Below, one piece after another: positions 1 through 64,000 of a stretch of 64,000 nucleotides of DNA; position 1 is the first letter of the stretch, and the number at the start of each line of letters is the position of its first letter. Origin of the DNA: Streptomyces sp. NBC_00250. Its GTDB lineage: Bacteria > Actinomycetota > Actinomycetes > Streptomycetales > Streptomycetaceae. The DNA is taken from positions 1,116,001 to 1,180,000 of the forward strand of contig NZ_CP108088.1 in NCBI RefSeq assembly GCF_036192275.1, written 5' to 3'. The notes below the pieces were generated by a model. That model was not told the DNA's origin. It did not search any database and saw only the letters and a program-made list of their open reading frames with translations. The translations under genes and the position numbers were made by a program.

Positions 1-1435
1 TGGACGGGTCCTCCGTGGACTCGGTGTACTCGGTGTACCGGGCCTCCCGGGCACAACGCTCGCTCACCTCCTGCGCGGGACCGAACTCGCCCTGGAGTAC
101 GAGGGTGACGCCGAGCGCCCACAGGGCGCGGGCCCTGGGGCGACCGCGCGCGCCGCTCAGCAGCAGGGCCTGTTCGAGGCCGTCGCGGGCCTCGCGGAGG
201 CGGCCCCGGCAGGACCAGGCGAAGGCGACGGAGCCGACGAGGTCGAGGGCCGCGTCGGGGTCGGTCCGCAGCAGCCGGTCGAGGGCGGTGCGCAGGTCGG
301 TGTGGTGGGCGTCGACGCTCCGGTACCAGCGCAGTTGGCGGGTGCCGTGCCAGGCGGTCTCGCCCCGGCGCGCCAGGCCCCGGAAGTGGGCGGCGTGCCG
401 GTCGGCGACGGTGGCGGTCTCTCCGGTGCGGTCCAGCCACATCGCCCCGTACGCGCGGATCGTGTCGAGCATCCGCAGTCGTCCGCCCGCGTCCGGCGGG
501 CGGACCAGTGAGGCGCGGACGAGCCCGTCGAGGGCGTCCGGGAGGGTGGCCCGGTCGAGCGGGCCACCGATGCAGACGGCGGTCGCCGACGCGGGGTCGA
601 AGGGGCCGCGGAAGACGGAGAGCCGGGCCCAGAGGAGGCGTTCGAGCGGGGCGCTCAGCTCGTGGCTCCAGCCGATGGCGGCGCGCAGGGTCTGATGGCG
701 GCTCGGCCACACCCGTTCGGTGTGGGCGAGGAGGTCGAAGCGGGCGGCGGGCGGGGCGTCGAAGCGGGTGCCGAGCTGGTCCCGGACGGCTTCGGCGCCC
801 TGGAGGCGGATCTGGGCGGCGGCCAGTTCCAGGGCGAGCGGGATGCCTTCGAGGCGTACGCAGATCTCGCCGGCCGGACCGGCGGCGGGGAACTCCTCCC
901 CGGCGGCCCGGCGGAGCAGCTCCAGGGCGTCGCCTCCGGCGGGCGGCAGCGGGTCGAGGGCCACGACCTGCTCGCCTTCGACGCCGAGGGGCCGTCGGCT
1001 GGTGGCGAGGACGGTGAGTCCGGGGGCGGCCGCGAGGAGTTCGGTGACGAGCCGGGCGCAGGGTTCGGCGAGGTGCTCGCAGGAGTCGAGGACCAGCAGC
1101 AGCCGGTCGTCGGCGAGCCGGCGGCAGAGCCCGGTGGTCGCCATGCCGGGGGTGTGGTCGGCGAGGTCGACGGAGTCGGCGACGAGGGCGACGAGGAGCC
1201 GGTCGCCGTCGAGCGGGGTGAGGTCGGTCCACCAGGCGCCGTCGGGGTACAGCCCGGCGGCGCGGTGCGCGGCGCGCAGTGCCAGCCGGGTCTTCCCCAC
1301 GCCCCCGACGCCGGTCACGGTGACGAGGCGGTGCTCCGCCAACGCGGCGGATATTCGTCCCAGTTCCGTGCGGCGTCCCACGAAACCGGGGTTCTCGTCC
1401 GGCAGATGTCCACGCACGGGAGCAGTCTCCCTCAT
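1..1435 (-). CDS. NB-ARC/AfsR-type ATP-binding transcriptional regulator, C-terminus cut off
   Basis: The frame stays open to the left window edge, so the C-terminus is missing. Near residue 45 there is a P-loop (GVGGVGKTRLAL), followed by a Walker B-like LLVLDSCEHL, the ATSRRPLGVEGEQV stretch and GIPLALELAAA (GLPL-like), the usual order of a STAND/NB-ARC ATPase of Streptomyces AfsR/LuxR-type regulators. There is no SARP or HTH domain before the P-loop, so any DNA-binding domain would have to be C-terminal (LuxR type), outside the window. The ATG at 1435 has no good ribosome-binding site, whereas a GTG at 1417 has GAGGGAG about 9 nt upstream and may be the true start. The ligand and target genes cannot be told. 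Confidence 0.85.
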   Translation of the reverse strand, partial: MRETAPVRGHLPDENPGFVGRRTELGRISAALAEHRLVTVTGVGGVGKTRLALRAAHRAAGLYPDGAWWTDLTPLDGDRLLVALVADSVDLADHTPGMATTGLCRRLADDRLLLVLDSCEHLAEPCARLVTELLAAAPGLTVLATSRRPLGVEGEQVVALDPLPPAGGDALELLRRAAGEEFPAAGPAGEICVRLEGIPLALELAAAQIRLQGAEAVRDQLGTRFDAPPAARFDLLAHTERVWPSRHQTLRAAIGWSHELSAPLERLLWARLSVFRGPFDPASATAVCIGGPLDRATLPDALDGLVRASLVRPPDAGGRLRMLDTIRAYGAMWLDRTGETATVADRHAAHFRGLARRGETAWHGTRQLRWYRSVDAHHTDLRTALDRLLRTDPDAALDLVGSVAFAWSCRGRLREARDGLEQALLLSGARGRPRARALWALGVTLVLQGEFGPAQEVSERCAREARYTEYTESTEDPS

Positions 1436-1472
1436 GAGAGCGACGAACGGGCGGGCGGCACCGGTTCGTTAC

Positions 1473-1484
1473 GGTCCTCGGACC
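1473..1484. repeat. GGTCC-TC-GGACC inverted repeat, copy 1
   Basis: A 12-bp sequence with 5-bp inverted arms around TC. It lies between the stop of the molybdopterin oxidoreductase and the start of the NB-ARC regulator. The identical 12-mer occurs twice more upstream of the oxidoreductase (3203-3214 and 3221-3232). It could be an operator shared by these genes; this is inference from position. Confidence 0.5.
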
Positions 1485-1536
1485 GAGTCGGCGACACCTT
1501 CCCGCCCGTCACGATGCCGCACCCCGCCCGCCACGG

Positions 1537-3135
1537 CTACCCCTCTTCGACGGTCACGACGACCGAGTGCCAGCCCTGTGCCCCGTCGGGCATCGTGCCG
1601 GTGCGCTCTTCGGGCTGGGTGGCGCCGGTGCCGTCGGTGGCCCGGACGGTGAGGGTGTGCCGGCCGGGGGTCGCCGTCCAGGGGTACAGCCACTGGCGCC
1701 AGGTGTCGCTGCTGTCCTCGGCGGCGAGGCGTGCCTCCTGCCAGGGGCCGTCGTCGATCCGTACCTCGACCCGGCGGATCCCCCGGTGCTGCGCCCAGGC
1801 GACCCCGGCGATCATCACGGTGCCGGCGGCGGGGCGGGCGAAGGAGCGGGGGGTGTCGATGCGGGACTGGGTCTTGACGGGGGCCTGGGCGGCCCAGCCG
1901 CGCGGCACCCAGTAGGCGTCGTAGGCGGCGAAGGTGGTGAGCTCGATCGACGCGATCCACTTGCAGGCGGAGACGTATCCGTAGAGGCCGGGGACGAGCA
2001 TCCGGACGGGGAAGCCGTGGGTGAAGGGCAGGGGCTCGCCGTTCATGCCGAAGGCCAGGAGGGCGTCACGGCCGTCCATGACCTGCTCGACGGGGGTGCC
2101 GATGGTCATGCCGTCGACGGAGCGGGCGACCAGCTGGTCGGCGGGGCCGCCTTCGGAGGGCGGGCGGACTCCGGCCTCGCGGAGGAGGTCGGCGAGGGAG
2201 ACGCCGAGCCAGCGGGCGTTGCCGACGTACGGGCCGCCGACCTCGTTGGAGACGCAGGCGAGCGTGATGTCCCGCTCCACGATCCGCCGGGTCATGAGCT
2301 CCGGCAGGGTGAGGGTGAGTTCCTCGCGTACGCCGCTGCCGTGGACGCGCAGCCGCCAGCGGTCGGCGTCGACCCGGGGCACGACGAGCGCCGTGTCGAC
2401 CCGGTAGAAGTCGCGGTTGGGGGTGACGAAGGGACTGATGCCCGGGACACGAAGCTGGGCTCCGGCGGGGACGGCGGGGGCGGGGGACGCGGGCCGGGGC
2501 AGCCGCAGGGCCGCGCGGGAGGCGGCGGCGTTCTCCTCGACGGGGCTGCCGATCGCCCTGGCCACGGCGGCGGCGCCGGTCGCGGCGAGGCCGGCGGACG
2601 CGGCCACGACCAGGAAGCTCCGGCGGTCGGCGCGGGCGCCACCGGATCCGGCGCGGGCCCTCCGGGCGAAGAGGAGGCCGATCAGGCCGTAGAGCAGGAG
2701 CGCTCCGACGACGGCCCCCACCAGTGAGGGCACGGCGTCGAGGGCGGAGTCCGAGTCGGGGCGGGTCACGGCGGCCAGGGCCCCGAGGACGCCGAAGGCA
2801 CCCACCGCCGCCGATCCGAGCAGACGGTGGCGCAGGGCGAGGAGCCCGATCCCGACGGCGAGGAGCCCGAGGACGATCAGGATGCCGAGCTGGAGGACGG
2901 CCTTGTCGCTCTCACCGAACTCGCGGATCGCCCATTCCTTGACGGCCGCCGGGGTCCGGTCGACGACGGCGCCGCCGACGGCGGGCACGGGGCTCGCTTC
3001 GGGCCGCACCCAGAAGGCGGCGACGTCCGCGACGGCCAGCGAGACATACGCGGCGAGCAGGCCGCCGAGGGCTGCCAGGAGTCGGTCCGTGCGGGTCGGC
3101 TCAGGTGGTGGCTCGGAGAGGGTCATGCTCCTCAT
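1537..3135 (-). CDS. membrane-anchored molybdopterin-dependent (sulfite-oxidase-like) oxidoreductase
   Basis: 532 residues. The first about 155 residues form four hydrophobic segments. A Tat-like ADRRSFLVVAASAG segment near residue 170 gives a fifth, so the catalytic part should face outward. The oxidoreductase molybdopterin-binding domain spans roughly 225-395. It contains ITLACVSNEVGGPYVGNARW, whose Cys is the likely Mo ligand, and YGYVSACKWI typical of the family. A Mo-co dimerisation (Ig-like) domain fills about 430-530. The substrate is unknown. Two starts nine bases apart are possible (3135 and 3126), and GAGGAG sits too close to the second to decide. The next gene upstream on the same strand is an ECF sigma factor, after a 266-bp gap holding two copies of GGTCCTCGGACC. 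Confidence 0.85.
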   Translation of the reverse strand: MRSMTLSEPPPEPTRTDRLLAALGGLLAAYVSLAVADVAAFWVRPEASPVPAVGGAVVDRTPAAVKEWAIREFGESDKAVLQLGILIVLGLLAVGIGLLALRHRLLGSAAVGAFGVLGALAAVTRPDSDSALDAVPSLVGAVVGALLLYGLIGLLFARRARAGSGGARADRRSFLVVAASAGLAATGAAAVARAIGSPVEENAAASRAALRLPRPASPAPAVPAGAQLRVPGISPFVTPNRDFYRVDTALVVPRVDADRWRLRVHGSGVREELTLTLPELMTRRIVERDITLACVSNEVGGPYVGNARWLGVSLADLLREAGVRPPSEGGPADQLVARSVDGMTIGTPVEQVMDGRDALLAFGMNGEPLPFTHGFPVRMLVPGLYGYVSACKWIASIELTTFAAYDAYWVPRGWAAQAPVKTQSRIDTPRSFARPAAGTVMIAGVAWAQHRGIRRVEVRIDDGPWQEARLAAEDSSDTWRQWLYPWTATPGRHTLTVRATDGTGATQPEERTGTMPDGAQGWHSVVVTVEEG

Positions 3136-3202
3136 TCGGCATCGACGGCGCTCCGGATGGGCCGATTCACCTGGAAGGTGGACGGGCGTGGGGTCCCGGT
3201 GT

Positions 3203-3232
3203 GGTCCTCGGACCGGGTGTGGTCCTCGGACC
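3203..3232. repeat. GGTCC-TC-GGACC inverted repeat, copies 2 and 3
   Basis: Two identical 12-mers at 3203-3214 and 3221-3232, 18 bp apart, lie 68-97 bp upstream of the oxidoreductase start. A third copy is at 1473-1484. The spacing and dyad shape suit a tandem operator for the oxidoreductase. Confidence 0.5.
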
Positions 3233-3401
3233 GCCGCTCCGGACGTGGCCCTCGGCGCGCGTCGACTGTACGTCTGTACGTCACGTGCGTCGCCCTTGCG
3301 TCACCCGTGCGTCGTTGCCGTCCCGCGCGGGGGCGTGGCAGGTTTCCCGACGCGCCGGGCAGTGGACCGCTGCTCGGCCCGCGGGGGCCGCGGACCGTCT
3401 C

Positions 3402-4019
3402 TCAGCCCGCGGGGGCCGTGACGCGCGGACCCGACGCCTCGCCCAGCGAACGGCGCATCCGGTCGAGGCCGCGCCGCGCGTGGCTCTTCACCGTGCCGAG
3501 CGGCATTCCGGTGCGCTCGGCGATCTGGACCTGGGTGAGGTCCCCGTAGAAGGCCATGGCGAGTACCTCGCGTTGCGCGGCGGGCAGTTTCGCCAGTTCG
3601 CCGGTGACCACGAGCCGGTCGACGACCCGGTCGGGATCCGGGGCGGACACGCCGTCGGGCGGCAGCCGTGTCCCGGCCGCGACCACCAGGTCACGGCGGC
3701 GGGTGCGCGCCGCGAGGGCGTCGGCGATCTTCCGCCGGGTGATGCCGACGAGCCAGCCGGGGAACGGACCGCGCTCCGGCCGGTAGCCGACACGGCCCCG
3801 CCAGGCGGCGAGGAAGACCTGCTGGCCGACGTCCTCGGCCTCCCGGGCGTCGCCGAGGGTGCGGGCGGCGAGGGTGTGCACGAGGCCGTGCCACCGGGCG
3901 TGGGCGACGGCCAGACAGCGCTCGTCGCCGCGCACGAACCCGTCGGCGACCTCGCGGTCGGACAGGGACCGCGCCTCGGTGCGGAGCGACGGCTGGGCGG
4001 CGACACTCGGTGCGGTCAT
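3402..4019 (-). CDS. ECF RNA polymerase sigma factor, LitS/SigK-like
   Basis: 205 residues from the ATG at 4019. A longer reading frame exists upstream but would cross the divergent regulator's promoter. Region 2 is seen in DAREAEDVGQQVFLAAWRG followed by GPFPGWLVGITRRKIAD. Region 4 is LAKLPAAQREVLAMAFYGDL with the TQVQIAERTGMPLGTVKSHARRGL helix-turn-helix. No anti-sigma gene is adjacent. It is divergent from a MerR/B12-type regulator, 136 bp apart, with a photolyase next door, the arrangement known from light-induced lit loci of Streptomyces, where LitS drives photoprotective genes under LitR control. The LitS role is inferred from context only. Confidence 0.85.
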   Translation of the reverse strand: MTAPSVAAQPSLRTEARSLSDREVADGFVRGDERCLAVAHARWHGLVHTLAARTLGDAREAEDVGQQVFLAAWRGRVGYRPERGPFPGWLVGITRRKIADALAARTRRRDLVVAAGTRLPPDGVSAPDPDRVVDRLVVTGELAKLPAAQREVLAMAFYGDLTQVQIAERTGMPLGTVKSHARRGLDRMRRSLGEASGPRVTAPAG

Positions 4020-4155
4020 GACGACGACTGCTCCTCTGGCCGGGACCGGCGGCGACCGGTCGGCGGGCGGGGGTCCCCTCGCGGGGCACCCCAAGGCTCC
4101 GTCCCGGCACGACGGCCGCACCATTCGCATCGGTTGTGCGTCGTATCGTGGCTTC

Positions 4156-5154
4156 ATGACCGAACCCTCGCCGGGGCTCACCAGCGGCGCGGTCGCGCGG
4201 CGCCTGGGCGTCGCGCCCACGACCCTGCGCTCATGGGACCGGCGCTACGGCATCGGCCCCGCCGCCCACGAAAGCGGCCGGCACCGACGGTGGACTCCGG
4301 GTGACATCGCCGTGCTTCAGGAGATGTGCCGTCTGACGGCGTCCGGAGTCCCTCCGGCGGAGGCGGCCCGAGCTGCCCGAGCGGCCCGGTCCGGAGCCGC
4401 GCCGGCCGCGCTCCCCACCGGGGAGGCGTCCACGGCGCCGCCTGCCCGTGAACAGCCCCTGGGCGACGTACGACGGGAACTGCGGGGCCTGGGCCGCGCG
4501 GCCGTCCGGCTCGACTCCGGGGCCATGGACGAGCTGCTGGAGTCCGTGATCGCGCGGCACGGTCTGGTCGCCGCCTGGGAGGAGGTGCTGGCACCGGCCC
4601 TGCATGCCGTGGGCCGTAAGTGGGAGACCTCGGAGGACCGCTACGTCGAGGTGGAGCACCTGCTGTCGTGGCACGTGTCGACGGCGTTGCGCCGGGTCGG
4701 CGCGGCGGGGCGTACCGGGCCCCCGGAGGCCGGCACTCCCCCGGTGCTGCTCGCCTGCGTGCCCAACGAGCAGCACACGCTCCCGCTGGAGGCACTCGCC
4801 GCGGGGCTAGCCGAACTCGGGGTGCCCACCCTGATGTTCGGGGCGGCCGTGCCGCCGGAGGCGCTCGACCAGGCGGTACGGAGGACCGGACCCGCCGCGG
4901 TCGTGCTGTGGGCCCAGGCACGGTCGACGGCCCACCACCCCCTGGCCCGCCACGTCGCCGACGCCTCTTGGGGCGTCAGAGGCGCCCGGACGCGGACGGC
5001 GGTCCTCCTCGCGGGTCCCGGCTGGGCGGGCCGGACTCCCGGGCCGGGGATGCTGCGCCCCGTCGGGCTGCGGGACGCCCTGTCCCTCCTGCACGGTCTC
5101 TGCGCGGCGGCACGGGACGGCGACGGGACCGCCGCCCCGTCGGGAGGGCCCTGA
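4156..5154 (+). CDS. MerR-family regulator with B12-binding-like C-terminus, LitR/CarH-like
   Basis: 332 residues. The N-terminus is a MerR helix-turn-helix (TSGAVARRLGVAPTTLRSWDRRYGIGP), which would bind promoter DNA. The middle has the four-helix cap pattern W...EH (KWETSEDRYVEVEHLLSWH) that holds adenosylcobalamin in CarH proteins. The last third is Rossmann-like and carries NEQHTLPLEAL, where the His matches the lower cobalt ligand of the ExHxxG motif, although the G is a P here. The protein could therefore be a light-sensing repressor. The photolyase gene is convergent downstream, and the ECF sigma gene is divergent upstream. No strong ribosome-binding site precedes the ATG, suggesting a leaderless or weakly translated message. 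Confidence 0.8.
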   Translation: MTEPSPGLTSGAVARRLGVAPTTLRSWDRRYGIGPAAHESGRHRRWTPGDIAVLQEMCRLTASGVPPAEAARAARAARSGAAPAALPTGEASTAPPAREQPLGDVRRELRGLGRAAVRLDSGAMDELLESVIARHGLVAAWEEVLAPALHAVGRKWETSEDRYVEVEHLLSWHVSTALRRVGAAGRTGPPEAGTPPVLLACVPNEQHTLPLEALAAGLAELGVPTLMFGAAVPPEALDQAVRRTGPAAVVLWAQARSTAHHPLARHVADASWGVRGARTRTAVLLAGPGWAGRTPGPGMLRPVGLRDALSLLHGLCAAARDGDGTAAPSGGP

Positions 5155-5211
5155 GCGGACGCCGTTCGGCGCGCTCCCGAGATCGGTCGCGGTCCGCCCC
5201 TCCGGCACCCC

Positions 5212-6585
5212 CTAGTCCTGTCCCCGGGCGTGCCGGAAGCGGGCGAGGCCGTCGGCGAGTTCGACCACGGGGTCGGGGTAGTCGTACCGGGCCCGTTCGA
5301 GACCGGGCAGCTTCCACGGCTCGTGGACCGCGGGGCCTCGGAGCCCGGCGAGTTCCGGGACCCAACGCCGTACGTACGCGCCGTCGGGGTCGTACCGCCT
5401 GCCCTGGATCACCGGGTTGAGCACCCGGTTGGGGCGGCTGTCGGTGCCGGTGCCGGCCATCCACTGCCAGTTGAGCTGGTTGTTGGCGACATCGCCGTCG
5501 ACCAGCAGGTCCAGGAAGTGCCGCGCTCCCTCGCGCCAGTCGATGTACAGGGTCTTGGTCAGGAACGAGGCGGCGAGCAGCCGCCCGCGGTTGTGCATCC
5601 AGCCCTCGTGGGCGAGTTGGCGCATGGCGGCGTCGACGACGGGGTAGCCGGTGCGGCCGTCCCGCCACGCCCCGAGGTCGGCGTCCGCGTGCTTCCCGTG
5701 CCTCCAGTGGTCGTGCCGGGTGCGGTAGTCGTCGGCGGCGGCGTCGGGGCGCGCGGCGAGGACCTGGTGGTGGAAGTCGCGCCAGCAGAGCTGGCGTACG
5801 AACGCCTCGGCGCCCGCCCCGCCGCGCGACCGGGCCCGGTGAAGCGCCTCGGCCGCCGAAACGGCGCCGAAGTGGAGGTACGGCGAGAGGCGGGACGTCG
5901 CGTCGCCCGCGAGGTCGTCATGGCCTTCCTCGTACGTGTCTGCGCCCCGCGTCAGCCAGGCGGTGAGCCGCCTCCTGCCCTCCTTCTCGCCGCCGGTGGC
6001 GAGGCCCTCGGAGACGTACGCGGCGTCCGCGCGGGCCGGCAGGCCCTCGGAGCCGATCCCCGGGGGCGTCCGGACCGCTCGCGGCGCCGCCAGTGGCTCG
6101 CGCAGCCGCTCGCGCGACCAGCGCCGGAAGTAGGGGGTGAAGACCGCGTAGTGGTCCGATCCGCTGGGTGTCACCGCGCCCGTGGGCAGCGCGGTGACGA
6201 CGGCGTCGTGGACGTACAGGCGCCGCCCGTCCGCCTCCAGGGCGCGGCGCAGCCGGTCCTCACGGCGCCGGGCGAACCCACTGCAGCCGGCCGCCATGTG
6301 GACGTCGTCGGCTTCGGCCTCCCGCACGACGGCACGCACCTCGGCGACGGGGTCGCCCGAGCGCACCACGAGGCGGCCGCCGCGCTCGCGCAGTTCGTTG
6401 TCGAGATCGGCGAGGCAGTCCGCGAGGAAGGCGTTCCGGTTGGGCGCCGAGTGGCCCGCGCGGGACACGGCCGGATCTCGTACGAACAGGGGGACGACCT
6501 CGTTCCCCCGGCCCAGCGCGGCACGCAGGGGCGGATGGTCGTGGACACGGAGGTCCGAGGTGAACAGGACGACCGAGACGTTCAT
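5212..6585 (-). CDS. phr: deoxyribodipyrimidine photolyase (class I CPD photolyase/cryptochrome family)
   Basis: 457 residues, normal for the family. The N-terminal antenna domain begins VSVVLFTSDLRVHDHPPL. The C-terminal FAD domain is clear: FVRQLCWRDFHHQVLAARPD, then GYPVVDAAMRQLAHEGWMHNRGR, SFLTKTLYIDWREG and DVANNQLNWQWMAGTGTDSRP. It repairs UV-induced pyrimidine dimers using light, in the cytoplasm. It lies 82 bp downstream of the SDR/DUF2867 gene on the same strand and is probably cotranscribed with it. The MerR/B12 regulator and the ECF sigma factor beyond it suggest light-dependent expression. Confidence 0.95.
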   Translation of the reverse strand: MNVSVVLFTSDLRVHDHPPLRAALGRGNEVVPLFVRDPAVSRAGHSAPNRNAFLADCLADLDNELRERGGRLVVRSGDPVAEVRAVVREAEADDVHMAAGCSGFARRREDRLRRALEADGRRLYVHDAVVTALPTGAVTPSGSDHYAVFTPYFRRWSRERLREPLAAPRAVRTPPGIGSEGLPARADAAYVSEGLATGGEKEGRRRLTAWLTRGADTYEEGHDDLAGDATSRLSPYLHFGAVSAAEALHRARSRGGAGAEAFVRQLCWRDFHHQVLAARPDAAADDYRTRHDHWRHGKHADADLGAWRDGRTGYPVVDAAMRQLAHEGWMHNRGRLLAASFLTKTLYIDWREGARHFLDLLVDGDVANNQLNWQWMAGTGTDSRPNRVLNPVIQGRRYDPDGAYVRRWVPELAGLRGPAVHEPWKLPGLERARYDYPDPVVELADGLARFRHARGQD

Positions 6586-6667
6586 GGCACCGCTCCTGGC
6601 ATGGGGCCACCGACCGGCACGGCGAGGCTCCGGCCCGGTGGTCGCTGTGGTGTCGTGCGTGCGGAGG

Positions 6668-8314
6668 TCATTCGCCCTGCGGGGGCGATCCGGATGCGGG
6701 TGACGGGCCGGAGACCCCCGACGAGCCGGACACCCCCGACGGACCGGACACTCCCGACGAGCCGGATGCCGACGACGAGCCGGACATCGGCGACGGGCCC
6801 GCCGTCCCCGCCGCTTCGCTCGCCTCCGCCGTCAGCGCGATGTTGCGGGCCATACCACCGAAGACCACGGCGTGGAACGGCGCGACGCTCCACCAGTAGG
6901 CGTGGCCGGCCAGGCCGTGGGGATGGAACAGGGCGCGCTGGCGGTAGCGGGTCACCCCGCTTCCGTCGCGCTCGGCGTACATCTCCAGCCAGGCGAGGCC
7001 GGGGAGCCTCATCTCGGCGCGCAGCCGCAGCAGCCGGCCCCGTTCGATCTCCTCCACCCGCCAGAAGTCCAGCGAGTCCCCGGCTCTCAGGTGCAGGGCG
7101 TCGCGCCGGCCCCGGCGCAGACCGACGCCTCCGACGAGCCGGTCGAGCCATCCCCGGACCGCCCAGGCGAGGGGGAAGGAGTACCAGCCGTTCTCCCCGC
7201 CGACGCCCTCGACGACCCGCCACAGCGCCTGCGGTGACGCGCCGACGGTGAGTTCGCGCTCGTCGGTGTAGAGGCTGCCGCCCGCCCAGTCGGGGTCGGT
7301 GGGCAGCGGATCGCTCGGCGCGCCCGGCACGGAGGCGGAGGACCAGCGGGTGGTGGTCCGGGCCTCGCGGACCCGTTGGAGGGCCAGGGACAGCGCTCGG
7401 TCGAAGCCGAGAGGGGCACCGGGCGGGTCCGGCACCAGGTCGGCGATGTCGTGCTCGCCGCAGACGACCTCGTACCGCAGCGACTCCGCGAGCGGGCGGG
7501 CGATGGACCGGGGCACCGGGGTGACAAGGCCGATCCAGTGGCTGGACAGCCGGGGCGTGAGGACCGGCACGGGGAAGATGAGCCGCCGGGGCAGTCCGGC
7601 GACGGCGGCGTAGCGGCGCATCATGCCTAGGTACGTGAGGACGTCGGGGCCGCCGATGTCGAAGGTCCGGCTGACCTCCGCGGGCATCCGCGCGCTGCCG
7701 ACCAGATAGCGCAGGACGTCCCGGACGGCGATCGGCTGGATGCGGGTACGGACCCAGCTCGGGGTGACCATCACGGGCAGGCGTTCGGTGAGGTACCGGA
7801 GCATCTCGAACGAGGCCGAGCCGGATCCGATGATGACGGCGGCGCGGAGCACCGTGGTGGGAACCCCGGATTCCAGGAGGATGCGGCCCACCTCGGCGCG
7901 TGAACGCAGATGCGGCGACAACTCCTGGTCGGGCACGCCACGAGGGGTGAGACCGCCGAGGTAGACGATGCGGCCGACACCGGCGGCGCGGGCCTCTCGG
8001 GCGAAGTTCTCGGCCGCGGTACGGTCGGTGCGCTCGAAGCCGCGCCCGGCGCCCAGGGCGTGCACCAGGTAGTACGCGACGTCGACGTCGCGGAAGGCGG
8101 GCGCGAGGGTGTCGGCGTCGGTGACGTCGCCCCGGACGATCTCCACCTCCCCGGCCCAGGGGTGGTCGCGCAGTTTCGCGGGGGTGCGGGCCAGGCACCT
8201 CACCCGGAAACCGGCCTCCAGGAGTTCGGGGACGAGGCGGCCGCCGATGTAACCGCTGGCGCCGGTGACCAGGCACAGCGGTCCCGGGGTCTCGTGCCCT
8301 GACGCGTCGCTCAT
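6668..8314 (-). CDS. SDR-family NAD(P)-binding protein with DUF2867 domain
   Basis: 548 residues. The N-terminus is an atypical short-chain dehydrogenase/NmrA-like Rossmann fold (LVTGASGYIGGRLVPELLEAG, with VDVAYYLVHALG and later YLVGSARMP). Residues about 340-500 form a DUF2867/SRPBCC-like domain. The last about 45 residues are low-complexity Gly/Ser/Pro repeats (GSSGVSGPSGVSGSSGVSG) encoded by a degenerate tandem repeat at about 6680-6800. Similar proteins sit beside photolyases in several actinobacteria, in keeping with the short gap to phr here. The substrate is unknown. A 35-bp tandem duplication begins 9 bp upstream of its start. Confidence 0.85.
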   Translation of the reverse strand: MSDASGHETPGPLCLVTGASGYIGGRLVPELLEAGFRVRCLARTPAKLRDHPWAGEVEIVRGDVTDADTLAPAFRDVDVAYYLVHALGAGRGFERTDRTAAENFAREARAAGVGRIVYLGGLTPRGVPDQELSPHLRSRAEVGRILLESGVPTTVLRAAVIIGSGSASFEMLRYLTERLPVMVTPSWVRTRIQPIAVRDVLRYLVGSARMPAEVSRTFDIGGPDVLTYLGMMRRYAAVAGLPRRLIFPVPVLTPRLSSHWIGLVTPVPRSIARPLAESLRYEVVCGEHDIADLVPDPPGAPLGFDRALSLALQRVREARTTTRWSSASVPGAPSDPLPTDPDWAGGSLYTDERELTVGASPQALWRVVEGVGGENGWYSFPLAWAVRGWLDRLVGGVGLRRGRRDALHLRAGDSLDFWRVEEIERGRLLRLRAEMRLPGLAWLEMYAERDGSGVTRYRQRALFHPHGLAGHAYWWSVAPFHAVVFGGMARNIALTAEASEAAGTAGPSPMSGSSSASGSSGVSGPSGVSGSSGVSGPSPASGSPPQGE

Positions 8315-8322
8315 GGATCTGC

Positions 8323-8392
8323 TCCGTTCCGTTGTCGGTGGAGGTCCGCCGTCGGTGTCCGTTCCGTGGTCGGTGGAGGTCCGCCGTCGGTG
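8323..8392. repeat. 35-bp tandem duplication upstream of the SDR gene
   Basis: Two adjacent 35-bp units (8323-8357 and 8358-8392) differ at one base (CGTTGTCGG versus CGTGGTCGG). They lie in the spacer between the divergent SDR and MarR genes, immediately upstream of the SDR start, so they double whatever promoter or leader signal is there. Confidence 0.85.
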
Positions 8393-8497
8393 AGGGTGCC
8401 GCTCTCCCCCATCGGCCTGGGGTGCGGCTTCCTCCTGTTCTCTTCCGGTGGTGCGGCCGCCGCGGATGCACGGGGCCGGTTTCTATAGGCTGATCGT

Positions 8498-8992
8498 GTG
8501 GCCAGTACAGAGGAACCCGAGACCGGCGGGACCGCCCCCGGGCGCGTGCCGGGTGATGCGCAGAGCTTCGCCCGCGCGCTGCGGCGGACGAACGGTGAGA
8601 TCAATCGACTGGTCCATGGTTTCGCGCTCGCGCAGGGACTGCATCCCACGGACGTGCAGGCGCTCTCGGTCGTCCTGGACAGCCCGGAGCCGCTGACGCC
8701 GGGTCGTCTGAGGGAGCACCTGGGGTTGACCTCGGGGGCGGTCACGGCCTGTCTCGACCGGCTCGAACGGGCCGGGCACATCCGCCGCTCCCGGGAGAGT
8801 GCCGACCGCAGGCTCGTCCATGTGCATTACGTGGAGGGGGCGAAGGCCGCCGCACGCAGCTATTTCATGCCGCTGGCACAGGCGGCGGAGCGGGCCCGGC
8901 TGCGGTTCGACGCGGAGGAGCTGGCCGTGGCCGTGCGCTTCCTGGACGCGTTGAACGAGGAACTCGGCGACCTGCACGTCCCGCGCCGCTGA
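8498..8992 (+). CDS. MarR-family transcriptional regulator
   Basis: 164 residues from a GTG start. The winged helix is seen in LHPTDVQALSVVLDSPEPLTPG, LREHLGLTSGAVTACLDRLERAG and the wing HIRRSRESADRRLVHVHY, typical of MarR proteins that bind dyad operators as dimers and are released by small ligands. The next gene on the same strand is an MMPL exporter. A 15-bp dyad, TCTCAAT-C-ATTGAGA, lies in front of that gene, so repression of the exporter by this protein is a reasonable inference. Confidence 0.88.
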   Translation: MASTEEPETGGTAPGRVPGDAQSFARALRRTNGEINRLVHGFALAQGLHPTDVQALSVVLDSPEPLTPGRLREHLGLTSGAVTACLDRLERAGHIRRSRESADRRLVHVHYVEGAKAAARSYFMPLAQAAERARLRFDAEELAVAVRFLDALNEELGDLHVPRR

Positions 8993-9038
8993 CCGAGGCG
9001 GGCGCCGCCCCGGCGAGCCGTCGGCCTTCGCCGCGTCG

Positions 9039-9229
9039 GCGAGCCCTCACCTCCCACGCGTCTCCCCCCGGGCGAGCCCTCGCCTCCCGCGCGTCTCCCC
9101 CGGGCGAGCCCTCGCCTCCCGCGCGTCAATCTCCCCCACCGGGCGAGCCCTGATCTCCCGCCTTCTCTCCCCCGCGAGCCCTCGTCCCTCTCCCTTCTCT
9201 CCCTCGCCCTCTCTCCCCCGGCGAGCCCT
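9039..9229. repeat. degenerate about 32-bp repeats with GCGAGCCCT core (six copies)
   Basis: The spacer between the MarR and MMPL genes (8993-9345, no gene) carries GCGAGCCCT at 9039, 9072, 9104, 9143, 9174 and 9221, each followed by a pyrimidine tract such as CTCCCGCGCGTCTCCCCC. The spacing is 31-47 bp, and the first copies are the most alike. The strand is strongly C+T rich. It is too irregular for CRISPR and has no Cas genes nearby. Its function is unknown. Confidence 0.8.
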
Positions 9230-9273
9230 GGGCACCCCATGCCCCTCGCTCGGCCTCCCCGTGCTTCAATCTC

Positions 9274-9288
9274 TCTCAATCATTGAGA
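9274..9288. promoter_or_regulatory. probable MarR operator in front of the MMPL exporter
   Basis: TCTCAAT-C-ATTGAGA is a perfect 7-bp inverted repeat in an AT-richer island 58 bp before the chosen exporter start. A further half-site, TTGAGA, follows about 10 bp downstream. MarR proteins commonly bind such AT-rich dyads, and a MarR gene is the upstream neighbour. Confidence 0.6.
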
Positions 9289-9345
9289 TTCTTTCTCCTT
9301 GAGACACTTCCTTCCGTGTCGAGAGACCCCTGCCCTGGAGTCCGC

Positions 9346-11496
9346 ATGCCCCGCCCCACACGATGGGCCGCCCGTCTGCTGCCCCTCGTCCTGCTCGTCC
9401 TCTGGCTCGCCGTCGGCGGCGGGCTCGGCCCGTACGCGGGCAAGCTCGGCGAGGTGGCCACCAACGACCAGGCCGCCTTCCTCCCGCAAAGCGCCGAGTC
9501 CACCCGGGTGATCGAGGCCCAGCGTGCCTTCCGCCAGGACGAGACGCTCCCCGCGCTCGTCGTCTGGACCTCACCGGGCGACGGACCGATCGACCCCGAG
9601 ACCCGGGCCGCCGCCACCCGCGCGCTGGCCACGCTCACCGGGCAGCCCGGTGTCGTCGGCACCCCGACCCCGGCGCTGCCCTCCGAGGACGGGAAGGCGC
9701 TGCGCGGAGTCGTACAGCTCCGCCCCGACCTCGGTGACGAGCTCACGCCCACGCTGGAGGAGATCGACCGGGCGGCCTCCACGGTGCCCGGGACGACCGT
9801 GTGGCTCGCCGGTCCCGCCGCCACCCAGGCCGATCTGTCGGACGCCTTCGCCGGCATCGACGGGCTGCTGCTCGCGGTCGCCCTGGTCACGGTGCTGCTC
9901 ATCCTGCTGCTCGTGTACCGCAGCGTGCTGCTGCCCCTGATCATCATCGTCGGCGCGGTGCTCGCGCTCGCCCTGGCCTGCGCCGTGGTGTACGTGCTCG
10001 CCGACCACGACGTCGTCCGGGTCGACGGACAGGTCCAGGGCATCCTGTCGATCCTCGTCATCGGCGCTGCGACCGACTACGCGCTGCTCCTCGCCGCCCG
10101 CTACCGCGAGGAGCTCGCCCGACTCGACGGAGAGCGTGTCCCCGCCATGCGCGCGGCGCTGCGCCGGTCCGCCGGTCCCATCACGGCCAGCGCGGCCACC
10201 GTCGCGCTCGCCCTGCTCGCCCTGCTGTTCAGCGATCTCACCAACAACCGGGCCCTCGGCCCGGTGGGCGCCATCGGCATCGTCTGCGCCGTGCTGAGCA
10301 CGCTGACCTTCCTGCCCGCCGTGCTGGTCCTGCTCGGCCGCGCCGCGTACTGGCCCTCCCGGCCCCGCCCGTCCGAGTCCGGGGGCGACGGCCACAAGAT
10401 CTGGCGCCGCGTGGCCTCGCTGGTGGACCGTGCTCCCCGCAAGGTATGGGCGGTGACGCTCGCCGGGCTCCTCGCCTGTGCCGCCTTCGCGCCGGTCCTG
10501 GAGTCCAAGGGAGTGCCGCTCGACGAGATCTTCGTGAACGACGCCCCGTCCGTCGCCGCGCAGGAGCAACTCGGACGGCACTTCCCCGGTGGGGCGGGCA
10601 ATCCGGCGATCGTGATCGCCGACGCGGACGCGGCGACCCGGGTGACCGCGGCCGCCGAGCGGGTCGAGGGAGTCGACTCGGCCGCGGCCGTCACCGCCTC
10701 CGGCCGGCCGGGGGCCGGGGCACCGCTGGTCGTCGACGGCCGGGTCCGGATCGACGTCACCCTGACCGACGCCGCCGACAGCGACGCGGCCAAGGCGGCG
10801 GTGGCCCGGCTCCGCACGTCCGTGCACGCGGTGCCGGGGGCGGACGCCCTCGTCGGTGGCTACACGGCGCAGCGGTACGACACCCAGCGGACCGCCGAGC
10901 GCGACCGGATGCTGATCGTGCCGGTGGTGCTCGCCGTCATCCTGGCCATCCTCGTGCTCCTCCTCCGCTCGGTCCTGATGCCGCTGCTGCTCGTGGCCAC
11001 GGTGGCGCTGAACTTCCTCGCCACCCTCGGGGTGTCGGCCCTGGTCTTCCGGTACGTCTTCGGGTTCAGCGGCACGGACTCCTCGGTCCCGCTCTACGGG
11101 TTCGTGTTCCTGGTCGCGCTCGGCGTGGACTACAACATCTTCCTGATGTCCCGCGTGCGGGAGGAGTCGCTGCGGCACGGGGTCCGCGAGGGCGTGCTGC
11201 GCGGGCTGACCGCCACCGGCGGTGTCATCACGTCCGCCGGTGTGGTGCTGGCCGCCACGTTCGCGGCGCTGGGCGTCATTCCGCTCGCCTTCCTGGTGCA
11301 GATCGCCTTCATCGTCGCGTTCGGCGTCCTCCTGGACACCCTCGTCGTCCGCTCGCTGCTCGTGCCCGCTCTCGTACGGGACCTCGGCCCCGTCGCATGG
11401 TGGCCGGGCGCGCTCAGCCGGAAGGCGACGGGGCCGGAGGGCGTCGGCACCGCTCGGGACGACGCCGGTGCCACGGGTACGCCCTCCCGGCCCTGA
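9346..11496 (+). CDS. MMPL-family RND-type membrane transporter
   Basis: 716 residues from the ATG at 9346, chosen because TGGAG lies 5-6 nt upstream; a TTG at 9283 would place the start inside the operator. The protein has the duplicated MMPL/SSD layout: TM1, a large extracellular loop (about 30-170), five further TMs around GAATDYALLLAARYREEL, then TM7, a second loop and LGVDYNIFLMSRVREE. The GxxxDY motifs in TM4 and TM10 are the proton-relay positions. It should export a lipid or hydrophobic compound across the cytoplasmic membrane by proton motive force. It follows a MarR gene and is probably controlled by it. Confidence 0.92.
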   Translation: MPRPTRWAARLLPLVLLVLWLAVGGGLGPYAGKLGEVATNDQAAFLPQSAESTRVIEAQRAFRQDETLPALVVWTSPGDGPIDPETRAAATRALATLTGQPGVVGTPTPALPSEDGKALRGVVQLRPDLGDELTPTLEEIDRAASTVPGTTVWLAGPAATQADLSDAFAGIDGLLLAVALVTVLLILLLVYRSVLLPLIIIVGAVLALALACAVVYVLADHDVVRVDGQVQGILSILVIGAATDYALLLAARYREELARLDGERVPAMRAALRRSAGPITASAATVALALLALLFSDLTNNRALGPVGAIGIVCAVLSTLTFLPAVLVLLGRAAYWPSRPRPSESGGDGHKIWRRVASLVDRAPRKVWAVTLAGLLACAAFAPVLESKGVPLDEIFVNDAPSVAAQEQLGRHFPGGAGNPAIVIADADAATRVTAAAERVEGVDSAAAVTASGRPGAGAPLVVDGRVRIDVTLTDAADSDAAKAAVARLRTSVHAVPGADALVGGYTAQRYDTQRTAERDRMLIVPVVLAVILAILVLLLRSVLMPLLLVATVALNFLATLGVSALVFRYVFGFSGTDSSVPLYGFVFLVALGVDYNIFLMSRVREESLRHGVREGVLRGLTATGGVITSAGVVLAATFAALGVIPLAFLVQIAFIVAFGVLLDTLVVRSLLVPALVRDLGPVAWWPGALSRKATGPEGVGTARDDAGATGTPSRP

Positions 11497-11501
11497 CCGG
11501 A

Positions 11502-11519
11502 GTCACGCGCGCGCGTGAC
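11502..11519. terminator. bidirectional terminator between the MMPL gene and gluD
   Basis: GTCACGCGCGCGCGTGAC is a perfect 18-bp palindrome in the 41-bp gap between two convergent stops (11496 and 11538). It has no U-tract, as is common in Streptomyces. Confidence 0.65.
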
Positions 11520-11537
11520 CCCGCCCCTCCCCGAGGG

Positions 11538-12452
11538 TCACTTGGTCTCGTCGGTCGGACCCATGTGTTCGCCCGGCGTGGCCAGTTCCTCGACCGCGCC
11601 CACGCCGACGACCGCGCCCGTGGACTTCTTGCCGCGCCGCAGCCGGCCTTCGAGCCAGGAGGCGAAGGTGGTGAGCGCGAAGTTGAGGATGACGAAGAGC
11701 ACGGCGACGACGGTGAAGCAGGCGATCGTGTTGGCCCCGTAGTTGGCGCTCATCGGACGGACGGAGGCGAGGAGTTCGGAGAAGCCGAGCATCGCGCCGC
11801 CGAGCGCGGTGTCCTTGACGATGACGACGAGCTGACTGACGAGAGCGGGCAGCATGGCCGTGACCGACTGCGGGAGGAGCACGTACGTCATGGTCTGGCC
11901 CTTGCGCATGCCGATGGCCTTCGCCGCGTCGGTCTGGCCCGCGGGGAGGGCGAGGATGCCGGCGCGGACGACCTCGGCGAGAACGGAGGCGTTGTAGAGG
12001 ACGAGGCCGGTGACGACGGCGTACAGCGGGCGGACGTCCGGGCTGATGTCGATGAACTCGGAGTAGGCCTCGTTGGCGAAGAGCATGAGGATGAGGACGG
12101 GGATCGCGCGGAAGAACTCGACGACGGTGCCCGCCGTGCCGCGTACGGCCCGGTGGTCGGAGAGGCGGGAGATGCCGAGGAGGGCGCCGAGGGGCAGGGC
12201 GATCACCATGGCGAGTCCGGCGGCGATCACGGTGTTCTTGAGGGCGGGGAGGATGTACGTCTCCCAGACGCGGGCGTCGGTGAAGAAGGGGGCCCACTTG
12301 GACCATTCGAGCTGGCCCTTGTCGGCGAGGCTCGCCACGACCCACCACACGACCGCGGCCAGCGCGACAAGGAACAGCAGCGTCCAGAGGACGTTGCGCC
12401 GCCGGGCGCGGGGCCCGGGAACGTCGTAGAGGACGGTGGGCTTGGTCTTCAC
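11538..12452 (-). CDS. gluD: glutamate-type ABC transporter permease
   Basis: 304 residues. After a charged N-terminus there is one TM at about 25-45 and then the His/Glu/Gln/Arg/opine-type permease core with TMs. The EAA loop is seen in EVVRAGILALPAGQTDAAKAIGM. Its GTG start overlaps the stop of gluC by four bases (GTGA), so the two are translationally coupled. With GluC it should form the membrane channel of a polar amino-acid importer. The C-terminus ends in a basic, soluble tail. It is the last gene of the operon and is followed by a palindromic terminator. Confidence 0.92.
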   Translation of the reverse strand: MKTKPTVLYDVPGPRARRRNVLWTLLFLVALAAVVWWVVASLADKGQLEWSKWAPFFTDARVWETYILPALKNTVIAAGLAMVIALPLGALLGISRLSDHRAVRGTAGTVVEFFRAIPVLILMLFANEAYSEFIDISPDVRPLYAVVTGLVLYNASVLAEVVRAGILALPAGQTDAAKAIGMRKGQTMTYVLLPQSVTAMLPALVSQLVVIVKDTALGGAMLGFSELLASVRPMSANYGANTIACFTVVAVLFVILNFALTTFASWLEGRLRRGKKSTGAVVGVGAVEELATPGEHMGPTDETK

Positions 12453-13114
12453 CGTTTCACCGCCACCTTCTTCGCCACCCAGCCGAAGAAGAGTCCGGTG
12501 GGCAGGGTCAGACAGATGAAGCCGACGGCGAAGATCGCGGAGATGAGGATGAGCTGGGCCTCGTTCTCGATCATCTCCCGCATCAGCAGGGCCGCTTCGG
12601 CGACGCCGATGGCGGCGGCCACGGTGGTGTTCTTGGTGAGGGCGATGAGGACGTTGGCGAGGGGCCCGACGACGGAGCGGAAGGCCTGCGGGAGCACGAC
12701 GATGCGGAGCACCTGCGGGAAGCTGAGACCGATGGCGCGGGCCGCCTCGACCTGTCCGAGGGGGACGGTGTTGATGCCGGAGCGCACTGCCTCGCAGACG
12801 AAGGCGCTGGTGTACGCGGTGAGACCGAGGACGGCGAGCCTGAAGTTGATCGTGGTGAAGCGATCGGCGCCCATGTCGACGCCGAGGGTCTGGAAGAGGC
12901 CGAGCGAGGTGAAGACGATGATGACGGTGAGGGGGATGTTGCGGACGATGTTGACGTAGCAGGTGCCGAAGCCCCGCATCAGGGGGACGGGGCTGACGCG
13001 CATCGCGGCCAGCAGCGTCCCCCAGATCAGGGAGCCGATCGCCGAGTAGACGGTGAGCTGCACCGTCACCCAGAAGGCTCCCAGCAGGTCGTACCCCTGA
13101 AGGAAGTCGAACAC
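12449..13114 (-). CDS. gluC: glutamate-type ABC transporter permease
   Basis: 221 residues, normal for HisM-type permeases. The EAA loop is CEAVRSGINTVPLGQVEAARAIGL, where the ATPase docks. The GTG start is 10 bp after the gluB stop. About five TM segments are visible, including GSLIWGTLLAAMRVSP and NVLIALTKNTTVAAAIGV. It is the partner of the downstream permease, giving the gluABCD order known from corynebacteria and streptomycetes. Confidence 0.92.
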   Translation of the reverse strand: MFDFLQGYDLLGAFWVTVQLTVYSAIGSLIWGTLLAAMRVSPVPLMRGFGTCYVNIVRNIPLTVIIVFTSLGLFQTLGVDMGADRFTTINFRLAVLGLTAYTSAFVCEAVRSGINTVPLGQVEAARAIGLSFPQVLRIVVLPQAFRSVVGPLANVLIALTKNTTVAAAIGVAEAALLMREMIENEAQLILISAIFAVGFICLTLPTGLFFGWVAKKVAVKR

Positions 13115-13124
13115 GACGGCCCGC

Positions 13125-13994
13125 TCACTTCACGATGACGCCGATCTCGGGGGCGGGTTCGTTCTGGTAGCCGGCGGGGCCGAAGTTCTTCTTCACCGCC
13201 GCGTCCCAGGAACCGTCGGCGACCATCTTCTCCAGGGCCGTGTTGATCTTCGCCTTGAGTTCGCTGCCCTTCTGGACGCCGATACCGTAGTTCTCGTTGC
13301 TCATCTTGAATCCGCCGAGCTTGAACTTGCCCTTGAACTCCTCCTGCGACGCGTACCCGGCGAGGATCGAGTCGTCGGTGGTGACGGCGTCGATGACACC
13401 GTTCTCCAGACCGGTCAGGCACTCGGAGTAGCCGCCGTACTCCTGGAGTTGGGCGTCGGGGGCGATCTTGTCCTTGACGTTCTGCGCGGACGTCGAGCCG
13501 GTGACCGAGCAGAGCTTCTTGTTGTTCAGGTCGGACGGCTGCTTGATCGAGTCGTCGTCGGCGCGGATCAGCACGTCCTGGTGGGCGAGGAGGTAGGGGC
13601 CGGCGAAGTCGACCTTCTCGGCCCGCTTGTCGTTGATCGAGTAGGAGGCCGCGATGAAGTCCACGTCACCGCGCTGGAGCAGCGTCTCCCGGTCGGCGCT
13701 CTTGGCCTCCTTCCACACGATGTCGGACGGGTCGTGGCCGAGTTCCTTGGCGATGTACGTGGCCACGTCGACGTCGAAGCCGGTGTAGGTGCCGTCGGGG
13801 GTCTTCAGGCCGATGCCGGGCTGGTCGTACTTGATGCCGACGGTGATCTCGTCGCCGCCGTGGTCGCGGGGCACGGCACCGGTCGCGCCGTTCGCGAATC
13901 CGGCGGAGGTGAAGGAGAGGACGACGGCCGCGGCGACGGCCACGGTGGCCCTGCCGGTCCGGACGGTGGCCCTGTGGGTCCTGGTCGTGTTCAT
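13125..13994 (-). CDS. gluB: glutamate-type ABC transporter substrate-binding protein without lipobox
   Basis: 289 residues from the ATG at 13994 (AGGGG 8 nt upstream). A Sec-type signal (TVAVAAAVVLSFTSAGFANG) precedes an SBP_bac_3 domain: ITVGIKYDQPGIGLK, TYTGFDVDVATYIAKELG, VDFIAASYSINDKRAEKVDFAGPYL, and LENGVIDAVTTDDSIL. It should deliver glutamate or a related amino acid to GluCD. The mature region has only two Cys residues (KLCSVTG, SECLTG), and none follows the signal, so the usual lipid anchor of Gram-positive binding proteins is missing. It would be either secreted or held by an uncleaved signal helix. Confidence 0.92.
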   Translation of the reverse strand: MNTTRTHRATVRTGRATVAVAAAVVLSFTSAGFANGATGAVPRDHGGDEITVGIKYDQPGIGLKTPDGTYTGFDVDVATYIAKELGHDPSDIVWKEAKSADRETLLQRGDVDFIAASYSINDKRAEKVDFAGPYLLAHQDVLIRADDDSIKQPSDLNNKKLCSVTGSTSAQNVKDKIAPDAQLQEYGGYSECLTGLENGVIDAVTTDDSILAGYASQEEFKGKFKLGGFKMSNENYGIGVQKGSELKAKINTALEKMVADGSWDAAVKKNFGPAGYQNEPAPEIGVIVK

Positions 13995-14045
13995 GAGGAT
14001 CACCCCTGGGGGCTGCTGGTCGGGCGACGGCCGTGCCGGGCGAGC

Positions 14046-14801
14046 TCAGTGGTGGAGGATCTTGGACAGGAAGTCCTTGGCACGGTCGCTGCGCGGGTTG
14101 CTGAAGAACTCGTCCGGGGTCGTCTCCTCGACGATCCGTCCGTCGGCCATGAAGACGACGCGGTTGGCGGCGGAACGGGCGAAGCCCATCTCATGGGTGA
14201 CGACCACCATCGTCATGCCGTCCCGGGCGAGTTGCTGCATGACCTCCAGGACCTCGTTGATCATCTCGGGGTCGAGCGCGGAGGTCGGCTCGTCGAAGAG
14301 CATCACCTTCGGATCCATGGCGAGGGCGCGGGCGATCGCCACGCGCTGTTGCTGGCCGCCGGAGAGCTGCGCCGGGTACTTGTCCGCCTGCGAGGCGACA
14401 CCGACCCGGTCGAGGAGGGCGCGGGCGCGCTCCTCGGCCGCCTTCCTGTCCTTCTTGCGGACCTTGATCTGGCCCAGGGTGACGTTGCCGAGCACCGTCT
14501 TGTGCGCGAAGAGGTTGAAGGACTGGAAGACCATGCCGACGTCGGCCCGCAGGGCCGCGAGTTCACGCCCCTCGGCCGGCAGTGGGCGTCCGTCGACGAC
14601 GATCTCGCCCTTGTCGATGGTCTCCAGGCGGTTGATCGCGCGGCAGAGCGTCGACTTCCCCGATCCGGACGGCCCGATGACGACCACGACCTCGCCGCGG
14701 TGGATCGTCAGGTCGATGGACTGGAGGACGTGCAGGGCGCCGAAGTACTTGTCGACCCCGCGCAGCACGACGAGCGCGTCTCCGCCTTCCGGGACGGGCA
14801 T
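14046..14801 (-). CDS. gluA: glutamate-type ABC transporter ATP-binding protein
   Basis: 251 residues, first gene of the operon. All ABC motifs are present: Walker [11 protein letters not shown]-loop [17 protein letters not shown], signature [15 protein letters not shown], Walker [16 protein letters not shown] and the switch His in [10 protein letters not shown]. It energises uptake through GluC and GluD. It is followed after 51 bp by gluB. Confidence 0.95.
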
Positions 14802-14932
14802 GGCACCCTCCTGGCTCGCGCTGTTCTCCGCTCACGCCCCCGCTTGCCGCTTCCTCCTCACGTTCATGCTCCGCCCTCCGCCCTGCCCCCGCACGCCGGA
14901 GGGGTGCACGGAGGGTGAGCGGGTACGCCGAG

Positions 14933-14964
14933 ACGTGACCCCCGGCCGGGGCCGGGGGTCACGT
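14933..14964. terminator. terminator after the alpha/beta hydrolase gene
   Basis: Arms ACGTGACCCCCGGCC and GGCCGGGGGTCACGT are perfectly complementary over 15 bp around a GG centre. The hairpin lies 27 bp beyond the stop of the 14991-15686 gene and upstream of gluA. Confidence 0.8.
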
Positions 14965-14990
14965 GGTGGAAGGGAGGACCGGCCGGGCGG

Positions 14991-15686
14991 TCAGGCCCCG
15001 GTCTCGCGTACGGCCAGCTCGATCAGGTCGCAGACCTCGGCGGGCTGGGAGGCGAGCGAGGCGTGGCTCGCGTCGAGCTCGATGGTCTTGCGCGGGTTCA
15101 TGCGCGCGGCCATGCGGCGCTCGTTGTCCGGGTGGATCATGCGGTCCTCGGTGGAGACCTGGTAGTACGTGGGCTTGGCCCGCCAGGCCGGGGCGGTGAC
15201 GTTGTCGCCGAAGGTGGAGGCGAGCGGTGCCTTCTGGGTGACGGCCATGACCAGGGCCTCTTCCTGGCTCAGGTCCTGGGCGAAGCTGTCGTGGAACTTG
15301 TCCTGCTTGACCCAGAGGTAGCCGTCGGAGTCGGGGACGATGTTCTCGAAGGCGGCCGGCGGGTGCTCCTGGCTGATCTGTCCGGGGCTCTCCCCCGCGT
15401 CGGGGGCGAACGCGGCGATGTAGACGAGGCCGGTCACGTTCGGCAGGTCGCCCGCCTCGGTGATGACGGCCCCGCCGTAGGAATGGCCGACGAGCAGCAC
15501 GGGCCCGTCGACCTGCCTGACCATCTTCCGGGTGCGCTCGGCGTCCTCGGCGAGCGAGGTGAGCGGGTTCTCGACGGCGTGGAGGCGGTCGTGGCCGCGC
15601 CGGTGGAGTTCGGTGATCACCTTCGACCAGTGGGCGGCGCCGCCCCAGAAGCCGTGGACAAGGACGATCGCGGGCTTGTCTGCCAT
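14991..15686 (-). CDS. alpha/beta hydrolase (EstC/salicylate-esterase-like)
   Basis: 231 residues, cytoplasmic (no signal). The oxyanion region IVLVHGFWGGAAHW and the nucleophile elbow VLLVGHSYGGAVI are plain. The acid is probably within TEDRMIHP and the catalytic His within DASHASL. The whole frame matches the short alpha/beta hydrolases with HGFWG and GHSYGG motifs that act on small esters. It is a single gene with its own terminator. The substrate is unknown. Confidence 0.88.
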   Translation of the reverse strand: MADKPAIVLVHGFWGGAAHWSKVITELHRRGHDRLHAVENPLTSLAEDAERTRKMVRQVDGPVLLVGHSYGGAVITEAGDLPNVTGLVYIAAFAPDAGESPGQISQEHPPAAFENIVPDSDGYLWVKQDKFHDSFAQDLSQEEALVMAVTQKAPLASTFGDNVTAPAWRAKPTYYQVSTEDRMIHPDNERRMAARMNPRKTIELDASHASLASQPAEVCDLIELAVRETGA

Positions 15687-15900
15687 GGGTTCCGTACCGA
15701 TCTGCGCGAGGAATGGATCCCGCCCCTGCTCCCGCCCCGTACCCCCGGCGTCACGCTACGGGAGGGGCGCCGAGCCCGCACGTCCGGCCGGAGCACGCGC
15801 GCGTACGGCGGCGGCGCACGCGTACGCCCGGAGCAGGCGCGCGTGGGGGCGGGCTGGCGGACACTGGGGGTGGGAGCCGACTGTGCGAGGAGGGTCCGCC

Positions 15901-16359
15901 ATGAGCAGTGCCGCACCCAAGGTCAGCACGTTGCCGCCGGAGCACCGGGAGCGGCTGATGGCCTTCGCCGAGGACGTGCACTTCGAATCCGGTCACCGGC
16001 TGTTCGAGGAGCAGCAGCACGCGGACCGGTTCTGGATCGTGAAGACGGGCGCGGTGACGCTCGACGCGAAGGTGCCGGGGCGCGGGGCGCCCGTGATCGA
16101 GACCTTGCGCCACGGGGAGCTGGTCGGCCTGTCGTGGCTGTTCCCGCCGTATCTGTGCCAGTCGGGTGCCGAGGCGATGACGCCGGTCCGGGCGCACGAG
16201 TTCGACGCCCCCGCCGTCCGCTCGATGTGCCATACGGACAAGGAGTTCGGGGCCTCGGTCATGTTCTGGGTGGGCGCGATCCTGGCCCATCGCCTCCATG
16301 TGACCCGGGTCCGGCTCCTCGATCTGTACGCCCCGCACGGGAGCGGAATCCTGGCCTGA
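15901..16359 (+). CDS. cyclic-nucleotide-binding-domain protein
   Basis: 152 residues, ATG with GGAGGG upstream. A single CNMP/Crp-like beta-barrel covers most of the protein (RLMAFAEDVHFESGHRLFEE, DRFWIVKTGAVTLDA, ETLRHGELVGLSWLFPP). No helix-turn-helix follows, so it is not a complete Crp regulator. The phosphate-binding cassette is not obvious beyond GELVGLSWL. It probably senses a nucleotide or acts by partner binding; the partner is unknown. Confidence 0.8.
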   Translation: MSSAAPKVSTLPPEHRERLMAFAEDVHFESGHRLFEEQQHADRFWIVKTGAVTLDAKVPGRGAPVIETLRHGELVGLSWLFPPYLCQSGAEAMTPVRAHEFDAPAVRSMCHTDKEFGASVMFWVGAILAHRLHVTRVRLLDLYAPHGSGILA

Positions 16360-16361
16360 GC

Positions 16362-16401
16362 GCTCCGGCCCTCTCGTACCCGAGTACGAGGGGGCCGGAG
16401 C
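16362..16401. terminator. strong bidirectional terminator between convergent genes
   Basis: An 18-bp stem (GCTCCGGCCCTCTCGTAC pairing with GTACGAGGGGGCCGGAGC, one G-T pair) closes a CCGA loop. It fills the 49-bp gap between the stops at 16359 and 16409. Confidence 0.88.
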
Positions 16402-16408
16402 TCGGGGG

Positions 16409-17074
16409 TCAGTTCACGAAGACGGCGGGACTGCCGGCCTGGCTGGTGTCCCGGACGGGTCCGTACTTGGCGGAGAAGTAGCCGTTGGCCGGGCAGGTGC
16501 CGGGGCCGCTGAACTTGGTGAACTGCTGGTTGGTGAAGGTGAGCGAGTTGTCGGTGTTGGACGGTGTGGCGGTGAGGCTGGCGGCCCGGTAGACGCAGGT
16601 CGTCACGCCGAGGATGGTGTTGATCTTCAGGGTGGTCTGGATCGGGCCGGTGGCGCCCGCGGTGACGGTGAGCGCGCCGCCGGACACGACGGCGGTGGCG
16701 AACGGCAGGTTGTTCACCGTGATGCTCTGGACGCCCGTCGCTCCGATGATGTTGGTGGTGCAACTGCTCAGCGTGTGGGCCGTGGCGGACTCGGTGGCGG
16801 TGCCGGGCGCGGCGGGGTTGCCGGTGACGGTGGCGGTGAACGCAGAGGTGTTACAGGTGATGCCGGTGCTGCCGCCGGAGGTGGTGGCGATCCGGGCCTG
16901 CGTCCCGGCGGGGAGCGTGGCGTTGAGGACGTCGCCGACGGCGACGGCGGTGCCGCCCGGGCCACCGGTGGTGAGGACGTCGCCGGCGGCGGCGGTCGCA
17001 CCGGCCTGGGTGGTCGCGGCCAGGCCGGCGGTGACGGCGAGGCCGAGGGTGACGAGGAGAGCGCGCTTGCGCAT
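16409..17074 (-). CDS. secreted protein of unknown function
   Basis: 221 residues from the ATG at 17074 (GGAAGGAAG upstream). A basic start and hydrophobic stretch (MRKRALLVTLGLAVTAGLAA) give a cleavable signal. The mature protein is rich in Thr, Ala, Gly and Val (AVAVGDVLNATLPAGTQARI, GALTVTAGATGPIQTTLKI) with four Cys residues that could form two disulfides, and looks all-beta. No catalytic motif was seen. A longer upstream reading frame is not supported because it crosses a repeat array. Confidence 0.8.
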   Translation of the reverse strand: MRKRALLVTLGLAVTAGLAATTQAGATAAAGDVLTTGGPGGTAVAVGDVLNATLPAGTQARIATTSGGSTGITCNTSAFTATVTGNPAAPGTATESATAHTLSSCTTNIIGATGVQSITVNNLPFATAVVSGGALTVTAGATGPIQTTLKINTILGVTTCVYRAASLTATPSNTDNSLTFTNQQFTKFSGPGTCPANGYFSAKYGPVRDTSQAGSPAVFVN

Positions 17075-17615
17075 GAGGGTGCTTCCTTCCGTACGGAGGT
17101 GGGGGTGCGGAACTCGGCTGTACTGCGACGGTGCTGCTGCCGTACGACGGCTGTGTGCGGCCGTACGGCTGCCGTACTCGGCGGTGTGCGTGGGTCCGGC
17201 GGGGGTGTACGGGGATGCGCGGGAGCCAGGAGCGGCAGGCGAGGACGGGCGGCTGTGCGCAGGGGTGAGCGACAGGGGTGAACGGCTCCGCCTGGGGTCG
17301 AACGGCTCCCACGGGGAGCGAGCGGATCCAGGTACGGATCCGTGTACCGGATCCGCGTCCGGATCCGTGTGTCGGATCCAGGGACGGATCCGTGTCGGGT
17401 CGAGCGGCTCCGCGCAGGGGTGCGTGGCGGTACGGGCGGTGCGCGACCACCGCCGGAACGATCCGGCGCCACGGATGTCCGGCAGCGGTGACGCGAGAGG
17501 TGCGGGAGCGTGATACTCGGTGCGGTGCGCGGTGGGGACGCGCCGAGAGGAAAACCCATCAGGGTTGTAATCCTGTCGAGTATGTGACGTCAACAACCCG
17601 CGGAGGATGTGGCCG
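17075..17615. other. 541-bp divergent spacer with repeat array
   Basis: No gene is visible between the secreted-protein gene and the TetR gene. It contains scattered GTACGG repeats (17090-17200), the periodic GGATCC array at 17324-17391, and near the TetR start the short dyad AACCC-ATCA-GGGTT (17553-17566) with a further CAACCC at 17594-17599 that may be a TetR operator. Confidence 0.6.
17324..17391. repeat. six GGATCC palindromes with 12/13-bp periodicity
   Basis: GGATCC starts at 17324, 17336, 17349, 17361, 17374 and 17386, so the steps are 12, 13, 12, 13, 12 bp. Most are inside the larger palindrome-like CGGATCCG. Related GGCTCC words continue the pattern at both flanks. Not coding in any supported frame. 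Confidence 0.85.
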
Positions 17616-18290
17616 ATGACGAGTGCTCACGGAACCGAGGAGGGGCTCGTCCTGCCGGGGGCCCGCTCAGGACGTGAGCCGGAGCGCTCGCTGCGCCCCG
17701 GGCCGCGCCGGCTCACGCCCGAGCAGGTGGCCTCCCGGCAGCGGGAGCGGCTGCTGGACGGCGTCGCCAGGACGGTCGCGGAGAACGGCTACGCGGGAGC
17801 CCGGATCAGTGACATCTGCCGGGCCGCCGGAGTGACCCGCCCCGTCTTCTACGAGCTGTTCTCCGGCAAGGAGGACGCCGTCATCGCCGCGTACCGGGGC
17901 GGCACGCAGCAGGTGGTGCGGGCCATGCAGCGGGCGTACGACGAGACGGGCGGCGCGACGGACTGGCCGAGCTCGGTACGGGCCGGGCTGCGGGTGTTAC
18001 TGACCCTGCTCACCCAGACGCCGGCGTTCGCCACGATGGTGGTCGAGATCGAGTCGCTGGGGCCCGCGGGACGCCGGGCCCGCGCCGAACTTCTGGCCAG
18101 TTTTCGACGGTTCTTCACGGACGCCCCGCCGGGGCCGCCGTGGGTCGCGAGGGGTGAGCTGGTGGACACCGTGGTGGGCGCCGTCCACGCCGCGGTGCAC
18201 CGGGCGGTCGACGAGGGGCGGACCGGCGATCTTCCCCTGCTCCTCGACAGTCTCGTGCATGTCGTCGTGGCCCCTTTCACCTCCGAATGA
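17616..18290 (+). CDS. TetR-family transcriptional regulator
   Basis: 224 residues from the ATG at 17616 with GGAGG nine bases upstream; the ATG at 17607 is too close to that site. The N-terminal HTH is LLDGVARTVAENGYAGARIS, DICRAAGVTRPVFYELFSGK, then an all-helical ligand-binding domain. The target may be its own promoter, where AACCC-ATCA-GGGTT lies at 17553-17566, or the DUF6230/DUF6114 pair downstream. A hairpin at 18313-18331 ends the gene. Confidence 0.9.
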   Translation: MTSAHGTEEGLVLPGARSGREPERSLRPGPRRLTPEQVASRQRERLLDGVARTVAENGYAGARISDICRAAGVTRPVFYELFSGKEDAVIAAYRGGTQQVVRAMQRAYDETGGATDWPSSVRAGLRVLLTLLTQTPAFATMVVEIESLGPAGRRARAELLASFRRFFTDAPPGPPWVARGELVDTVVGAVHAAVHRAVDEGRTGDLPLLLDSLVHVVVAPFTSE

Positions 18291-18312
18291 TCGATCGTCA
18301 GGGCCCCGGCAC

Positions 18313-18331
18313 ACCACCGATGCACGGTGGT
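18313..18331. terminator. terminator after the TetR gene
   Basis: ACCACCG-ATGCA-CGGTGGT, a perfect 7-bp stem with a 5-nt loop, 22 bp past the stop. Confidence 0.6.
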
Positions 18332-18486
18332 TGACCCCGGGTAACAGCAAGCCTTACGGTCCGAAAGGTTCCCTGCGGCACGTCTGCCTCCGCACCACGT
18401 GAGGAAGACCCAGGCGGGTTGGGGAACTGTCCGCGCCAGGACGTCGCCGCGCAGGTCTGTTTCCTCACTCACGTCAGGAGCACCGC

Positions 18487-19146
18487 ATGGCCCTGTCCGA
18501 AGACACCCCCGAAGAGAACACGAACACCTCGTTACCCGAAGGCGGTTCGGGCAGACGCGGCCGGGTCCGCTTCCGCCGCGCCGCCCTGATGGGTGTCCCC
18601 GCCCTGGCCGCGGCCGCCACCCTCGTGGTACTGACCGCGCAAGGGGCGCTCGCCGCCCAGTTCGCCATCTCCGGCATGCCGTTCACGGTCACCGCCGACT
18701 CCATGGAGGGCAGGGGCTTCGGACAGTTCGGAGCCCTCGACAACATGGCGGAGGGCAGCCCCAACGCCGGCGACACCGGCGGTCAGGTGCTCGTCATCGT
18801 CACCGCGATCCGCGAGGCCGAACTCACCAGACTCTGCCAGAGCGTGGAACTCGGCGGCACGTTCCTGCACATCACGGCGGGCGGCGAGGGCACCCCCGTG
18901 AAGGCCTCGGGGCTCACCACCGACTCCACCGACATCTCCGGCAAGCTCGCCGACTTCGACAACATCGAGATCGGCGGCGACGCCAGCACCTTCGAGAAAC
19001 CGCCGGTCAAGGGCCCGCTCGGCTCCTTCGGGCAGCAGGCCGACACCGTCACCATCAAGGACCTGCGGCAGACCAACTACGCCACGACCGCCGTCCGGTT
19101 CACCCTGCCCGACCTGCACATGAGCTTCAGCTCGAAGGGCTGCTGA
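18487..19146 (+). CDS. DUF6230 exported protein
   Basis: 219 residues. A cytoplasmic basic head (GRRGRVRFRRAALMG) and one hydrophobic segment (VPALAAAATLVVLTAQGALA) anchor or export a beta-rich domain beginning QFAISGMPFTVTADSMEGRGF. This matches the Streptomyces DUF6230 family, formerly misnamed cholesterol esterase; no esterase motif is present. The DUF6114 membrane protein follows 2 bp after the stop, the usual pairing, so the two probably form one envelope complex. The function is not known. Confidence 0.88.
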   Translation: MALSEDTPEENTNTSLPEGGSGRRGRVRFRRAALMGVPALAAAATLVVLTAQGALAAQFAISGMPFTVTADSMEGRGFGQFGALDNMAEGSPNAGDTGGQVLVIVTAIREAELTRLCQSVELGGTFLHITAGGEGTPVKASGLTTDSTDISGKLADFDNIEIGGDASTFEKPPVKGPLGSFGQQADTVTIKDLRQTNYATTAVRFTLPDLHMSFSSKGC

Positions 19147-19148
19147 GC

Positions 19149-19601
19149 GTGGCGCCCGGCCGTCCCCGGCAGCTCTGGCGGACCTTCCGGCGCTGGCGGC
19201 ACCGGCGCCCCTTCGGCGCCGGTCTCGCCCTCGCCCTGGGCGGAGGCGAGATCCTGCTGACCCAGCGGGCGAGCATCAACGTGATCCTCACGGCGGGGGC
19301 CGACAGCCTGGTCGGCTACGTCCTCCCCGTGCTCATGGTCATCTGTGGACTGCTCGTCGTCCTCAATCCGCGCCAGCGGCTCTTCTACTCGGTCGTCGGC
19401 GTGCTGGCGTCCCTGGGGAGCTGGGTGACGTCCAACCTGGGCGGATTCTTCGTGGGGATGATGCTGGGGCTGATCGGCAGCTCGCTCGCCTTCGGCTGGC
19501 TGCCCGACCGGCCCCCGCGTGGCGGGTGGCGCCCCTGGCGCCGCACGTCGAGGACGGCCGGGCGAAACGGCAGCACGGAGACGCCGGCGACGGCCGGTTG
19601 A
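19149..19601 (+). CDS. DUF6114 integral membrane protein
   Basis: 150 residues from a GTG two bases after the DUF6230 stop, so translation is probably coupled. Four hydrophobic segments are visible (FGAGLALALGGGEILL, SLVGYVLPVLMVICGLLVVL, LFYSVVGVLASLGSWV, GGFFVGMMLGLIGSSLAFGW) followed by a basic tail. Family members always accompany DUF6230 proteins in Streptomyces. The role is unknown. Confidence 0.85.
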   Translation: MAPGRPRQLWRTFRRWRHRRPFGAGLALALGGGEILLTQRASINVILTAGADSLVGYVLPVLMVICGLLVVLNPRQRLFYSVVGVLASLGSWVTSNLGGFFVGMMLGLIGSSLAFGWLPDRPPRGGWRPWRRTSRTAGRNGSTETPATAG

Positions 19602-19786
19602 CGACCGACGCCCTCGAAACCGCCGCTGCCGGGCAACGGCCCCCTGGAGTACGGGGGTTCCGAACACCGGCAGCGCGGCCACGGCTGAACCCGCCTTCCC
19701 CCTCCGGCCGTTGAGGACAACCCCACCCCTCGTCCGGGGGCCCACGGGATGTCCGCGACGCGGTGGCGACCCCTAGCGTCGTCGCC

Positions 19787-21100
19787 ATGACAACCGATAC
19801 TCGTTCTCGGGTCCGGGCGGGGCGGCGCCGTACCGCACGGCGTACCGTCGCCGCCGGAACCCTCCTGGTCATGGCCCTGCTCGCGGCCGCCCCCGCCGCC
19901 ACCGCGTCCGGCCCTGCCGGGGCAGTCGCCTCGATCACGGCGGACCGGCAGGACGAATCCCGCCGCGGTGCCCTCCTCGACATCACCCCGGTCGCCGCCC
20001 TCGACCGGGCACAGGTGGCCGCGTTCGTCTCCGGGCCCGGGATCGACGCACGCGGCGTGCGGTACGGGGTGACGGCCCACCGGCTCACCTACCGCACCGT
20101 CACTCCCACGGGGGCACCGACCACGGCCACCGGACTCCTCGTCCTGCCCCGGGGCGGCCCGCACCGGCTCTCCCTGGTCTCCGACACGCACGGCACGATG
20201 GTGCACCGCGACTACGCGCCGTCGGTGGGCGAGGGATTCGGCCGGCTCTCCCCCTATCTGTACGCCGCCGGGGGCCGTGCCGTCGCCGCTCCCGACTACC
20301 TGGGGCTCGGCCGGGGCCCCGGCCGCCACCCGTACATGGACACCCGCTCCTCCGTCTCCGCCTCGCTCGACATGCTGCGCGCGGCCCGACAGGCCGCCCG
20401 GCGCCTCGGCCGGCCGCTCACCGGCGACGTGTACGCGACGGGATTCTCCCAAGGCGGGCAGGTGGCGATGGGGCTCGGCCGCGAGCTGGCCGGCGGGGCC
20501 GACCGCGGATTCCGGCTGCGGGCCCTCGCCCCGATCAGCGGACCGTACGACATCGAGGGCAGCGAGACCCCCGGGGCCTTCGACGGGCGCGTGGAGCCCC
20601 GGAGCGCCGTCTTCTACTTCTCCTACTTCCTCACCGCCCAGAACCGGCTCCGGCCGCTCTACCGGGACCCGGCCGAGGTGTTCCGTGCGCCGTACGCCGG
20701 GTTCGTCGAGGACCTCTTCGACGGTTCCCACGGCGAGGAGGAGATCACCGAACGGCTGCCGGGCACGCCGGAGGAGCTGTTCACGGCGGACTTCCTGGAG
20801 GAGCTGCGGCACCCCTCGGGCGAGCTGCTGCGCACGTTCCGCGCCAACGACGGCACCTGCGACTGGCGACCGGACGTGCCCGTACGCCTGTACACGGCCT
20901 CCGGCGACCGGGACGTGCCGATCGCCAACTCCCGCGCCTGCGCCGCGGACCTGGCCCGGCACGGGCGGAAGGCGACCGTCGTCGACCAGGGGGCGGTGAG
21001 CCACTTCGGGGCGTTCGGAACGTCCGCACCGCGGATCGCGGAATGGTTCGACGCGATGGACGCCCGTGCGACGCGGGGCGGCGGGGGCGGCGCGCGATAG
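19787..21100 (+). CDS. secreted alpha/beta hydrolase, lipase/esterase-like
   Basis: 437 residues from the ATG at 19787. The signal peptide RRTVAAGTLLVMALLAAAPAA ends with AxA sites. The fold is that of secretory lipases: APDYLGLGRG, nucleophile elbow VYATGFSQGGQVA, probable acid in TASGDRDVP, and His in GAVSHFGAF. It should hydrolyse extracellular esters or polyketide/acyl substrates. It is followed after 88 bp by the carboxyltransferase gene on the same strand. The specificity cannot be told. Confidence 0.87.
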   Translation: MTTDTRSRVRAGRRRTARRTVAAGTLLVMALLAAAPAATASGPAGAVASITADRQDESRRGALLDITPVAALDRAQVAAFVSGPGIDARGVRYGVTAHRLTYRTVTPTGAPTTATGLLVLPRGGPHRLSLVSDTHGTMVHRDYAPSVGEGFGRLSPYLYAAGGRAVAAPDYLGLGRGPGRHPYMDTRSSVSASLDMLRAARQAARRLGRPLTGDVYATGFSQGGQVAMGLGRELAGGADRGFRLRALAPISGPYDIEGSETPGAFDGRVEPRSAVFYFSYFLTAQNRLRPLYRDPAEVFRAPYAGFVEDLFDGSHGEEEITERLPGTPEELFTADFLEELRHPSGELLRTFRANDGTCDWRPDVPVRLYTASGDRDVPIANSRACAADLARHGRKATVVDQGAVSHFGAFGTSAPRIAEWFDAMDARATRGGGGGAR

Positions 21101-21188
21101 GACGGTACGGTGGGAGAGCAAGATCCGGGCGGCGCCACGCCCCCGGTCCGCACTCCCCCACACTCCGTCGACGAGCTGCGAGGCCCGG

Positions 21189-22529
21189 ATGAGCGACCCG
21201 ACGACGGCACGCGAGGCGATCACCCTCGTCACCGGCGACGACTTCACCGAACTCCCCTTCACCGAGGGCCCTTTGACGGGTGACGGGCCGATCGGGTGGC
21301 CCGGCTACTCCGACACGCACGCGCGCGCCTCCGCCCGTACCGGCGAGACCGAGTCGGTGATCTGCGGGACGGGCGAGATCGGCGGCGTACAAGTGGTCCT
21401 GATCTCCTTCGAGTTCCGGTTCCTCGGCGGCTCCCTCGGAGAGCGGACCGGCGCGCGGGCCGCCGCCGCCCACGCACTGGCCCGCGCGCGACGACTGCCC
21501 GTGGTCGTACTGCCGGCCACCGGCGGCAGCCGAATGCACGAAGGCATGCGCGCTCTCCTCCAACTCCAGTTCCTGGCACGCGAGTCGGCCCTCACCCGGG
21601 CCGCCGGGCTGCCACAGATCGCCGTCCTGAGGGATCCGACGACGGGCGGCGGCTGGGCCACGCTCGGCGCCGGATCGGATGTGGTCCTCGCGCTGCCCGG
21701 AGCCCAGGTCGGCTTCGCCGGTTCCCGCGTCCGCCCGCCGGACGCGGACCCCGCCGCGTACACGGCGGAGGCACAGCTCGCCCACGGACACGTCGACGCG
21801 ATCGTGACTCCGGACGCGCTCCCCGGCGCCCTCGGGCGCTGGCTCTCCCTGCTCACCCGCCCCGCGCAGGGCCCGGTCGCTCCGCCGCGTGCGCTCGGCG
21901 ACCCGGGCACGCCGCCCGCCGCGAGCGGCCGGGAGGCGGTGGCCCGTGCCCGGCACCCCGAGCGGCCCCGGGCCGCCGCGTACCTCGACGCGCACTTCTC
22001 CGTCCGCGAGGAGATCTCGGGCGACCGCTCCGGGGGCGTCGACCCGGGCATGCGGTGCGGCTTCGGGCGGCTCCCCGACGGACGTACGGTCGCGTACGCC
22101 GCGCAGTGCGGGACCGCGACCCGCCCGGCCGGCTTCCGTACGGCCGCCCGGCTCGTGCGGCTCGCCGACCGGCTGGGGATCCCCGTCCTCACCCTCATCG
22201 ACACGCCGGGGGCGGCCAACGACCCGGCGGCGGAGCGCGCCGGAGCGGGCCCCGCGATCGCCGACCTGTTCGCCGCCGTGGTCTCCGCCCGCGTCCCCGT
22301 CACCTCCCTCCTCATCGGCGAGGGCGGCTCGGGCGGCGCGCTCGCCCTCGCCGCCCCCGACAACCTCTGGGCGACGCCCGACAGTTACTTCTCGGTGATC
22401 GCCCCGGAGGCCGCCGCCTCCATCCTCAAGCGCCCGCCGGAGGAGTCCGACACCACGGCGGACCAACTTCGTCTGCGGCCACGGGACCTCCTGGACCTCG
22501 GTGTCGTCCGGGGCGTCGTGGAGCCGTAG
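21189..22529 (+). CDS. acyl-CoA carboxylase carboxyltransferase, fused beta and alpha halves
   Basis: 446 residues, ATG with GAGG upstream. The N-terminal half resembles AccD/crotonase-fold beta subunits (FLGGSLGERTGARAAAAHALA, LPATGGSRMHEG, GGGWATLGAGSDVV). The C-terminal half resembles AccA (GIPVLTLIDTPGAANDPAAE, LLIGEGGSGGALALAAPDN, YFSVIAPEAAASIL), with the GGSGGA oxyanion-hole Gly run. It would transfer CO2 from carboxybiotin to an acyl-CoA. It is short for the family, lacks the zinc finger of AccD, and no biotin carboxylase or BCCP gene is nearby, so it must borrow these or act as a decarboxylase-like enzyme. Confidence 0.82.
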   Translation: MSDPTTAREAITLVTGDDFTELPFTEGPLTGDGPIGWPGYSDTHARASARTGETESVICGTGEIGGVQVVLISFEFRFLGGSLGERTGARAAAAHALARARRLPVVVLPATGGSRMHEGMRALLQLQFLARESALTRAAGLPQIAVLRDPTTGGGWATLGAGSDVVLALPGAQVGFAGSRVRPPDADPAAYTAEAQLAHGHVDAIVTPDALPGALGRWLSLLTRPAQGPVAPPRALGDPGTPPAASGREAVARARHPERPRAAAYLDAHFSVREEISGDRSGGVDPGMRCGFGRLPDGRTVAYAAQCGTATRPAGFRTAARLVRLADRLGIPVLTLIDTPGAANDPAAERAGAGPAIADLFAAVVSARVPVTSLLIGEGGSGGALALAAPDNLWATPDSYFSVIAPEAAASILKRPPEESDTTADQLRLRPRDLLDLGVVRGVVEP

Positions 22530-22538
22530 GACCCGCCC

Positions 22539-22566
22539 GACGGCGAGCCCACGGGCGACCGCCGTC
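22539..22566. terminator. terminator after the carboxyltransferase gene
   Basis: Outer arms GACGGCG/CGCCGTC enclose an inner GCCC-AC-GGGC hairpin, starting 9 bp past the stop. Confidence 0.65.
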
Positions 22567-22695
22567 GCGCGTCCTGTCCGTACCTTTGCCATGTGCTGTA
22601 CGGGGGTTGTACGGGCGCTGTACCGGGCGACGCGAGAGTGGCCGCACACGAACGCAACGGCGTTCGGCGGACGTTCACCTGACGCAGGAGTCCCG

Positions 22696-23208
22696 ATGAA
22701 GCCCATATCCCGTACCCGTGCCGTCCTGGCCGCCGGACTCGCCGTGGCGACCCTCGGCACCCTCACCGCCGGCGTCGGCATCGCCCAGGCGGGCGAGAAG
22801 GACAGCAGGCGCGGCAAGGTCGGTGAGCGGGAGATCGCCGGCCTCTTCGACCGGTGGAACGCGGCGCTGCGGACCGGGGACGCGGAGAAGGTCGCCGACC
22901 GGTACGCCGAGGACGCCGTCCTGCTGCCGACCGCCTCGCCCCGGATCCGTACCGACCACGCGGACATCGCCGACTACTTCGAGCACTTCCTCCAGAAGAA
23001 GCCGCGGGGCGAGAAGATCCGCTCGGTGATCACCGTCCTGGACGAGAACTCGGCGATCGACGCCGGCCTCTACCGCTTCCACCTCACCGACCCGAAGACC
23101 GGCACCACCCAGGCCGTCGAGGCCCGCTACTCCTACGCGTACGAGAAGCGGGACGGCCGGTGGCTGATCGTCAACCACCACTCCTCGGTGCTGCCGGCCG
23201 AGGGCTGA
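22696..23208 (+). CDS. SgcJ/EcaC-family SnoaL-like protein, exported
   Basis: 170 residues, GGAG five bases before the ATG. A signal-like N-terminus (RTRAVLAAGLAVATLGTLTAG) precedes an NTF2/SnoaL-like cone domain: IAGLFDRWNAALRTGDAEKVADRYAEDAVLLPT, and ARYSYAYEKRDGRWLIVNHHSS. The family is often called SgcJ/EcaC oxidoreductase, but its activity is uncertain. Its last 38 bp overlap, tail to tail, the 3' end of the histidine kinase gene. Confidence 0.82.
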   Translation: MKPISRTRAVLAAGLAVATLGTLTAGVGIAQAGEKDSRRGKVGEREIAGLFDRWNAALRTGDAEKVADRYAEDAVLLPTASPRIRTDHADIADYFEHFLQKKPRGEKIRSVITVLDENSAIDAGLYRFHLTDPKTGTTQAVEARYSYAYEKRDGRWLIVNHHSSVLPAEG

Positions 23209-24610
23209 TCCACCGGGGCGCCTCGGCCGGCGTCCGCAGCCCGATCCGTACGCACAGTCCGCCGCCGGGCGCGTCCCGGAGGGCCACCCCGCCGCCGTCG
23301 TCCGTGACCAGCTGCTTGACGATGGCGAGGCCGAGACCGGATCCGGTACGGCCGGTCAGCCCCTGGCCGCGCCAGAACCGGTCGAACGCGCGGGCCTGTT
23401 CGGCGGCGGACATGCCGGGGCCCTGGTCGAGGACCTCCAGGACGGCCACGTCCTGACCTCCGGCGTCCACCCGTACGGTGATCGTCCCCCGGTCGGGGGA
23501 GACCTCCAGGGCGTTGGAGAGGACGTTGTCGAGGACCTGGTCGAGGTTGCCGGGCCCCGCGAGCACCCGGAGCCGGTCGTCGGCGTCGCCGGTGAGGACG
23601 ATGGTCACGCCGCGCTCGTCGGCCGCCGGGCGCCAGACGTTCAGCCGTTCCTCGACCAGCTCGCGCAGGGGCAGCGGTTCGGGCGCCGACACCTTCGCCT
23701 CGGCACGGGCGAGCACGAGCAGGCCGCTGACCAGGCGGCTCATCCGCACGACCTCGGCGGTGGCCTGGTCGACGTCCTCGCGGACGAACTCGTCGTCGAC
23801 CCCGTCCGCGATGTTGTCGAGCGAGAGCCGCAGCGCCGTCAGCGGCGTACGCAGCTGGTGCGAGGCGTCCGCGACGAAGATGCGCTGCGAGGCGACCAGG
23901 GTGTCGAGCCGCTCGGCGCCCTGGTTGAGCGTACGGGCCAGGGTCTGTGTCTCCTGGGGTCCGGTCACGGGTGAGCGGGCGGTGAGATCGCCGTCGCCGA
24001 AGCGGCTGGCCATGTCGTTGAGCTGGCGCAGCGGCTTGGTCAGCAACCGGGCCACGATCGCGCCGAGCCCGGCCGCGACCGCGAGCACGCCGACCGCGAG
24101 AACGGCCCGGAAGCCCCAGATCCGCCAGAGCCGGCCGGTGAGGTCGGCGGTCTCGTACCGGATGCGCACCGCGCCGACGATCCGTTCCTCCCGCGCCACG
24201 GCCTCCCCGCGCGCGTACACGGGCACGGTGACCACCAGCTCGGGCCCCCACACGAGCCGCGAACCCCAGTCGACGGTGGTCCTCCCCCGCCCGAGCGCCT
24301 CGCCGAACGCGGGGTCGTCCGGGTCCGCCGGCAGGGGCAGCGTGGGCACGGCGCTCGTGCCGTCGGCCGCGACCACCTCGACGGTGCCGGGAGTCTCATC
24401 GGCGTACGCCCCCGCCATCCGGGCCAGCGCCTGCCGGGCGGGCTCGTCCCCGTCCCCGAGCAGCAGCGCCATCGTGGTGGCCTCACGGCGTACGGACTCC
24501 TCGGTGTCCCCCCGCAGTTGCGCGGTGAGCGTGAAGGCGACCGGCACGGTGAAGGCGGCGAGGGCGACCGCGACGAGCGCCACGTAGCTGACGATCAGCC
24601 GCTTGATCAC
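23171..24610 (-). CDS. two-component sensor histidine kinase
   Basis: 479 residues from a GTG at 24610 that overlaps the regulator stop by four bases. Two TM segments (LIVSYVALVAVALAAFTVPV; AVLAVGVLAVAAGLGAIVA) frame an extracytoplasmic sensor of about 140 residues. A HAMP region follows, then the DHp His in FVADASHQLRTPLTALRLSLDN, the N-box LDNVLSNALEVS and the G-boxes DQGPGMS and GSGLGLAIV. It phosphorylates the upstream-encoded OmpR regulator. The stimulus is unknown. The 3' end overlaps a convergent gene by 38 bp. Confidence 0.93.
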   Translation of the reverse strand: MIKRLIVSYVALVAVALAAFTVPVAFTLTAQLRGDTEESVRREATTMALLLGDGDEPARQALARMAGAYADETPGTVEVVAADGTSAVPTLPLPADPDDPAFGEALGRGRTTVDWGSRLVWGPELVVTVPVYARGEAVAREERIVGAVRIRYETADLTGRLWRIWGFRAVLAVGVLAVAAGLGAIVARLLTKPLRQLNDMASRFGDGDLTARSPVTGPQETQTLARTLNQGAERLDTLVASQRIFVADASHQLRTPLTALRLSLDNIADGVDDEFVREDVDQATAEVVRMSRLVSGLLVLARAEAKVSAPEPLPLRELVEERLNVWRPAADERGVTIVLTGDADDRLRVLAGPGNLDQVLDNVLSNALEVSPDRGTITVRVDAGGQDVAVLEVLDQGPGMSAAEQARAFDRFWRGQGLTGRTGSGLGLAIVKQLVTDDGGGVALRDAPGGGLCVRIGLRTPAEAPRWISPRPAAPRSGG

Positions 24611-25317
24611 GCGGGTTCCGGTCGGACCGATTCGACGGCCTCGGCGGCCTCGGCGGCCTCGACGACCAGTCTGAAGCCCACTCCGCGGACGGCCTCGATG
24701 GACACCGCCCCGGCCAGCTTGCGCCGCAGCCCCGCCACGTGCACGTCCAACGTCTTGGTCGGGCCGAACCAGTTGGCGTCCCAGACGGCCTCCATGATCT
24801 GCTCGCGGGACATCAACGCGCCCGGTTCCTCGGTGAGGAACGACAGCAGGTCGTACTCCTTGGGCGTCAGCGCCACCTCCGCGCCGTCGAGCCGGACTCG
24901 CGCCGCCTTGCGGTCGACGCTCAGCCGGGTCCCGTAGCACTGGGGCCCCGCGGGCCGGTCCGCCGGCCGCACACGTCGCATCACGGCCCGGATCCTGGCG
25001 ATCACCTCGCGCACCCCGAAGGGCTTGGAGACGTAGTCGTCGGCCCCGATCTCCAGGCCGACGACCCGATCGGTCTCGTCACTGCGGGCGCTGATCACGA
25101 TGATGGGTACGTCTCCGCGCCGCCGGAGCGCCCGGCAGACATCGAGCCCGTCGGTGTCGGGCAGGCCGAGATCGAGCAGCACCAGGTCGTACGGCGCGGT
25201 GACGGCGAGACCCGCCGCCCCGGTGGTGACCCACTCCACCTCGAACCCGTAGCGCAGCAGCCCTCGCCGCAGGGACTCCGCGACCGGCTCGTCGTCTTCC
25301 ACAAGGAGTACACGCAC
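24607..25317 (-). CDS. OmpR-family response regulator
   Basis: 236 residues. The receiver domain has acidic E7/D8/D9, phospho-acceptor D49 (LVLLDLGLPD), the switch residue in IVISARSDE and the Lys in VSKPFG. The winged-helix effector covers about 130-225 (ALTPKEYDLLSFLTEEPGALMSREQI, TLDVHVAGLRRKL, IEAVRGVGFRL). The gene precedes and overlaps the kinase gene. Its upstream region is occupied by an 11-unit heptanucleotide repeat, 77 bp before the start. Confidence 0.94.
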   Translation of the reverse strand: MRVLLVEDDEPVAESLRRGLLRYGFEVEWVTTGAAGLAVTAPYDLVLLDLGLPDTDGLDVCRALRRRGDVPIIVISARSDETDRVVGLEIGADDYVSKPFGVREVIARIRAVMRRVRPADRPAGPQCYGTRLSVDRKAARVRLDGAEVALTPKEYDLLSFLTEEPGALMSREQIMEAVWDANWFGPTKTLDVHVAGLRRKLAGAVSIEAVRGVGFRLVVEAAEAAEAVESVRPEPA

Positions 25318-25393
25318 GGGGAAACCCTAGTTCGAGTTCCGTATGCGCATGCACCACCGTGAGGCGGGGCTCGGCGGTCCGACTCGCACCGCT

Positions 25394-25470
25394 CCCGGCC
25401 CCCGGCCCCCGGCTTCCGGCTCCCGGCTCCCGGCTCCCTGCTCCCTGCTCCCTGCTCCCTGCTCCCTGCT
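25394..25470. repeat. heptanucleotide tandem repeat in front of the two-component operon
   Basis: Eleven 7-bp units without gap: CCCGGCC x2, CCCGGCT, TCCGGCT, CCCGGCT x2, CCCTGCT x5. The last unit abuts the trmO stop codon at 25470-25472. The array lies wholly between trmO and the response-regulator gene, both on the minus strand, so it sits in the leader or promoter of the regulator. Confidence 0.92.
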
Positions 25471-25961
25471 CAGTAGTAGTGACGCATGATCTCGTCCGCC
25501 CAGGCGGGCTGGGTGGTCGGGCCCTGGGGGCCGAACTCCGTCATGTACGGCTTGATGTCGAGGACCGGCGTGCCGTCGACCGCGTCCAGGCCCCGCACAT
25601 GAAGGTCGAGCCCTTCCGTGCGGAGCAACCGGCAGCGGGAGACGCCGATGCGGTTGGGGCGGTTCTTGCCGCGCTGGGCGAAGATCCCGACCAGCGGCCA
25701 CTCCGTGTTGCCGCGCGGGTGGCGGGCGCCGGTCTGCACGGCGTCCGGTCGTACGCGGTCGAAGTGGTAGACCACCTCCAGGTGCGAGAAGGCGTCGAGA
25801 CCGGCGAGCGCCTCGGGTCCGAAGGCCTCCGCGTCCAGCCGGATGACCGACACGACGTCGCCCCACTCGTCGTCCCGCACCTCGTCGCGTCCTCCGACGA
25901 CATGGCCCACCGGGTGGGAGACGACTGTCGGCAAGGTGTGCCGGGTGTGCTCCTGTGCCAT
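25470..25961 (-). CDS. trmO: TrmO/TsaA-family tRNA N6-methyltransferase-like protein
   Basis: 163 residues from the ATG at 25961 (GGAGGAAGG upstream). The single TsaA-like beta-barrel is seen in VSVIRLDAEAFGPEALAGLDAFSHLEVVYHFDRV, NTEWPLVGIFAQRGKNRPNRIGVSRCRLL and GLDAVDGTPVLDIKPYM. The NRPNRIG and DGTPVLDIKPY motifs are diagnostic. Members methylate t6A37 of tRNA using SAM, though short actinobacterial forms are less well studied. It is divergent from the FAD monooxygenase gene. Confidence 0.85.
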   Translation of the reverse strand: MAQEHTRHTLPTVVSHPVGHVVGGRDEVRDDEWGDVVSVIRLDAEAFGPEALAGLDAFSHLEVVYHFDRVRPDAVQTGARHPRGNTEWPLVGIFAQRGKNRPNRIGVSRCRLLRTEGLDLHVRGLDAVDGTPVLDIKPYMTEFGPQGPTTQPAWADEIMRHYY

Positions 25962-26287
25962 GGGTTTCTCGTCCTTCCTCCGACCCCGAGGGGTGCCCGA
26001 CCGGCACCGTACCGCTCCTCGAACGGCCGTCGGATGCCGGGCCCGTGACCCGGATCGGGACCCTGGCGCGGATGCGCTCGGCCTGTGGCCCGACAGGGAC
26101 GCCGGGCGTGCCCGTCCGGGTCCGTGCACCGGTCCGGTAGGCCTCGCCGCAACGGCACTACCGACCGGTACGGCATTCGTACGCACGCGCGTACGGCCGC
26201 CCGGGCGCACGGCTCGCCGAACGGGCGGCCCCGGGTGACCATGGAATGCGGGCCCTGCCCGGAAGCCGGCCAGCACTGGAGGAACCC
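25962..26287. other. 326-bp divergent spacer
   Basis: No gene seen. It should hold the promoters of trmO and the FAD monooxygenase. One imperfect dyad, CCGGTCCGGTAG (26129-26140) and CTACCGACCGG (26158-26168), could be an operator. Confidence 0.4.
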
Positions 26288-27943
26288 GTGGCGCACTCCG
26301 GCACCACCACCGACGTACTGATCGTGGGCGCGGGGCCGGTGGGCCTGAGCGCCGCCGCCGACCTGCGCCGCCACGGCGTGCGCTGCCGGCTCGTCGACCG
26401 GCTGCCGGCCCGGCTCCCGTACGCGAAGGCGGTCGGGATCCAGCCGCGCACCCTGGAGGTCTGGGACCGGATGGGTCTGGTCCGTGCCGTCCTGGAGTCC
26501 GCCGTCCCGATGCGCGGCCAACTGACCTATGTCAACGGCAGGGAGGCGGCGCGGCTCGACCTGGAGCTGCCTCCGGAGGTGCCGTACGGCTTCGCCGCGC
26601 TGCCGCAGTACGAGACCGAGCGGCTCCTGGAGGAGTACCTCGCCGGGCTCGGGACGGTCATCGAACGCGGCACCGAGCTGGTCTCGTTCACCCAGGACCC
26701 GGACGGGGTCACCGCGCGGTTGCGCACCGCGTCGGGGGCGGACGAGGAGCTGCGGGTCCGCTATCTGGTCGGTTGCGACGGGGCGCACAGCATCGTCCGC
26801 AAGACGCTCGGCCTGTCGTACGAGGGCGGCGCGTTCCCGGACACGTACATGCTCGGCGACGTCGAGACCGATGCGGACTGGGGCCTGCCCCAGGGGTACG
26901 CGCTCCGCTCCGAGCACCGCGCCGACGACGGTTCCCTCGACGACGTGCTGGTCTGCATCCCGTTGCCGGGAGCGGGCCGCTATCGGATGTCCATGAACGT
27001 CCCGCCCGAACTGGCCGCACCGGTGACGGCGTCGGACGGTGTCGCCCACGGTCTCGACGGCGGAGACGGTCCGGAGCTTCCGCACCTGCAGGCGGTCGTC
27101 GACCGGCTGGCGCCGCGCCCCACCCGGCTCTCCGGTCTCCGCTGGTCCTCGGTCTTCCGCGTCAGCCACCGCATCGTCGACCGCTACGGCGAGGGGCGGG
27201 TGTTCGTCGCGGGCGACGCCGCCCACATCCACCCGCCCACCGGCGCCCAGGGCATGAACACCGGTGTCCAGGACGCCGCCAATCTGGCCTGGAAGCTCGC
27301 CCTCGTGGTGCGGGGCGAGGCCGGGCCCGCGCTGCTCGGCAGCTATGACGCCGAGCGCCGACCGGTGGGTGAGGAGGTCGTGGGCCGTACCGTGCGGCAC
27401 TCCACCCGGGGGTTCGAGGACGACCCGACCGACCGGCGGACGCTGATCCTCCGCGAGGCCCAGCTGCTCGTCGGCTACCGCGACGGTCCGCTCGCCGACG
27501 TGCCGTACGGCCCGGTCGACGCGCCCCAGCCCGGCGACCGGGCCCCTGACTGCGCCGGGCTGACCACGCCGATCGCCGCCTACCCGCTGCGACTGCTCGA
27601 CGTGCTGCGCCGGCGTCCGGGGCATGTGGCCGTGCTGTACGGGGCCGAGGGCGCCGAGCTGGCCGCCGCGGCGGCGGAAGCGAGGGCCTGCTGCGGGCTG
27701 CTCCCCCTCGACGTCCTCGCCGTACTCCCACGGACCGGCGATCCACAGGCTCCCGTTTCCCTTGGCGTTCCGGCGTACCGCGACGCCGCCGGGGAGTTCG
27801 CTCGGCTCTATCTCCCCGACGGCGCCACCGGCTTCGTCGTACGCCCCGACGGGCAGCTCGCCGCCCGGTTCCCGCTCGGCGGGACCGCGGCGGCCCTGTC
27901 CGGCTACCTCAGGGCGCTGCCCGTGCCGCTGGGTCCTGTCTGA
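26288..27943 (+). CDS. FAD-dependent aromatic monooxygenase (class A, PheA/TetX-like)
   Basis: 551 residues from a GTG with GGAGG five bases upstream. The flavin fingerprints are complete: GxGxxG in VLIVGAGPVGLSAAADLRR, the DG motif in LVGCDGAHSIVRKTLGL, and the GD motif in VFVAGDAAHIHPPTGAQGMN followed by NTGVQDAANLAWKLALV. A C-terminal thioredoxin-like domain (about 420-550) ends the protein. It should hydroxylate an aromatic or polyketide using NAD(P)H and O2. There is no biosynthetic neighbour, so the substrate is open. Its stop lies six bases from that of the convergent GH8 gene. Confidence 0.92.
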   Translation: MAHSGTTTDVLIVGAGPVGLSAAADLRRHGVRCRLVDRLPARLPYAKAVGIQPRTLEVWDRMGLVRAVLESAVPMRGQLTYVNGREAARLDLELPPEVPYGFAALPQYETERLLEEYLAGLGTVIERGTELVSFTQDPDGVTARLRTASGADEELRVRYLVGCDGAHSIVRKTLGLSYEGGAFPDTYMLGDVETDADWGLPQGYALRSEHRADDGSLDDVLVCIPLPGAGRYRMSMNVPPELAAPVTASDGVAHGLDGGDGPELPHLQAVVDRLAPRPTRLSGLRWSSVFRVSHRIVDRYGEGRVFVAGDAAHIHPPTGAQGMNTGVQDAANLAWKLALVVRGEAGPALLGSYDAERRPVGEEVVGRTVRHSTRGFEDDPTDRRTLILREAQLLVGYRDGPLADVPYGPVDAPQPGDRAPDCAGLTTPIAAYPLRLLDVLRRRPGHVAVLYGAEGAELAAAAAEARACCGLLPLDVLAVLPRTGDPQAPVSLGVPAYRDAAGEFARLYLPDGATGFVVRPDGQLAARFPLGGTAAALSGYLRALPVPLGPV

Positions 27944-27962
27944 CGGGCCCTACGGGACCCAG
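27929..27962. terminator. hairpin spanning both stops of a convergent pair
   Basis: CTGGGTCC and GGACCCAG (8-bp arms, 18-nt loop) enclose the stop of the monooxygenase (27941-27943) and that of the GH8 gene (27950-27952). It probably ends transcription from both sides. Confidence 0.55.
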
Positions 27963-29596
27963 TGGTTGCCCGAGGCCGTGATCATGACCTGGAGCTGGAT
28001 GCTCGCGGAGAAGTAGCTGCTGGTGTCGATCGGGGTGGCCAGCATCTTGTTCCACAGCGCGTCCAGCCAGGCCTGGCTGCCCGAGTCGGTCATGGCCGCC
28101 ACCGCGAACGGCGCGAAGAAGGCCGCCTCGCTGCCCGCGGAGATCTGGGTGCCGTTGAGCTTGTAGCCGATGGCGATCTTGTTCGGGTCGCCGCCGGTCT
28201 TGGTCTTGATCCAGCTGTTGAGCTTCCGGGCGGCCGCGAGCGAGGTGGCGTCACCGCTGGTCACCGCGTCGTCCGCGATGCGCCAGGGGGTGCGACAGGC
28301 GTTCCACCAGTAGGCGCCGTCGTTGGGGTCCTCCAGGACCTCGCCCGGTGCGGGCTTGGGCGTGGTGTTGGTGTCGACGACGAAGTCGGGGAGGAGTCCG
28401 GTGCCGGAGGCGTAGGTCGACTGGAGGCGGGAGATCTGGGTCTGGTGCGCGGTGCGCACGGCGTCCCAGGTCGTGTCGCCGGAGGCCGTGCGGAAGGCGC
28501 GGAAGTGGTCGACCATCCAGTCCGAGGTACGGGTGATGTAGTAGTACTGGTCGCCGGAGCTGCTCCAGTCTCCGAGCTTCAGGAGCTTGGTGGTCGGGTT
28601 GAGTTCGTCCTTCTTGATCGCGGCGATGTGCTTGAGCGCGAGGTCCTTGTAGTTGTAGGTGCCGGTGCTGCCCCACTGCTTGTCGGCGAGGAGCAGGCCG
28701 TAGGCCACGTCCATGTCGCCGTCGGTGGCGCCGTCACCGCCGTTGACGCTCTTGCAGGCGACGTCCTGTTCGGCGGCGAGCAGGTTCGGGTTGACGGAGG
28801 ACGGGTGGTCGATCTTCCACTTCACGAGGCCGTCGAAGATCTTCTTCGCGTCGGGGTCGGCACCGGCCATGGTCGCGGTGACGACCATGCCGTAACCCTG
28901 CGCCTCGGCGACGTACGGGTGGTCGGCGTCGGGCGAGATGATCTGGTACCAGCCGTTGCCGCAGTTCTGCCGGACGAAGGCCGACTTCCACTTGTTGTAG
29001 TACTCGACGACCTTCTGGTCGATCGTGGCCTGGGAGCCGGAGGGCTTCAGCATGCCGGCGGTGTAGGGCTTGAGGTGGCTGCCGAAGGGGACGGCCGTCC
29101 CGCCGCCGCCCCCGCCGCCGGTGGGCGCGCCGTACACCTCGAACTCCCAGAGGGAGTAGCCGTACGCCGTGCCGCGGCCGGTGCCGTACATGCGGACGTA
29201 GCGGCCGCTGCCGGAGACCGTCAGGTCATCGGTCGCGCCGTCACCGGCGGTGGTGGAGTAGACGTCCGACCAGGTCGACCCGTCGGCCGAGGTCTGTATC
29301 CGGTAGGTCTTCCCGTACGCGTCCTCCCAGTTGAGCTTGATGCGGGAGATCGTGTGGTCGGCCCCGAGGTCGATGCGGATCCACTGCGGGTCGACCCCTT
29401 CGAGGCTCGCCCAGCGAGTGCCCGTGTTTCCGTCCACCGCGAGACCGGGCCCGAAGGCCGAGGTCTCGACGGACGAGGCCGTCACCGTCTTGCCGGTGGA
29501 CACCGGACCGTCGGCGGCCTGTGCCTGTGGCAGCACCGTCAGGGGCAACGCCAGCAGACCTGCGAGCCCGAGAAGCGAGACGCTTCGTCGACGCAT
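27950..29596 (-). CDS. secreted GH8 glycoside hydrolase with N-terminal discoidin/CBM32-like domain
   Basis: 548 residues from the ATG at 29596 (AAAGGGAG five bases upstream). After the signal peptide (RRRSVSLLGLAGLLALPL) comes an F5/8C discoidin domain, about residues 30-160 (TGTRWASLEGVDPQWIRIDLG, GRYVRMYGTGRGTAYGYSLWEFEVYG), a Gly linker, then the GH8 (alpha/alpha)6 barrel. The barrel shows YVAEAQGYGMVV with the catalytic Glu, DGDMDVAYGLLLADKQWG with the acidic substrate/base residues, and DGAYWWNACRTPWRIADD. GH8 with discoidin domains is known from bacterial chitosanase/glucanases, so chitosan or mixed beta-glucan is the likely substrate. A 35-bp palindrome lies 22 bp upstream. Confidence 0.88.
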   Translation of the reverse strand: MRRRSVSLLGLAGLLALPLTVLPQAQAADGPVSTGKTVTASSVETSAFGPGLAVDGNTGTRWASLEGVDPQWIRIDLGADHTISRIKLNWEDAYGKTYRIQTSADGSTWSDVYSTTAGDGATDDLTVSGSGRYVRMYGTGRGTAYGYSLWEFEVYGAPTGGGGGGGTAVPFGSHLKPYTAGMLKPSGSQATIDQKVVEYYNKWKSAFVRQNCGNGWYQIISPDADHPYVAEAQGYGMVVTATMAGADPDAKKIFDGLVKWKIDHPSSVNPNLLAAEQDVACKSVNGGDGATDGDMDVAYGLLLADKQWGSTGTYNYKDLALKHIAAIKKDELNPTTKLLKLGDWSSSGDQYYYITRTSDWMVDHFRAFRTASGDTTWDAVRTAHQTQISRLQSTYASGTGLLPDFVVDTNTTPKPAPGEVLEDPNDGAYWWNACRTPWRIADDAVTSGDATSLAAARKLNSWIKTKTGGDPNKIAIGYKLNGTQISAGSEAAFFAPFAVAAMTDSGSQAWLDALWNKMLATPIDTSSYFSASIQLQVMITASGNHWVP

Positions 29597-29617
29597 GACA
29601 ACTCCCTTTCCCTCCAT

Positions 29618-29652
29618 GGCCAATGGTTAGGAAATATTCCTAACCATTGGCC
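29618..29652. promoter_or_regulatory. 35-bp perfect palindrome, probable operator of the GH8 gene
   Basis: Arms GGCCAATGGTTAGGAA and TTCCTAACCATTGGCC are exact inverted repeats around ATA. It is a conspicuous AT-rich island ending 22 bp before the GH8 ATG. The TTAGGAA-N-TTCCTAA core recalls, from memory, operators of ROK-family repressors in front of Streptomyces chitosanase genes. Confidence 0.75.
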
Positions 29653-29742
29653 GGGAGAGTAGAGAGACCGGCAGTCCCGCGCAAGACCCCGCACGACAAC
29701 CGGGACGCACCCTCCGGTGCGGGCACTGCATTTGACGGTTCG

Positions 29743-30954
29743 TCAGTTCGCGCACAGCGCCGTGTCGACGACCGCGTCCGCGCTGGTGAACCCCTTCGCC
29801 GTGGGCGGCTGGAGGGCGGTGACGGCGATCGTGGCGGCGCGCCCTCGGTCGGTGACTCCGGGGTAGGTGTGATAGCCGGGAATGTTGCCGCCGTGTCCCC
29901 ACATCACACCGCCACAACTGAGCGGCGTACTGATGAGCCCGAGGCCGTAACGGCTGCCGGGCGTGGATCCGGAGCCGTCGTCCGGGATCTCCACGGTGGT
30001 ACGCATCTGGGCGAGCTGCGCGGGCTTCAGGAGCTCGCCGCCGATCAGGGCGGAGAAGAAGCGGTTGAGGTCGCCCGGGGTGGAGACCAGCTGCCCCGCC
30101 GCCCATCCCCACGACGGGTCGATCCTGGTGATGTCGACCAGCGGCGCACCGGGCCCGCTCGCGTGGTAACCGCGAGGGTGCGCCTCCCGGATGCCTTCCT
30201 CGCCCACACCGGGGAAGTAGGTGTGCCGCAGCCCTACGCGATCGACGACCCGCTTCGTGATCTGCTCGGCGATCGGGCGACCGGTGACCTTCTCGACGAG
30301 CAGCCCGGCGACGACGTAGTTGGTGTTGCTGTACGACCAGCGCGCCCCGGGGGCGAACTCGGCCTTGCGCTCCAGGGCCACGTCGAGCAGAGCGCGGGGC
30401 TGGTAGTAGGTGTGCCGCTGTTCGCCGAAGACCCGGTCCATCAGGACGCTCGTGTACTCGGGCAGACCACTGGTGTGCTGCAGCAGCTGGCGGACGGTGA
30501 TGCGCCGGCCGTCGATGCCGTCGCCGCGCAGCAGACCCGGCAGATAGCGCTCGACGGGGGCGTCGAGCGCGACCTTCCCCTCGCCCACCAGCTGCAGGAC
30601 CACCACGGCCGTGAAGGTCTTGGTGTTGCTGCCCACCCGCACCTGCCCGTCGACCGGCACCTTCGCCCCGGTCCCGAGGTCCCCGACTCCGGCGGTGTGG
30701 TTCCGGGTCCGGCCGTCGCGCCCGGTGGTGGCGAGGAGGGCCGCGGGGAAGCCGTCCTCGGTCACCACGCGCTCCAGACCCGCACGGACGGCGTCGCGCG
30801 GCCCGTGCGCCGGGGCGGACGAGGCCGCGGTCGCGGGCACCACTGCGGCGACGGCCAACGCGGCGGCGATCGCGGCCACGGCGCCGGCCCGCCCGCGGCG
30901 CCCGGACGGCCCCGTTCCGTCGGTGGGCCGGCTCTTCCGCGTACGCATGGACAT
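29743..30954 (-). CDS. secreted serine hydrolase (class C beta-lactamase/DD-carboxypeptidase fold)
   Basis: 403 residues from the ATG at 30954 (AGGGGAG upstream). A signal peptide (AGAVAAIAAALAVAAVVPATAA) precedes the penicillin-binding fold: SxxK in VRVGSNTKTFTAVVVLQL, YxN in ARWSYSNTNYVVAGLLVEK, and the HxG triad in MWGHGGNIPGYH. It resembles R61-type D-alanyl-D-alanine carboxypeptidases and EstB-like esterases. It may act on cell-wall peptides or esters outside the membrane. No regulator is nearby. Confidence 0.9.
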   Translation of the reverse strand: MSMRTRKSRPTDGTGPSGRRGRAGAVAAIAAALAVAAVVPATAASSAPAHGPRDAVRAGLERVVTEDGFPAALLATTGRDGRTRNHTAGVGDLGTGAKVPVDGQVRVGSNTKTFTAVVVLQLVGEGKVALDAPVERYLPGLLRGDGIDGRRITVRQLLQHTSGLPEYTSVLMDRVFGEQRHTYYQPRALLDVALERKAEFAPGARWSYSNTNYVVAGLLVEKVTGRPIAEQITKRVVDRVGLRHTYFPGVGEEGIREAHPRGYHASGPGAPLVDITRIDPSWGWAAGQLVSTPGDLNRFFSALIGGELLKPAQLAQMRTTVEIPDDGSGSTPGSRYGLGLISTPLSCGGVMWGHGGNIPGYHTYPGVTDRGRAATIAVTALQPPTAKGFTSADAVVDTALCAN

Positions 30955-31198
30955 GAGTGAACTCCCCTGCTCGACAGGCCGGTCACCTCGCTGCGCCGGC
31001 TCCGCCAAGCCTCGCCGTCCAAGATCAACGGAACCAACCTGCCAGCTCCTGCATCCTCCCTGGGGACAACCCCACGCCCCCGCGGGGGCTGGACGCCGAC
31101 CCCTCCGTTCCGTCCCGGGACCGCCGCCGGTCAGATCGCCCCCGGTGCGGGGGTGCCCGGCAGCCAGGTCCACATCCGACCTGTCGGCACCGAAGTGA

Positions 31199-31228
31199 GG
31201 TGGTGAGGGCTCCGCGCCCCTCACCACC
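31199..31228. terminator. terminator after the AI-2E family gene
   Basis: GGTGGTGAGGG and CCCTCACCACC form a perfect 11-bp stem with an 8-nt loop, 5 bp past the minus-strand stop at 31234. Confidence 0.75.
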
Positions 31229-31233
31229 CCGCA

Positions 31234-32304
31234 TCAGCCCTCCGGCGGCGCCGCCGCACGGGCCTCCCGCAGCGCCGTGTGGACCGACCAGACCACCGAG
31301 ACCAGCGGTACGGCCACCACGGCGCCCACGATGCCGGCGGCGATCGAGCCCGCGATCACCGTGATCGCCACGACCAGCGGATGGAGGCGTACGGCCCAGC
31401 TCATGACGATCGGGTGCAGCAGATGGCCCTCGATCTGGCCGATCACCACGATCAGGCCGACCACGATCCCGGCCACCAGCGGCCCCTGTGAGGCCAGCGC
31501 CACGACGGCGGCGACCGCGAGGGCGATCGGCGAGCCGATCAGGGGCACGAACGCGGCCAGGAACTCCAGGAGGGCCAGCGGAACCGCCAGCGGAACGCCG
31601 AGGAGCCACAGGGCGATCCCGACGAGCACCGCGTTCACGGCCGCCACCAGGACGATCCCGTGGGTGTAGCCGGTGAAGGTCCGCCAGGCCGCGCCCCCGC
31701 CGACGGCCACCCGGTCACGGACCGACGCGGGGAGCTGTTCCTTGAACCAGGCCCACTGCCGGTCGCCCGAGTGGATGAAGAACACCGCGGAGAACAGCGC
31801 GAGGGCCAGGGTCGTCAGCACGGCCACCACATGATGGGCGCCGCTCAGAGCCGTACTGACCAGGGTCGAGCGGTGGCTGGAGAGGAACTGTCCGATCCTG
31901 GCCTGGAGGTCGGACAGCGCCCCCGGCTCCAGCCGGAACGGCGGCCGCTCCAGCCAGTCCTCGATCCGGATGATCCCCGTACGGAACTCGCGCACGAGGG
32001 TCGTCCGCTCCCCCGCCACCGCCTCGCCCACCAGCGCCAGCACGCCGAGGACGAGCGCGATGCTCCCCAGCACGGTGAGGGCGACCGCGAGCGGCCGGGG
32101 CAGCCCGCGGGCGACCACGTCGGCCAGGGGGCGGAGCAGTGCGGTGATCACGAGCCCCAGGAACACGGCCACGCCGATCTCGTGGAAACGCCCGAGCACC
32201 GCGAACAGGCTGTAGACGAGCGCGCCGACGACGAGCAGTCGCCACGCGTAGGCGGCGGCCGTACGAAGGAAGGGGGTGACCGTCGGTGCTGTGCCTGGCT
32301 GCAT
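31234..32304 (-). CDS. AI-2E family (YdiK/PerM-like) membrane transporter
   Basis: 356 residues with about seven hydrophobic segments in the family order: two TMs, LGLVITALLRPLADVVARGLPRPLAV, a soluble middle of about 70 residues (REFRTGIIRIEDWLER...), then LALALFSAVFFIHSGDRQW, TGYTHGIVLVAAVNAVLVGIAL, FLAAFVPLIGSPIAL and GQIEGHLLHPIVMSWAVRLHPL. The last motif is typical. Members are proposed to export AI-2 or exchange ions; here the substrate is unknown. Single gene with its own terminator. Confidence 0.9.
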   Translation of the reverse strand: MQPGTAPTVTPFLRTAAAYAWRLLVVGALVYSLFAVLGRFHEIGVAVFLGLVITALLRPLADVVARGLPRPLAVALTVLGSIALVLGVLALVGEAVAGERTTLVREFRTGIIRIEDWLERPPFRLEPGALSDLQARIGQFLSSHRSTLVSTALSGAHHVVAVLTTLALALFSAVFFIHSGDRQWAWFKEQLPASVRDRVAVGGGAAWRTFTGYTHGIVLVAAVNAVLVGIALWLLGVPLAVPLALLEFLAAFVPLIGSPIALAVAAVVALASQGPLVAGIVVGLIVVIGQIEGHLLHPIVMSWAVRLHPLVVAITVIAGSIAAGIVGAVVAVPLVSVVWSVHTALREARAAAPPEG

Positions 32305-32440
32305 CCCACCGACCTACCACCCACGGCGACCACCTGTCGTGAGGATCACAGGTCCGATGCCGGGAACTCCGCCGATCGGCGGTGCGGCCCTGGAAAGAAT
32401 GGGCGCTCGATCGGAGTCCTCACTCTCGGGGGAATGTGAC

Positions 32441-33133
32441 GTGTCCAGGCTGAACCGATGGTGTGCCGTCCTCGCCGTGACCGCCCCGCTGGCGCTCGCC
32501 GGCTGCAGCAGCCCACCGCCCGCACTGGAGTTCGGGACGGCCGAGCCGTCGGGCCCCCGGCTCGCCGCGCAGCCCGCCGCCAACGGCTCGCTGCCCGTGG
32601 CCCAGTGGCCGAACGCCTGCGAGGTGCTGAGCGACACGGAGATCCACGCGATCCTGCCGCAGGCGACCGACTTCGAGCGCGAGCCGTTGAAGGTCACCAT
32701 CATGAACTTCAACCCGCTGGCCGAGTCCGCTCCCGGTACGACCGGCGACGTGGCCGCCGGCGGCTGCTCGTACAAGTTCGGGCTCCCCTCCGAGTACGAG
32801 AGCAAGCGCAACAGCAGCATCAAGCTGACCTTCACGGCCATCGCCGACCCCGCCCTCGTACGGGAGAGCTACGCCGAGGACATGAAGGACGCGCGCGAGC
32901 AGGCGACCCGGCTCAAGAAGGAGTTCCGCGACCTCGGGGCCGCGCTGGGCGCGGAGGGCTGCTTCCTGCCGGACCTCTCGGAGGGACCGACCTGCTTCCG
33001 GGGGCCGTACAAGTTCGAGGTGGACGGCATGTCCACGGCGGACGGGGTCGGGGAGTACCCGGAGTCGAACAAGAACTGGAGCGACAAGGTCCTCACCCAC
33101 GTCGCCCGGACGGTCAGCGCCCGCATTCCGTAG
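32441..33133 (+). CDS. DUF3558-like lipoprotein
   Basis: 230 residues from the GTG at 32441 (GGGGGA upstream). The signal ends in a lipobox (LALAGC), so the mature protein is membrane-tethered outside the cell. The mature part has NACEVLSDTEIHAILP, CSYKFGLPSE and paired Cys residues (GCFLPDLSEGPTCF), matching the DUF3558 lipoproteins of actinobacteria. Function unknown. It is convergent with the Ser/Thr kinase gene (46-bp gap). Confidence 0.8.
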   Translation: MSRLNRWCAVLAVTAPLALAGCSSPPPALEFGTAEPSGPRLAAQPAANGSLPVAQWPNACEVLSDTEIHAILPQATDFEREPLKVTIMNFNPLAESAPGTTGDVAAGGCSYKFGLPSEYESKRNSSIKLTFTAIADPALVRESYAEDMKDAREQATRLKKEFRDLGAALGAEGCFLPDLSEGPTCFRGPYKFEVDGMSTADGVGEYPESNKNWSDKVLTHVARTVSARIP

Positions 33134-33179
33134 CGCTCCGCGCCTTCCGTGGCCTCCGCCCCGTCCGTGCGTCCGTCCG

Positions 33180-34712
33180 TCAGGAGGCGGGGCGTGGGCA
33201 TCGCGGGAGCACCGGGCGGTCCTTCGTCCGGACCGCCGGCAGCCAGGCCTGCCGGGCGGGCCCGCCCGGCAGGCTGACGCGGAACCAGCGGGTCGACTCC
33301 AGGTCCTCCTCGTCGATGATCGGCTGACCGCGGGGGACCTCGCAGTCGGCGTCGAGGAGGTCGCCGTGCCAGACCCGGGTGGGGACGACGTTCTCGGCGG
33401 TGTACGGCCGCAGGGGGTCGATCGCCAGGCCCAGACTGCACTGGGGGTCCCGGTCGGCGCGATCCTGGCAGCCCCGCTCGGCGTTGAACACCCGGATGCG
33501 GACCGGGGATCCCGCGGAACCTTCCCCCCGCCCGGGCCCTCCGTCCCGTCCCGCGTACGTCCACGTCGCCGCGGCGACCGCCCCGCACACCGTGGCGGCG
33601 AGGAGCGCGGCCCGGGCCCGGCGCCCCTTTCGTACGGTACGGAGCGTCGGCGCGAGCCCTCGTGGCTCGTGGGAGGAGATCCGCCCGCGCAGACTCTCGG
33701 CCGTGTGCGCGGCGCGGTCGGCGTGGGTGGGGGCGAGGCAGTCGGCGGCCAGGGCCCGCCAGAACTCCGGGACCGACTGGTCCATCCGGAGCGGCGCGCG
33801 CCCCTCCGCGTACTCCTGGACGGCGGCTCCCCGCGCCATCGGCGTGGCGCCGGTGAACGGCGGGGCACCGGACGCGAACACCTCGTGGATCACGATGCCC
33901 AGGGCCCAGATGTCGGCGCTCGGCCGGACCTCCACGCCCAGCTCTCCCAGCGGCGCCTTCCACCGCTCGGGCGGGAGGTAGTCCAGGGTGCCCATCGGGG
34001 GCGCGTATCCGTGCGTGCCGGTCAGCTCGGTGGCGAGCCCGAAGTCCGAGAGCCTCACCGCACCGTCCTGGCCGATCAGGACGTTCTCCGGCTTGAGGTC
34101 GGCGTGCACCCAGCCGGCCGCGTGCAGATGGGCCAGGCCCTCGCAGATCCCGGCGATCAGCCGACCGCCCTCGGCCTCGGTCAACCCGGCGCCGGTCGAC
34201 CAGGCCTCGGTCGACTTGACCTCGGTCGACCTGACCTCGGTCGCCTTGGCTTCGGTCGACTTGGCTTCGGTCACGCCGGCCGAAGTCGCCCCGTGGCCGC
34301 TCGCCCCGGCGCCGATCAGGTCCCGCAGAGTGCAGCGGGCGCGCTCCATGACCAGGACGATCGCGCCGTCCAGCGCCGGATGTCCGGGTGAGGTGAGCAC
34401 GAACGAGTCGATCAGTCGGACGAGCCGGGGATGGGCTGCCCCGCGGCCGAGTTCGACCTCGCGCCGGGCCGCTTCGGCCACGCGAGCAGCTTGGCGGGGC
34501 GCGAGTCCCGCGGTCGGCATGACCTTGAGCGCGACCTCGTCCCGCGCCGCGGACCCTTCCCCGTCGGCCGCCGGCCGGCCCGCGTACACGGTCGCCCAGC
34601 CGCCCGACCCGATCGGCTCGGCGACCAGCCAGTTCCCCAACCGGTAGCCCTCGGGCAGGAGTTCCGTGCGTTCACTCCCCCACGACGTGCCCCGGCCCCC
34701 CACCGGCACCAC
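33180..34712 (-). CDS. membrane-anchored Ser/Thr protein kinase with pentapeptide-repeat insert
   Basis: 510 residues. Kinase motifs: glycine loop [12 protein letters not shown], Lys63 in VALKVMP, catalytic loop [13 protein letters not shown] (Asp205), DFG at 223-225 and the APP-to-APE-like region [17 protein letters not shown]. The catalytic loop is HAD, not HRD, so it is a non-RD kinase. Residues 146-179, between the hinge and helix E, are a Thr/Glu/Ala/Lys pentapeptide repeat (STEAK type) encoded by seven 15-bp units. One TM at about 367-386 is followed by a C-terminal extracellular domain of about 120 residues. The FHA-domain gene ends 5 bp upstream and is a likely partner or substrate. 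Confidence 0.92.
34176..34280. repeat. 15-bp coding tandem repeat inside the kinase gene
   Basis: Units with core CTCGGTCGAC begin every 15 bp at 34176, 34191, 34206, 34221, 34236, 34251 and 34266. They encode the Ser/Thr-Glu-Ala/Val-Lys/Arg pentapeptides of kinase residues 146-179. The unit is a multiple of three, so copy-number change keeps the frame. Confidence 0.9.
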
Positions 34713-34717
34713 CGCCC

Positions 34718-35515
34718 CTACCGTCCCCGTGCGGCCGGTTCGGCCCGGGGCGGCAGCAGTGCGAGGTGCTCCTCCCGTACGATCCCGAATCTCAGCGCGA
34801 CACCGACCACGGCCTCGCGCTTGCCGTGCCGGCGGTCCCCCCGGCCCGCGTCGGAGACCTGACCGCCACCGACCCTCAGCTTCTCCTCGGCGAGGTAGTC
34901 GATGTGCGAACTCACCGCCCGGGGAGTGAGCTTGGCGCAGGAGGAGTGCCCTCTGAGCCGTTCGACGACCTGCGGGGTCGTCGGCACCGCCACCGGGGAC
35001 TGGTCGCGTAACCAGGGTTCGCAGAGCGCGGCGAGGACCAGGAAGTACGTGGCCGTCTCGTCGAGCGAGTACGCCGTGACCGTACGGCTCTCCCAGGAGC
35101 CGCCCATGCCGTGCGGATCGAGGTAGACGTGGTCGGGAGCGAACACCTGGAAGGAGACGGTGGTGTCACGGCGCGTGGGGAGCACCACCCGGGAGAACTC
35201 GAACGGGATCGGCGCACCGGCCCGACGGGGAGGCACCCGCAGGTACTCGCCCGCACCCTCCGGGTTCTCCACGAGATAGCTGTGGGTCGTGCTGTGATTG
35301 CTCAACTGCCAGTGGTCGTCCGTGACGCGGATCTCGCCCGCCAGGCGGGAGATCGCCTCGTCGGCGAGACGGAGCTCGACCGGGGTCCGCGACGAGCCGC
35401 GCCCGAAGCGCGCCCGCTCCCCCGGGCCCAGCCTGAGAGTCACCGCCTCGCCGTACGGCTCTCCGTCGACGACGCCGCCGCTCCCCTGCGGCAGATGGAC
35501 GACTATGCCGCTCAC
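34718..35515 (-). CDS. FHA-domain protein with winged-helix C-terminus
   Basis: 265 residues. The N-terminal FHA-like region has [38 protein letters not shown] and [12 protein letters not shown], the Arg, Ser and Asn-His positions that bind phosphothreonine. The C-terminal third looks like a winged helix ([37 protein letters not shown]). It precedes the Ser/Thr kinase gene by 5 bp in the same operon, so it probably reads out phosphorylation by that kinase and may act on DNA. Confidence 0.85.
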
Positions 35516-35656
35516 CGATCCCCCCGTCCCGCGCGTAGACAGCTGTCATGCACACAGAACGCTACCGGTAGTACGCGACGGTTCACCGTATGGCATCGGC
35601 CACTTCCGTGACCCGGCCGAACCGTGCGCAAGCGGGAGAAGGGTGAGCGGCTCCGC

Positions 35657-36754
35657 TCAGTCCGCCTGGTCGAACTCGTCCGCCAGACGGGGGATGTAGT
35701 CGGCGAACACGGCGGACCAACAGCCGTAGTTGTGCTCGCCGTTGCACTGCGGCGAGAGGGAGCCGCCGTTGCCGTAGTTGACGAAGCGGCTCGGGATGCC
35801 CAGCTGGTCGAGGCGGTTCTTCACGTTGGTGGAGGCGACGGCCGTCCTGCTGTCGATCAGGCCACGGTCGCCCGTGTAGAGGGTGACGCCGGTGTCCGAG
35901 AGTGTGCGCAGATTGGCCGGGGAAGCGGGGTTGACCTCGTTCCAGATCCGGTCGTCGAAGAGGGCGTACGGGGAGCCGAAGATCGCGTCGCTGTCCACGA
36001 CGGGCCCGTAGTCGGGGCAGCCTCCACCCGAACCCGAGGTGCTTGCGGTGCACATGGCGTGCGGCAGGTTGAGTTCCGTGGCGAGGACGACCCCGCGGAC
36101 CTCCCACAGGCCGAGGTCGACGGCCCCGGAGAGGGCGGCGACGTGGCCGAACAGGTCGGGCCGGGCCTGGGCGTAGTGGAGGGCGCCGTAGCCGCCCATG
36201 GAGAGGCCGACGACCGCGCGGTGGTCCCGGTCGGCGAGGGTGCGCAGGTTGGCGTCGATGAAGGGGACGACCTGCCGGAGGTGGAAGTTCTCCCAGTTGG
36301 CCTTGCCCAGTGCGGTGTTCTGCATCTTCCAGTTGGCGTACCAGCCCTTGAGGCCGCCGTCCGGCACCACCGTGATCATCCGGTCGTCGCGCAGGGCGGG
36401 GGCGGCCGCGGCATCGTCCACCGTGCCGGCTCCGCCGTGCAGGAAGTACGTCACGGGCCAGCGCTTGTCCGGGGCCGTGTAGTAGTCGCCCGGCAGGAAC
36501 ACCCGGATCCTGTGCTGTCCCGAGAGCTCGGGGGTGGTGACGGTGAGGGTGAAGTCCGTGGCCGAGTGCACCTGGGTGGCGGCGGTGACCCGGGTCAGTC
36601 CCTGCCCGTCGGTGAACTCGGGGATCACGGGGGTGTCCGCGGCGGCCACGGGGCCGGTGACGGTGGTGACCGCGACCGCGACCGCCGCGGCGAAGGTCAC
36701 CACGGCGGTACGGAGGGCGGTGCGGAGGGCTGCTGCGGGCCGAATGGGTCTCAT
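35657..36754 (-). CDS. secreted esterase (antigen-85/esterase-D-like alpha/beta hydrolase)
   Basis: 365 residues from the ATG at 36754. Signal peptide TAVVTFAAAVAVAVTTVTGPVAAA, then the esterase fold: WPVTYFLHGGAGTVDD, ENFHLRQVVPFIDANLRTL, nucleophile elbow AVVGLSMGGYGALHYAQ and late His in GEHNYG. It resembles the other esterase at 40578-41567 (shared NFH/HFHxxQxxPxxxAN and GxSMGGxGAL), suggesting duplication. It is the last gene of a four-gene operon of exported proteins. The substrate could be an acetylated glycan or a lipid ester. Confidence 0.87.
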   Translation of the reverse strand: MRPIRPAAALRTALRTAVVTFAAAVAVAVTTVTGPVAAADTPVIPEFTDGQGLTRVTAATQVHSATDFTLTVTTPELSGQHRIRVFLPGDYYTAPDKRWPVTYFLHGGAGTVDDAAAAPALRDDRMITVVPDGGLKGWYANWKMQNTALGKANWENFHLRQVVPFIDANLRTLADRDHRAVVGLSMGGYGALHYAQARPDLFGHVAALSGAVDLGLWEVRGVVLATELNLPHAMCTASTSGSGGGCPDYGPVVDSDAIFGSPYALFDDRIWNEVNPASPANLRTLSDTGVTLYTGDRGLIDSRTAVASTNVKNRLDQLGIPSRFVNYGNGGSLSPQCNGEHNYGCWSAVFADYIPRLADEFDQAD

Positions 36755-36783
36755 GGTCTCTTCCTCTCTCTTCACATCGGTCG

Positions 36784-38832
36784 TCAGTAGGCGGGGACGC
36801 CCGGCCGGAGCGGGGCCACCGCCCGGTCGCCGAACGAAGTCCAGGGGCGCCAGCCGCCACTGGGCCGGTCCTGTACGCGGGTACGGATCCGGCCGTCCGC
36901 CGTGACGGCGAAGACGTGCAGCCGACCGGTGGCGTCGGCCGCGGCCGACGGCGTACCGGCGAGCAGGATGCCGGACTCGCCGAAGTCGTCGCCGGGATCC
37001 CAGGGGCCACCGGGCGCGCGGTGCCATCGGTGGCTGATTCGAGCGCCCCCTGGGGACAGCGCGAAGGCCTCCAGGCGCCCGTCGGCGCTGGGCGCGAGCA
37101 ACGGGGCCGCCTCCGTCCAGCCGAACAGCGACTGCCAGCCGTCCCAGCCGCCGCTGGGCACGGACTGGCGGCGGTCGAAGGCCCCCATGCCCGACGGGCC
37201 GATCGCTACGACGGCGAGCCTGCCGCTGCCGTCACGGGCCACCCGGGGCGCGGCGCCGGCCGCGGTCCCGAAAGCGTTCCACTCGGCCCAGGGGCCGTTG
37301 GCCGACGTCTGCCACCGGTGGTGGAGCGCCGCCCCGCCCGGCGCCAGGACGAACACCTCCAGGCGGCCGTCGTCGTTGGCCGCGACGACGGGGGGTGCGC
37401 CGGCCGGACCACCGAATCCGGCGGCCCAGGGCTCCCAGACCGGCGACCCCGGGGACGACTGCCTCCGTCGCGCGACGGAGGCGCCCCCCGGGCCGAGGGC
37501 GAAGACCTCAAGGCGGCCGTCGGCGTTGCGGGCGACGGCGGGGGCCGCACCCGCCGGACCGCCGAACTCCTCCCAGTCCCGCCAGCCGCCGTCCGGGCGC
37601 TGCGCCCGGTGGTGCAGGTGGACGCCACCCGGGGCGAGCGAGAAGACCTCCAGACGGCCGTCGGCGTCACGGCCCAGCGTGGGCACGGCCCCGGCCGGCC
37701 CGCCGAAGGCCTCCCACTCCGCCCAGGTGTCGGTGGACGGGTCGACCTGGACGCGCCGCAGCATCGAGCGGTCACCGGCGTCGAGCGCGAAGACGGTCAG
37801 GCGGCCGTCAACGTCGAGCCCGGCGACGGGGTTGTCCGGGCTCTGCCACGACGGTGGTGTGTCCCGCCAGGCCAGCGGAGCCACGTACAGCCCTCGCCGG
37901 AACCATCCGGCGGCACTCGCGTACCAGGCTTCCCCGTCGGCGAAGACCTCGACGGCATGACCGGCGACGTGACCCGCGTACCCGGTCAGGTCGAAGTGGA
38001 AGGGGTCGCGCGAGGCCAGCACGTCGGTGCCCTCGTAGCCGTTGCGCGGACCGATGAACAGGTAGTACCAGCCGTCCCGTTCGACGACGAACGGCGACTC
38101 GGTCACCGAGACGGTCGCGTCCGTGCTCGCGTCGGTGAACGCGACGCCCGGCGCGCTCCAGTGCACCAGGTCGGCGGACCGCCGGTGGGACACGACGTGG
38201 TGGCCGCCCGGGCCGGACAGTTCGGTGTAGTACATGACCCACTCGCCGCCGATCCGGACGACCATCGGGTCGCGGGCCGCGAGCCCCCGGAAGAGGGGGC
38301 CGGACGGTTCACGGGTCCAGGTGACCAGGTCGGTCGAGGTCGCGAGGTTGATCGCGGCACCGCTGGCGCCACCGGCGGCGTAGAACATCCAGAACGTGCC
38401 GCCCGCCTCGACGACGTGCGGCGCCCACAGGTGCTCCTCCCCGAAATAGGAGGGGTCGACGGTGAGCGCGTCGGCGTGGCTGGTCCACGGCCCGTGCGGA
38501 GTCGCCGCGGAGGCATGGGCGAAGGAGACCTCCCCCGAGCTGTCGGGGGACTCGCCGGGCGGTGCGCTGTCCCCGACGATGCTGAACAGGTGCCAGCGGC
38601 CTTGAGCCCTGATCACCGTGTGGTCGTTGAGATAGCGCGGACGGGCAGGGGTGGACGGGTCGTAGACGTGGGTGAAGGGTGCGGCCGCGCCGACCCATGA
38701 AGCGGGCGGAACGGCGGGGGTGCGGGCTGCGGTGCCGGCCGTGGTCGCTGCGGCTCCGCCGGGGAGCAGGAGCGGAAGCGCGCCCGCCCCCGCGGCGCCG
38801 CGCAACAGGTTCCGTCGGCTGATCGGAAACAT
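36784..38832 (-). CDS. Tat-exported GH32/43-like protein with PLL-type lectin propeller
   Basis: 682 residues. Tat signal SRRNLLRGAAGAGALPLLL. Residues about 45-340 look like the five-bladed propeller of the GH32/43/62/68 group, with the three acid sites YLNDHTVI, ARDPMVV and TESPFVV. Residues about 350-680 are repeats of DGRLEVFALGPGG followed by W..W..FGGPAG, the PLL lectin-type seven-bladed propeller that binds sugars. It probably attacks a fructose- or arabinose-containing glycan and holds on with the lectin. The same lectin repeats end the neighbouring M23 protein. The stop is 29 bp from the next esterase start. Confidence 0.82.
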   Translation of the reverse strand: MFPISRRNLLRGAAGAGALPLLLPGGAAATTAGTAARTPAVPPASWVGAAAPFTHVYDPSTPARPRYLNDHTVIRAQGRWHLFSIVGDSAPPGESPDSSGEVSFAHASAATPHGPWTSHADALTVDPSYFGEEHLWAPHVVEAGGTFWMFYAAGGASGAAINLATSTDLVTWTREPSGPLFRGLAARDPMVVRIGGEWVMYYTELSGPGGHHVVSHRRSADLVHWSAPGVAFTDASTDATVSVTESPFVVERDGWYYLFIGPRNGYEGTDVLASRDPFHFDLTGYAGHVAGHAVEVFADGEAWYASAAGWFRRGLYVAPLAWRDTPPSWQSPDNPVAGLDVDGRLTVFALDAGDRSMLRRVQVDPSTDTWAEWEAFGGPAGAVPTLGRDADGRLEVFSLAPGGVHLHHRAQRPDGGWRDWEEFGGPAGAAPAVARNADGRLEVFALGPGGASVARRRQSSPGSPVWEPWAAGFGGPAGAPPVVAANDDGRLEVFVLAPGGAALHHRWQTSANGPWAEWNAFGTAAGAAPRVARDGSGRLAVVAIGPSGMGAFDRRQSVPSGGWDGWQSLFGWTEAAPLLAPSADGRLEAFALSPGGARISHRWHRAPGGPWDPGDDFGESGILLAGTPSAAADATGRLHVFAVTADGRIRTRVQDRPSGGWRPWTSFGDRAVAPLRPGVPAY

Positions 38833-38923
38833 GCTCGTCTCTCCAGAGGGCCCTCGTGGCCGGCCGCGCCACAGGGGCGCGGCCGAGCACGGGTCGGGCT
38901 TTCGGCGGCGGTCGGACGACGGG

Positions 38924-40504
38924 TCAGTTCATGGGAGGACCAGCGGTGTTGTTCACCCAGCCCCACTCGGACCAGGACGAGAATCCGGTCTGCCATCGGT
39001 GGTACGTGCCGGTCGGGTTGGTGCCGAAGACCTCGATGCGGCCGTCCGCGTTGGTGGTGGCGGTGACCTCCGTGCCGCCGGTGCCGAACGTGGCCCACTC
39101 GCTGTACGGCGCGTTGACCCCGGTCTGCCAGGCATGCACCGCCGTCTCCCCGTTCATCGCGAACACCTCGACACGACCGTCCGGCGTACGCTCACTACTG
39201 AGCTGCGCGTTCGCAGGACCACCGGTCGGCTCCCACTCCGACCAACTCGCCGGACCCGTCTGATACTTGTGGAACACACCCACCGGCCCCGAGGCGAACA
39301 CCTCCAGGCGACCATCGGCATTGTGATCGACAGTCACGTCATGCCCACCGCCCCCGAACGTGTCCCACTGCGACCAGCCACCATTCGGAGCCGTCTGGTA
39401 CCGATGCTGGAACGTGCTCCCGTTCATGGCGAACACCTCAAGACGACCGTCCGGAGACTTCTCCATCTCCACACGACTGTCGGCAGGACCACCACCAGCG
39501 GACTCCCACTCCGACCAACCACCGTTCGGAGCCCCCTGATACCGATGGAACAACCCCACCGGACCAGACGCATAAACCTCGATCCGGCCGTCCGCATTCA
39601 CACCCGCCGCCACATCACGACCACCCCCACCGAAGGCCTCCCAACTCGACCAACCACCCGACGGAGACAGCTGATAACGGTGCTGGAACGTACTCCCGTT
39701 CAGCGCGAACACCTCCAGACGACCGTCCGCGTTCGGAGCGATGGCGAGTTCCGCGTTGCCCGGACCGCCGAGCGACTCCCACGCGGACCAGTTGCCGTTG
39801 GACTGCAGCTGCCAGGCGTGGTGCACACCGTCGGCAGCCGCGGCGAACACCTCGAGGCGCCCGTCCGCGGACCTCGCGGACACCACCCGGCCCGACTCCG
39901 CCGGGTACACCAGCGGCGGCCTGGGCGGCGGACCGCCGGTGCCCGGGACGCAGGGCAGTGTGATGCCGCCCTCGGCGAGGTAGAGCTCGGGGTCGATGCC
40001 GTACGAGGCGGACGGGTCTCCCCAGATCCGCAGGTGCAGATGGGAGCCGGACGAGTTGCCCTCGGAGCCCATCAGGGCGATCCGCTGGCCGGCCACGACG
40101 TGGTCGCCGACGGAGACGTCCCGCTGGTACATGTGCCCGTACTCGGAGATCCTCCCGTCGGCGTGCTGGATGCGGATCCACTGGCCGTAGTCGCCGACGT
40201 AGCCGGAGATGGTCACTTCGCCGTCGCCGACGGCGTAGATCGGCGTGCCGAGGTCGTCGCCGATGTCCACGCCGTTGTGACCGCTGTGATAGGGCTGGGT
40301 GACCACTCCGGTGGTCGGGCACGCGGCTGCGGAGGTGGCGGTCCGGGCGGCGGCGGGAGTCGTGGCCACCAGGCCCGGCAGAAGCGCGGCGACGACAGCG
40401 AGAACGTAGATCACGGCACGTCGCGACAGCGGTGACAGGCGGGGCAGTAGTGACGAGCGGGGCGGTGGGGACAGGCGGGTCAGTGGGGACAGTCCCAGAA
40501 GCAC
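38924..40504 (-). CDS. secreted M23 metallopeptidase with PLL-type lectin propeller
   Basis: 526 residues from a GTG with GGGGAGG eight bases upstream. A signal anchor (AVIYVLAVVAALLPGLVA) is followed by an M23/LytM domain: SGHNGVDIGDDLGTPIYAVGDG, EYGHMYQRDVSVGDHV, and SSGSHLHLRIWG, giving the HxxxD and HxH zinc ligands. Such domains cut peptidoglycan cross-bridges. Residues about 210-526 are PLL-type propeller blades (DGRLEVFALNGSTFQHRYQ, SGGWSSWEAFGGGG). Codon use in the blades at about 39180-39740 is richer in T-ending codons than the peptidase part. It is second in the exported-protein operon. Confidence 0.87.
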   Translation of the reverse strand: MLLGLSPLTRLSPPPRSSLLPRLSPLSRRAVIYVLAVVAALLPGLVATTPAAARTATSAAACPTTGVVTQPYHSGHNGVDIGDDLGTPIYAVGDGEVTISGYVGDYGQWIRIQHADGRISEYGHMYQRDVSVGDHVVAGQRIALMGSEGNSSGSHLHLRIWGDPSASYGIDPELYLAEGGITLPCVPGTGGPPPRPPLVYPAESGRVVSARSADGRLEVFAAAADGVHHAWQLQSNGNWSAWESLGGPGNAELAIAPNADGRLEVFALNGSTFQHRYQLSPSGGWSSWEAFGGGGRDVAAGVNADGRIEVYASGPVGLFHRYQGAPNGGWSEWESAGGGPADSRVEMEKSPDGRLEVFAMNGSTFQHRYQTAPNGGWSQWDTFGGGGHDVTVDHNADGRLEVFASGPVGVFHKYQTGPASWSEWEPTGGPANAQLSSERTPDGRVEVFAMNGETAVHAWQTGVNAPYSEWATFGTGGTEVTATTNADGRIEVFGTNPTGTYHRWQTGFSSWSEWGWVNNTAGPPMN

Positions 40505-40577
40505 GGGACGCTCCTCCCCTTGGTCGGCTCGGGGTGGGTGGGATGGTCGCGGTGACGGCGCGGGGAGCGCGCGCGGG

Positions 40578-41567
40578 TCACGCCTTGCGGAGTCGGCCGA
40601 TGATGCCGTCGATGTCGCGCTGCATCATGTCGTGGCGGATGAAGTGACCGCCGGGCAGCTCGTACCACTCGTGGGGAATCCCCGCGTTGCCGAGCAGGGA
40701 GCGGAACTCGCGCTGCCCCGCGAGCACTTGGGTCTCGTTCGCGGTGTCGAACCAGTTGATCGGGTCCGGGCTGGTGCCGGCCACGAGGAAGACACGCTTG
40801 TGGCGGTAGCTCTCGATCCGCTGCACCGGGTTGTCGGCGCTGACCCGGGCCTCGTCCCAGAACGGGGCCCCGTAGATCGTGCCGCCGTTCAGGTCGAGGG
40901 CGGCGGCCGAGGCGTTGGCCCAGTGGCCCACGAGACCGTTGTCCCTGCGCAGGCTGGCGGGGCCGGAGTGGGCGCTGACCGAGGCGAAGTGGCCGTAGTA
41001 CTTGGCCGCGTACTTCAGGGCGCCGAAGCCGCCCATCGAGAACCCCGACACCGCGCGGCCGTCGTACTCCGCGAAGGTACGGAAGTTCGCCTCCACCCAG
41101 GGAAGCAGCTGGGCGATGTGGAAGTGCTCCCAGTTCCGGGGGCCGACGTTGGAGCTGACGGGGTTGGAGTACCAGCCCGCGTGGCCGCCGTCCGGCATGA
41201 CCACGATGATCGGCTTGCCGGCCGTCCAGGCGCGGATGCCCTCGCGGTCGAAGGTGATGAAGTCCTGGTCCGTGCCGCCGCCGTGGAAGAGGTAGAGGAC
41301 GGGGTACGTGCGGCCGCTCCAGTGGTAGTCGTCGGGGAGCAGTACGTTCACGGCGGGGTTCCAGCCGATCGCGTCGGTCGCGAAGCGGTAGTACCACATC
41401 CGGTGGTCGCTCTCGTTGCGGTCCACGATGCGCAGACCGAAGCCGTCGCCGGCCGCCGAGGCCGCCGAAGCCCCCGCGAGGACGCCTCCGGCGCCCAGGG
41501 CCATCGCGGCCGTGAGTCCTCCGGCGGACTTGAGGATGCTTCTGCGGGTGGGGCGCTGCGCGGTCAA
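40578..41567 (-). CDS. Tat-exported esterase (antigen-85/esterase-D-like)
   Basis: 329 residues from a TTG start with GGAGG five bases upstream. Tat signal TRRSILKSAGGLTAAMALGAGG. Esterase fold: YPVLYLFHGGGTDQDF, VVMPDGGHAGWYSNP, EHFHIAQLLPWVEANFRTF, nucleophile elbow AVSGFSMGGFGALKYAAKYY, His in PGGHFIRHDM. It is the first gene of the operon that continues with the M23 and GH32/43-like lectin proteins and the second esterase. The wall or a host/fungal glycan ester is a plausible target. Confidence 0.87.
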   Translation of the reverse strand: MTAQRPTRRSILKSAGGLTAAMALGAGGVLAGASAASAAGDGFGLRIVDRNESDHRMWYYRFATDAIGWNPAVNVLLPDDYHWSGRTYPVLYLFHGGGTDQDFITFDREGIRAWTAGKPIIVVMPDGGHAGWYSNPVSSNVGPRNWEHFHIAQLLPWVEANFRTFAEYDGRAVSGFSMGGFGALKYAAKYYGHFASVSAHSGPASLRRDNGLVGHWANASAAALDLNGGTIYGAPFWDEARVSADNPVQRIESYRHKRVFLVAGTSPDPINWFDTANETQVLAGQREFRSLLGNAGIPHEWYELPGGHFIRHDMMQRDIDGIIGRLRKA

Positions 41568-41899
41568 CGTGACCTCCGGGTGGGGAGCGTGACGAACGTG
41601 GTTTCCGGCCGCTTGGAAGTTAGCGACCGGGCCACGGGCCGGAGCACCCGGAACCTTCCGGAGGGACAGGGAGGGACCCCTTGGGGTAGAGGCTGAGGCG
41701 GAGGCGCCCGGGCCGAGGGGGCCGGGAGGCGGGGAGGCCTGCGTAGGCCGGGGAAGCCGAGCCGGGAGGCCGGGAGGCGGGAAAGCCGAGTGCAGGCCGG
41801 GAGCCTGCGAAGGCCGGGGAAGCCGGGAGGGCCAGGGAAGCCGGAAACGCCGGGGAAGCCTGGGAAGGCCGGGGCAGCCGAGCACGCCGCCGCATCGCG
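41568..41899. repeat. G-rich degenerate repeat spacer between two operons
   Basis: No gene is supported in these 332 bp. From about 41700 to 41890 the plus strand is made of GGCCGGGGAAGCC-like words (exact CCGGGGAAGCC at 41748, 41814 and 41850) with many GGG and GGGG runs, so it could fold into G-quadruplexes. It lies just beyond the stop of the PPTase gene and before the exported-protein operon. Confidence 0.7.
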
Positions 41900-42517
41900 T
41901 CAGACCGAGAAGATCGTGGTCCCCGTCGTGGCGGCCACCGCCGCGACGGCCCCGCGGTCCCCGTCGGTCCACTCCAGCAGCCTGAGGTCGTCGTCCCGGC
42001 CGGCCTTCAGCCGGGCTTCCCCGCGGACCCAGAGGCGGAGCAGCGCCGGGTCGGGGTCAGGGTGGGCGACGGCCTCGGCGAGTTCCGCCTCGGGCAGCAG
42101 ACGCCGGAGGACGCGCAGGGGGCCCGGCCGGCGTGTCGAGGGCTCGACGTCGATGCCGATCGCGTCGGGGCCGACGGCCGCCGCGACCAGGCCGTCGGCG
42201 TGGCTGAGGCTGACGCCCACCCCGGGGCGGTCGCGCAGATACGGGCGTCCGTGGCCGTGCCGACCGCACTCGGGGCACAGTTGGGCGAGGTCCGCCGCGG
42301 CCGGCGGCAGGCCGGTGTAGCGGGCCACGCACAGGCGGACGAGGAGTCGCGCCGCCATCACGTCGTCGCGGCGGCCCGGGACTCGTATCCCCGCGAGGCG
42401 GCGCAGTTCCCAGGACGTCAGCAGGCCCTCGTCCAGGTCCGGATGGGCCAGTACCTCCCGGGTGGTCGCCACGACCGCGAGGGCCGTGTCCCGGGCCGGC
42501 CCCGGACCGTCCGTCAC
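41900..42517 (-). CDS. 4'-phosphopantetheinyl transferase
   Basis: 205 residues from a GTG 13 bp after the carrier-protein stop. The Sfp/Het-I type motifs are clear: VGVSLSHADGLVAAAV, IGIDVEPSTRR (Mg-binding acid pair) and WVRGEARLKAGRDD (the WxxKEA variant). A Cys pair, CPECGRHGHGRPYL, matches the P1 region. It should transfer phosphopantetheine from CoA to Ser of the carrier protein encoded just upstream. A dedicated PPTase in the same operon is strong support for that carrier being active. Confidence 0.93.
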   Translation of the reverse strand: MTDGPGPARDTALAVVATTREVLAHPDLDEGLLTSWELRRLAGIRVPGRRDDVMAARLLVRLCVARYTGLPPAAADLAQLCPECGRHGHGRPYLRDRPGVGVSLSHADGLVAAAVGPDAIGIDVEPSTRRPGPLRVLRRLLPEAELAEAVAHPDPDPALLRLWVRGEARLKAGRDDDLRLLEWTDGDRGAVAAVAATTGTTIFSV

Positions 42518-42530
42518 CGTCGGCGGGCGG

Positions 42531-42764
42531 TCAGCCGGCGGCGGCGCTCAGGAAGCGTTCCTGGACGCGGCCGAGGGTGCGGAAGTCGTCGATGGTGACT
42601 TCCTGGAGGTCGATGGTGTTCCCGGAGAGTTCCTCCAGGAGGTCGATGAACTCCAGGAAGTCCATCGAGTCGATGAGACGCGCCTCGATGAGGTCCTCGT
42701 CGTCGGCGATCGGGCCGTCGAGGCCTGGGTTCTTCTCGTGAAGCCACTCGGCGATGCGTTCCAT
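42531..42764 (-). CDS. free-standing carrier protein (phosphopantetheine type)
   Basis: 77 residues, ATG with AAGGAG upstream. Acidic helical protein with the attachment motif LIDSMDFLEFIDLLEEL, Ser being the phosphopantetheine site, and the usual preceding DEDLIEARLID. It is too small to be part of a module and stands between an amino acid:carrier ligase gene and a PPTase gene, so it is most simply the acceptor of an aminoacyl thioester. The dioxygenase and condensation protein of the divergent operon are its likely clients. Confidence 0.93.
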   Translation of the reverse strand: MERIAEWLHEKNPGLDGPIADDEDLIEARLIDSMDFLEFIDLLEELSGNTIDLQEVTIDDFRTLGRVQERFLSAAAG

Positions 42765-42835
42765 GGGGAGGGGTCGCTCCTTACTGGTGGTGCGGGGTCA
42801 CGTGAGGGTGTGGGTGGGTGCGCCGGGCAGCCGGG

Positions 42836-43693
42836 TCACCGGCGGGCGTCGTGGAGCCGGTCCAGGGCCCGCTCGGGGCTGCCATGGGTGAGGATCATGG
42901 CGTGGACCCAGCGTTCGATGCCGAAGGCGACGCACGCGCTGTACGCCGGGCCCTGCTCGCCCGCGCGGATGTCCAGCCGTTCGCCGAAGAAGTTGCGGTG
43001 CCGGTTCACCGAGGCGATGGCCGTGCCGTCGGGGGCGCAGAACTCGTGCTTGACCGGGTCGAGTGCCATCAGCCGGGCCCGGGAGCCGCCCTTGTCGTAG
43101 AACGGGTCGTCGGCCACGGCCCTGTTCAGTTCCAGACCGAGGAGGGCCGCCGCCTCAAGGATGAACTCGGCGCCCGTCTCCAGGTGCTCGAGCGAGCCCT
43201 GCTTGGTGCCGAGGTACAGGACCTCGCGCATGTGGAAGCCCCACAGGCGGCGCAGCCCGTCGTAGTGGGTCTCGTTGCGGAAGCAGCGTCCGGCGGCGGA
43301 GAGGCGGAGGCCGGCCTCGCCGACGTCACGGCCTTCGAGGGAGAGGAGCAGTCCGTAGCAGGTGGCGGACGGCAGCAGGTAGCCGGTCGGCTGCAGCGGC
43401 AGCTCCCCCGGTGTCCCTCCGGCCGCGAGCCCGTCGAGCGCGTCGGGGGCGAACCGCCCCGCGGAGACGCCGAGATGGGGGAAGTTGCGGAAGAAGTCGA
43501 GCCGGGACAGTCCGTCCACGGACAGCAGCGGTGGGCCGACGACCTCGGGCGCGGAGAGCCGTGCGGCGAGTCCGGTGAGCAGGTCGTCCAGTCCGCGCAG
43601 GAGCGCGGTGCGGACCGGGTCCAGCGTGATCAGGCCCGGGCCGGGGCTCTTCAGGCCACCGTCCGGCAGGGCCGTGGTGCTGGGTGTGCTCAT
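42836..43693 (-). CDS. amino acid:[carrier protein] ligase, class II aaRS-like
   Basis: 285 residues from the ATG at 43693 (GAGGGAG eight bases upstream). It matches the truncated seryl-tRNA-synthetase-like ligases that make aminoacyl-AMP and load it on a carrier protein instead of tRNA. Motif 2 is RCFRNETHYDGLRRLWGFHMRE and motif 3 is ACVAFGIERWVHAMIL. The three zinc ligands of the atypical SerRS type are in place: Cys in PSATCYG, Glu in FRNETHY and Cys in YSACVAF. No tRNA-binding arm is present. Carrier protein and PPTase genes follow in the same operon. Glycine, alanine or serine are the usual substrates; which one is used here cannot be read off. Confidence 0.88.
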   Translation of the reverse strand: MSTPSTTALPDGGLKSPGPGLITLDPVRTALLRGLDDLLTGLAARLSAPEVVGPPLLSVDGLSRLDFFRNFPHLGVSAGRFAPDALDGLAAGGTPGELPLQPTGYLLPSATCYGLLLSLEGRDVGEAGLRLSAAGRCFRNETHYDGLRRLWGFHMREVLYLGTKQGSLEHLETGAEFILEAAALLGLELNRAVADDPFYDKGGSRARLMALDPVKHEFCAPDGTAIASVNRHRNFFGERLDIRAGEQGPAYSACVAFGIERWVHAMILTHGSPERALDRLHDARR

Positions 43694-43928
43694 GGAAACC
43701 GCTCCCTCTGGGCGTGGGCGAACATTCAAGGGTGTCGGCCGGACGGTCGGAACGAATTCGCTGCGGCGTCGTCGCAGTGCCGCGTACACGTTTCTTCGTG
43801 TACGCGGGTACGTACGAACGTCCCTGGATGTGGTCGCCGTTGACCGCAGCGCGCAGCAGCGAACAACCGGCTGATGTCCCGTCAGGGACCGGACTGCGCA
43901 GGGGGACACTAAGCCAGCCGCGCAGCTG

Positions 43929-43940
43929 TTGTCTAGACCA
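43929..43940. promoter_or_regulatory. dre-like operator 1 (DasR/GntR type)
   Basis: TTGTCTAGACCA differs at one base from the palindrome TGGTCTAGACCA, which is the centre of the DasR-responsive element consensus in Streptomyces (from memory). It lies in the spacer shared by the two operons, 236 bp from the ligase start. Confidence 0.55.
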
Positions 43941-44018
43941 AAGCCGCCGGGGCGTGGAGTATGTCCGAGTCACATCCGGATCGCGAAGACGTCACAACTC
44001 CGCATATTGAGATGACAC

Positions 44019-44048
44019 TTGACAGCGGCTATGGTCTAAACCAATTCT
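44019..44048 (+). promoter_or_regulatory. candidate vegetative promoter of the dioxygenase operon
   Basis: TTGACA at 44019-44024 and AATTCT at 44043-44048 are 18 bp apart. The -10 is a weak match, but dre-like operator 2 sits exactly in this spacer, as in a repressible promoter. The dioxygenase start is 140 bp downstream, leaving a long leader. Confidence 0.45.
44032..44043. promoter_or_regulatory. dre-like operator 2 (DasR/GntR type)
   Basis: TGGTCTAAACCA differs at one base from TGGTCTAGACCA. It overlaps the candidate promoter of the plus-strand operon. The centre-to-centre distance to operator 1 is 103 bp, near ten helical turns. Confidence 0.55.
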
Positions 44049-44188
44049 TCTGAACGACGTGGCCACCGACGACGCCCGGCCCCTCGCCCCGCGGGTGCTC
44101 CACGAGGGGTTCCTCGCGCTCCGGGCCCGGCCCGCGCTGCCGCCGAGCCGAGCCGAACCGCCTCCCCGACTCCCGCTGGAGGGACCGC

Positions 44189-45292
44189 ATGACGACACCC
44201 GCACCCCATCGCCCCCGCCGCCGCCCCCATCTCCACCGGGCGGCCTCGGACCTGCCGTACTTCAGCGCGGACGGCGAGTCCTATCTCGCCCAGACCACTC
44301 TGCGGGAGCTGAAGAAGTCCCAGCCGCTGAGGGTGCTGTCCGAGGAGGACTTCGCCCACTGGCAGACGTACGGCTACGTGATCGTCCGGGAGGCGATCCC
44401 CGCGGAGGCGGCGAAGCGCCTCCTCGACTTCACCTGGGACTTCCAGGGCCTCGATCCGGACAGGCCGGAGAGCTGGTACGAGGACCGGCCGTTCCGCTCC
44501 GAACTGGACCAGCAGCTGCACGTCTACGGCTTCGTCGAGGCGTACCACCACCAGCTCCTCTGGGACAACCGGCAGGCCCAGCGCGTGTACGACGCCTTCG
44601 TGGACGTGTGGGACTGCGAGGAGCTGTGGGTCACCCAGGACCGGCTCAACCTCAACCCGCCCAACGTCGGGAACCGTGACCGCGCCCTGATCGAACCCAC
44701 CGACCGCGGCTTCGACATCGAGCTCCACTGGGACATCGACACCACGCTCGGGGTCCCGCCGCAGCGGGTGCAGGGGATCATCGCGCTCAACGACACCCGG
44801 CCGGAATCGGGCGGATTCCAGTGCAATCCGGAGCTGTTCCGCAGGTTCGAGGAGTGGAAGTTCGGGCAGCCGGCCGACCGTGACCCCCTCCGCCCCGCCG
44901 TGGACCGCACCGAGTACCCCGTCGTACGCCCCGACCTGCACCCCGGTGACCTGCTGATCTGGAACGGCCTCCTCGCCCACGGCGTCGCGCGCAACGTCTC
45001 CCGGGACCAGGTGCGGGCGGTCCAGTACCTGTCGATGATGCCGGCCCTCGAGGAGCACGAGCGCCTGAAGCGCTCCCGCGTCGACTCCTGGCGCCACCTG
45101 CGGACCCCTCGCTGGAACCGCACGCTGGTCGGGGACCCCGTACTCCACGAGTCCGAGCGGTACCCCACGGCCACCCTGAACGAACTCGGCAGCCGACTGC
45201 TCGGACTCACCTCGTGGAAGGACCGGGGCGAGGCCGAGAGGTCGGGCGTCTCCGGCCAGGGCGGGGAGCCGGCGTGCGCCGTGTCTGCCTGA
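44189..45292 (+). CDS. phytanoyl-CoA dioxygenase (PhyH) family Fe(II)/2-oxoglutarate oxygenase
   Basis: 367 residues, ATG preceded by GGAGGG with ideal spacing. The jelly-roll core shows the metal triad as H-x-D in IELHWDIDTTLG and a distal His in GLLAHGVARN, with the 2-oxoglutarate Arg in QVRAVQYLSM. N-terminal part: EDFAHWQTYGYVIVREAIP, typical of PhyH. It should hydroxylate (or otherwise oxidise) a substrate; with a carrier-protein loading system divergently encoded, an aminoacyl-S-carrier is the best guess. The 3' end overlaps the next gene by 19 bp. Confidence 0.92.
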   Translation: MTTPAPHRPRRRPHLHRAASDLPYFSADGESYLAQTTLRELKKSQPLRVLSEEDFAHWQTYGYVIVREAIPAEAAKRLLDFTWDFQGLDPDRPESWYEDRPFRSELDQQLHVYGFVEAYHHQLLWDNRQAQRVYDAFVDVWDCEELWVTQDRLNLNPPNVGNRDRALIEPTDRGFDIELHWDIDTTLGVPPQRVQGIIALNDTRPESGGFQCNPELFRRFEEWKFGQPADRDPLRPAVDRTEYPVVRPDLHPGDLLIWNGLLAHGVARNVSRDQVRAVQYLSMMPALEEHERLKRSRVDSWRHLRTPRWNRTLVGDPVLHESERYPTATLNELGSRLLGLTSWKDRGEAERSGVSGQGGEPACAVSA

Positions 45293-46608
45293 CCCTCCCC
45301 ACCAACCGGTCCTGCGCCGACACCCTCCGGGCGGTGGCCGAGGAGGCCGCGTACGGTGCCCGCCGCTTCGGCGTCGAGGTACGTCTCCTCGTCCTGGACT
45401 CCTCCGACGCGACGGTGCTCGCCGAACACCGGAAGGCAGTGGCCTCGCTGCCCGCGGTCCCCGGCGTGACCGTGCACCACTTCGACGAGGACGAGCAGCG
45501 GGCCTTCCTTCGGGACGTGATCGCCCGGTCCGGCGTCACCGCGCCCGACCGTGTGCTCGGTCTGATGCTGCCGGACCGGGTCTCCTACGGAGCGTGCACC
45601 AACCGGGCCTTCCTCATCGCGGAGGCCCTCGGTTGTACGTCGGTCCACCGCCGGGACTCGGACAGCCGCTACCAGTGCCTGGACGGCGAGCCGGTCTTTC
45701 CGCTCCACCACGAGCTGTCGACGCTGGGGCTGCGGGCCGCCGACGTGGCCGGCCTGGTGTCCCGCAGCAGGCTCGACCCCGCGTACGCGGACCGGCCGGT
45801 GGCCCTGGTCGGCGGCTCCTTCGTCGGCGAGATGTCCGTGGACGTCGAGGAGATCCGCCGCCTCGACCCCGTCGTCTACGAGGACGTCGTCGGCCTGTCG
45901 ATCCCGGACGGCTACCCGGAGATCTGGCGCAGGAACCTGATCGCGGAGTCCTTCCGGGGCGCCGGGACCGCCGCGTACACCGGGGACCGGACCACGCTCA
46001 TGAGCGTCAGCCCGATGCGCGTGGACATGTGCAACATCGCCTTCGACCGCGAGGTGTACGGCCGGGTTCCCCTGCCGCCCGCCACCGACACCATCGGCAG
46101 TGACTACTTCCTCATCCACCTGGTCCAGCACGCCGGGCTCCCAGGGGTCCTCCACAACCGACACATCGTCAATTTCCATACGCGCGAACGCCGTTCCGAG
46201 AGCGGCTTCCTCACCTACCAGCTGCGCTTCGCCAAGTTCCTCCTCTCCGCGCCCCACTTCAACGCCGTGTACGCCGCGATGAAGGAGGCCGGTGACGCAC
46301 TGCTGGACACCGAGGGCCACGTCCGGGCGTCCGCCGTCGCCGGATTCGTCAGGGACGGCACCGGCGTGGACCGGTCGGAGAACGCCGAACGGCTCGCCGT
46401 CCTCGACCGCTCGTACCGCGCCCTCGGCAGCCGCTACACCACGGCCGCCGATGTCCTGGCCTCCCTCCGTGAACAGCTCCTCGACGAGGCCCGGCAGGAC
46501 ATGGAGGAGTTCGCCCTCCTGACCGAGGCCTGGGAGGCCCTGACCCGCGCGAGCCGGGCGCGCTCCCGCCCCGAGCCGCTTCACGAGTCCGCGAGAGGCA
46601 CCGCATGA
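45274..46608 (+). CDS. DUF6271-like protein with GT-A glycosyltransferase features
   Basis: 444 residues from a GTG (GGGGAG five bases upstream) inside the end of the dioxygenase gene. The N-terminus VRRVCLTLPTNRSCADTLRAV looks like the first strand of a GT-A nucleotide-sugar fold, and NRAFLIAEALGCTSVHRRDSDSRYQ carries a DSD, matching the DxD metal site. A further RVDMCNIAFDREVYGRVPLPP and DTIGSDYFLIHLV could be the acceptor side. I associate it with the DUF6271 family from memory; its activity is not known. It could add a sugar or carry out another nucleotide-dependent transfer. Its stop overlaps the next ATG (ATGA). Confidence 0.72.
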   Translation: MRRVCLTLPTNRSCADTLRAVAEEAAYGARRFGVEVRLLVLDSSDATVLAEHRKAVASLPAVPGVTVHHFDEDEQRAFLRDVIARSGVTAPDRVLGLMLPDRVSYGACTNRAFLIAEALGCTSVHRRDSDSRYQCLDGEPVFPLHHELSTLGLRAADVAGLVSRSRLDPAYADRPVALVGGSFVGEMSVDVEEIRRLDPVVYEDVVGLSIPDGYPEIWRRNLIAESFRGAGTAAYTGDRTTLMSVSPMRVDMCNIAFDREVYGRVPLPPATDTIGSDYFLIHLVQHAGLPGVLHNRHIVNFHTRERRSESGFLTYQLRFAKFLLSAPHFNAVYAAMKEAGDALLDTEGHVRASAVAGFVRDGTGVDRSENAERLAVLDRSYRALGSRYTTAADVLASLREQLLDEARQDMEEFALLTEAWEALTRASRARSRPEPLHESARGTA

Positions 46609-48419
46609 GCCCGCACCGTCACCGCCCCCCGGACAGCCAGCACACCCTGACGGTCGCCTACGCGGGCGGCGAGGAGCGCCGGGGCCCCGTCACCATGGGG
46701 CAGGCCAACATGATCCGCTGCATGCTGCGGGACGAGCCCGAGCACATCAACATCCACGACGTGTGGCCGGTGCCCCAAGGGACCCGGACGGAGGCGGCGC
46801 TCGACGCCCTGCGCGCGCTCGCGGTACGGCACGAAGCACTGCGCACGACCTTCCCGCAGGCCCCCGCAAGCGCGCCCGGAAGCCCTCCCCGAGAGCAAGT
46901 GGTCGCGGCGGAGGGAGTGTTCACGGTCACGGTCCTCGACCACGAGGAGCTGCCCGGAGACGCCGCCGGGTACGCCGAGTCGCTGGCCCGCCGGGCCCGC
47001 GCCGAACGCTTCCACCTGGACCGGGACTTCCCCCTCCGCATCTCCCTCGTCGCCGTGTCCGGGGAACCCGTCTTCGTGGCCATGGCGGCGAGCCACGCCG
47101 TGGCCGACGTCAGCGCCCTCGCGGTCCTCAAGGAGGAGTGGCTGATCCTGCTCGCCGGTGGCACGCTCCCCCCGCCGACGTTCCTCACCCCGCTCGACCT
47201 CGCCACCGAGGAGACGACCCCGGCCGGGCTCCGCAAGTCCGAGGCCTCACTGCGGTACTGGGAGCGGATCATCCGCACCGGGCCCCAGGCCATGTTCGCG
47301 GAACCGGGCGCCGAGGGTACCGAGGTGCGGGCCCCGCAGCTCACCCTCCGGTCCCGGCGGGCGGCACGTGCCCTCGCGCTCGTGGCCGAACGCACCGGCG
47401 CCATGCCGTCCACCGTGCTCCTGACCGCGTGGTGCGTACTCGTCGCCCACCGTACGGAGCAGACGACGTGCGTGGCAGCCGCCCCCACCGCCAACCGCCA
47501 CCACTCCCGGCTCGCCCGCTCGGTGAACACCCTGTCCCAGGACGCGCTGCTCTCCCTCGACGTCCGGGTGCCGACCTTCGACGCCCTGCTCAAGAAGGCC
47601 TGGGGAGCCGCGCTCAACGCGTACCGGCACAGCCGGTTCGACGCGGTCCGCCTCTGGGACACGATCGGAGAGACCACCTTCGAGCGCGGCAGCCGGTTCG
47701 CGCGCGATGTCGTCTTCAACGACGTCAGCACCCTGCCCTCGACCGTCGCCTCGATCGCGGGCCCGAGCGATGAGAAGTCGTCGGACGCGGAGCCGAAGAG
47801 GGGCACGGGCGCGGAGCCGGAGGGGGCCGACAGCCCGGAACCGGAACTGGCTTGGGGACCGGAGCAAGTGCTGCCGACCCGCATCCTGACCTTCGTCTAC
47901 GCGACGGAGCCGCTGATCCATCTGAGCACGTGGGTGGATCCCGCGCTGTTCAAGCGGGACGAGGCGGAGGGCTTCCTCACCGGTCTGGTACGGCTCCTGG
48001 AGACGGCCGCCACGGACGACGTACCCCTCGCTTCGCTCACCGAGGTGACGGGCGTCCGTCCGGTCGAGCGCGGGCCGCGATGGTGCCGGGTGGACGGCTG
48101 CTGGACCTCGCCGCCGCTCGTGGCGGAGACGCTGAGCGAGGCCCTTGGGGGCCTGCCCGTCCACGTCACCGTGGACGGGCCGAACGAGAGCGTGCCGCAG
48201 GAGTGGGCCCTGACGGCGTACATCGCCGCCGGTGACACCCCGCTGACACCGGCAGAGGCCCACACCGCACTCATGGACGCGCTCCCCGGCCGCCCCGGAG
48301 TACTGGCACCGCGCCGGTACGTGATCGTCCAGGACCCGCCGGCGGAGGCGGACCGGAGCAGCGCCTGGCTCCGGCAGCAGATTCTCAGGGAAGGGACCGG
48401 CCGGGACCGGCGGATGTGA
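46605..48419 (+). CDS. free-standing condensation-domain protein
   Basis: 604 residues, ATGA-coupled to the previous gene. The NRPS condensation fold is seen in PVTMGQANMIRCML, LDALRALAVRHEALRTTF, FHLDRDFPLRISLV, FVAMAASHAVADVSALAVL and VNTLSQDALLSLDV. The HHxxxDG motif is degenerate (SHAVADV), keeping the catalytic His and the Asp but losing the first His and the Gly. The last about 100 residues (LTAYIAAGDTPLTPAEAHTAL, RPGVLAPRRYVIV) resemble the C-terminal lid of adenylation domains, without the large A core. It may join the carrier-bound amino acid to an acceptor amine or alcohol. Confidence 0.85.
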   Translation: MSPHRHRPPDSQHTLTVAYAGGEERRGPVTMGQANMIRCMLRDEPEHINIHDVWPVPQGTRTEAALDALRALAVRHEALRTTFPQAPASAPGSPPREQVVAAEGVFTVTVLDHEELPGDAAGYAESLARRARAERFHLDRDFPLRISLVAVSGEPVFVAMAASHAVADVSALAVLKEEWLILLAGGTLPPPTFLTPLDLATEETTPAGLRKSEASLRYWERIIRTGPQAMFAEPGAEGTEVRAPQLTLRSRRAARALALVAERTGAMPSTVLLTAWCVLVAHRTEQTTCVAAAPTANRHHSRLARSVNTLSQDALLSLDVRVPTFDALLKKAWGAALNAYRHSRFDAVRLWDTIGETTFERGSRFARDVVFNDVSTLPSTVASIAGPSDEKSSDAEPKRGTGAEPEGADSPEPELAWGPEQVLPTRILTFVYATEPLIHLSTWVDPALFKRDEAEGFLTGLVRLLETAATDDVPLASLTEVTGVRPVERGPRWCRVDGCWTSPPLVAETLSEALGGLPVHVTVDGPNESVPQEWALTAYIAAGDTPLTPAEAHTALMDALPGRPGVLAPRRYVIVQDPPAEADRSSAWLRQQILREGTGRDRRM

Positions 48420-48420
48420 C

Positions 48421-49731
48421 ATGACGATGGATGAGGTAACCGCGCAGCAGGAGCAGGGCTCTCCCCCCAGCCCGTGGCGGTCGAGTCGCTTCCGGCTGTT
48501 CTTCACGGCCCGCAGCACCTCGCTGCTGGCCGACGGCATGCTGATGGTGTCGCTCACGACCGCCGTCCTCGGCGCGGGCTACGGGGCTGCCGGGGTGGGA
48601 TACGCGCTGGCCGCGTGGATGGCGCCGATCGTGCTGCTCGTACTGTTCGGCGGCGTGCTCGCCGACCGGTTCACCCCGCAGGTGATGATGGTCGGCGCCG
48701 ATGTGGTGCGCATGGTGGCCATGCTCGCGCTCGCCGTACTGCTGATCGCCACGGACATACGACTCTGGCAGATCATGGCGCTGTTGGCGCTCAGCGGCGC
48801 CGCGACCGCGATGTTCCAGCCGGGTCTGGCGAGCCTGGTCCCCCAGGTCGCCGAGGACATCCAGCGGGCCAACGCGCTGCTGCGGATCTCCGAGGCGATC
48901 TGCACCCTGCTGGGTCCGGGCGTCGCCGGTCTCCTCGTGGCCTACTGGGACGTGGCGGGCTCCTTCGTGGTCATCGCGGCGGCGTACGCGCTGAGCGCGC
49001 TCGGCCTCGCGCCGCTGCGCAGGCTGAGCACCGCCAAGGACGAGAGCGACGACCCGATGTGGCAGCGGCTGGCCACGGGATGGCACGAGTTCCGGTCGCG
49101 TTCCTGGCTCTGGGGGGTCATCGCCGTATGGGCGGTGTACGGCCTCTTCGTCTTCGGCCCGGCCCTGCCGCTGGGCGCGGCGCTGCTCACCGAACAGCAC
49201 GGGGCCGGCGGCTACGGCTGGATCGCCTCGGCCGACGGCGCCGGAACCATCATCGGCGGCCTGCTCGGCATGCGGGTCCGCCCGCGCCGCCCGCTCGTCG
49301 CGGGGGCCTGCGCGATGTTCTTCTTCGCCCTCAACCCCCTGGCACCGGCCCTCGGTTGGTCGTTCACGGTGACGGCTCTGACCGGGGTCGTGGCGGGCTG
49401 CGGCTTCGCCTTCTGGGGCGTGATGTGGGCGACGAGCGTGCAGTCCCACATTCCCCTCGCGGTCCTGAGCCGTGTCTCGGCCTACGACGTGGCCGGTTCC
49501 ATCATGGTCATCCCCCTGGGCCGAGCCCTGGCCGGCCCGGCGGCGGACGCCTTCGGCGCGGATCGGGTGCTGCTGTTCTCCTCGGTCATGGGCATCGCCC
49601 TCATCGGCGTCATGCTCGCCGTACCCGCGATCCGCGCGCTGGGACGCTCACCGAAGGAGGCGTCGGAGCAGTCGGAGGCGTCGCCGAAGGATTCGTCGAA
49701 GGAGACACCCGTGGCGGTCGCGGACGCGTAG
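48421..49731 (+). CDS. MFS transporter, EntS/enterobactin-exporter-like
   Basis: 436 residues beginning one base after the previous stop. Twelve hydrophobic segments. The motif-A loop is GGVLADRFTPQVMMVGADVVRMV, followed by LLALSGAATAMFQPGLASLVPQVAEDIQRANALL, the pattern of EntS-like siderophore or peptide exporters. The N- and C-termini are cytoplasmic and the C-tail is Ser/Glu/Lys rich. As last gene of the operon it probably exports the pathway product or protects the host from it. Confidence 0.92.
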   Translation: MTMDEVTAQQEQGSPPSPWRSSRFRLFFTARSTSLLADGMLMVSLTTAVLGAGYGAAGVGYALAAWMAPIVLLVLFGGVLADRFTPQVMMVGADVVRMVAMLALAVLLIATDIRLWQIMALLALSGAATAMFQPGLASLVPQVAEDIQRANALLRISEAICTLLGPGVAGLLVAYWDVAGSFVVIAAAYALSALGLAPLRRLSTAKDESDDPMWQRLATGWHEFRSRSWLWGVIAVWAVYGLFVFGPALPLGAALLTEQHGAGGYGWIASADGAGTIIGGLLGMRVRPRRPLVAGACAMFFFALNPLAPALGWSFTVTALTGVVAGCGFAFWGVMWATSVQSHIPLAVLSRVSAYDVAGSIMVIPLGRALAGPAADAFGADRVLLFSSVMGIALIGVMLAVPAIRALGRSPKEASEQSEASPKDSSKETPVAVADA

Positions 49732-49875
49732 TCGGTGTCCCGTGGGTCACGCATGAACGCGAACAATCGTGCGCGGGGATTCCCGGGCGCGGGCGAGTCG
49801 GGGAACATGGTCCGGTACTCAGTCCGCGTGCCACCTGGACGTGACCGTGACCGGACCGCTCGACGGGAGTTCGTC

Positions 49876-50235
49876 ATGCACGATCCCAAGCTCACCCACC
49901 AGGAACGGATGATCCTCGAAGGCATCGAAGAGGGCCTTCGGGGCGATGAATCCCTCAACCGCCGGCTGCGTACGCTCGGTCTCGCGCACGCACGGCGGCA
50001 CGAGGGTGCGGGAGGCGCCTGGGGCGCGGCCCTGCGGAATCGGCTCGGCTGGTGCACCACCGTCCTCGGCATCGCCTGCGTGGCCCTGTTCGGCCTCGCC
50101 GCCGCGTCCTCTTCGCCCGCACCGATCTGGTTCTTCGCCGCTGTGTGGGTGGTCACCGCGGTATGCCTGATACGGCTCCTGCAGCGCGCGGTCGAACGCC
50201 GCAGGAACGTATCGGCACGACGGGGAACGGACTGA
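49876..50235 (+). CDS. DUF3040 membrane protein
   Basis: 119 residues from the ATG at 49876 (GGGAG upstream). Opening LTHQERMILEGIEEGLRGDESLNRRLRTL is the DUF3040 signature, followed by two TM segments (WCTTVLGIACVALFGLAAA; IWFFAAVWVVTAVCLIRLL). The function is unknown; such genes are common and usually monocistronic in actinobacteria. Confidence 0.8.
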   Translation: MHDPKLTHQERMILEGIEEGLRGDESLNRRLRTLGLAHARRHEGAGGAWGAALRNRLGWCTTVLGIACVALFGLAAASSSPAPIWFFAAVWVVTAVCLIRLLQRAVERRRNVSARRGTD

Positions 50236-50392
50236 CTCGCTCACTCCGCGACATCTTCTCGGCTACCCGGCACCGCGTGTCCCAGGCGTGGCACAGCCGG
50301 GTGGGACCTGGCCCCGTCGCATGAACCGCGGCGACGGGGGCAGCAGCCCGGGAGAAGGCCCGGCACGGTGCCGGGCGCCGAGGAGCGACGAC

Positions 50393-50956
50393 GTGACACT
50401 CGACGGAATGAGCGTTCTCGTCCTCACCACGAACTACGGGACCGAGCAGGACGAGCTGAACAGGCCGGTCGCTGTGCTGCGCGGGGCGGGCGCCCGCGTG
50501 ACGGTCGCCGCCCAGCGGCACGAACCCGTCCACACCCTGGTGTCGGACCGGCGGCCGGGCGCCGACGTCATGCCGGACACGACCCTCGCCGATGTCGGCG
50601 ACGCGGAGGAGTACGACGCCGTCGTCGTGCCGGGCGGCACGGTGAACGCCGACCGGCTGCGCACCGACGACCGGGCGCGGCGTCTGCTGGCGGCGTTCGC
50701 CGCCGCCGGCAAGCCCGTCGCGGCGATCTGTCACGGCCCCTGGCTCCTGGTGGACAGCGGTCTGGCCCGGGGCCGTGAGCTCACCTCCTACCCGTCGCTC
50801 CGCCCGGACCTCGAGAACGCGGGCGCCGGTTGGGTGGACCGGGAGGTCGTCGTCGACACCTCCGGTGGCCATCCGCTGATCACCTCCCGCAGACCTCGCG
50901 ACCTCGACGCCTTCTCGGCGGCGATCGTCCGCACCCTGGAGGGCCGGGCCGGCTGA
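50393..50956 (+). CDS. DJ-1/PfpI family glutamine-amidotransferase-like protein
   Basis: 187 residues from a GTG with AGGAG seven bases upstream. The flavodoxin-like fold carries VVVPGGTVNADRLR, the nucleophile Cys in VAAICHGPWLLVDSGLARGRELTSYPS, and a terminal HPLITSRRPRDLDAFSAAIV. This matches PfpI/YhbO stress proteins (deglycase or protease activity is disputed for the family). The stress-type CsbD gene follows after 24 bp, which suggests a small stress operon. Confidence 0.9.
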   Translation: MTLDGMSVLVLTTNYGTEQDELNRPVAVLRGAGARVTVAAQRHEPVHTLVSDRRPGADVMPDTTLADVGDAEEYDAVVVPGGTVNADRLRTDDRARRLLAAFAAAGKPVAAICHGPWLLVDSGLARGRELTSYPSLRPDLENAGAGWVDREVVVDTSGGHPLITSRRPRDLDAFSAAIVRTLEGRAG

Positions 50957-50980
50957 GCACCACGAGAGAGGAACCCGATC

Positions 50981-51169
50981 ATGCGCAAGAGCACCGTGGG
51001 GAAGGTCAAGGGCGAGATCAAGGAGACCACGGGCGAGGCGACCGGCGACTCACGCCTGGAGTGGGAGGGAAAGGCCGACCGGATGGCGGCCGCGGCCCGC
51101 GAGGGGATCGAGAAGGTGCACCGGAGCGCGCAGAGGGCACAGGACGAGATGAGGCGACGCACTTCGTGA
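50981..51169 (+). CDS. CsbD-like stress protein
   Basis: 62 residues, GAGAGG 8 bases upstream of the ATG. The whole protein matches the CsbD family (VGKVKGEIKETTGEATGDSRLEWEGKADR), small hydrophilic four-helix proteins induced by general stress and with no known activity. It probably shares a transcript with the PfpI gene. Confidence 0.9.
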   Translation: MRKSTVGKVKGEIKETTGEATGDSRLEWEGKADRMAAAAREGIEKVHRSAQRAQDEMRRRTS

Positions 51170-51601
51170 GCGACCGGAAGGTGGTCGGTGCCGTCGCCGC
51201 AGGGCTCCGCGGCACGGGCCGACTCCTTCCGTCCCCTGGTGCTCGCCGAGTGAGGTGACCACCAGCCTTCGGGGGACGGGCCCGTTCGGGCCGGGCGCTC
51301 CTTCACTCGTCCTGCGCGACGGCACCGAGGTACCGCTCCAGTCATCTCCTCCTGCTCCTCGCCCCTACCTCATAAAGGCGAGCGGCATCATGAGGGGCCA
51401 TACCGGAGCAAGGGCAGTAAACGGGGAAACAGCGCAAAGGGTGATTAAATTTGCCATTCACTCGCGTGCCCTTCACTCGAACTTCGACCGAAAATCTCGC
51501 TTTCGCCATCGGTGATGATTGCCAGCCCGACGCTCGGCTCCTATGATCATCCGGCGCCGCACATAAGTGCCCGCATGGCTTGATTTCAAATCGGAGTCCA
51601 C
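51170..51601. other. 432-bp spacer with promoter of the DUF2690 gene
   Basis: No gene is supported. The second half, from about 51400, is clearly richer in A and T than its surroundings, and it carries the promoter at 51519-51547. Confidence 0.6.
51519..51547 (+). promoter_or_regulatory. HrdB-type promoter of the DUF2690 gene
   Basis: TTGCCA (51519-51524), a 17-bp spacer and TATGAT (51542-51547) match a vegetative promoter well. A transcript starting near 51554 would have a leader of about 48 nt to the GTG at 51602. Confidence 0.7.
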
Positions 51602-52057
51602 GTGAACAAGATATTGACCCGTGCCGCGACCGTCTCTTCGGCCGTCATCGCGATGAGCATGGTTCCCCTGGCCGGCACTTCCTTCGCCGCGAGCTGTAGC
51701 GGGGCGGGCTGCGACAACCAGGGCCCGAAGGCCACGGCCTGCGAGACGGCGAACGTCTCCACGGAACGGACCATCGACAACAACGGCCGCAAGGCCGAAC
51801 TGCGCTGGTCGATGGGGTGCACCGCGGCCTGGGTCCGCGTGACGAACAACTCCTCGAACTCGGTCTACAACTCCTTCGGCTACATCGAGAAGTACGACGT
51901 GTCCGGCAAGCTGATCCGTTCGCTCAGCATCCGGGTCCCGTCCACCACGGGCGGTGTCGACTGGTCGAACATGCTGGGCGGGGGCGGCTACTACTACCGC
52001 GTCTGCGTCTCCTTCGTCGGCAACGAGTACCCGATGAAGTGCAGCACGAAGTTCTGA
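51602..52057 (+). CDS. secreted DUF2690-like protein
   Basis: 151 residues from a GTG with CGGAG five bases upstream. Signal peptide RAATVSSAVIAMSMVPLAGTSFA, then the CxGxxCDNQGPKATACE block typical of DUF2690, with paired Cys residues for disulfides, and a beta-rich domain (ELRWSMGCTAAWVRVTNNSS). The C-terminal half is longer than the basic family unit. Function unknown. It has its own vegetative promoter and lies in an AT-richer patch. Confidence 0.8.
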   Translation: MNKILTRAATVSSAVIAMSMVPLAGTSFAASCSGAGCDNQGPKATACETANVSTERTIDNNGRKAELRWSMGCTAAWVRVTNNSSNSVYNSFGYIEKYDVSGKLIRSLSIRVPSTTGGVDWSNMLGGGGYYYRVCVSFVGNEYPMKCSTKF

Positions 52058-52385
52058 CACATGAGAACCGGGGGACGATGATTCGGGCGCGTTTCACTGT
52101 CCGACGATCGGCCCCCAGTCAATTCTCCAGTCTTTTCTGCGCCAGAATTCGTTCCCCGTCACCCCTCGCAGGGCTGCACGCACCACAGGGGTCCGGAGCA
52201 CGTGCCCGCGCAACGGCGCTGACCACGAGAGCCGCAGGTCTGGAAAAGGAGCGGGTCCGAGGGCGTAGCCTGCCCCCGGACCCTGTCGATGCCGCTCACA
52301 TCACACGCCGGCACACTTGAGAACCCGGGTCATTCGTCATTGCGTCGCGTCCTGCCTTTGGACCACCGCCGATCGAGCTCGGCGG

Positions 52386-52402
52386 ACCAGATTCGAACTG
52401 GC
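52386..52402 (-). other. isolated T-arm-like sequence
   Basis: The minus strand reads GCCAG-TTCGAAT-CTGGT: a 5-bp stem (one G-T pair) closing a 7-nt loop that fits the invariant TTCRANY. No matching acceptor or anticodon arms were found upstream. Confidence 0.3.
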
Positions 52403-52526
52403 ATTTCGACGCACCAGGGCCCGGGCCCGGTCGATCCGGCGATGAGCGGCGAATGCTGAGTCTGGAGCAATAGTCTGAGATTGACCGCGGTCTGCCTCTG
52501 CCTGGTTGGGCCATCCCGGCGGGAAG

Positions 52527-52614
52527 TGCCGGGAGGAGGACTCGAACCTCCACTGGAACCGCGGATGTCACGACAAGGCTCAGCTTCAGCTTTGCGCTCC
52601 TCGCGCACCCCGGC
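52527..52614 (-). ncRNA. tRNA-like remnant (acceptor, D-like and T arms)
   Basis: On the minus strand, 88 nt begin with GCCGGGG and end with TCCCGGC plus A. These pair over seven positions (one G-U). A GCGC-GAGGA-GCGC hairpin follows at the D-arm place, and a perfect T-arm (GGAGG-TTCGAGT-CCTCC) precedes the acceptor 3' strand. The anticodon stem does not close properly, the D-loop is too short, and CCA is not encoded, so it is not a working tRNA. Its 5' strand also forms part of a terminator. Confidence 0.3.
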
Positions 52615-52632
52615 CGTGTTCTGTGGCCGGGG
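52608..52632. terminator. terminator after the 52650-53384 gene
   Basis: CCCCGGCC and GGCCGGGG form an 8-bp stem with a 9-nt loop, 17 bp beyond the minus-strand stop at 52650. Confidence 0.7.
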
Positions 52633-52649
52633 AGTCTGTGGTGTCCCGG

Positions 52650-53384
52650 CTACCCGAAGAGGTAGCCGAAGACGGCGTCGCCGACCCGCTGGTCGGTGAC
52701 CTCGGCGCTGTTCGCCTCCTCGCGGGCGAACTTCACCGCCTGCTGCAGCTTCTCCACCCGCTCCAGCAGCTCGTTGACCCGCCGGGCCGGCAGCGCACCG
52801 GAGAACTTCACGGTGGTCCAGTAACCGACCGGCACGTCCTCGTAGTACACCTCGACCTGCGCCGGGTGCTTGTCCGTCGCCTCCGCCTTCACGTGGTTGC
52901 GCGGCACCTTCTTCGTCCGGACCGTGCGCACGACCTCGGTCTTCCACGCATCGGTCGACGGGTCCTGCGTCCACGACTCCGCCGCGTCCAGCACCGGAAG
53001 CTTGCGCACGAAGGTGTTGATGTCCGTGAGCTGCTTCTCCAGGAACAGGAGGTACCCCACGGGCACCCGCTCCACGAGCACGCGCCCGTCGACCGTGATG
53101 TCGGCGCGTGCCTCGCAGTTCGCCCAGTCCTTGGTGGCCGTCACATCGAACAGGCGGGTCAGCGCCCGCGCGGTGTCGCGCAGGACGTCCTCGGCCTTCA
53201 CCTGCACCAGCGTGGACTCGGGCGGCAGCTGCTCGCCCTCCTCGTCCTTCGGCTGGTAGGTGCGGGAGATGCCGGCGAGCAACGCGGGCTTCTGCAGCCC
53301 GTGATGGGCTGCCGTCAGGTCCTGGTGCGCCCGGGACTTGACGCCCTTTTCCACTGCGATGATCTGATTGAGTTTCGTTGCCAC
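52650..53384 (-). CDS. conserved actinobacterial protein of unknown function
   Basis: 244 residues from a GTG at 53384. Soluble, mixed alpha/beta, with no signal peptide. Striking conserved-looking stretches: TKLNQIIAVEKGVKSRAHQDL, GISRTYQPKDEEGEQLPPES, LFDVTATKDWANCEARADI, TKKVPRNHVKAEATDKHPAQ and EVYYEDVPVGYWTTVKFSG. I recall near-identical proteins in many Streptomyces (listed as DUF7873, from memory), so it is under strong constraint. No motif points to an activity. A helical C-terminus (RVNELLERVEKLQQAVKFAREEA) could form a coiled coil. Confidence 0.82.
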   Translation of the reverse strand: MATKLNQIIAVEKGVKSRAHQDLTAAHHGLQKPALLAGISRTYQPKDEEGEQLPPESTLVQVKAEDVLRDTARALTRLFDVTATKDWANCEARADITVDGRVLVERVPVGYLLFLEKQLTDINTFVRKLPVLDAAESWTQDPSTDAWKTEVVRTVRTKKVPRNHVKAEATDKHPAQVEVYYEDVPVGYWTTVKFSGALPARRVNELLERVEKLQQAVKFAREEANSAEVTDQRVGDAVFGYLFG

Positions 53385-53472
53385 GTCGCTGACCCTAGAC
53401 CGCGCGGCCATGGCTGATCGAACCATTTTCCCGCCGGCGCCCGCGGCGGGTTCAGCCGGCGCCCGCGGCGCG

Positions 53473-56400
53473 TCAGCCGCCGCCCAGGACCGTGGCGTAC
53501 GCGGCCTCCCGGACCTCCAACTCCGGGTGGCGGCGCAGTTCCACGACGGCCGTTCGGCAACGCTCCGGCCAGTCCAGGCGGGCGCCGAGGGCCGAGGCGA
53601 GGCCGACGGCGAGCAGTCCCTCCACCAGGCCGCCGTCGCCGCTCAGAACGCGGACCGCGGTCAGCGCGGCGGCGGGGTCGGCGAGCGGCCTGCCGTACCG
53701 GTGCGCCTCCTCCACATCCTCGGCCACCCGAGCCGCGAGGACGGGCCGGCCCTCGATCGCGGCGGTCAACTCACGCAGTGAGAGCAGTAGTTCGGGCTCC
53801 GCCGCCTCCAGATCGACCGCCCGTACGAGGAGGGCGGTGCGGGTGGCGGTGGCCGCCGGTTCGGCGGCCAGCTGCCGGGCCAGGACCGCGCACATCCGAG
53901 GGTCCCGGATCGTCGAGCCGAAGAGGGAGTCGAGGCGACGCCGCGCCGGAAGATCACCGCCGCGCCCGCCGCCCTCCGGTTCGCCGGCCGCGATGAGCAC
54001 CAGCAGACGGTCCACGACGTCGTGCAGAAGGCTGCCGGGCGCCACGCCACCGATCGGATGGGGCAGTCCGGACTGGGCGAGCTCCGTCAGTCCGTACCCC
54101 GCCCGATAGACGCTGAGGGGCGAGTCGAGGTCGCTGTAGACGTCCGTCAGGGCGTGGCCGGCGGCGGGCGCGTACAGCGCCCAGTCGCGGAGGCCGTACA
54201 GGGCTTGGTTCGCCGCCTGTTCCTCGGGGGCGAGGGCCAGCCGGGCGACGAGCTCTCCGTACCGCGACCGGTGGGCGGGGGCCAGTTCCGCCGGGCTCAG
54301 GTCCAGGACCGCGTTCCGGGCGGCCTCGGGGCCGTCGGCCACTGCCGACTCCAGCAGGGCCCACATCCGCTCGTCCGGCAGCAGCGTCGCGGCCAGGCCG
54401 ACGACGGTGGCGTGCACGTCCCGGTGGATGCCCGGGGCGCGGCCGACGGTGGACAGGAGCGCGGTGGCGGCCCCCGGGGGCAGATGGCGGGCGGCGAGCC
54501 TGGCGGCCGCCTTCCGGACGGTGACCTTCACCCCGGTCTCGCGGGTCAGGGCGTCATGGAGCAGGGCGGCCACCCGGGTGGGACGGGCGTGGGCCGCGGC
54601 GCGGGCGGCCGCGGACCAGGCGGCCGCCGCCCGGTCGTCGCCCGCGTGGTCGAGAAGGGCGCCGAGGGCCGAGGCCGGGTCGTCGGTGTGGGCGGCCGCG
54701 TCCAGAGCCGCCGCCGTCAAGGGCGACCCGACATCGTCGGTCGCAGGATCCGCCGTGCATTCGCGCCCGGGCATGCTCGGCACCGGGGCGGTGTACCGCC
54801 GGAGGAGGGCCCTGCCGTGCTCCGGCACCGGGGCCACCGCACGGAGCAGCGCCGCGCGTTCGTCGAGACCCCGGCCGGGATCGGCGATGACGGTCGCGGC
54901 CAGCCGGACCGCGGCCTCCTGCTGCCGGGGCAGCCACCGGTCGGCGTACCGGAACGGGGGCAGCGGCCGGGGAGCGCCGGCCGCCGGGAACCGGCCGCCC
55001 GGAGGAGGTGTCCCGAGCAGGGCGCGGTCCAGCAGGTCGGTGCGTTCGGCGGCGAGGACGGCCAGCACCTGGGGCACGAAGGCCGCGGACGGCTCCCGCG
55101 CCAGCAACCGGGCCACGCGGTCGCCCCGCGACGCCGGATCGGCCAGCCAGGCCGCGGCGACCTCGCCGAAGACCCCGTCGGGGCAGGCGCTCAGGGCTCG
55201 TTCAAGACGCTCCTGGAGGTCCGGGACACGGTACGCGTGGCGTCCGGCCGACCTGACCAGCGAGAGCAGCGGCGCGACGTCGCCGGAGGCGGCGGCCCGG
55301 TCCAGCCACGGTCCGATCGCGCCGAGCACGGCACCCGCACCGCCGCCGCGCAACAGGCTGCCCAGACCTCCGAGCCGTACCGCTCCGGTGTGCGCGGTCA
55401 GGGCTTCGACGAGGTGGACGGCGGTCAGCAGGGCGGTGGCGCCGACAGCGTCGGCGGGCGCTTCCGTGGTGGCCGCGCCGTCGGCGGCGCGCCCTTCCGT
55501 GGCACGGGAGAGGAGCGTCACGGCCAGCGTCCTGACCGTGTCCCGGGTCGCGTGCGAGCAGTCCCTGGCCCTCAGGCCGTCGAGGCACAGCCGTTCCAGG
55601 GACGCGGATCCGGTGCGACCCCCGGCGGACGCGCGGATCGTGAGGGCTGCCAGGAGCGCGGGAGCCGGGAGGCCGGCGACCGCGGACAGCGCTTCCTCGC
55701 GTACGGGGTCGCGCTCGTTCGCGAGTCGGCCGGAGGCCAGCGCGAGGACCTCCGCGATCTGTCCCGAATCACGGCTGTGGCCGGCGTTGGCGATCAACTG
55801 GCACCAGATCGTCCCGCGCTCGTCGGCGTCATCGGTACCGAGGCCGGCCAGCAGCTCGGGGCGGGCCTCGGCGGGCGGCAGCAGGGCGAGGAGGCCCCAG
55901 AGGTCCCAGCCCTCATGGGGTTCGGCGCGGATCGCATCGATCGCGGTACGGGCCCGGGCGTGCCGCTCCGAGGGCGGCAGCTGGGCGATCACCCCCGCGT
56001 GCGCGCGGACGTTCCCGCGCGGATCTCCCGCGGTGACGACCGCGTCCACGAAGCGGGCCCGGCGGCCCGGTGGCATCGCCCGCAGCAGCACGCCGAAGGC
56101 CTCCCGGTGGAACCACCGGGCCCCCAGCCCGGGCAGGGAGGGCGGGTCCGCCGCCACCAGTTGCCGCATGACGGCTCGGCCGGGGGTCCGCTCCCACCGT
56201 GCGGCCGTCCGGTCGGGGGCGGCGAACCAGCGCACGACGCGCTCGGCGTCGACGGCGACGAGGTCGCCCAGCCGGTCGTGCAGCGGACCGGGCAGGTTGT
56301 CGGGGCCGTACCGCTCCAGCAGGCCCAGGGCGCGACCCGGTGCGGCGGGCAGCGCTGCGGCGATTCCGGCGGCGTGCCGCCTCCACCAGAGGTCGCGCAA

Positions 56401-56991
56401 CCGCCGGGGTATGCCCCCGAGTTCCCGCTCCGCGTGGTCGAGGACGGCGGCGGGGTGGCGTACGGCGAGTGCGCTCCAGTCCTCGAAGGCGAGCGCCCCG
56501 GCGAGTTCGGGCAGCAGCCGTGCCGTGAACTCCGTCGAGCAACCCGGCAGCAGGCGCGCCGCGTCCCGGTCGCCGTACTCGCCGCGCACCCGGAGCACGA
56601 GCCGCTCGGCGAGTTCGGGCCTTCGCCCGTCACGCAGCAGCCGCGCGAGGTCGGCGCGGACCACGGCGGGCGAGTCGTCGTAGGCGGCCTCGACGGCGGC
56701 GTCCGGGACGGGCAGCCGCCGGGCGCCGCGCAGCGCGTACCGACGGACCACGGGGTCCGGGTCGCCGAGCCTTGCCACCAGGTGATCCAGCTCTCCGCCG
56801 GTCAGGGCCGCCAGCGCGGCGAAGCGGCGTTCGTACGGGCCGCACGCGGCCAGAGCGGTGAGCAGGGGCCGCAGTCCGCCTCGGGCGGCGAGCCGGTGAG
56901 CGGTGACGGCGGTGAACCGGAGCCGGGCGGCGTGCGGCAGGGGTTCGAGGGCGGCGAGCAGCTGGTCGGCAGTGGAGATCATCGCGGGCAT
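53473..56991 (-). CDS. large HEAT/ARM-repeat-like protein
   Basis: 1172 residues from the ATG at 56991 (ATG at 56982 also possible). Nearly all helical and rich in Ala, Leu and Arg, with repeated two-helix units such as LVARLGDPDPVVRRYALRGARRL, ERLVLRVRGEYGDRDAARLL, and at the end TAVVELRRHPELEVREAAYATVLGG. This fits HEAT/PBS-lyase-like solenoids that serve as scaffolds. No TM segment or catalytic domain was seen. Similar very long HEAT proteins of unknown role occur singly in Streptomyces genomes. It has an 88-bp gap to the next gene on the same strand. Confidence 0.8.
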   Translation of the reverse strand: MPAMISTADQLLAALEPLPHAARLRFTAVTAHRLAARGGLRPLLTALAACGPYERRFAALAALTGGELDHLVARLGDPDPVVRRYALRGARRLPVPDAAVEAAYDDSPAVVRADLARLLRDGRRPELAERLVLRVRGEYGDRDAARLLPGCSTEFTARLLPELAGALAFEDWSALAVRHPAAVLDHAERELGGIPRRLRDLWWRRHAAGIAAALPAAPGRALGLLERYGPDNLPGPLHDRLGDLVAVDAERVVRWFAAPDRTAARWERTPGRAVMRQLVAADPPSLPGLGARWFHREAFGVLLRAMPPGRRARFVDAVVTAGDPRGNVRAHAGVIAQLPPSERHARARTAIDAIRAEPHEGWDLWGLLALLPPAEARPELLAGLGTDDADERGTIWCQLIANAGHSRDSGQIAEVLALASGRLANERDPVREEALSAVAGLPAPALLAALTIRASAGGRTGSASLERLCLDGLRARDCSHATRDTVRTLAVTLLSRATEGRAADGAATTEAPADAVGATALLTAVHLVEALTAHTGAVRLGGLGSLLRGGGAGAVLGAIGPWLDRAAASGDVAPLLSLVRSAGRHAYRVPDLQERLERALSACPDGVFGEVAAAWLADPASRGDRVARLLAREPSAAFVPQVLAVLAAERTDLLDRALLGTPPPGGRFPAAGAPRPLPPFRYADRWLPRQQEAAVRLAATVIADPGRGLDERAALLRAVAPVPEHGRALLRRYTAPVPSMPGRECTADPATDDVGSPLTAAALDAAAHTDDPASALGALLDHAGDDRAAAAWSAAARAAAHARPTRVAALLHDALTRETGVKVTVRKAAARLAARHLPPGAATALLSTVGRAPGIHRDVHATVVGLAATLLPDERMWALLESAVADGPEAARNAVLDLSPAELAPAHRSRYGELVARLALAPEEQAANQALYGLRDWALYAPAAGHALTDVYSDLDSPLSVYRAGYGLTELAQSGLPHPIGGVAPGSLLHDVVDRLLVLIAAGEPEGGGRGGDLPARRRLDSLFGSTIRDPRMCAVLARQLAAEPAATATRTALLVRAVDLEAAEPELLLSLRELTAAIEGRPVLAARVAEDVEEAHRYGRPLADPAAALTAVRVLSGDGGLVEGLLAVGLASALGARLDWPERCRTAVVELRRHPELEVREAAYATVLGGG

Positions 56992-57085
56992 TGTGCCTGA
57001 CGGGCGCTCCCTGACCCCACTGAATATCCCTGCACGGGAACGGCGACGTCCGGCCGGTGGGCAGGCGGGTTCGCCCGCGGGGTCC

Positions 57086-58141
57086 TCACTCGGTGGAGGC
57101 CGGCGCATCCCGCTGGACCGGGTTGGTCACTTCCGGCGTCGGCTGTGGCAGAGGGTCGCGGCGGCGGCGCAGCCAGATGTAGAGCATCAGGCAGGGCAGC
57201 AGCACTCCGCCGACGGTGAGGGCGAGGAAGGCCGGGAAGCCGCTGATGTGGCTGACCAGCCAGTCGAAGTTCTGCCCGAAGTAGCCGACGACGAAGGACA
57301 GCGGGAGAAACACACTGGCGAGGATGGTGAGCCGTTCCATCGTGGCGCTCTGCCGGAGGTTGATCTTGTTCTGCTCGACGGAGATCACCGCGATGTTCGC
57401 CTCCAGGACGGTGGTCAGAAGGTCGCGCTGGGCCGCGACCTCCTCGTTGACCAGCAGCAGGTGGTCGTGGACGTCGCGGATGTACGGCAGGAGCGCGGGG
57501 GGCGACTTGCCGGACTGCAGACGCCGCCCGAGCACTGCGAGCAGCGGGTGTACGGCGCGGTAGAAGTCGGTCGCCTCACGGCGCAGGAAGTAGATCCGTT
57601 GGGTCGGGGCGACCGCCCCGGAGAACACGGTGGCCTCGATCTGCTCGATGTCGCGTTCGAGCTCCTCGACGACCGGCGCGTAACTGTCGACCACCTGGTC
57701 GAAGATGGCCCACAGCGTGGAGGCGCTGCCGGACTTCAGCAGCTCGGGGCGGCTCTCCAGCCGGCTGCGGGCTTCGTGCAGCTCGCTCGCGATGCCCTGG
57801 CGAACCGTGATCACGAAGTGTTCGGCGAGGAAGATGCTGATCTCGCCGGTGTCGACCTCCTCCCGCTCGTCGTCGTAGCGTGCCGTGCGCAGGATGATCA
57901 GTTCGGTGCCGTCCTCGTACTGCTCCGCCTTCGGCCGCAGGTGGAACGTCCGGGCGTCCTCGACGGCCAGCTCATGCAGTCCGAAGACCTCACGGACCCG
58001 GCTCAGCTCCTCGGGGCTCGGTTCGAACATGCCCAGCCAGACGAATCCGCCCAGCCTGCAGCGCGCGGCCGCCTGCTCCAGTGGCATCGCACCCTCGTGC
58101 TGCCGACGCCCGTCCCGGTAATGAGCGCAGTCGACGATCAT
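57086..58141 (-). CDS. corA: CorA-family divalent cation transporter with GQN in place of GMN
   Basis: 351 residues from the ATG at 58141, with GGAGGAGG upstream. The cytoplasmic domain (VWLGMFEPSPEELSRVREVFGLHELAVEDA, then a long helical stalk LERDIEQIEATVFSGAV) is followed by two TMs near the C-terminus: LASVFLPLSFVVGYFGQNFDWL and FLALTVGGVLLPCLMLYIWL. The pore-entry signature is YFGQNF, so the usual GMN selectivity motif is GQN here. It should still form the CorA pentamer, but selectivity for Mg or Co may differ. Basic C-tail as expected. Confidence 0.9.
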   Translation of the reverse strand: MIVDCAHYRDGRRQHEGAMPLEQAAARCRLGGFVWLGMFEPSPEELSRVREVFGLHELAVEDARTFHLRPKAEQYEDGTELIILRTARYDDEREEVDTGEISIFLAEHFVITVRQGIASELHEARSRLESRPELLKSGSASTLWAIFDQVVDSYAPVVEELERDIEQIEATVFSGAVAPTQRIYFLRREATDFYRAVHPLLAVLGRRLQSGKSPPALLPYIRDVHDHLLLVNEEVAAQRDLLTTVLEANIAVISVEQNKINLRQSATMERLTILASVFLPLSFVVGYFGQNFDWLVSHISGFPAFLALTVGGVLLPCLMLYIWLRRRRDPLPQPTPEVTNPVQRDAPASTE

Positions 58142-58576
58142 GGCCGCCTCCTCCCGGCCGGCCGACGTGCGCCGCCTCCTGCCATCGGCGGCGCGGCGCG
58201 CCGTACCGACCTCACACCCATAGATGCTCCTCCGACTCACCGGGAATGTCCCGCCCGACCCGGCTCGGGCTCCGACCGTCGGGGTGACGCGCGCGCTCGC
58301 GACCTGCCCGCCGCGTCGGCCCGGACATCACGGGTGCGAGCCCCTGCGGAGACACGGCGCTCACCGCCGTACGGACGCACCGGACCGGGGTTCGGCCAGG
58401 ACACCGCCCTCGGCACGGTCGGGGACCCGGCCCGGACGGCCGCGCAGCGCCGCCGCCTCCGCGGCGACAAGCCGCCGAACACCTAAAGTGGCCACCCGGA
58501 CCCGGAGGGTGACCCGACCCCTTCCCTCCGCCGGGCGGGACGAGCCCGTTGCCCTCCTCACCTCGTCGGAGTCACC
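58142..58576. other. 435-bp divergent spacer
   Basis: No gene seen between corA and the DUF4436 gene. It contains a small dyad CGGGA-ATG-TCCCG near 58240 and a TAAAGT hexamer near 58484 that could be a -10 box, but no matching -35 was found. Confidence 0.4.
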
Positions 58577-59470
58577 ATGGCCCCACCCTCGCCATCCCCC
58601 CGCCCACGCCCACGACGCTTCGGGACGTCGATCCTGCCGGTCGTGCTTCCGCTCGCGGTCCTGATCCTGGTGGCCGTGTCCGTGGGGTCGTGGCTGCAGG
58701 TCAGCGAGCGGGAGACGAACGACACGGTCCACGCGGTGGGTTCCCGGGCCCCCGACCGGGTGGATGTGGAGGCCACCGTCCAGAGCGTCGACGCCGCGGC
58801 CAGAGAGCTCGTCCTGCGGGTCCGGGTCATCCCGCGCGGGGCTCTCGGTGAGGAGGACGGGACCGCCCCGGTGGCCGATCTCAGCCTCCAGACCTCCGTG
58901 GCGACCCTCAGCGACCTGGCGTTCACGGCGCACGAGCGGCTCGCGCCCAAGGACGTGCAGGTCGCGACGACGGGTGGTTCGGTCGGCGACTACCCGTTCG
59001 ACACGTACGAGACCGACATCGAGTTCTGGGCGCTGCTGGGTGGCAAGCCGGTGCCGGTGCGGATGCTCCTCACCAACAACAGCACGCTCTTCTCCGTCTC
59101 GGCGACACCCCCGCCCTCCGGGCAGGAGGCCGTCGTGGCGCTGAGGCTGTCCCGATCGCCCAGCCTGCTCGTCTTCGCGGTCTTCATGATGGTCGTGATG
59201 TGGGCGCTGGCGGCGTCCGTGCTCCTCGGGGCCTGGTACCTGACGACCCGCAGCAAGGGCCTGGTGTGGCCTGCCATGGCCTGGATGGCCGCCACGTTGT
59301 TCGCCCTCGCGGCGTTCCGCAACACCGCTCCCGGCACACCCCCGATCGGTTGCGTGATCGATTGGTTCGCCTTCCTGTGGGCCGAGACCGTCATCGCACT
59401 GTGCCTGATCGCCGTGGTCGTTCACGGCGTCCGCACCGCCCTCCGCTCGGACGACACCCACCCCACCTGA
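58577..59470 (+). CDS. DUF4436 membrane protein
   Basis: 297 residues. One TM near the N-terminus (SILPVVLPLAVLILVAVSVGSWL), an extracytoplasmic beta-rich domain of about 140 residues (RVDVEATVQSVDAAARELVLRVRV, DYPFDTYETDIEFWALLGG), then three C-terminal TMs (LLVFAVFMMVVMWALAASVLL, GLVWPAMAWMAATLFALAAF, DWFAFLWAETVIALCLIAVVV). The YPFDTY motif and this layout match the actinobacterial DUF4436 family. Function unknown. Convergent with the downstream hydrolase pair. Confidence 0.85.
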   Translation: MAPPSPSPRPRPRRFGTSILPVVLPLAVLILVAVSVGSWLQVSERETNDTVHAVGSRAPDRVDVEATVQSVDAAARELVLRVRVIPRGALGEEDGTAPVADLSLQTSVATLSDLAFTAHERLAPKDVQVATTGGSVGDYPFDTYETDIEFWALLGGKPVPVRMLLTNNSTLFSVSATPPPSGQEAVVALRLSRSPSLLVFAVFMMVVMWALAASVLLGAWYLTTRSKGLVWPAMAWMAATLFALAAFRNTAPGTPPIGCVIDWFAFLWAETVIALCLIAVVVHGVRTALRSDDTHPT

Positions 59471-59500
59471 GTCACCGATCACCGTCCACCGCGGCACGGA

Positions 59501-59539
59501 GCCCGGCCCGCGCCTCCGGGTGGAGGGAGCGGACCGGGC
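59501..59539. terminator. terminator between the DUF4436 gene and the hydrolase pair
   Basis: GCCCGGCCCG and CGGACCGGGC (one G-T pair) flank an inner CCTCC-GGGT-GGAGG hairpin in the gap between convergent stops at 59470 and 59569. Confidence 0.6.
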
Positions 59540-59568
59540 GGGGGAAGGGTGCCGGAAGTGGTCGGCTT

Positions 59569-61164
59569 CTACGGTGTGATCTCGAACTGAGGCGGCTGGA
59601 GGCCTGCGAGGCATCCGGTGTCCGGCGCGTTCGGGGTGTCGAAGAAGGAGGTGGTGATCTCCTGCGCGCACGGGGAGTCCGCGAAGACCACGTGGGCGAC
59701 GTAGGGGACCGTGACGGCCGTGGAGCGGCTCAGCGTACGGGCGGCGTACGCCCCGCTGCTCGGCGCGGTCTGGGAGTCGAACCCGCCGGACAGGACGAGC
59801 GTCGGGATGTCGCTGCGCGTCACCTTCCGGATCGAGCGCGGTGCCGCGGGGACGTCCCAGGCGCGGCAGTCCGCGTGGAGCCAGGTGAGCAGCGGAGCGT
59901 TGGCCAGCACCGAGCGGGGGAACGACGGGAACAGGCGCCGCCCGGCCCTGACCACGTCCTCCTCGCTCTCGTACGGTGTCCACTCGCTGCAGAAGACGCC
60001 GAAGGCGAGGCCGTGGGAGACCCTCCCGTTGGCCTGCGGGCTGAGCCTCCCGCCCGCCAACTGCTCGGCGATCCGCTGCGGGTTGCCGTGCGCCAACTCG
60101 TCGAGGGAGCGGGGCACTCCGGCCGCGAGATGACTGGCGAAGGTCAGCCAGTTCACCAGCAGTCCGCCGTCCAGCACGACCTTCACCGGCTCCGGGTGGC
60201 CCGGGACCGTCACGGTGGTGGTGACCGGTCGGGCCTCGAGCTCGCGGACGAGGCGCTCGAAGGTGGCCTTGAGGTTCGGATAGCGGGCGTTGCATGCGGC
60301 CTGCTCCGCGCAGGCCTTGAAAATGCCGTCGAAGCCTTCTCGTGCGGCCTTCCAGGTCACGGCCCCTCCGGCGAGGGACGGCGGCAGGACGCCGTCGATG
60401 CCGACCGACCGGATGCCCTTCGGGTGCAGGCGCATGTACTGGAGCGCCAGGTCGGTGCCGTAGGAGATGCCGAAGACGTTCCACTGCTTGATGCCCAGCG
60501 CCTTGCGCAGGCCGTCGTAGTCGGCGGCGCTCTCGGTGCCGTTGTAGGCGCTGAGGTCGGCTCCGCGGCTCACCAGCCGGTCGCGGCATTCCCGCGTCTC
60601 CTGGACGTGCAGGCGTCCGGTGGACGGCGCGCCGAAGACGAGACCGAGGGCACGCGCGGCGAACGCGTCCACGTTCGGGCAGGTGAGCTCCGGGTCGGCG
60701 GAGTACGTCCCCCGCTGGGACATGAAGATCACGTCACGGTCGCGGTTGAGCCCACCGGCGACGGCCATCGGGATCTCGGACACCGCGTCGTCGCCGGGTC
60801 CGCCGGCGAGCCACACGATCGGGTCGGACGCCCGTCTGCTGGTGGCCGCGGGGATGATCGCGACGCCGAGGGTGATCTTCTTGCGCGCCTTGTGGCGGTT
60901 CCGCTTCTCGGGCACGGTGAGCGTTCCGCAGCGGGCGCGCTCCAGGTCGGGGATGGGGTCCGCCGTCCTCGGGCAGGGGCCGGGCTCGAATCGGGCGTCG
61001 CCCGCCGTCCGGGCGACCGTGCCCAGCGGTTCCGCGACGCCGGACTCGGCTTGTGCGGGCATCGCGGCGAGTCCGGTGACCAGGACACCCGCGGTGGCCC
61101 CGGCGAGCAGGGCCGTGAGGCGGCGCGGCGCGCGCCGGTGAGGGGGTGGGCAGAGGGACGTCAT
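59569..61164 (-). CDS. secreted SlpE/tripeptidyl-aminopeptidase-like alpha/beta hydrolase, paralogue 2
   Basis: 531 residues from an ATG whose bases overlap the previous stop (ATGA). Signal peptide RRLTALLAGATAGVLVTGLAAMPAQA. Proline-peptidase-type alpha/beta hydrolase: PIVWLAGGPGDDAVS, VIFMSQRGTYSADPELTC, nucleophile NVFGISYGTDLALQYM, Asp in LVLSGGFDSQTAP and His in VPYVAHVVF, plus the TAP C-terminal region ending PCAQEITTSFF. Cys residues are spaced for disulfides. It should cut N-terminal peptides outside the cell. It is clearly a duplicate of the gene before it. Confidence 0.9.
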   Translation of the reverse strand: MTSLCPPPHRRAPRRLTALLAGATAGVLVTGLAAMPAQAESGVAEPLGTVARTAGDARFEPGPCPRTADPIPDLERARCGTLTVPEKRNRHKARKKITLGVAIIPAATSRRASDPIVWLAGGPGDDAVSEIPMAVAGGLNRDRDVIFMSQRGTYSADPELTCPNVDAFAARALGLVFGAPSTGRLHVQETRECRDRLVSRGADLSAYNGTESAADYDGLRKALGIKQWNVFGISYGTDLALQYMRLHPKGIRSVGIDGVLPPSLAGGAVTWKAAREGFDGIFKACAEQAACNARYPNLKATFERLVRELEARPVTTTVTVPGHPEPVKVVLDGGLLVNWLTFASHLAAGVPRSLDELAHGNPQRIAEQLAGGRLSPQANGRVSHGLAFGVFCSEWTPYESEEDVVRAGRRLFPSFPRSVLANAPLLTWLHADCRAWDVPAAPRSIRKVTRSDIPTLVLSGGFDSQTAPSSGAYAARTLSRSTAVTVPYVAHVVFADSPCAQEITTSFFDTPNAPDTGCLAGLQPPQFEITP

Positions 61165-62813
61165 GTTCTCTCCGGGAGGGGGGTGATGGTGAACGGTGCG
61201 GGTGTGAGTCCTGCGACGCAACCGGTTTCGGGCGCGGTCGGACGCGCGAGGAAGGACGCCAGGACGCTCTGTGCGCAGGGCGACTGGGGAACCACGAAGT
61301 GGCCGATCCCGGGAATCCGTACGGCGGTCGAGCGGGGCAGCGTGCGGCCCGTGTACGGCCCCCACTTCGCTCCGGTCTTGGCGTCGAAGGTTCCGGAGAC
61401 GATGAGCGTCGGCACCTTGCTGAAGGTGGCCACCCGCTGGATCGCGGTGCGGTCCGGGACGTTCCAGACGCGGCACAGGTCGTGCTCGAAGGGCAGCTGC
61501 GGTGCTTGGGCGAGGACCGTGTCCGGCCACCCGGGGAAGGCCCGGCGCCCCGCCGCCAGGAGGTCGGACTTCGAATGGCCCGGCACCCATTCGCTGCACG
61601 CCACCGAATGCGTCAGACCGTGGGCCATCTCACCGATGACGGGCGTCGCGCCGGCGGCTTGTACCTTCGCGAGGCGCTCGGGATTGCCGCGGGCGAGTTC
61701 GTCGAGCGCCGCGGGGACGTCCGCGGCCGGCATGGCGCGGCCGTTGGTGACCAGGATGTTCACCAGGGTGCCCCCGTCGAGGACGACCTTCACCGGGTTC
61801 CCTCCCCCGGGCGGCTCCACCGTCAGCGTCAGGGGGCTCGCCTCCAGGCGCCGGACCTGTTCGGTCAGTGTCCGCGGGAGGTCCGGGTAGCGGTTCTTGC
61901 AGCTCGGCTGGGCCGCGCACGCGTCGAAGATCGCGCCGATTCCCTCGCGGGCACTGTCCCAGGTCCACGGCAGGCTGACGATCTGCGGGGGTACGACCGA
62001 GTCGATCGCCACCGAGCGGATCCCCTGGGGGTGCCGGCGCAGGTAGGTGAGGGCCAGGTCGGTGCCGTAGGAGTAGCCGTAGACGTTCCACTTCTCGATG
62101 CCCAGCGCCTTGCGCAGGGCGGCGAAGTCGGCGGCGTTCTCGGTGGTGTTGTAGGCGCGCAGATCGACGCCTTCGGCCGTCAGACGGTCCCGGCACTCCT
62201 TCGCCGCCCGTACGAGCCGCCGTCCGGTCGAGGGCGCGTCGTAGCGCAGCCCGACGGCCTCCCCGTAGAACCGGTCGATCTCCGGGCAGGCGAGGTTCGG
62301 ACGCGAGTGGAGCCCTCCGCGCTGCGTCATGACGATCAGGTCGCGGTCGCGGTTGACCTTGGAGTCGATCAGGAAGGGGATGGCCCCGATCGCGTCGCCG
62401 CCGGGCCCCCCTTCCATGAACACCACCGGGTCCCGGGCCGGCTTCGTCGACGTGGCCGGAATGATGGCCACGGTCAACTCGATGGTCCGTCCGCCACGAT
62501 GGGCCCGGCTCTCGGGCACCTCCAGGGTTCCGCACCGGCCGGGGATCGGCTCGGGTGTGTCCGGGCAGGGACCGGACACGAACCGCGCCGGAGCACCACC
62601 CGGCGGGGGCCATGGGAGGGCTGACGACGCGGCGCTGCTCGGTGTCGGAGCGACGGCACCCAGGAAGGCGAGGCCCGCTGCGGCAACGGCCGCCCAGGTG
62701 CGCGCGTCCCCGGGGCGTCGCCGCGCGTGGTGGCGTTCCCCCCGTTTCCGTACGTGCCGGGCGTTCCCCCGAACGGCCGGTACGCGGCCCGTTCTGTCGT
62801 CCTGTCCCGTCAT
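61161..62813 (-). CDS. secreted SlpE/tripeptidyl-aminopeptidase-like alpha/beta hydrolase, paralogue 1
   Basis: 550 residues from the ATG at 62813 (GGGAG upstream). After a long basic head the signal is TWAAVAAAGLAFLGAVAPTPSSAA. The catalytic layout is the same as in paralogue 2: PVVFMEGGPGGDAIG, LIVMTQRGGLHSRPNLAC, nucleophile NVYGYSYGTDLALTYL, Asp in LIVSGTFDAKTGA and His in IPGIGHFVVPQSPCAQ. It is first in the pair and translationally coupled to paralogue 2. The two differ around the substrate pocket, so they may split substrate range. Confidence 0.9.
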   Translation of the reverse strand: MTGQDDRTGRVPAVRGNARHVRKRGERHHARRRPGDARTWAAVAAAGLAFLGAVAPTPSSAASSALPWPPPGGAPARFVSGPCPDTPEPIPGRCGTLEVPESRAHRGGRTIELTVAIIPATSTKPARDPVVFMEGGPGGDAIGAIPFLIDSKVNRDRDLIVMTQRGGLHSRPNLACPEIDRFYGEAVGLRYDAPSTGRRLVRAAKECRDRLTAEGVDLRAYNTTENAADFAALRKALGIEKWNVYGYSYGTDLALTYLRRHPQGIRSVAIDSVVPPQIVSLPWTWDSAREGIGAIFDACAAQPSCKNRYPDLPRTLTEQVRRLEASPLTLTVEPPGGGNPVKVVLDGGTLVNILVTNGRAMPAADVPAALDELARGNPERLAKVQAAGATPVIGEMAHGLTHSVACSEWVPGHSKSDLLAAGRRAFPGWPDTVLAQAPQLPFEHDLCRVWNVPDRTAIQRVATFSKVPTLIVSGTFDAKTGAKWGPYTGRTLPRSTAVRIPGIGHFVVPQSPCAQSVLASFLARPTAPETGCVAGLTPAPFTITPLPERT

Positions 62814-63587
62814 GATCCCGTCTCTCCCGCGTGGTTGACCCTCTCGACCGTCCCGGCCGGGACGATGCCGTCCGGCTCGGCCCGCTGCCGCGTGGTTCGA
62901 GCGGGCACCGCCGTGGACCAGCCTGAATTCGCGGCGGGAGGTCCACCACCGGTGGGGTCCACTCGGAGCAGCCGGGCGCGACGGGCGGCATCCGGCGGGG
63001 TGTCGACCGCGCTCCTGCCGACCGGGGGTCCCCCGTGGAGGGCCGCCGCCCGTGGCCGCTGGGTTCGACTGCGGGGGCGCAACGCGCTCACGCGCACGAG
63101 GGCGTGGTCTCGGCAGCGGAAACGTCGCCGCCCACCACTTCGATGGCAGTTCAGGTGGGGTTGCGCGTAGGGGCCCGCTCGCGACGACCCGCCTGCGGCC
63201 CCACAGCAAGGGCCGGGACCACCGCCGCCTCACCTGTACGGTTTCGCCGGTCCACCTCCGCTCACGCGGAGAGGACCGGCCTCGTCGACGGCGGGGGCGA
63301 CGTGCGTCGGGGTGGAAGCTGCTGCACCCAACCCGGACTTGACGATCGGTCAGCAAGGCGGCGAAGGCCGGCCCTGCCGCGCGATCCCCGTTCCGGGTAT
63401 CGGCCGACGGAAAGACATCAAAGGGGCCCCGGAGCTGGGCTATCGAGGTCCCCTCAGACGCTGGGGAGAATCCGGGGAGAACCGGAGCCGCCAACCGCGG
63501 CTCGCCCGCGCCACCGGGCCAACCGCCGTCCAGCTGGCCGCACCACCGCGTGCCCCGGAGAAGATCTGACGCACGCTGCGGCAGAGG
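62814..63587. other. 774-bp spacer without recognisable gene
   Basis: Several open frames exist on both strands, but none has a ribosome-binding site, recognisable domain or Streptomyces-like codon pattern. No repeat, tRNA or clear promoter was seen. It may be promoter region for the hydrolase pair or decayed sequence. Confidence 0.5.
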
Positions 63588-64000
63588 TCATCCGCCCGCG
63601 AACTCCACTCGGACCAGCCCCTCCCTCAGGGCGATCGCCGCAGCTCGGACACGGCTGTCGCATCCGAGCTTGTCGAAGATGTGCACGATGTGCGTGATGA
63701 CGGTGCGGACGCTGAGCACGAGCCGGGCGGCTATCTCGGGGTTGGAGTAGCCGTGGGCGACGATCAGGCCCAGGACATCGAGCTCGCGCGGGGTGAGGCC
63801 GTACGGGACGCGGAAGGGCCGCTCCGCGAGCACGGCGCAGGCGGGTGCGCCGTCGATCGACGGGACGGAGCGAATCAGATGCAGATCCCTCCATTGGCCT
63901 GTGCGGTCCTGCCACAGGGTTCCGCGGTGGGCCTCGCCCGAGGACGGGAACTCCTGAGCGAGGCCCCATGCGCGGTTCCGCGCCCATGGGTCTCGTCGCA
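63588..64000 (-). CDS. LuxR-type helix-turn-helix regulator, N-terminus cut off
   Basis: The frame is open to the right edge, so the start lies outside. The visible 136 residues begin with RDPWARNRAWGLAQEF and LWQDRTGQWRDLHLIRSVPS, a small sensor-like part, then the LuxR/GerE domain: YGLTPRELDVLGLIVAHGYSNPEIAARLVLSVRTVITHIVHIFDKLGCDSRVRAAAIALREG. All key HTH positions are present. A GTG at 63833 could give a stand-alone HTH, but the open frame and protein-like sequence upstream argue for the longer form. Confidence 0.85.
   Translation of the reverse strand, partial: RRDPWARNRAWGLAQEFPSSGEAHRGTLWQDRTGQWRDLHLIRSVPSIDGAPACAVLAERPFRVPYGLTPRELDVLGLIVAHGYSNPEIAARLVLSVRTVITHIVHIFDKLGCDSRVRAAAIALREGLVRVEFAGG

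Follow-up and report, generated by a model that had tools for sequence, protein, structure and literature searches.

Here we describe a seven-gene cassette at positions 41900–49731 of the window, the 64,000-nt stretch of DNA analyzed in this study. The block is real, and its recurrence in other genomes is far beyond chance. We tentatively read it as a DasR-regulated cassette that may well join two older modules, with an exported aminoacyl conjugate as the candidate product. The seven ORFs lie in two divergent operons, with the ligase, carrier protein and phosphopantetheinyl transferase genes on the minus strand and the PhyH, DUF6271, condensation-domain (C-domain) and MFS genes on the plus strand:

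41900–42517, minus strand: 4′-phosphopantetheinyl transferase (PPT; Pfam ACPS, 29.7 bits)
42531–42764, minus strand: free-standing carrier protein (PP-binding, 15.9 bits, under the cut-off of 20.8; predicted pantetheine site Ser33, in LIDSMDF)
42836–43693, minus strand: aaRS-like amino acid:carrier protein ligase, 285 aa (residues 28–273 align to 3mey/4h2w, E 1e-19)
43929–43940, no strand: dre-like DasR site on the ligase-operon side, TTGTCTAGACCA (one mismatch to TGGTCTARACCA; >90% conserved in a 57-sequence alignment)
44019–44024, plus strand: conserved TTGACA, possible −35 element of the PhyH operon (conserved block in the intergenic alignment)
44032–44043, no strand: dre-like DasR site on the PhyH side, TGGTCTAAACCA, exact (7 bp after the conserved TTGACA)
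44189–45292, plus strand: PhyH-type Fe(II)/2-oxoglutarate dioxygenase (Pfam PhyH, 37 bits)
45274–46608, plus strand: DUF6271 protein, predicted GT75-like GT-A fold (Pfam DUF6271, 734 bits; invariant D128-S129-D130)
46605–48419, plus strand: free-standing C-domain protein (Pfam Condensation, 60 bits; HxxxD motif with H164 and D168)
48421–49731, plus strand: MFS transporter, presumed exporter (MFS_1, 73 bits; TIGR00900, 149 bits, under its cut-off)

The PhyH and DUF6271 genes overlap by 19 bp, the DUF6271 and C-domain genes meet in a common ATGA (46605–46608), and a 1-bp gap separates the C-domain and MFS genes. An initial annotation of this DNA had given the seven genes, their coordinates and these couplings correctly. 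It had also described a compact carrier-protein pathway lacking an adenylation domain, a thioesterase and a module, and our Pfam and NCBIfam scans of the seven proteins agree, matching no adenylation or thioesterase family. The adenylation domain that marks a modular NRPS is thus missing from all seven. An Rfam scan of the window matched no RNA family.

Using the ligase as a query across bacterial genomes, we obtained 66 loci from other genomes. Their titles name Streptomyces throughout, apart from one Kitasatospora and one record labelled Microtetraspora. This gene-neighborhood comparison, proposed as a check in the initial annotation, found the complete seven-gene set in 55 of the 66. Streptomyces griseus (L069) and S. 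globisporus (L055) are among the species with the cassette. Among the 11 incomplete loci, L038 and L082 are truncated by contig ends, L080 has no PPT, L054 and L058 are hybrids, and L085, L091–L093, L095 and L096 are of the AurF type described below. For seven flanking genes of the window, three on one side and four on the other, no count over the 66 loci exceeded 7; the cassette therefore ends where it had originally been drawn. ORF calls in 86 loci gave seven separate genes in identical order in 45, and 10 more differ by a fusion of DUF6271 to the C domain. Named and other loci overlap slightly (L088 and L116 have identical PhyH proteins, and L054 and the G269 match are apparently one genome), so that the counts from mixed sets, namely these ORF calls, the fusions, the upstream dre-like sites and the residue alignments, include a few repeats. 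Within the order, 29 of 293 genomes carry the ligase at 80% identity or more, and all 29 fall within the 89 genomes of the same set that carry DUF6271 (lists matched by eye).

Conserved features of the seven proteins

The ligase has a class II aaRS core homologous to solved amino acid:carrier protein ligases, without a tRNA-binding domain. Its family scores are low, with 26.3 bits for Pfam tRNA-synt_2b (cut-off 29.3) and 99 bits for PRK07080, amino acid--[acyl-carrier-protein] ligase (cut-off 357). Cys137, Glu157 and Cys254 align with the Cys/Glu/Cys of the Bradyrhizobium enzyme, which we take to be zinc ligands, and are conserved in an alignment of 68. The cassette ligase thus resembles Bradyrhizobium ligase 1 (3mey/4h2w) in the core, the aligned Cys/Glu/Cys, the motif arginines and a neighboring carrier, but its overall similarity to that enzyme is low. 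The most likely translation start is the ATG at 43693. An upstream GTG at 43909 is disfavored; of the 71 homologues called, 39 have a length of exactly 285 aa.

Knowledge of aaRS-like carrier ligases dates back to 2010; for most of them, to our knowledge, no pathway has been defined. The available text of a review lists Ala, Gly and Ser as the substrates of known carrier ligases (PMC9437257). In the available part of an earlier study, ligase neighborhoods contain monooxygenase/dehydrogenase, glycosidase and liposaccharide genes (PMC2922099), whereas the ligase described here is coupled to PhyH, DUF6271, a C domain and a presumed exporter. The initial annotation had recognized no characterized cluster with this gene set, and our literature search, whose scope lay outside MIBiG and subscription journals, likewise recognized no description. 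The cassette is a common one for which we found no description, a variant of the carrier-ligase kind with a new predicted link to chitin.

The ligase gene adjoins the carrier gene, and cognate pairing of the two products is predicted. A carrier match was present in all 66 ligase loci; Ser33 is conserved across an alignment of 71 and Asp32 in the 62 cassette-type carriers. Similarity to the cispentacin ACP AmcB is weak (15.5 bits, cut-off 80). With tblastn, 62 of the 66 ligase loci gave a PPT match; the gene is absent from L080, and none was called in L114.

In the PhyH protein, H180, D182, H264 and R276 are invariant (n = 28 sequences); we take these to be the HxD...H facial triad (H180, D182, H264) and the 2OG-binding Arg (R276). 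NCBIfam gave no name for this protein, and its structure prediction (pLDDT 34) was too low for a fold search.

The DUF6271 protein, most likely starting at the GTG at 45274, had been called GT-A-like, and comparison of its predicted structure agrees: the model has a full-length GT75-like fold with a GT-A part, a core and a C-terminal helical part. The DxD motif, D128-S129-D130, is invariant in 42 sequences, with NDD in the remote relative L111. Both the fold and the DxD are shared with the GT75 proteins MtdL and plant UAM/RGP. Unlike these, DUF6271 gave no match to Pfam PF03214, a rare family in the phylum sample (2 of 296), and the key arginines are not recognizable in its sequence. In MtdL, the available text describes Arg159 as the likely nucleophile and Arg257 as a critical substrate binder (PMC9937993); neither has an evident invariant counterpart in DUF6271, though the sequence alignment is weak. 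A search of the DUF6271 sequence against the PDB returned nothing up to E 10, hhalign against one actinobacterial RGP protein gave no match, NCBIfam held no name, and a literature search on DUF6271 found no paper. From the predicted fold and the DxD, we infer that the protein may carry out sugar-transfer chemistry.

The nearest solved structure to the C-domain protein is tyrocidine synthetase (2jgp, E 5e-9). Its motif reads SHAVADV, in which the first His and the Gly of HHxxxDG are replaced. The catalytic His and Asp (H164 and D168) are conserved in 59 of 59 aligned sequences, which upholds its earlier description as a free-standing C domain. In 10 of 61 called homologous genes, the C domain is fused to DUF6271.

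Sister clusters, AurF-type loci and hybrids

We opened 20 DUF6271 loci in relatives. Five, L114 among them, are window-type cassettes, one (L111) has only DUF6271 and a GNAT, and 14 are sister clusters of the order PhyH-DUF6271-decarboxylase-GNAT-MFS, each gene being detected by tblastn in 14 of 14 (families were scanned in one example, L101). These Streptomyces clusters resemble the cassette in their overlapping genes, in PhyH and in DUF6271, which is about 60% identical. PhyH identity between the sister and window types is 66–81% (median about 73%), close to the 70–91% inside the sister type, which argues for the same reaction in both. The sister locus differs in having no ligase, carrier, PPT or C domain and in carrying a decarboxylase, a GNAT and a different MFS. 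No ligase homologue was found in the 14 sister-cluster genomes, the one match being at chance level (E 0.09). The decarboxylase is of the Orn/Lys/DAP type; its nearest solved structure is the lysine/ornithine decarboxylase 2plj (E 8e-36), and its best NCBIfam match is diaminopimelate decarboxylase (131 bits, below the cut-off of 298).

Each cluster type has one possible amine-capping enzyme, the GNAT in the sister clusters and the C domain in the cassette.

The ligase and carrier also have homologues in a second kind of Streptomyces locus, in which the partner is an AurF-like gene instead of PhyH-DUF6271. Out of some 80 further matches we opened ten loci of remoter ligases; all ten have an AurF-like gene beside the ligase, and five also have a nitronate monooxygenase (NMO)-like gene. 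The same AurF-like neighbor is present in all six non-cassette loci among the 66 (L085, L091–L093, L095 and L096). C-domain proteins are present in AurF-type L085 and in hybrid L054, and these are closer to each other than to that of the window. Hybrid L058 carries AurF-ligase-NMO-carrier together with PhyH-DUF6271-decarboxylase-GNAT, and both hybrids appear by eye to have ABC pairs.

Trees were built on subsets of 34 PhyH proteins including that of the window (from 78 called plus the window), 36 DUF6271 proteins and 31 ligases, with midpoint roots; the DUF6271 tree includes L111 as a remote relative. L058 and, after it, L054 fall between the sister and window types both for PhyH and for DUF6271. 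The DUF6271 tree, which also contains a long L080 branch, does not firmly order L054 and two of the window rows; there the window rows form a clade only with the hybrids and not alone (52% of bootstrap trees). PhyH-linked ligases, including those of the hybrids, form one clade (99/98) whose nearest neighbors are AurF-linked, in a tree where long branches meet. The simplest history suggested by these trees would be a single joining of two modules, after which AurF, the decarboxylase and the GNAT were lost and the C domain and MFS gained. Window-type and ligase-free DUF6271 clusters are rarely found together, in 1 genome versus about 6 expected (P 0.007), a count that uses 61 ligase-free DUF6271 carriers, of which 15 were opened.

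Divergent promoter region and predicted DasR control

In an alignment of the intergenic region (n = 57), the TTGTCTAGACCA site at 43929 and the TGGTCTAAACCA site at 44032 are the most conserved elements apart from the gene starts, and a partly conserved block adjoins the TTGTCTAGACCA site. TTGACA, found shortly before the second site, is the −35 consensus. Both sites match the core of the DasR-responsive element, A(G/C)TGGTCTAGACCA(G/C)T, as given in the available text of PMC4398421.

The exact TGGTCTARACCA occurs in 4 places in the 9.27-Mb genome to which the window belongs: in the cassette, next to a GntR gene, next to a hexosaminidase-like gene (by eye, with no NCBIfam match), and in the gap separating dasR from the gene for a sugar-binding protein, which by its position is dasA-like. 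The dasR gene was identified by the near identity of its product to the solved 4zs8/9i0v. Allowing at most one mismatch, there are 31 distinct places genome-wide, and 18 were opened besides the two of the cassette. Some of the 18 have as neighbors nagB, HPr, PTS genes of the GlcNAc/glucose type, a chitinase-like gene or the gene of a GbpA-like chitin-binding protein; the PTS, GbpA and chitinase assignments score under their NCBIfam cut-offs. Several others adjoin genes without an evident chitin link. Genome-wide, such sites are about twice as frequent as the reversed control (29 and 31 matches versus 15 and 15). In the window, 4 matches with at most two mismatches compare with 2.7 expected and were equalled in 35 of 100 shuffles, which is not significant by itself. 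What speaks for dre sites is instead their exactness, position, conservation and company.

With up to two mismatches allowed, none of the 55 complete cassettes has fewer than two dre-like sites. Upstream of PhyH, a dre-like site at the same threshold was found in 62 of 64 ligase-linked loci and 11 of 14 sister loci, versus 2 of 78 shuffled controls, which keep base content only and not dinucleotides; it is absent from both hybrids and from three of the 14 sister loci. Dre-type sites at the starts of both operons, together with the identical exact site at dasR, predict that the cassette is under chitin/GlcNAc control via DasR. Like known members of the DasR regulon, it has dre core sites, here in a divergent promoter region, and DasR is encoded in the same genome. 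The cassette is not named in the available text of PMC4398421, and its membership is predicted here from the sites. Growth of S. venezuelae on chitin was studied in PMC12370203, whose available text names no such cluster.

A candidate pathway and its alternatives

Starting from the gene set, the conserved catalytic residues, the dre-like sites, the module swapping and the fusions, we propose substrates, sugar transfer, an order of steps, regulation and a product for the cassette. One module, PhyH and DUF6271, would build an acceptor: PhyH would hydroxylate what is most likely a free amino acid, and DUF6271 would then add to it a sugar from a nucleotide sugar. Because the sister decarboxylase resembles 2plj, this acceptor is perhaps lysine- or ornithine-like, a guess that the diaminopimelate decarboxylase match makes soft. 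The other module, the aaRS-like ligase, carrier and PPT, would activate one small amino acid and load it on the carrier. The C-domain protein would move the carrier-bound amino acid onto the acceptor, giving an aminoacyl conjugate for the MFS transporter to export. DasR would repress both divergent operons until metabolites derived from chitin or GlcNAc release it. The interpretation in the initial annotation is supported in part; it had overlooked the DasR-type sites, the DUF6271-C-domain fusions, the separate PhyH-DUF6271 clusters, the AurF neighbors and how common the cassette is.

That annotation differs in the order of steps: the amino acid would be loaded, hydroxylated by PhyH on the carrier, and joined in oxidized form to an acceptor by the C domain. 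An AurF-like oxygenase is the usual neighbor of ligase and carrier elsewhere, in all ten opened loci as well as in the six AurF-type loci of the 66, so on-carrier oxidation may be habitual among these ligases, with PhyH as a possible substitute for AurF in the cassette. However, L058 has AurF next to the ligase and PhyH next to DUF6271, so that either oxygenase sits among its own partners, and PhyH identity between the cluster types is close to that within a type. PhyH probably does not work on the carrier, because the PhyH-DUF6271 cluster occurs in ligase-free genomes (14 of 14). The claim of oxidation on the carrier is thus doubtful, and we regard this order as unlikely; PhyH could still act on the carrier in the cassette alone, or the sister genomes could encode a carrier elsewhere. 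DUF6271 could also be a GT75-type NDP-sugar pyranose/furanose mutase, supplying an unusual sugar donor and not transferring it. We consider this less probable again, since Arg159 and Arg257, the residues described for MtdL, have no evident invariant counterpart in the weak alignment and no separate glycosyltransferase that would use a furanosyl donor was recognized in the cassette.

Aminoacylation of a cell-surface or wall sugar, and not of a secreted small molecule, would fit both the GT-like fold of DUF6271 and GlcNAc control. Such a role was proposed from gene neighbors for the paralogous SerRS-like ligase of Mocibob et al., in a note added in proof within the available part of PMC2922099. 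Here, an MFS in both cluster types and ABC pairs in the two hybrids (by eye) fit small-molecule export, and no wall or polysaccharide family was matched in the seven proteins; we think the wall-sugar role improbable, slightly more so than a mutase. A single C domain and carrier with no A domain or thioesterase might even suggest the decaying remnant of a larger NRPS cluster, but all seven genes persist in most ligase loci with conserved motifs and promoter elements, and the fusions retain both proteins. Conservation leads us to reject such a remnant as very improbable.

Returning to the two-module reading, a speculative and unlikely extension is that the cassette belongs to a chitin-gated Streptomyces pathway family. 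In its fixed core, a basic amino acid would be both hydroxylated and given a GT75-like sugar modification, resembling in outline the glycosylation of hydroxylysine in collagen. The amine cap would be swappable, either acetyl (GNAT) or an amino acid (ligase, carrier and free C domain), with L058 and L054 as living intermediates. Such a family would yield secreted glycosylated aminoacyl amino acids, a new product class that would serve while the cell feeds on chitin.

For carrier ligases, the cassette provides a small, complete and common setting. A likely partner that builds the acceptor, natural variants and a predicted induction by GlcNAc or chitin make its product and function directly testable. 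DUF6271 gains a structural assignment and a genomic context. More broadly, the cassette illustrates the way in which a carrier-loading module and a carrier-free pathway probably came together.

DUF6271 proteins: fusion and a remote relative

A single ORF of 1000-1064 aa joins DUF6271 to a condensation domain in loci L032, L033, L035, L036, L043, L074, L075, L077, L079 and L115. A remote DUF6271 was found elsewhere:

L111:9361-13026, remote DUF6271 locus (DUF6271 46% identical)

Here DUF6271 is accompanied by a GNAT and lacks PhyH. By eye, PPT-like, carrier-like and ketosynthase-like ORFs also lie near it.

Neighbors of the cassette in the window

36784-38832, first of two neighboring proteins (translation of the window)
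38924-40504, second of the two (translation of the window)
52526-52614, minus strand, tRNA-Ala, anticodon AGC (ARAGORN prediction)

Both translations contain recurring segments of the NADGRLEVFA type, and by eye the two proteins appear lectin- or propeller-like. The predicted tRNA and the cassette are 2.8 kb apart. AGC is an unusual anticodon in bacteria, and this prediction is perhaps a false call.

Amino acid:carrier ligases outside the cassette

One such locus lies in the same genome as the window:

C1:4194300-4214200, L148, non-cassette ligase locus

By eye, methionine-cycle-enzyme-like and methyltransferase-like genes are near the ligase in L148 (partly scanned), L154 and L156, and PKS-like genes adjoin it in L151 and L157. 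The ligase flanks in L092-L096 hold ATP-grasp, aminotransferase-like and acetylglutamate-kinase-like ORFs, recalling amino-group-carrier (LysW-type) azabicycle clusters; these assignments and the likeness were judged by eye, except for the ATP-grasp of L092, which is a Pfam match.

In all opened loci of non-cassette Streptomyces ligases (L148-L157, L085, L091-L093, L095, L096 and the hybrid locus L058), an AurF-like gene and a carrier adjoin the ligase, with a nitronate monooxygenase also present at some. The combination of AurF-like gene, ligase and carrier suggests pathways that oxidize a carrier-bound amino acid.
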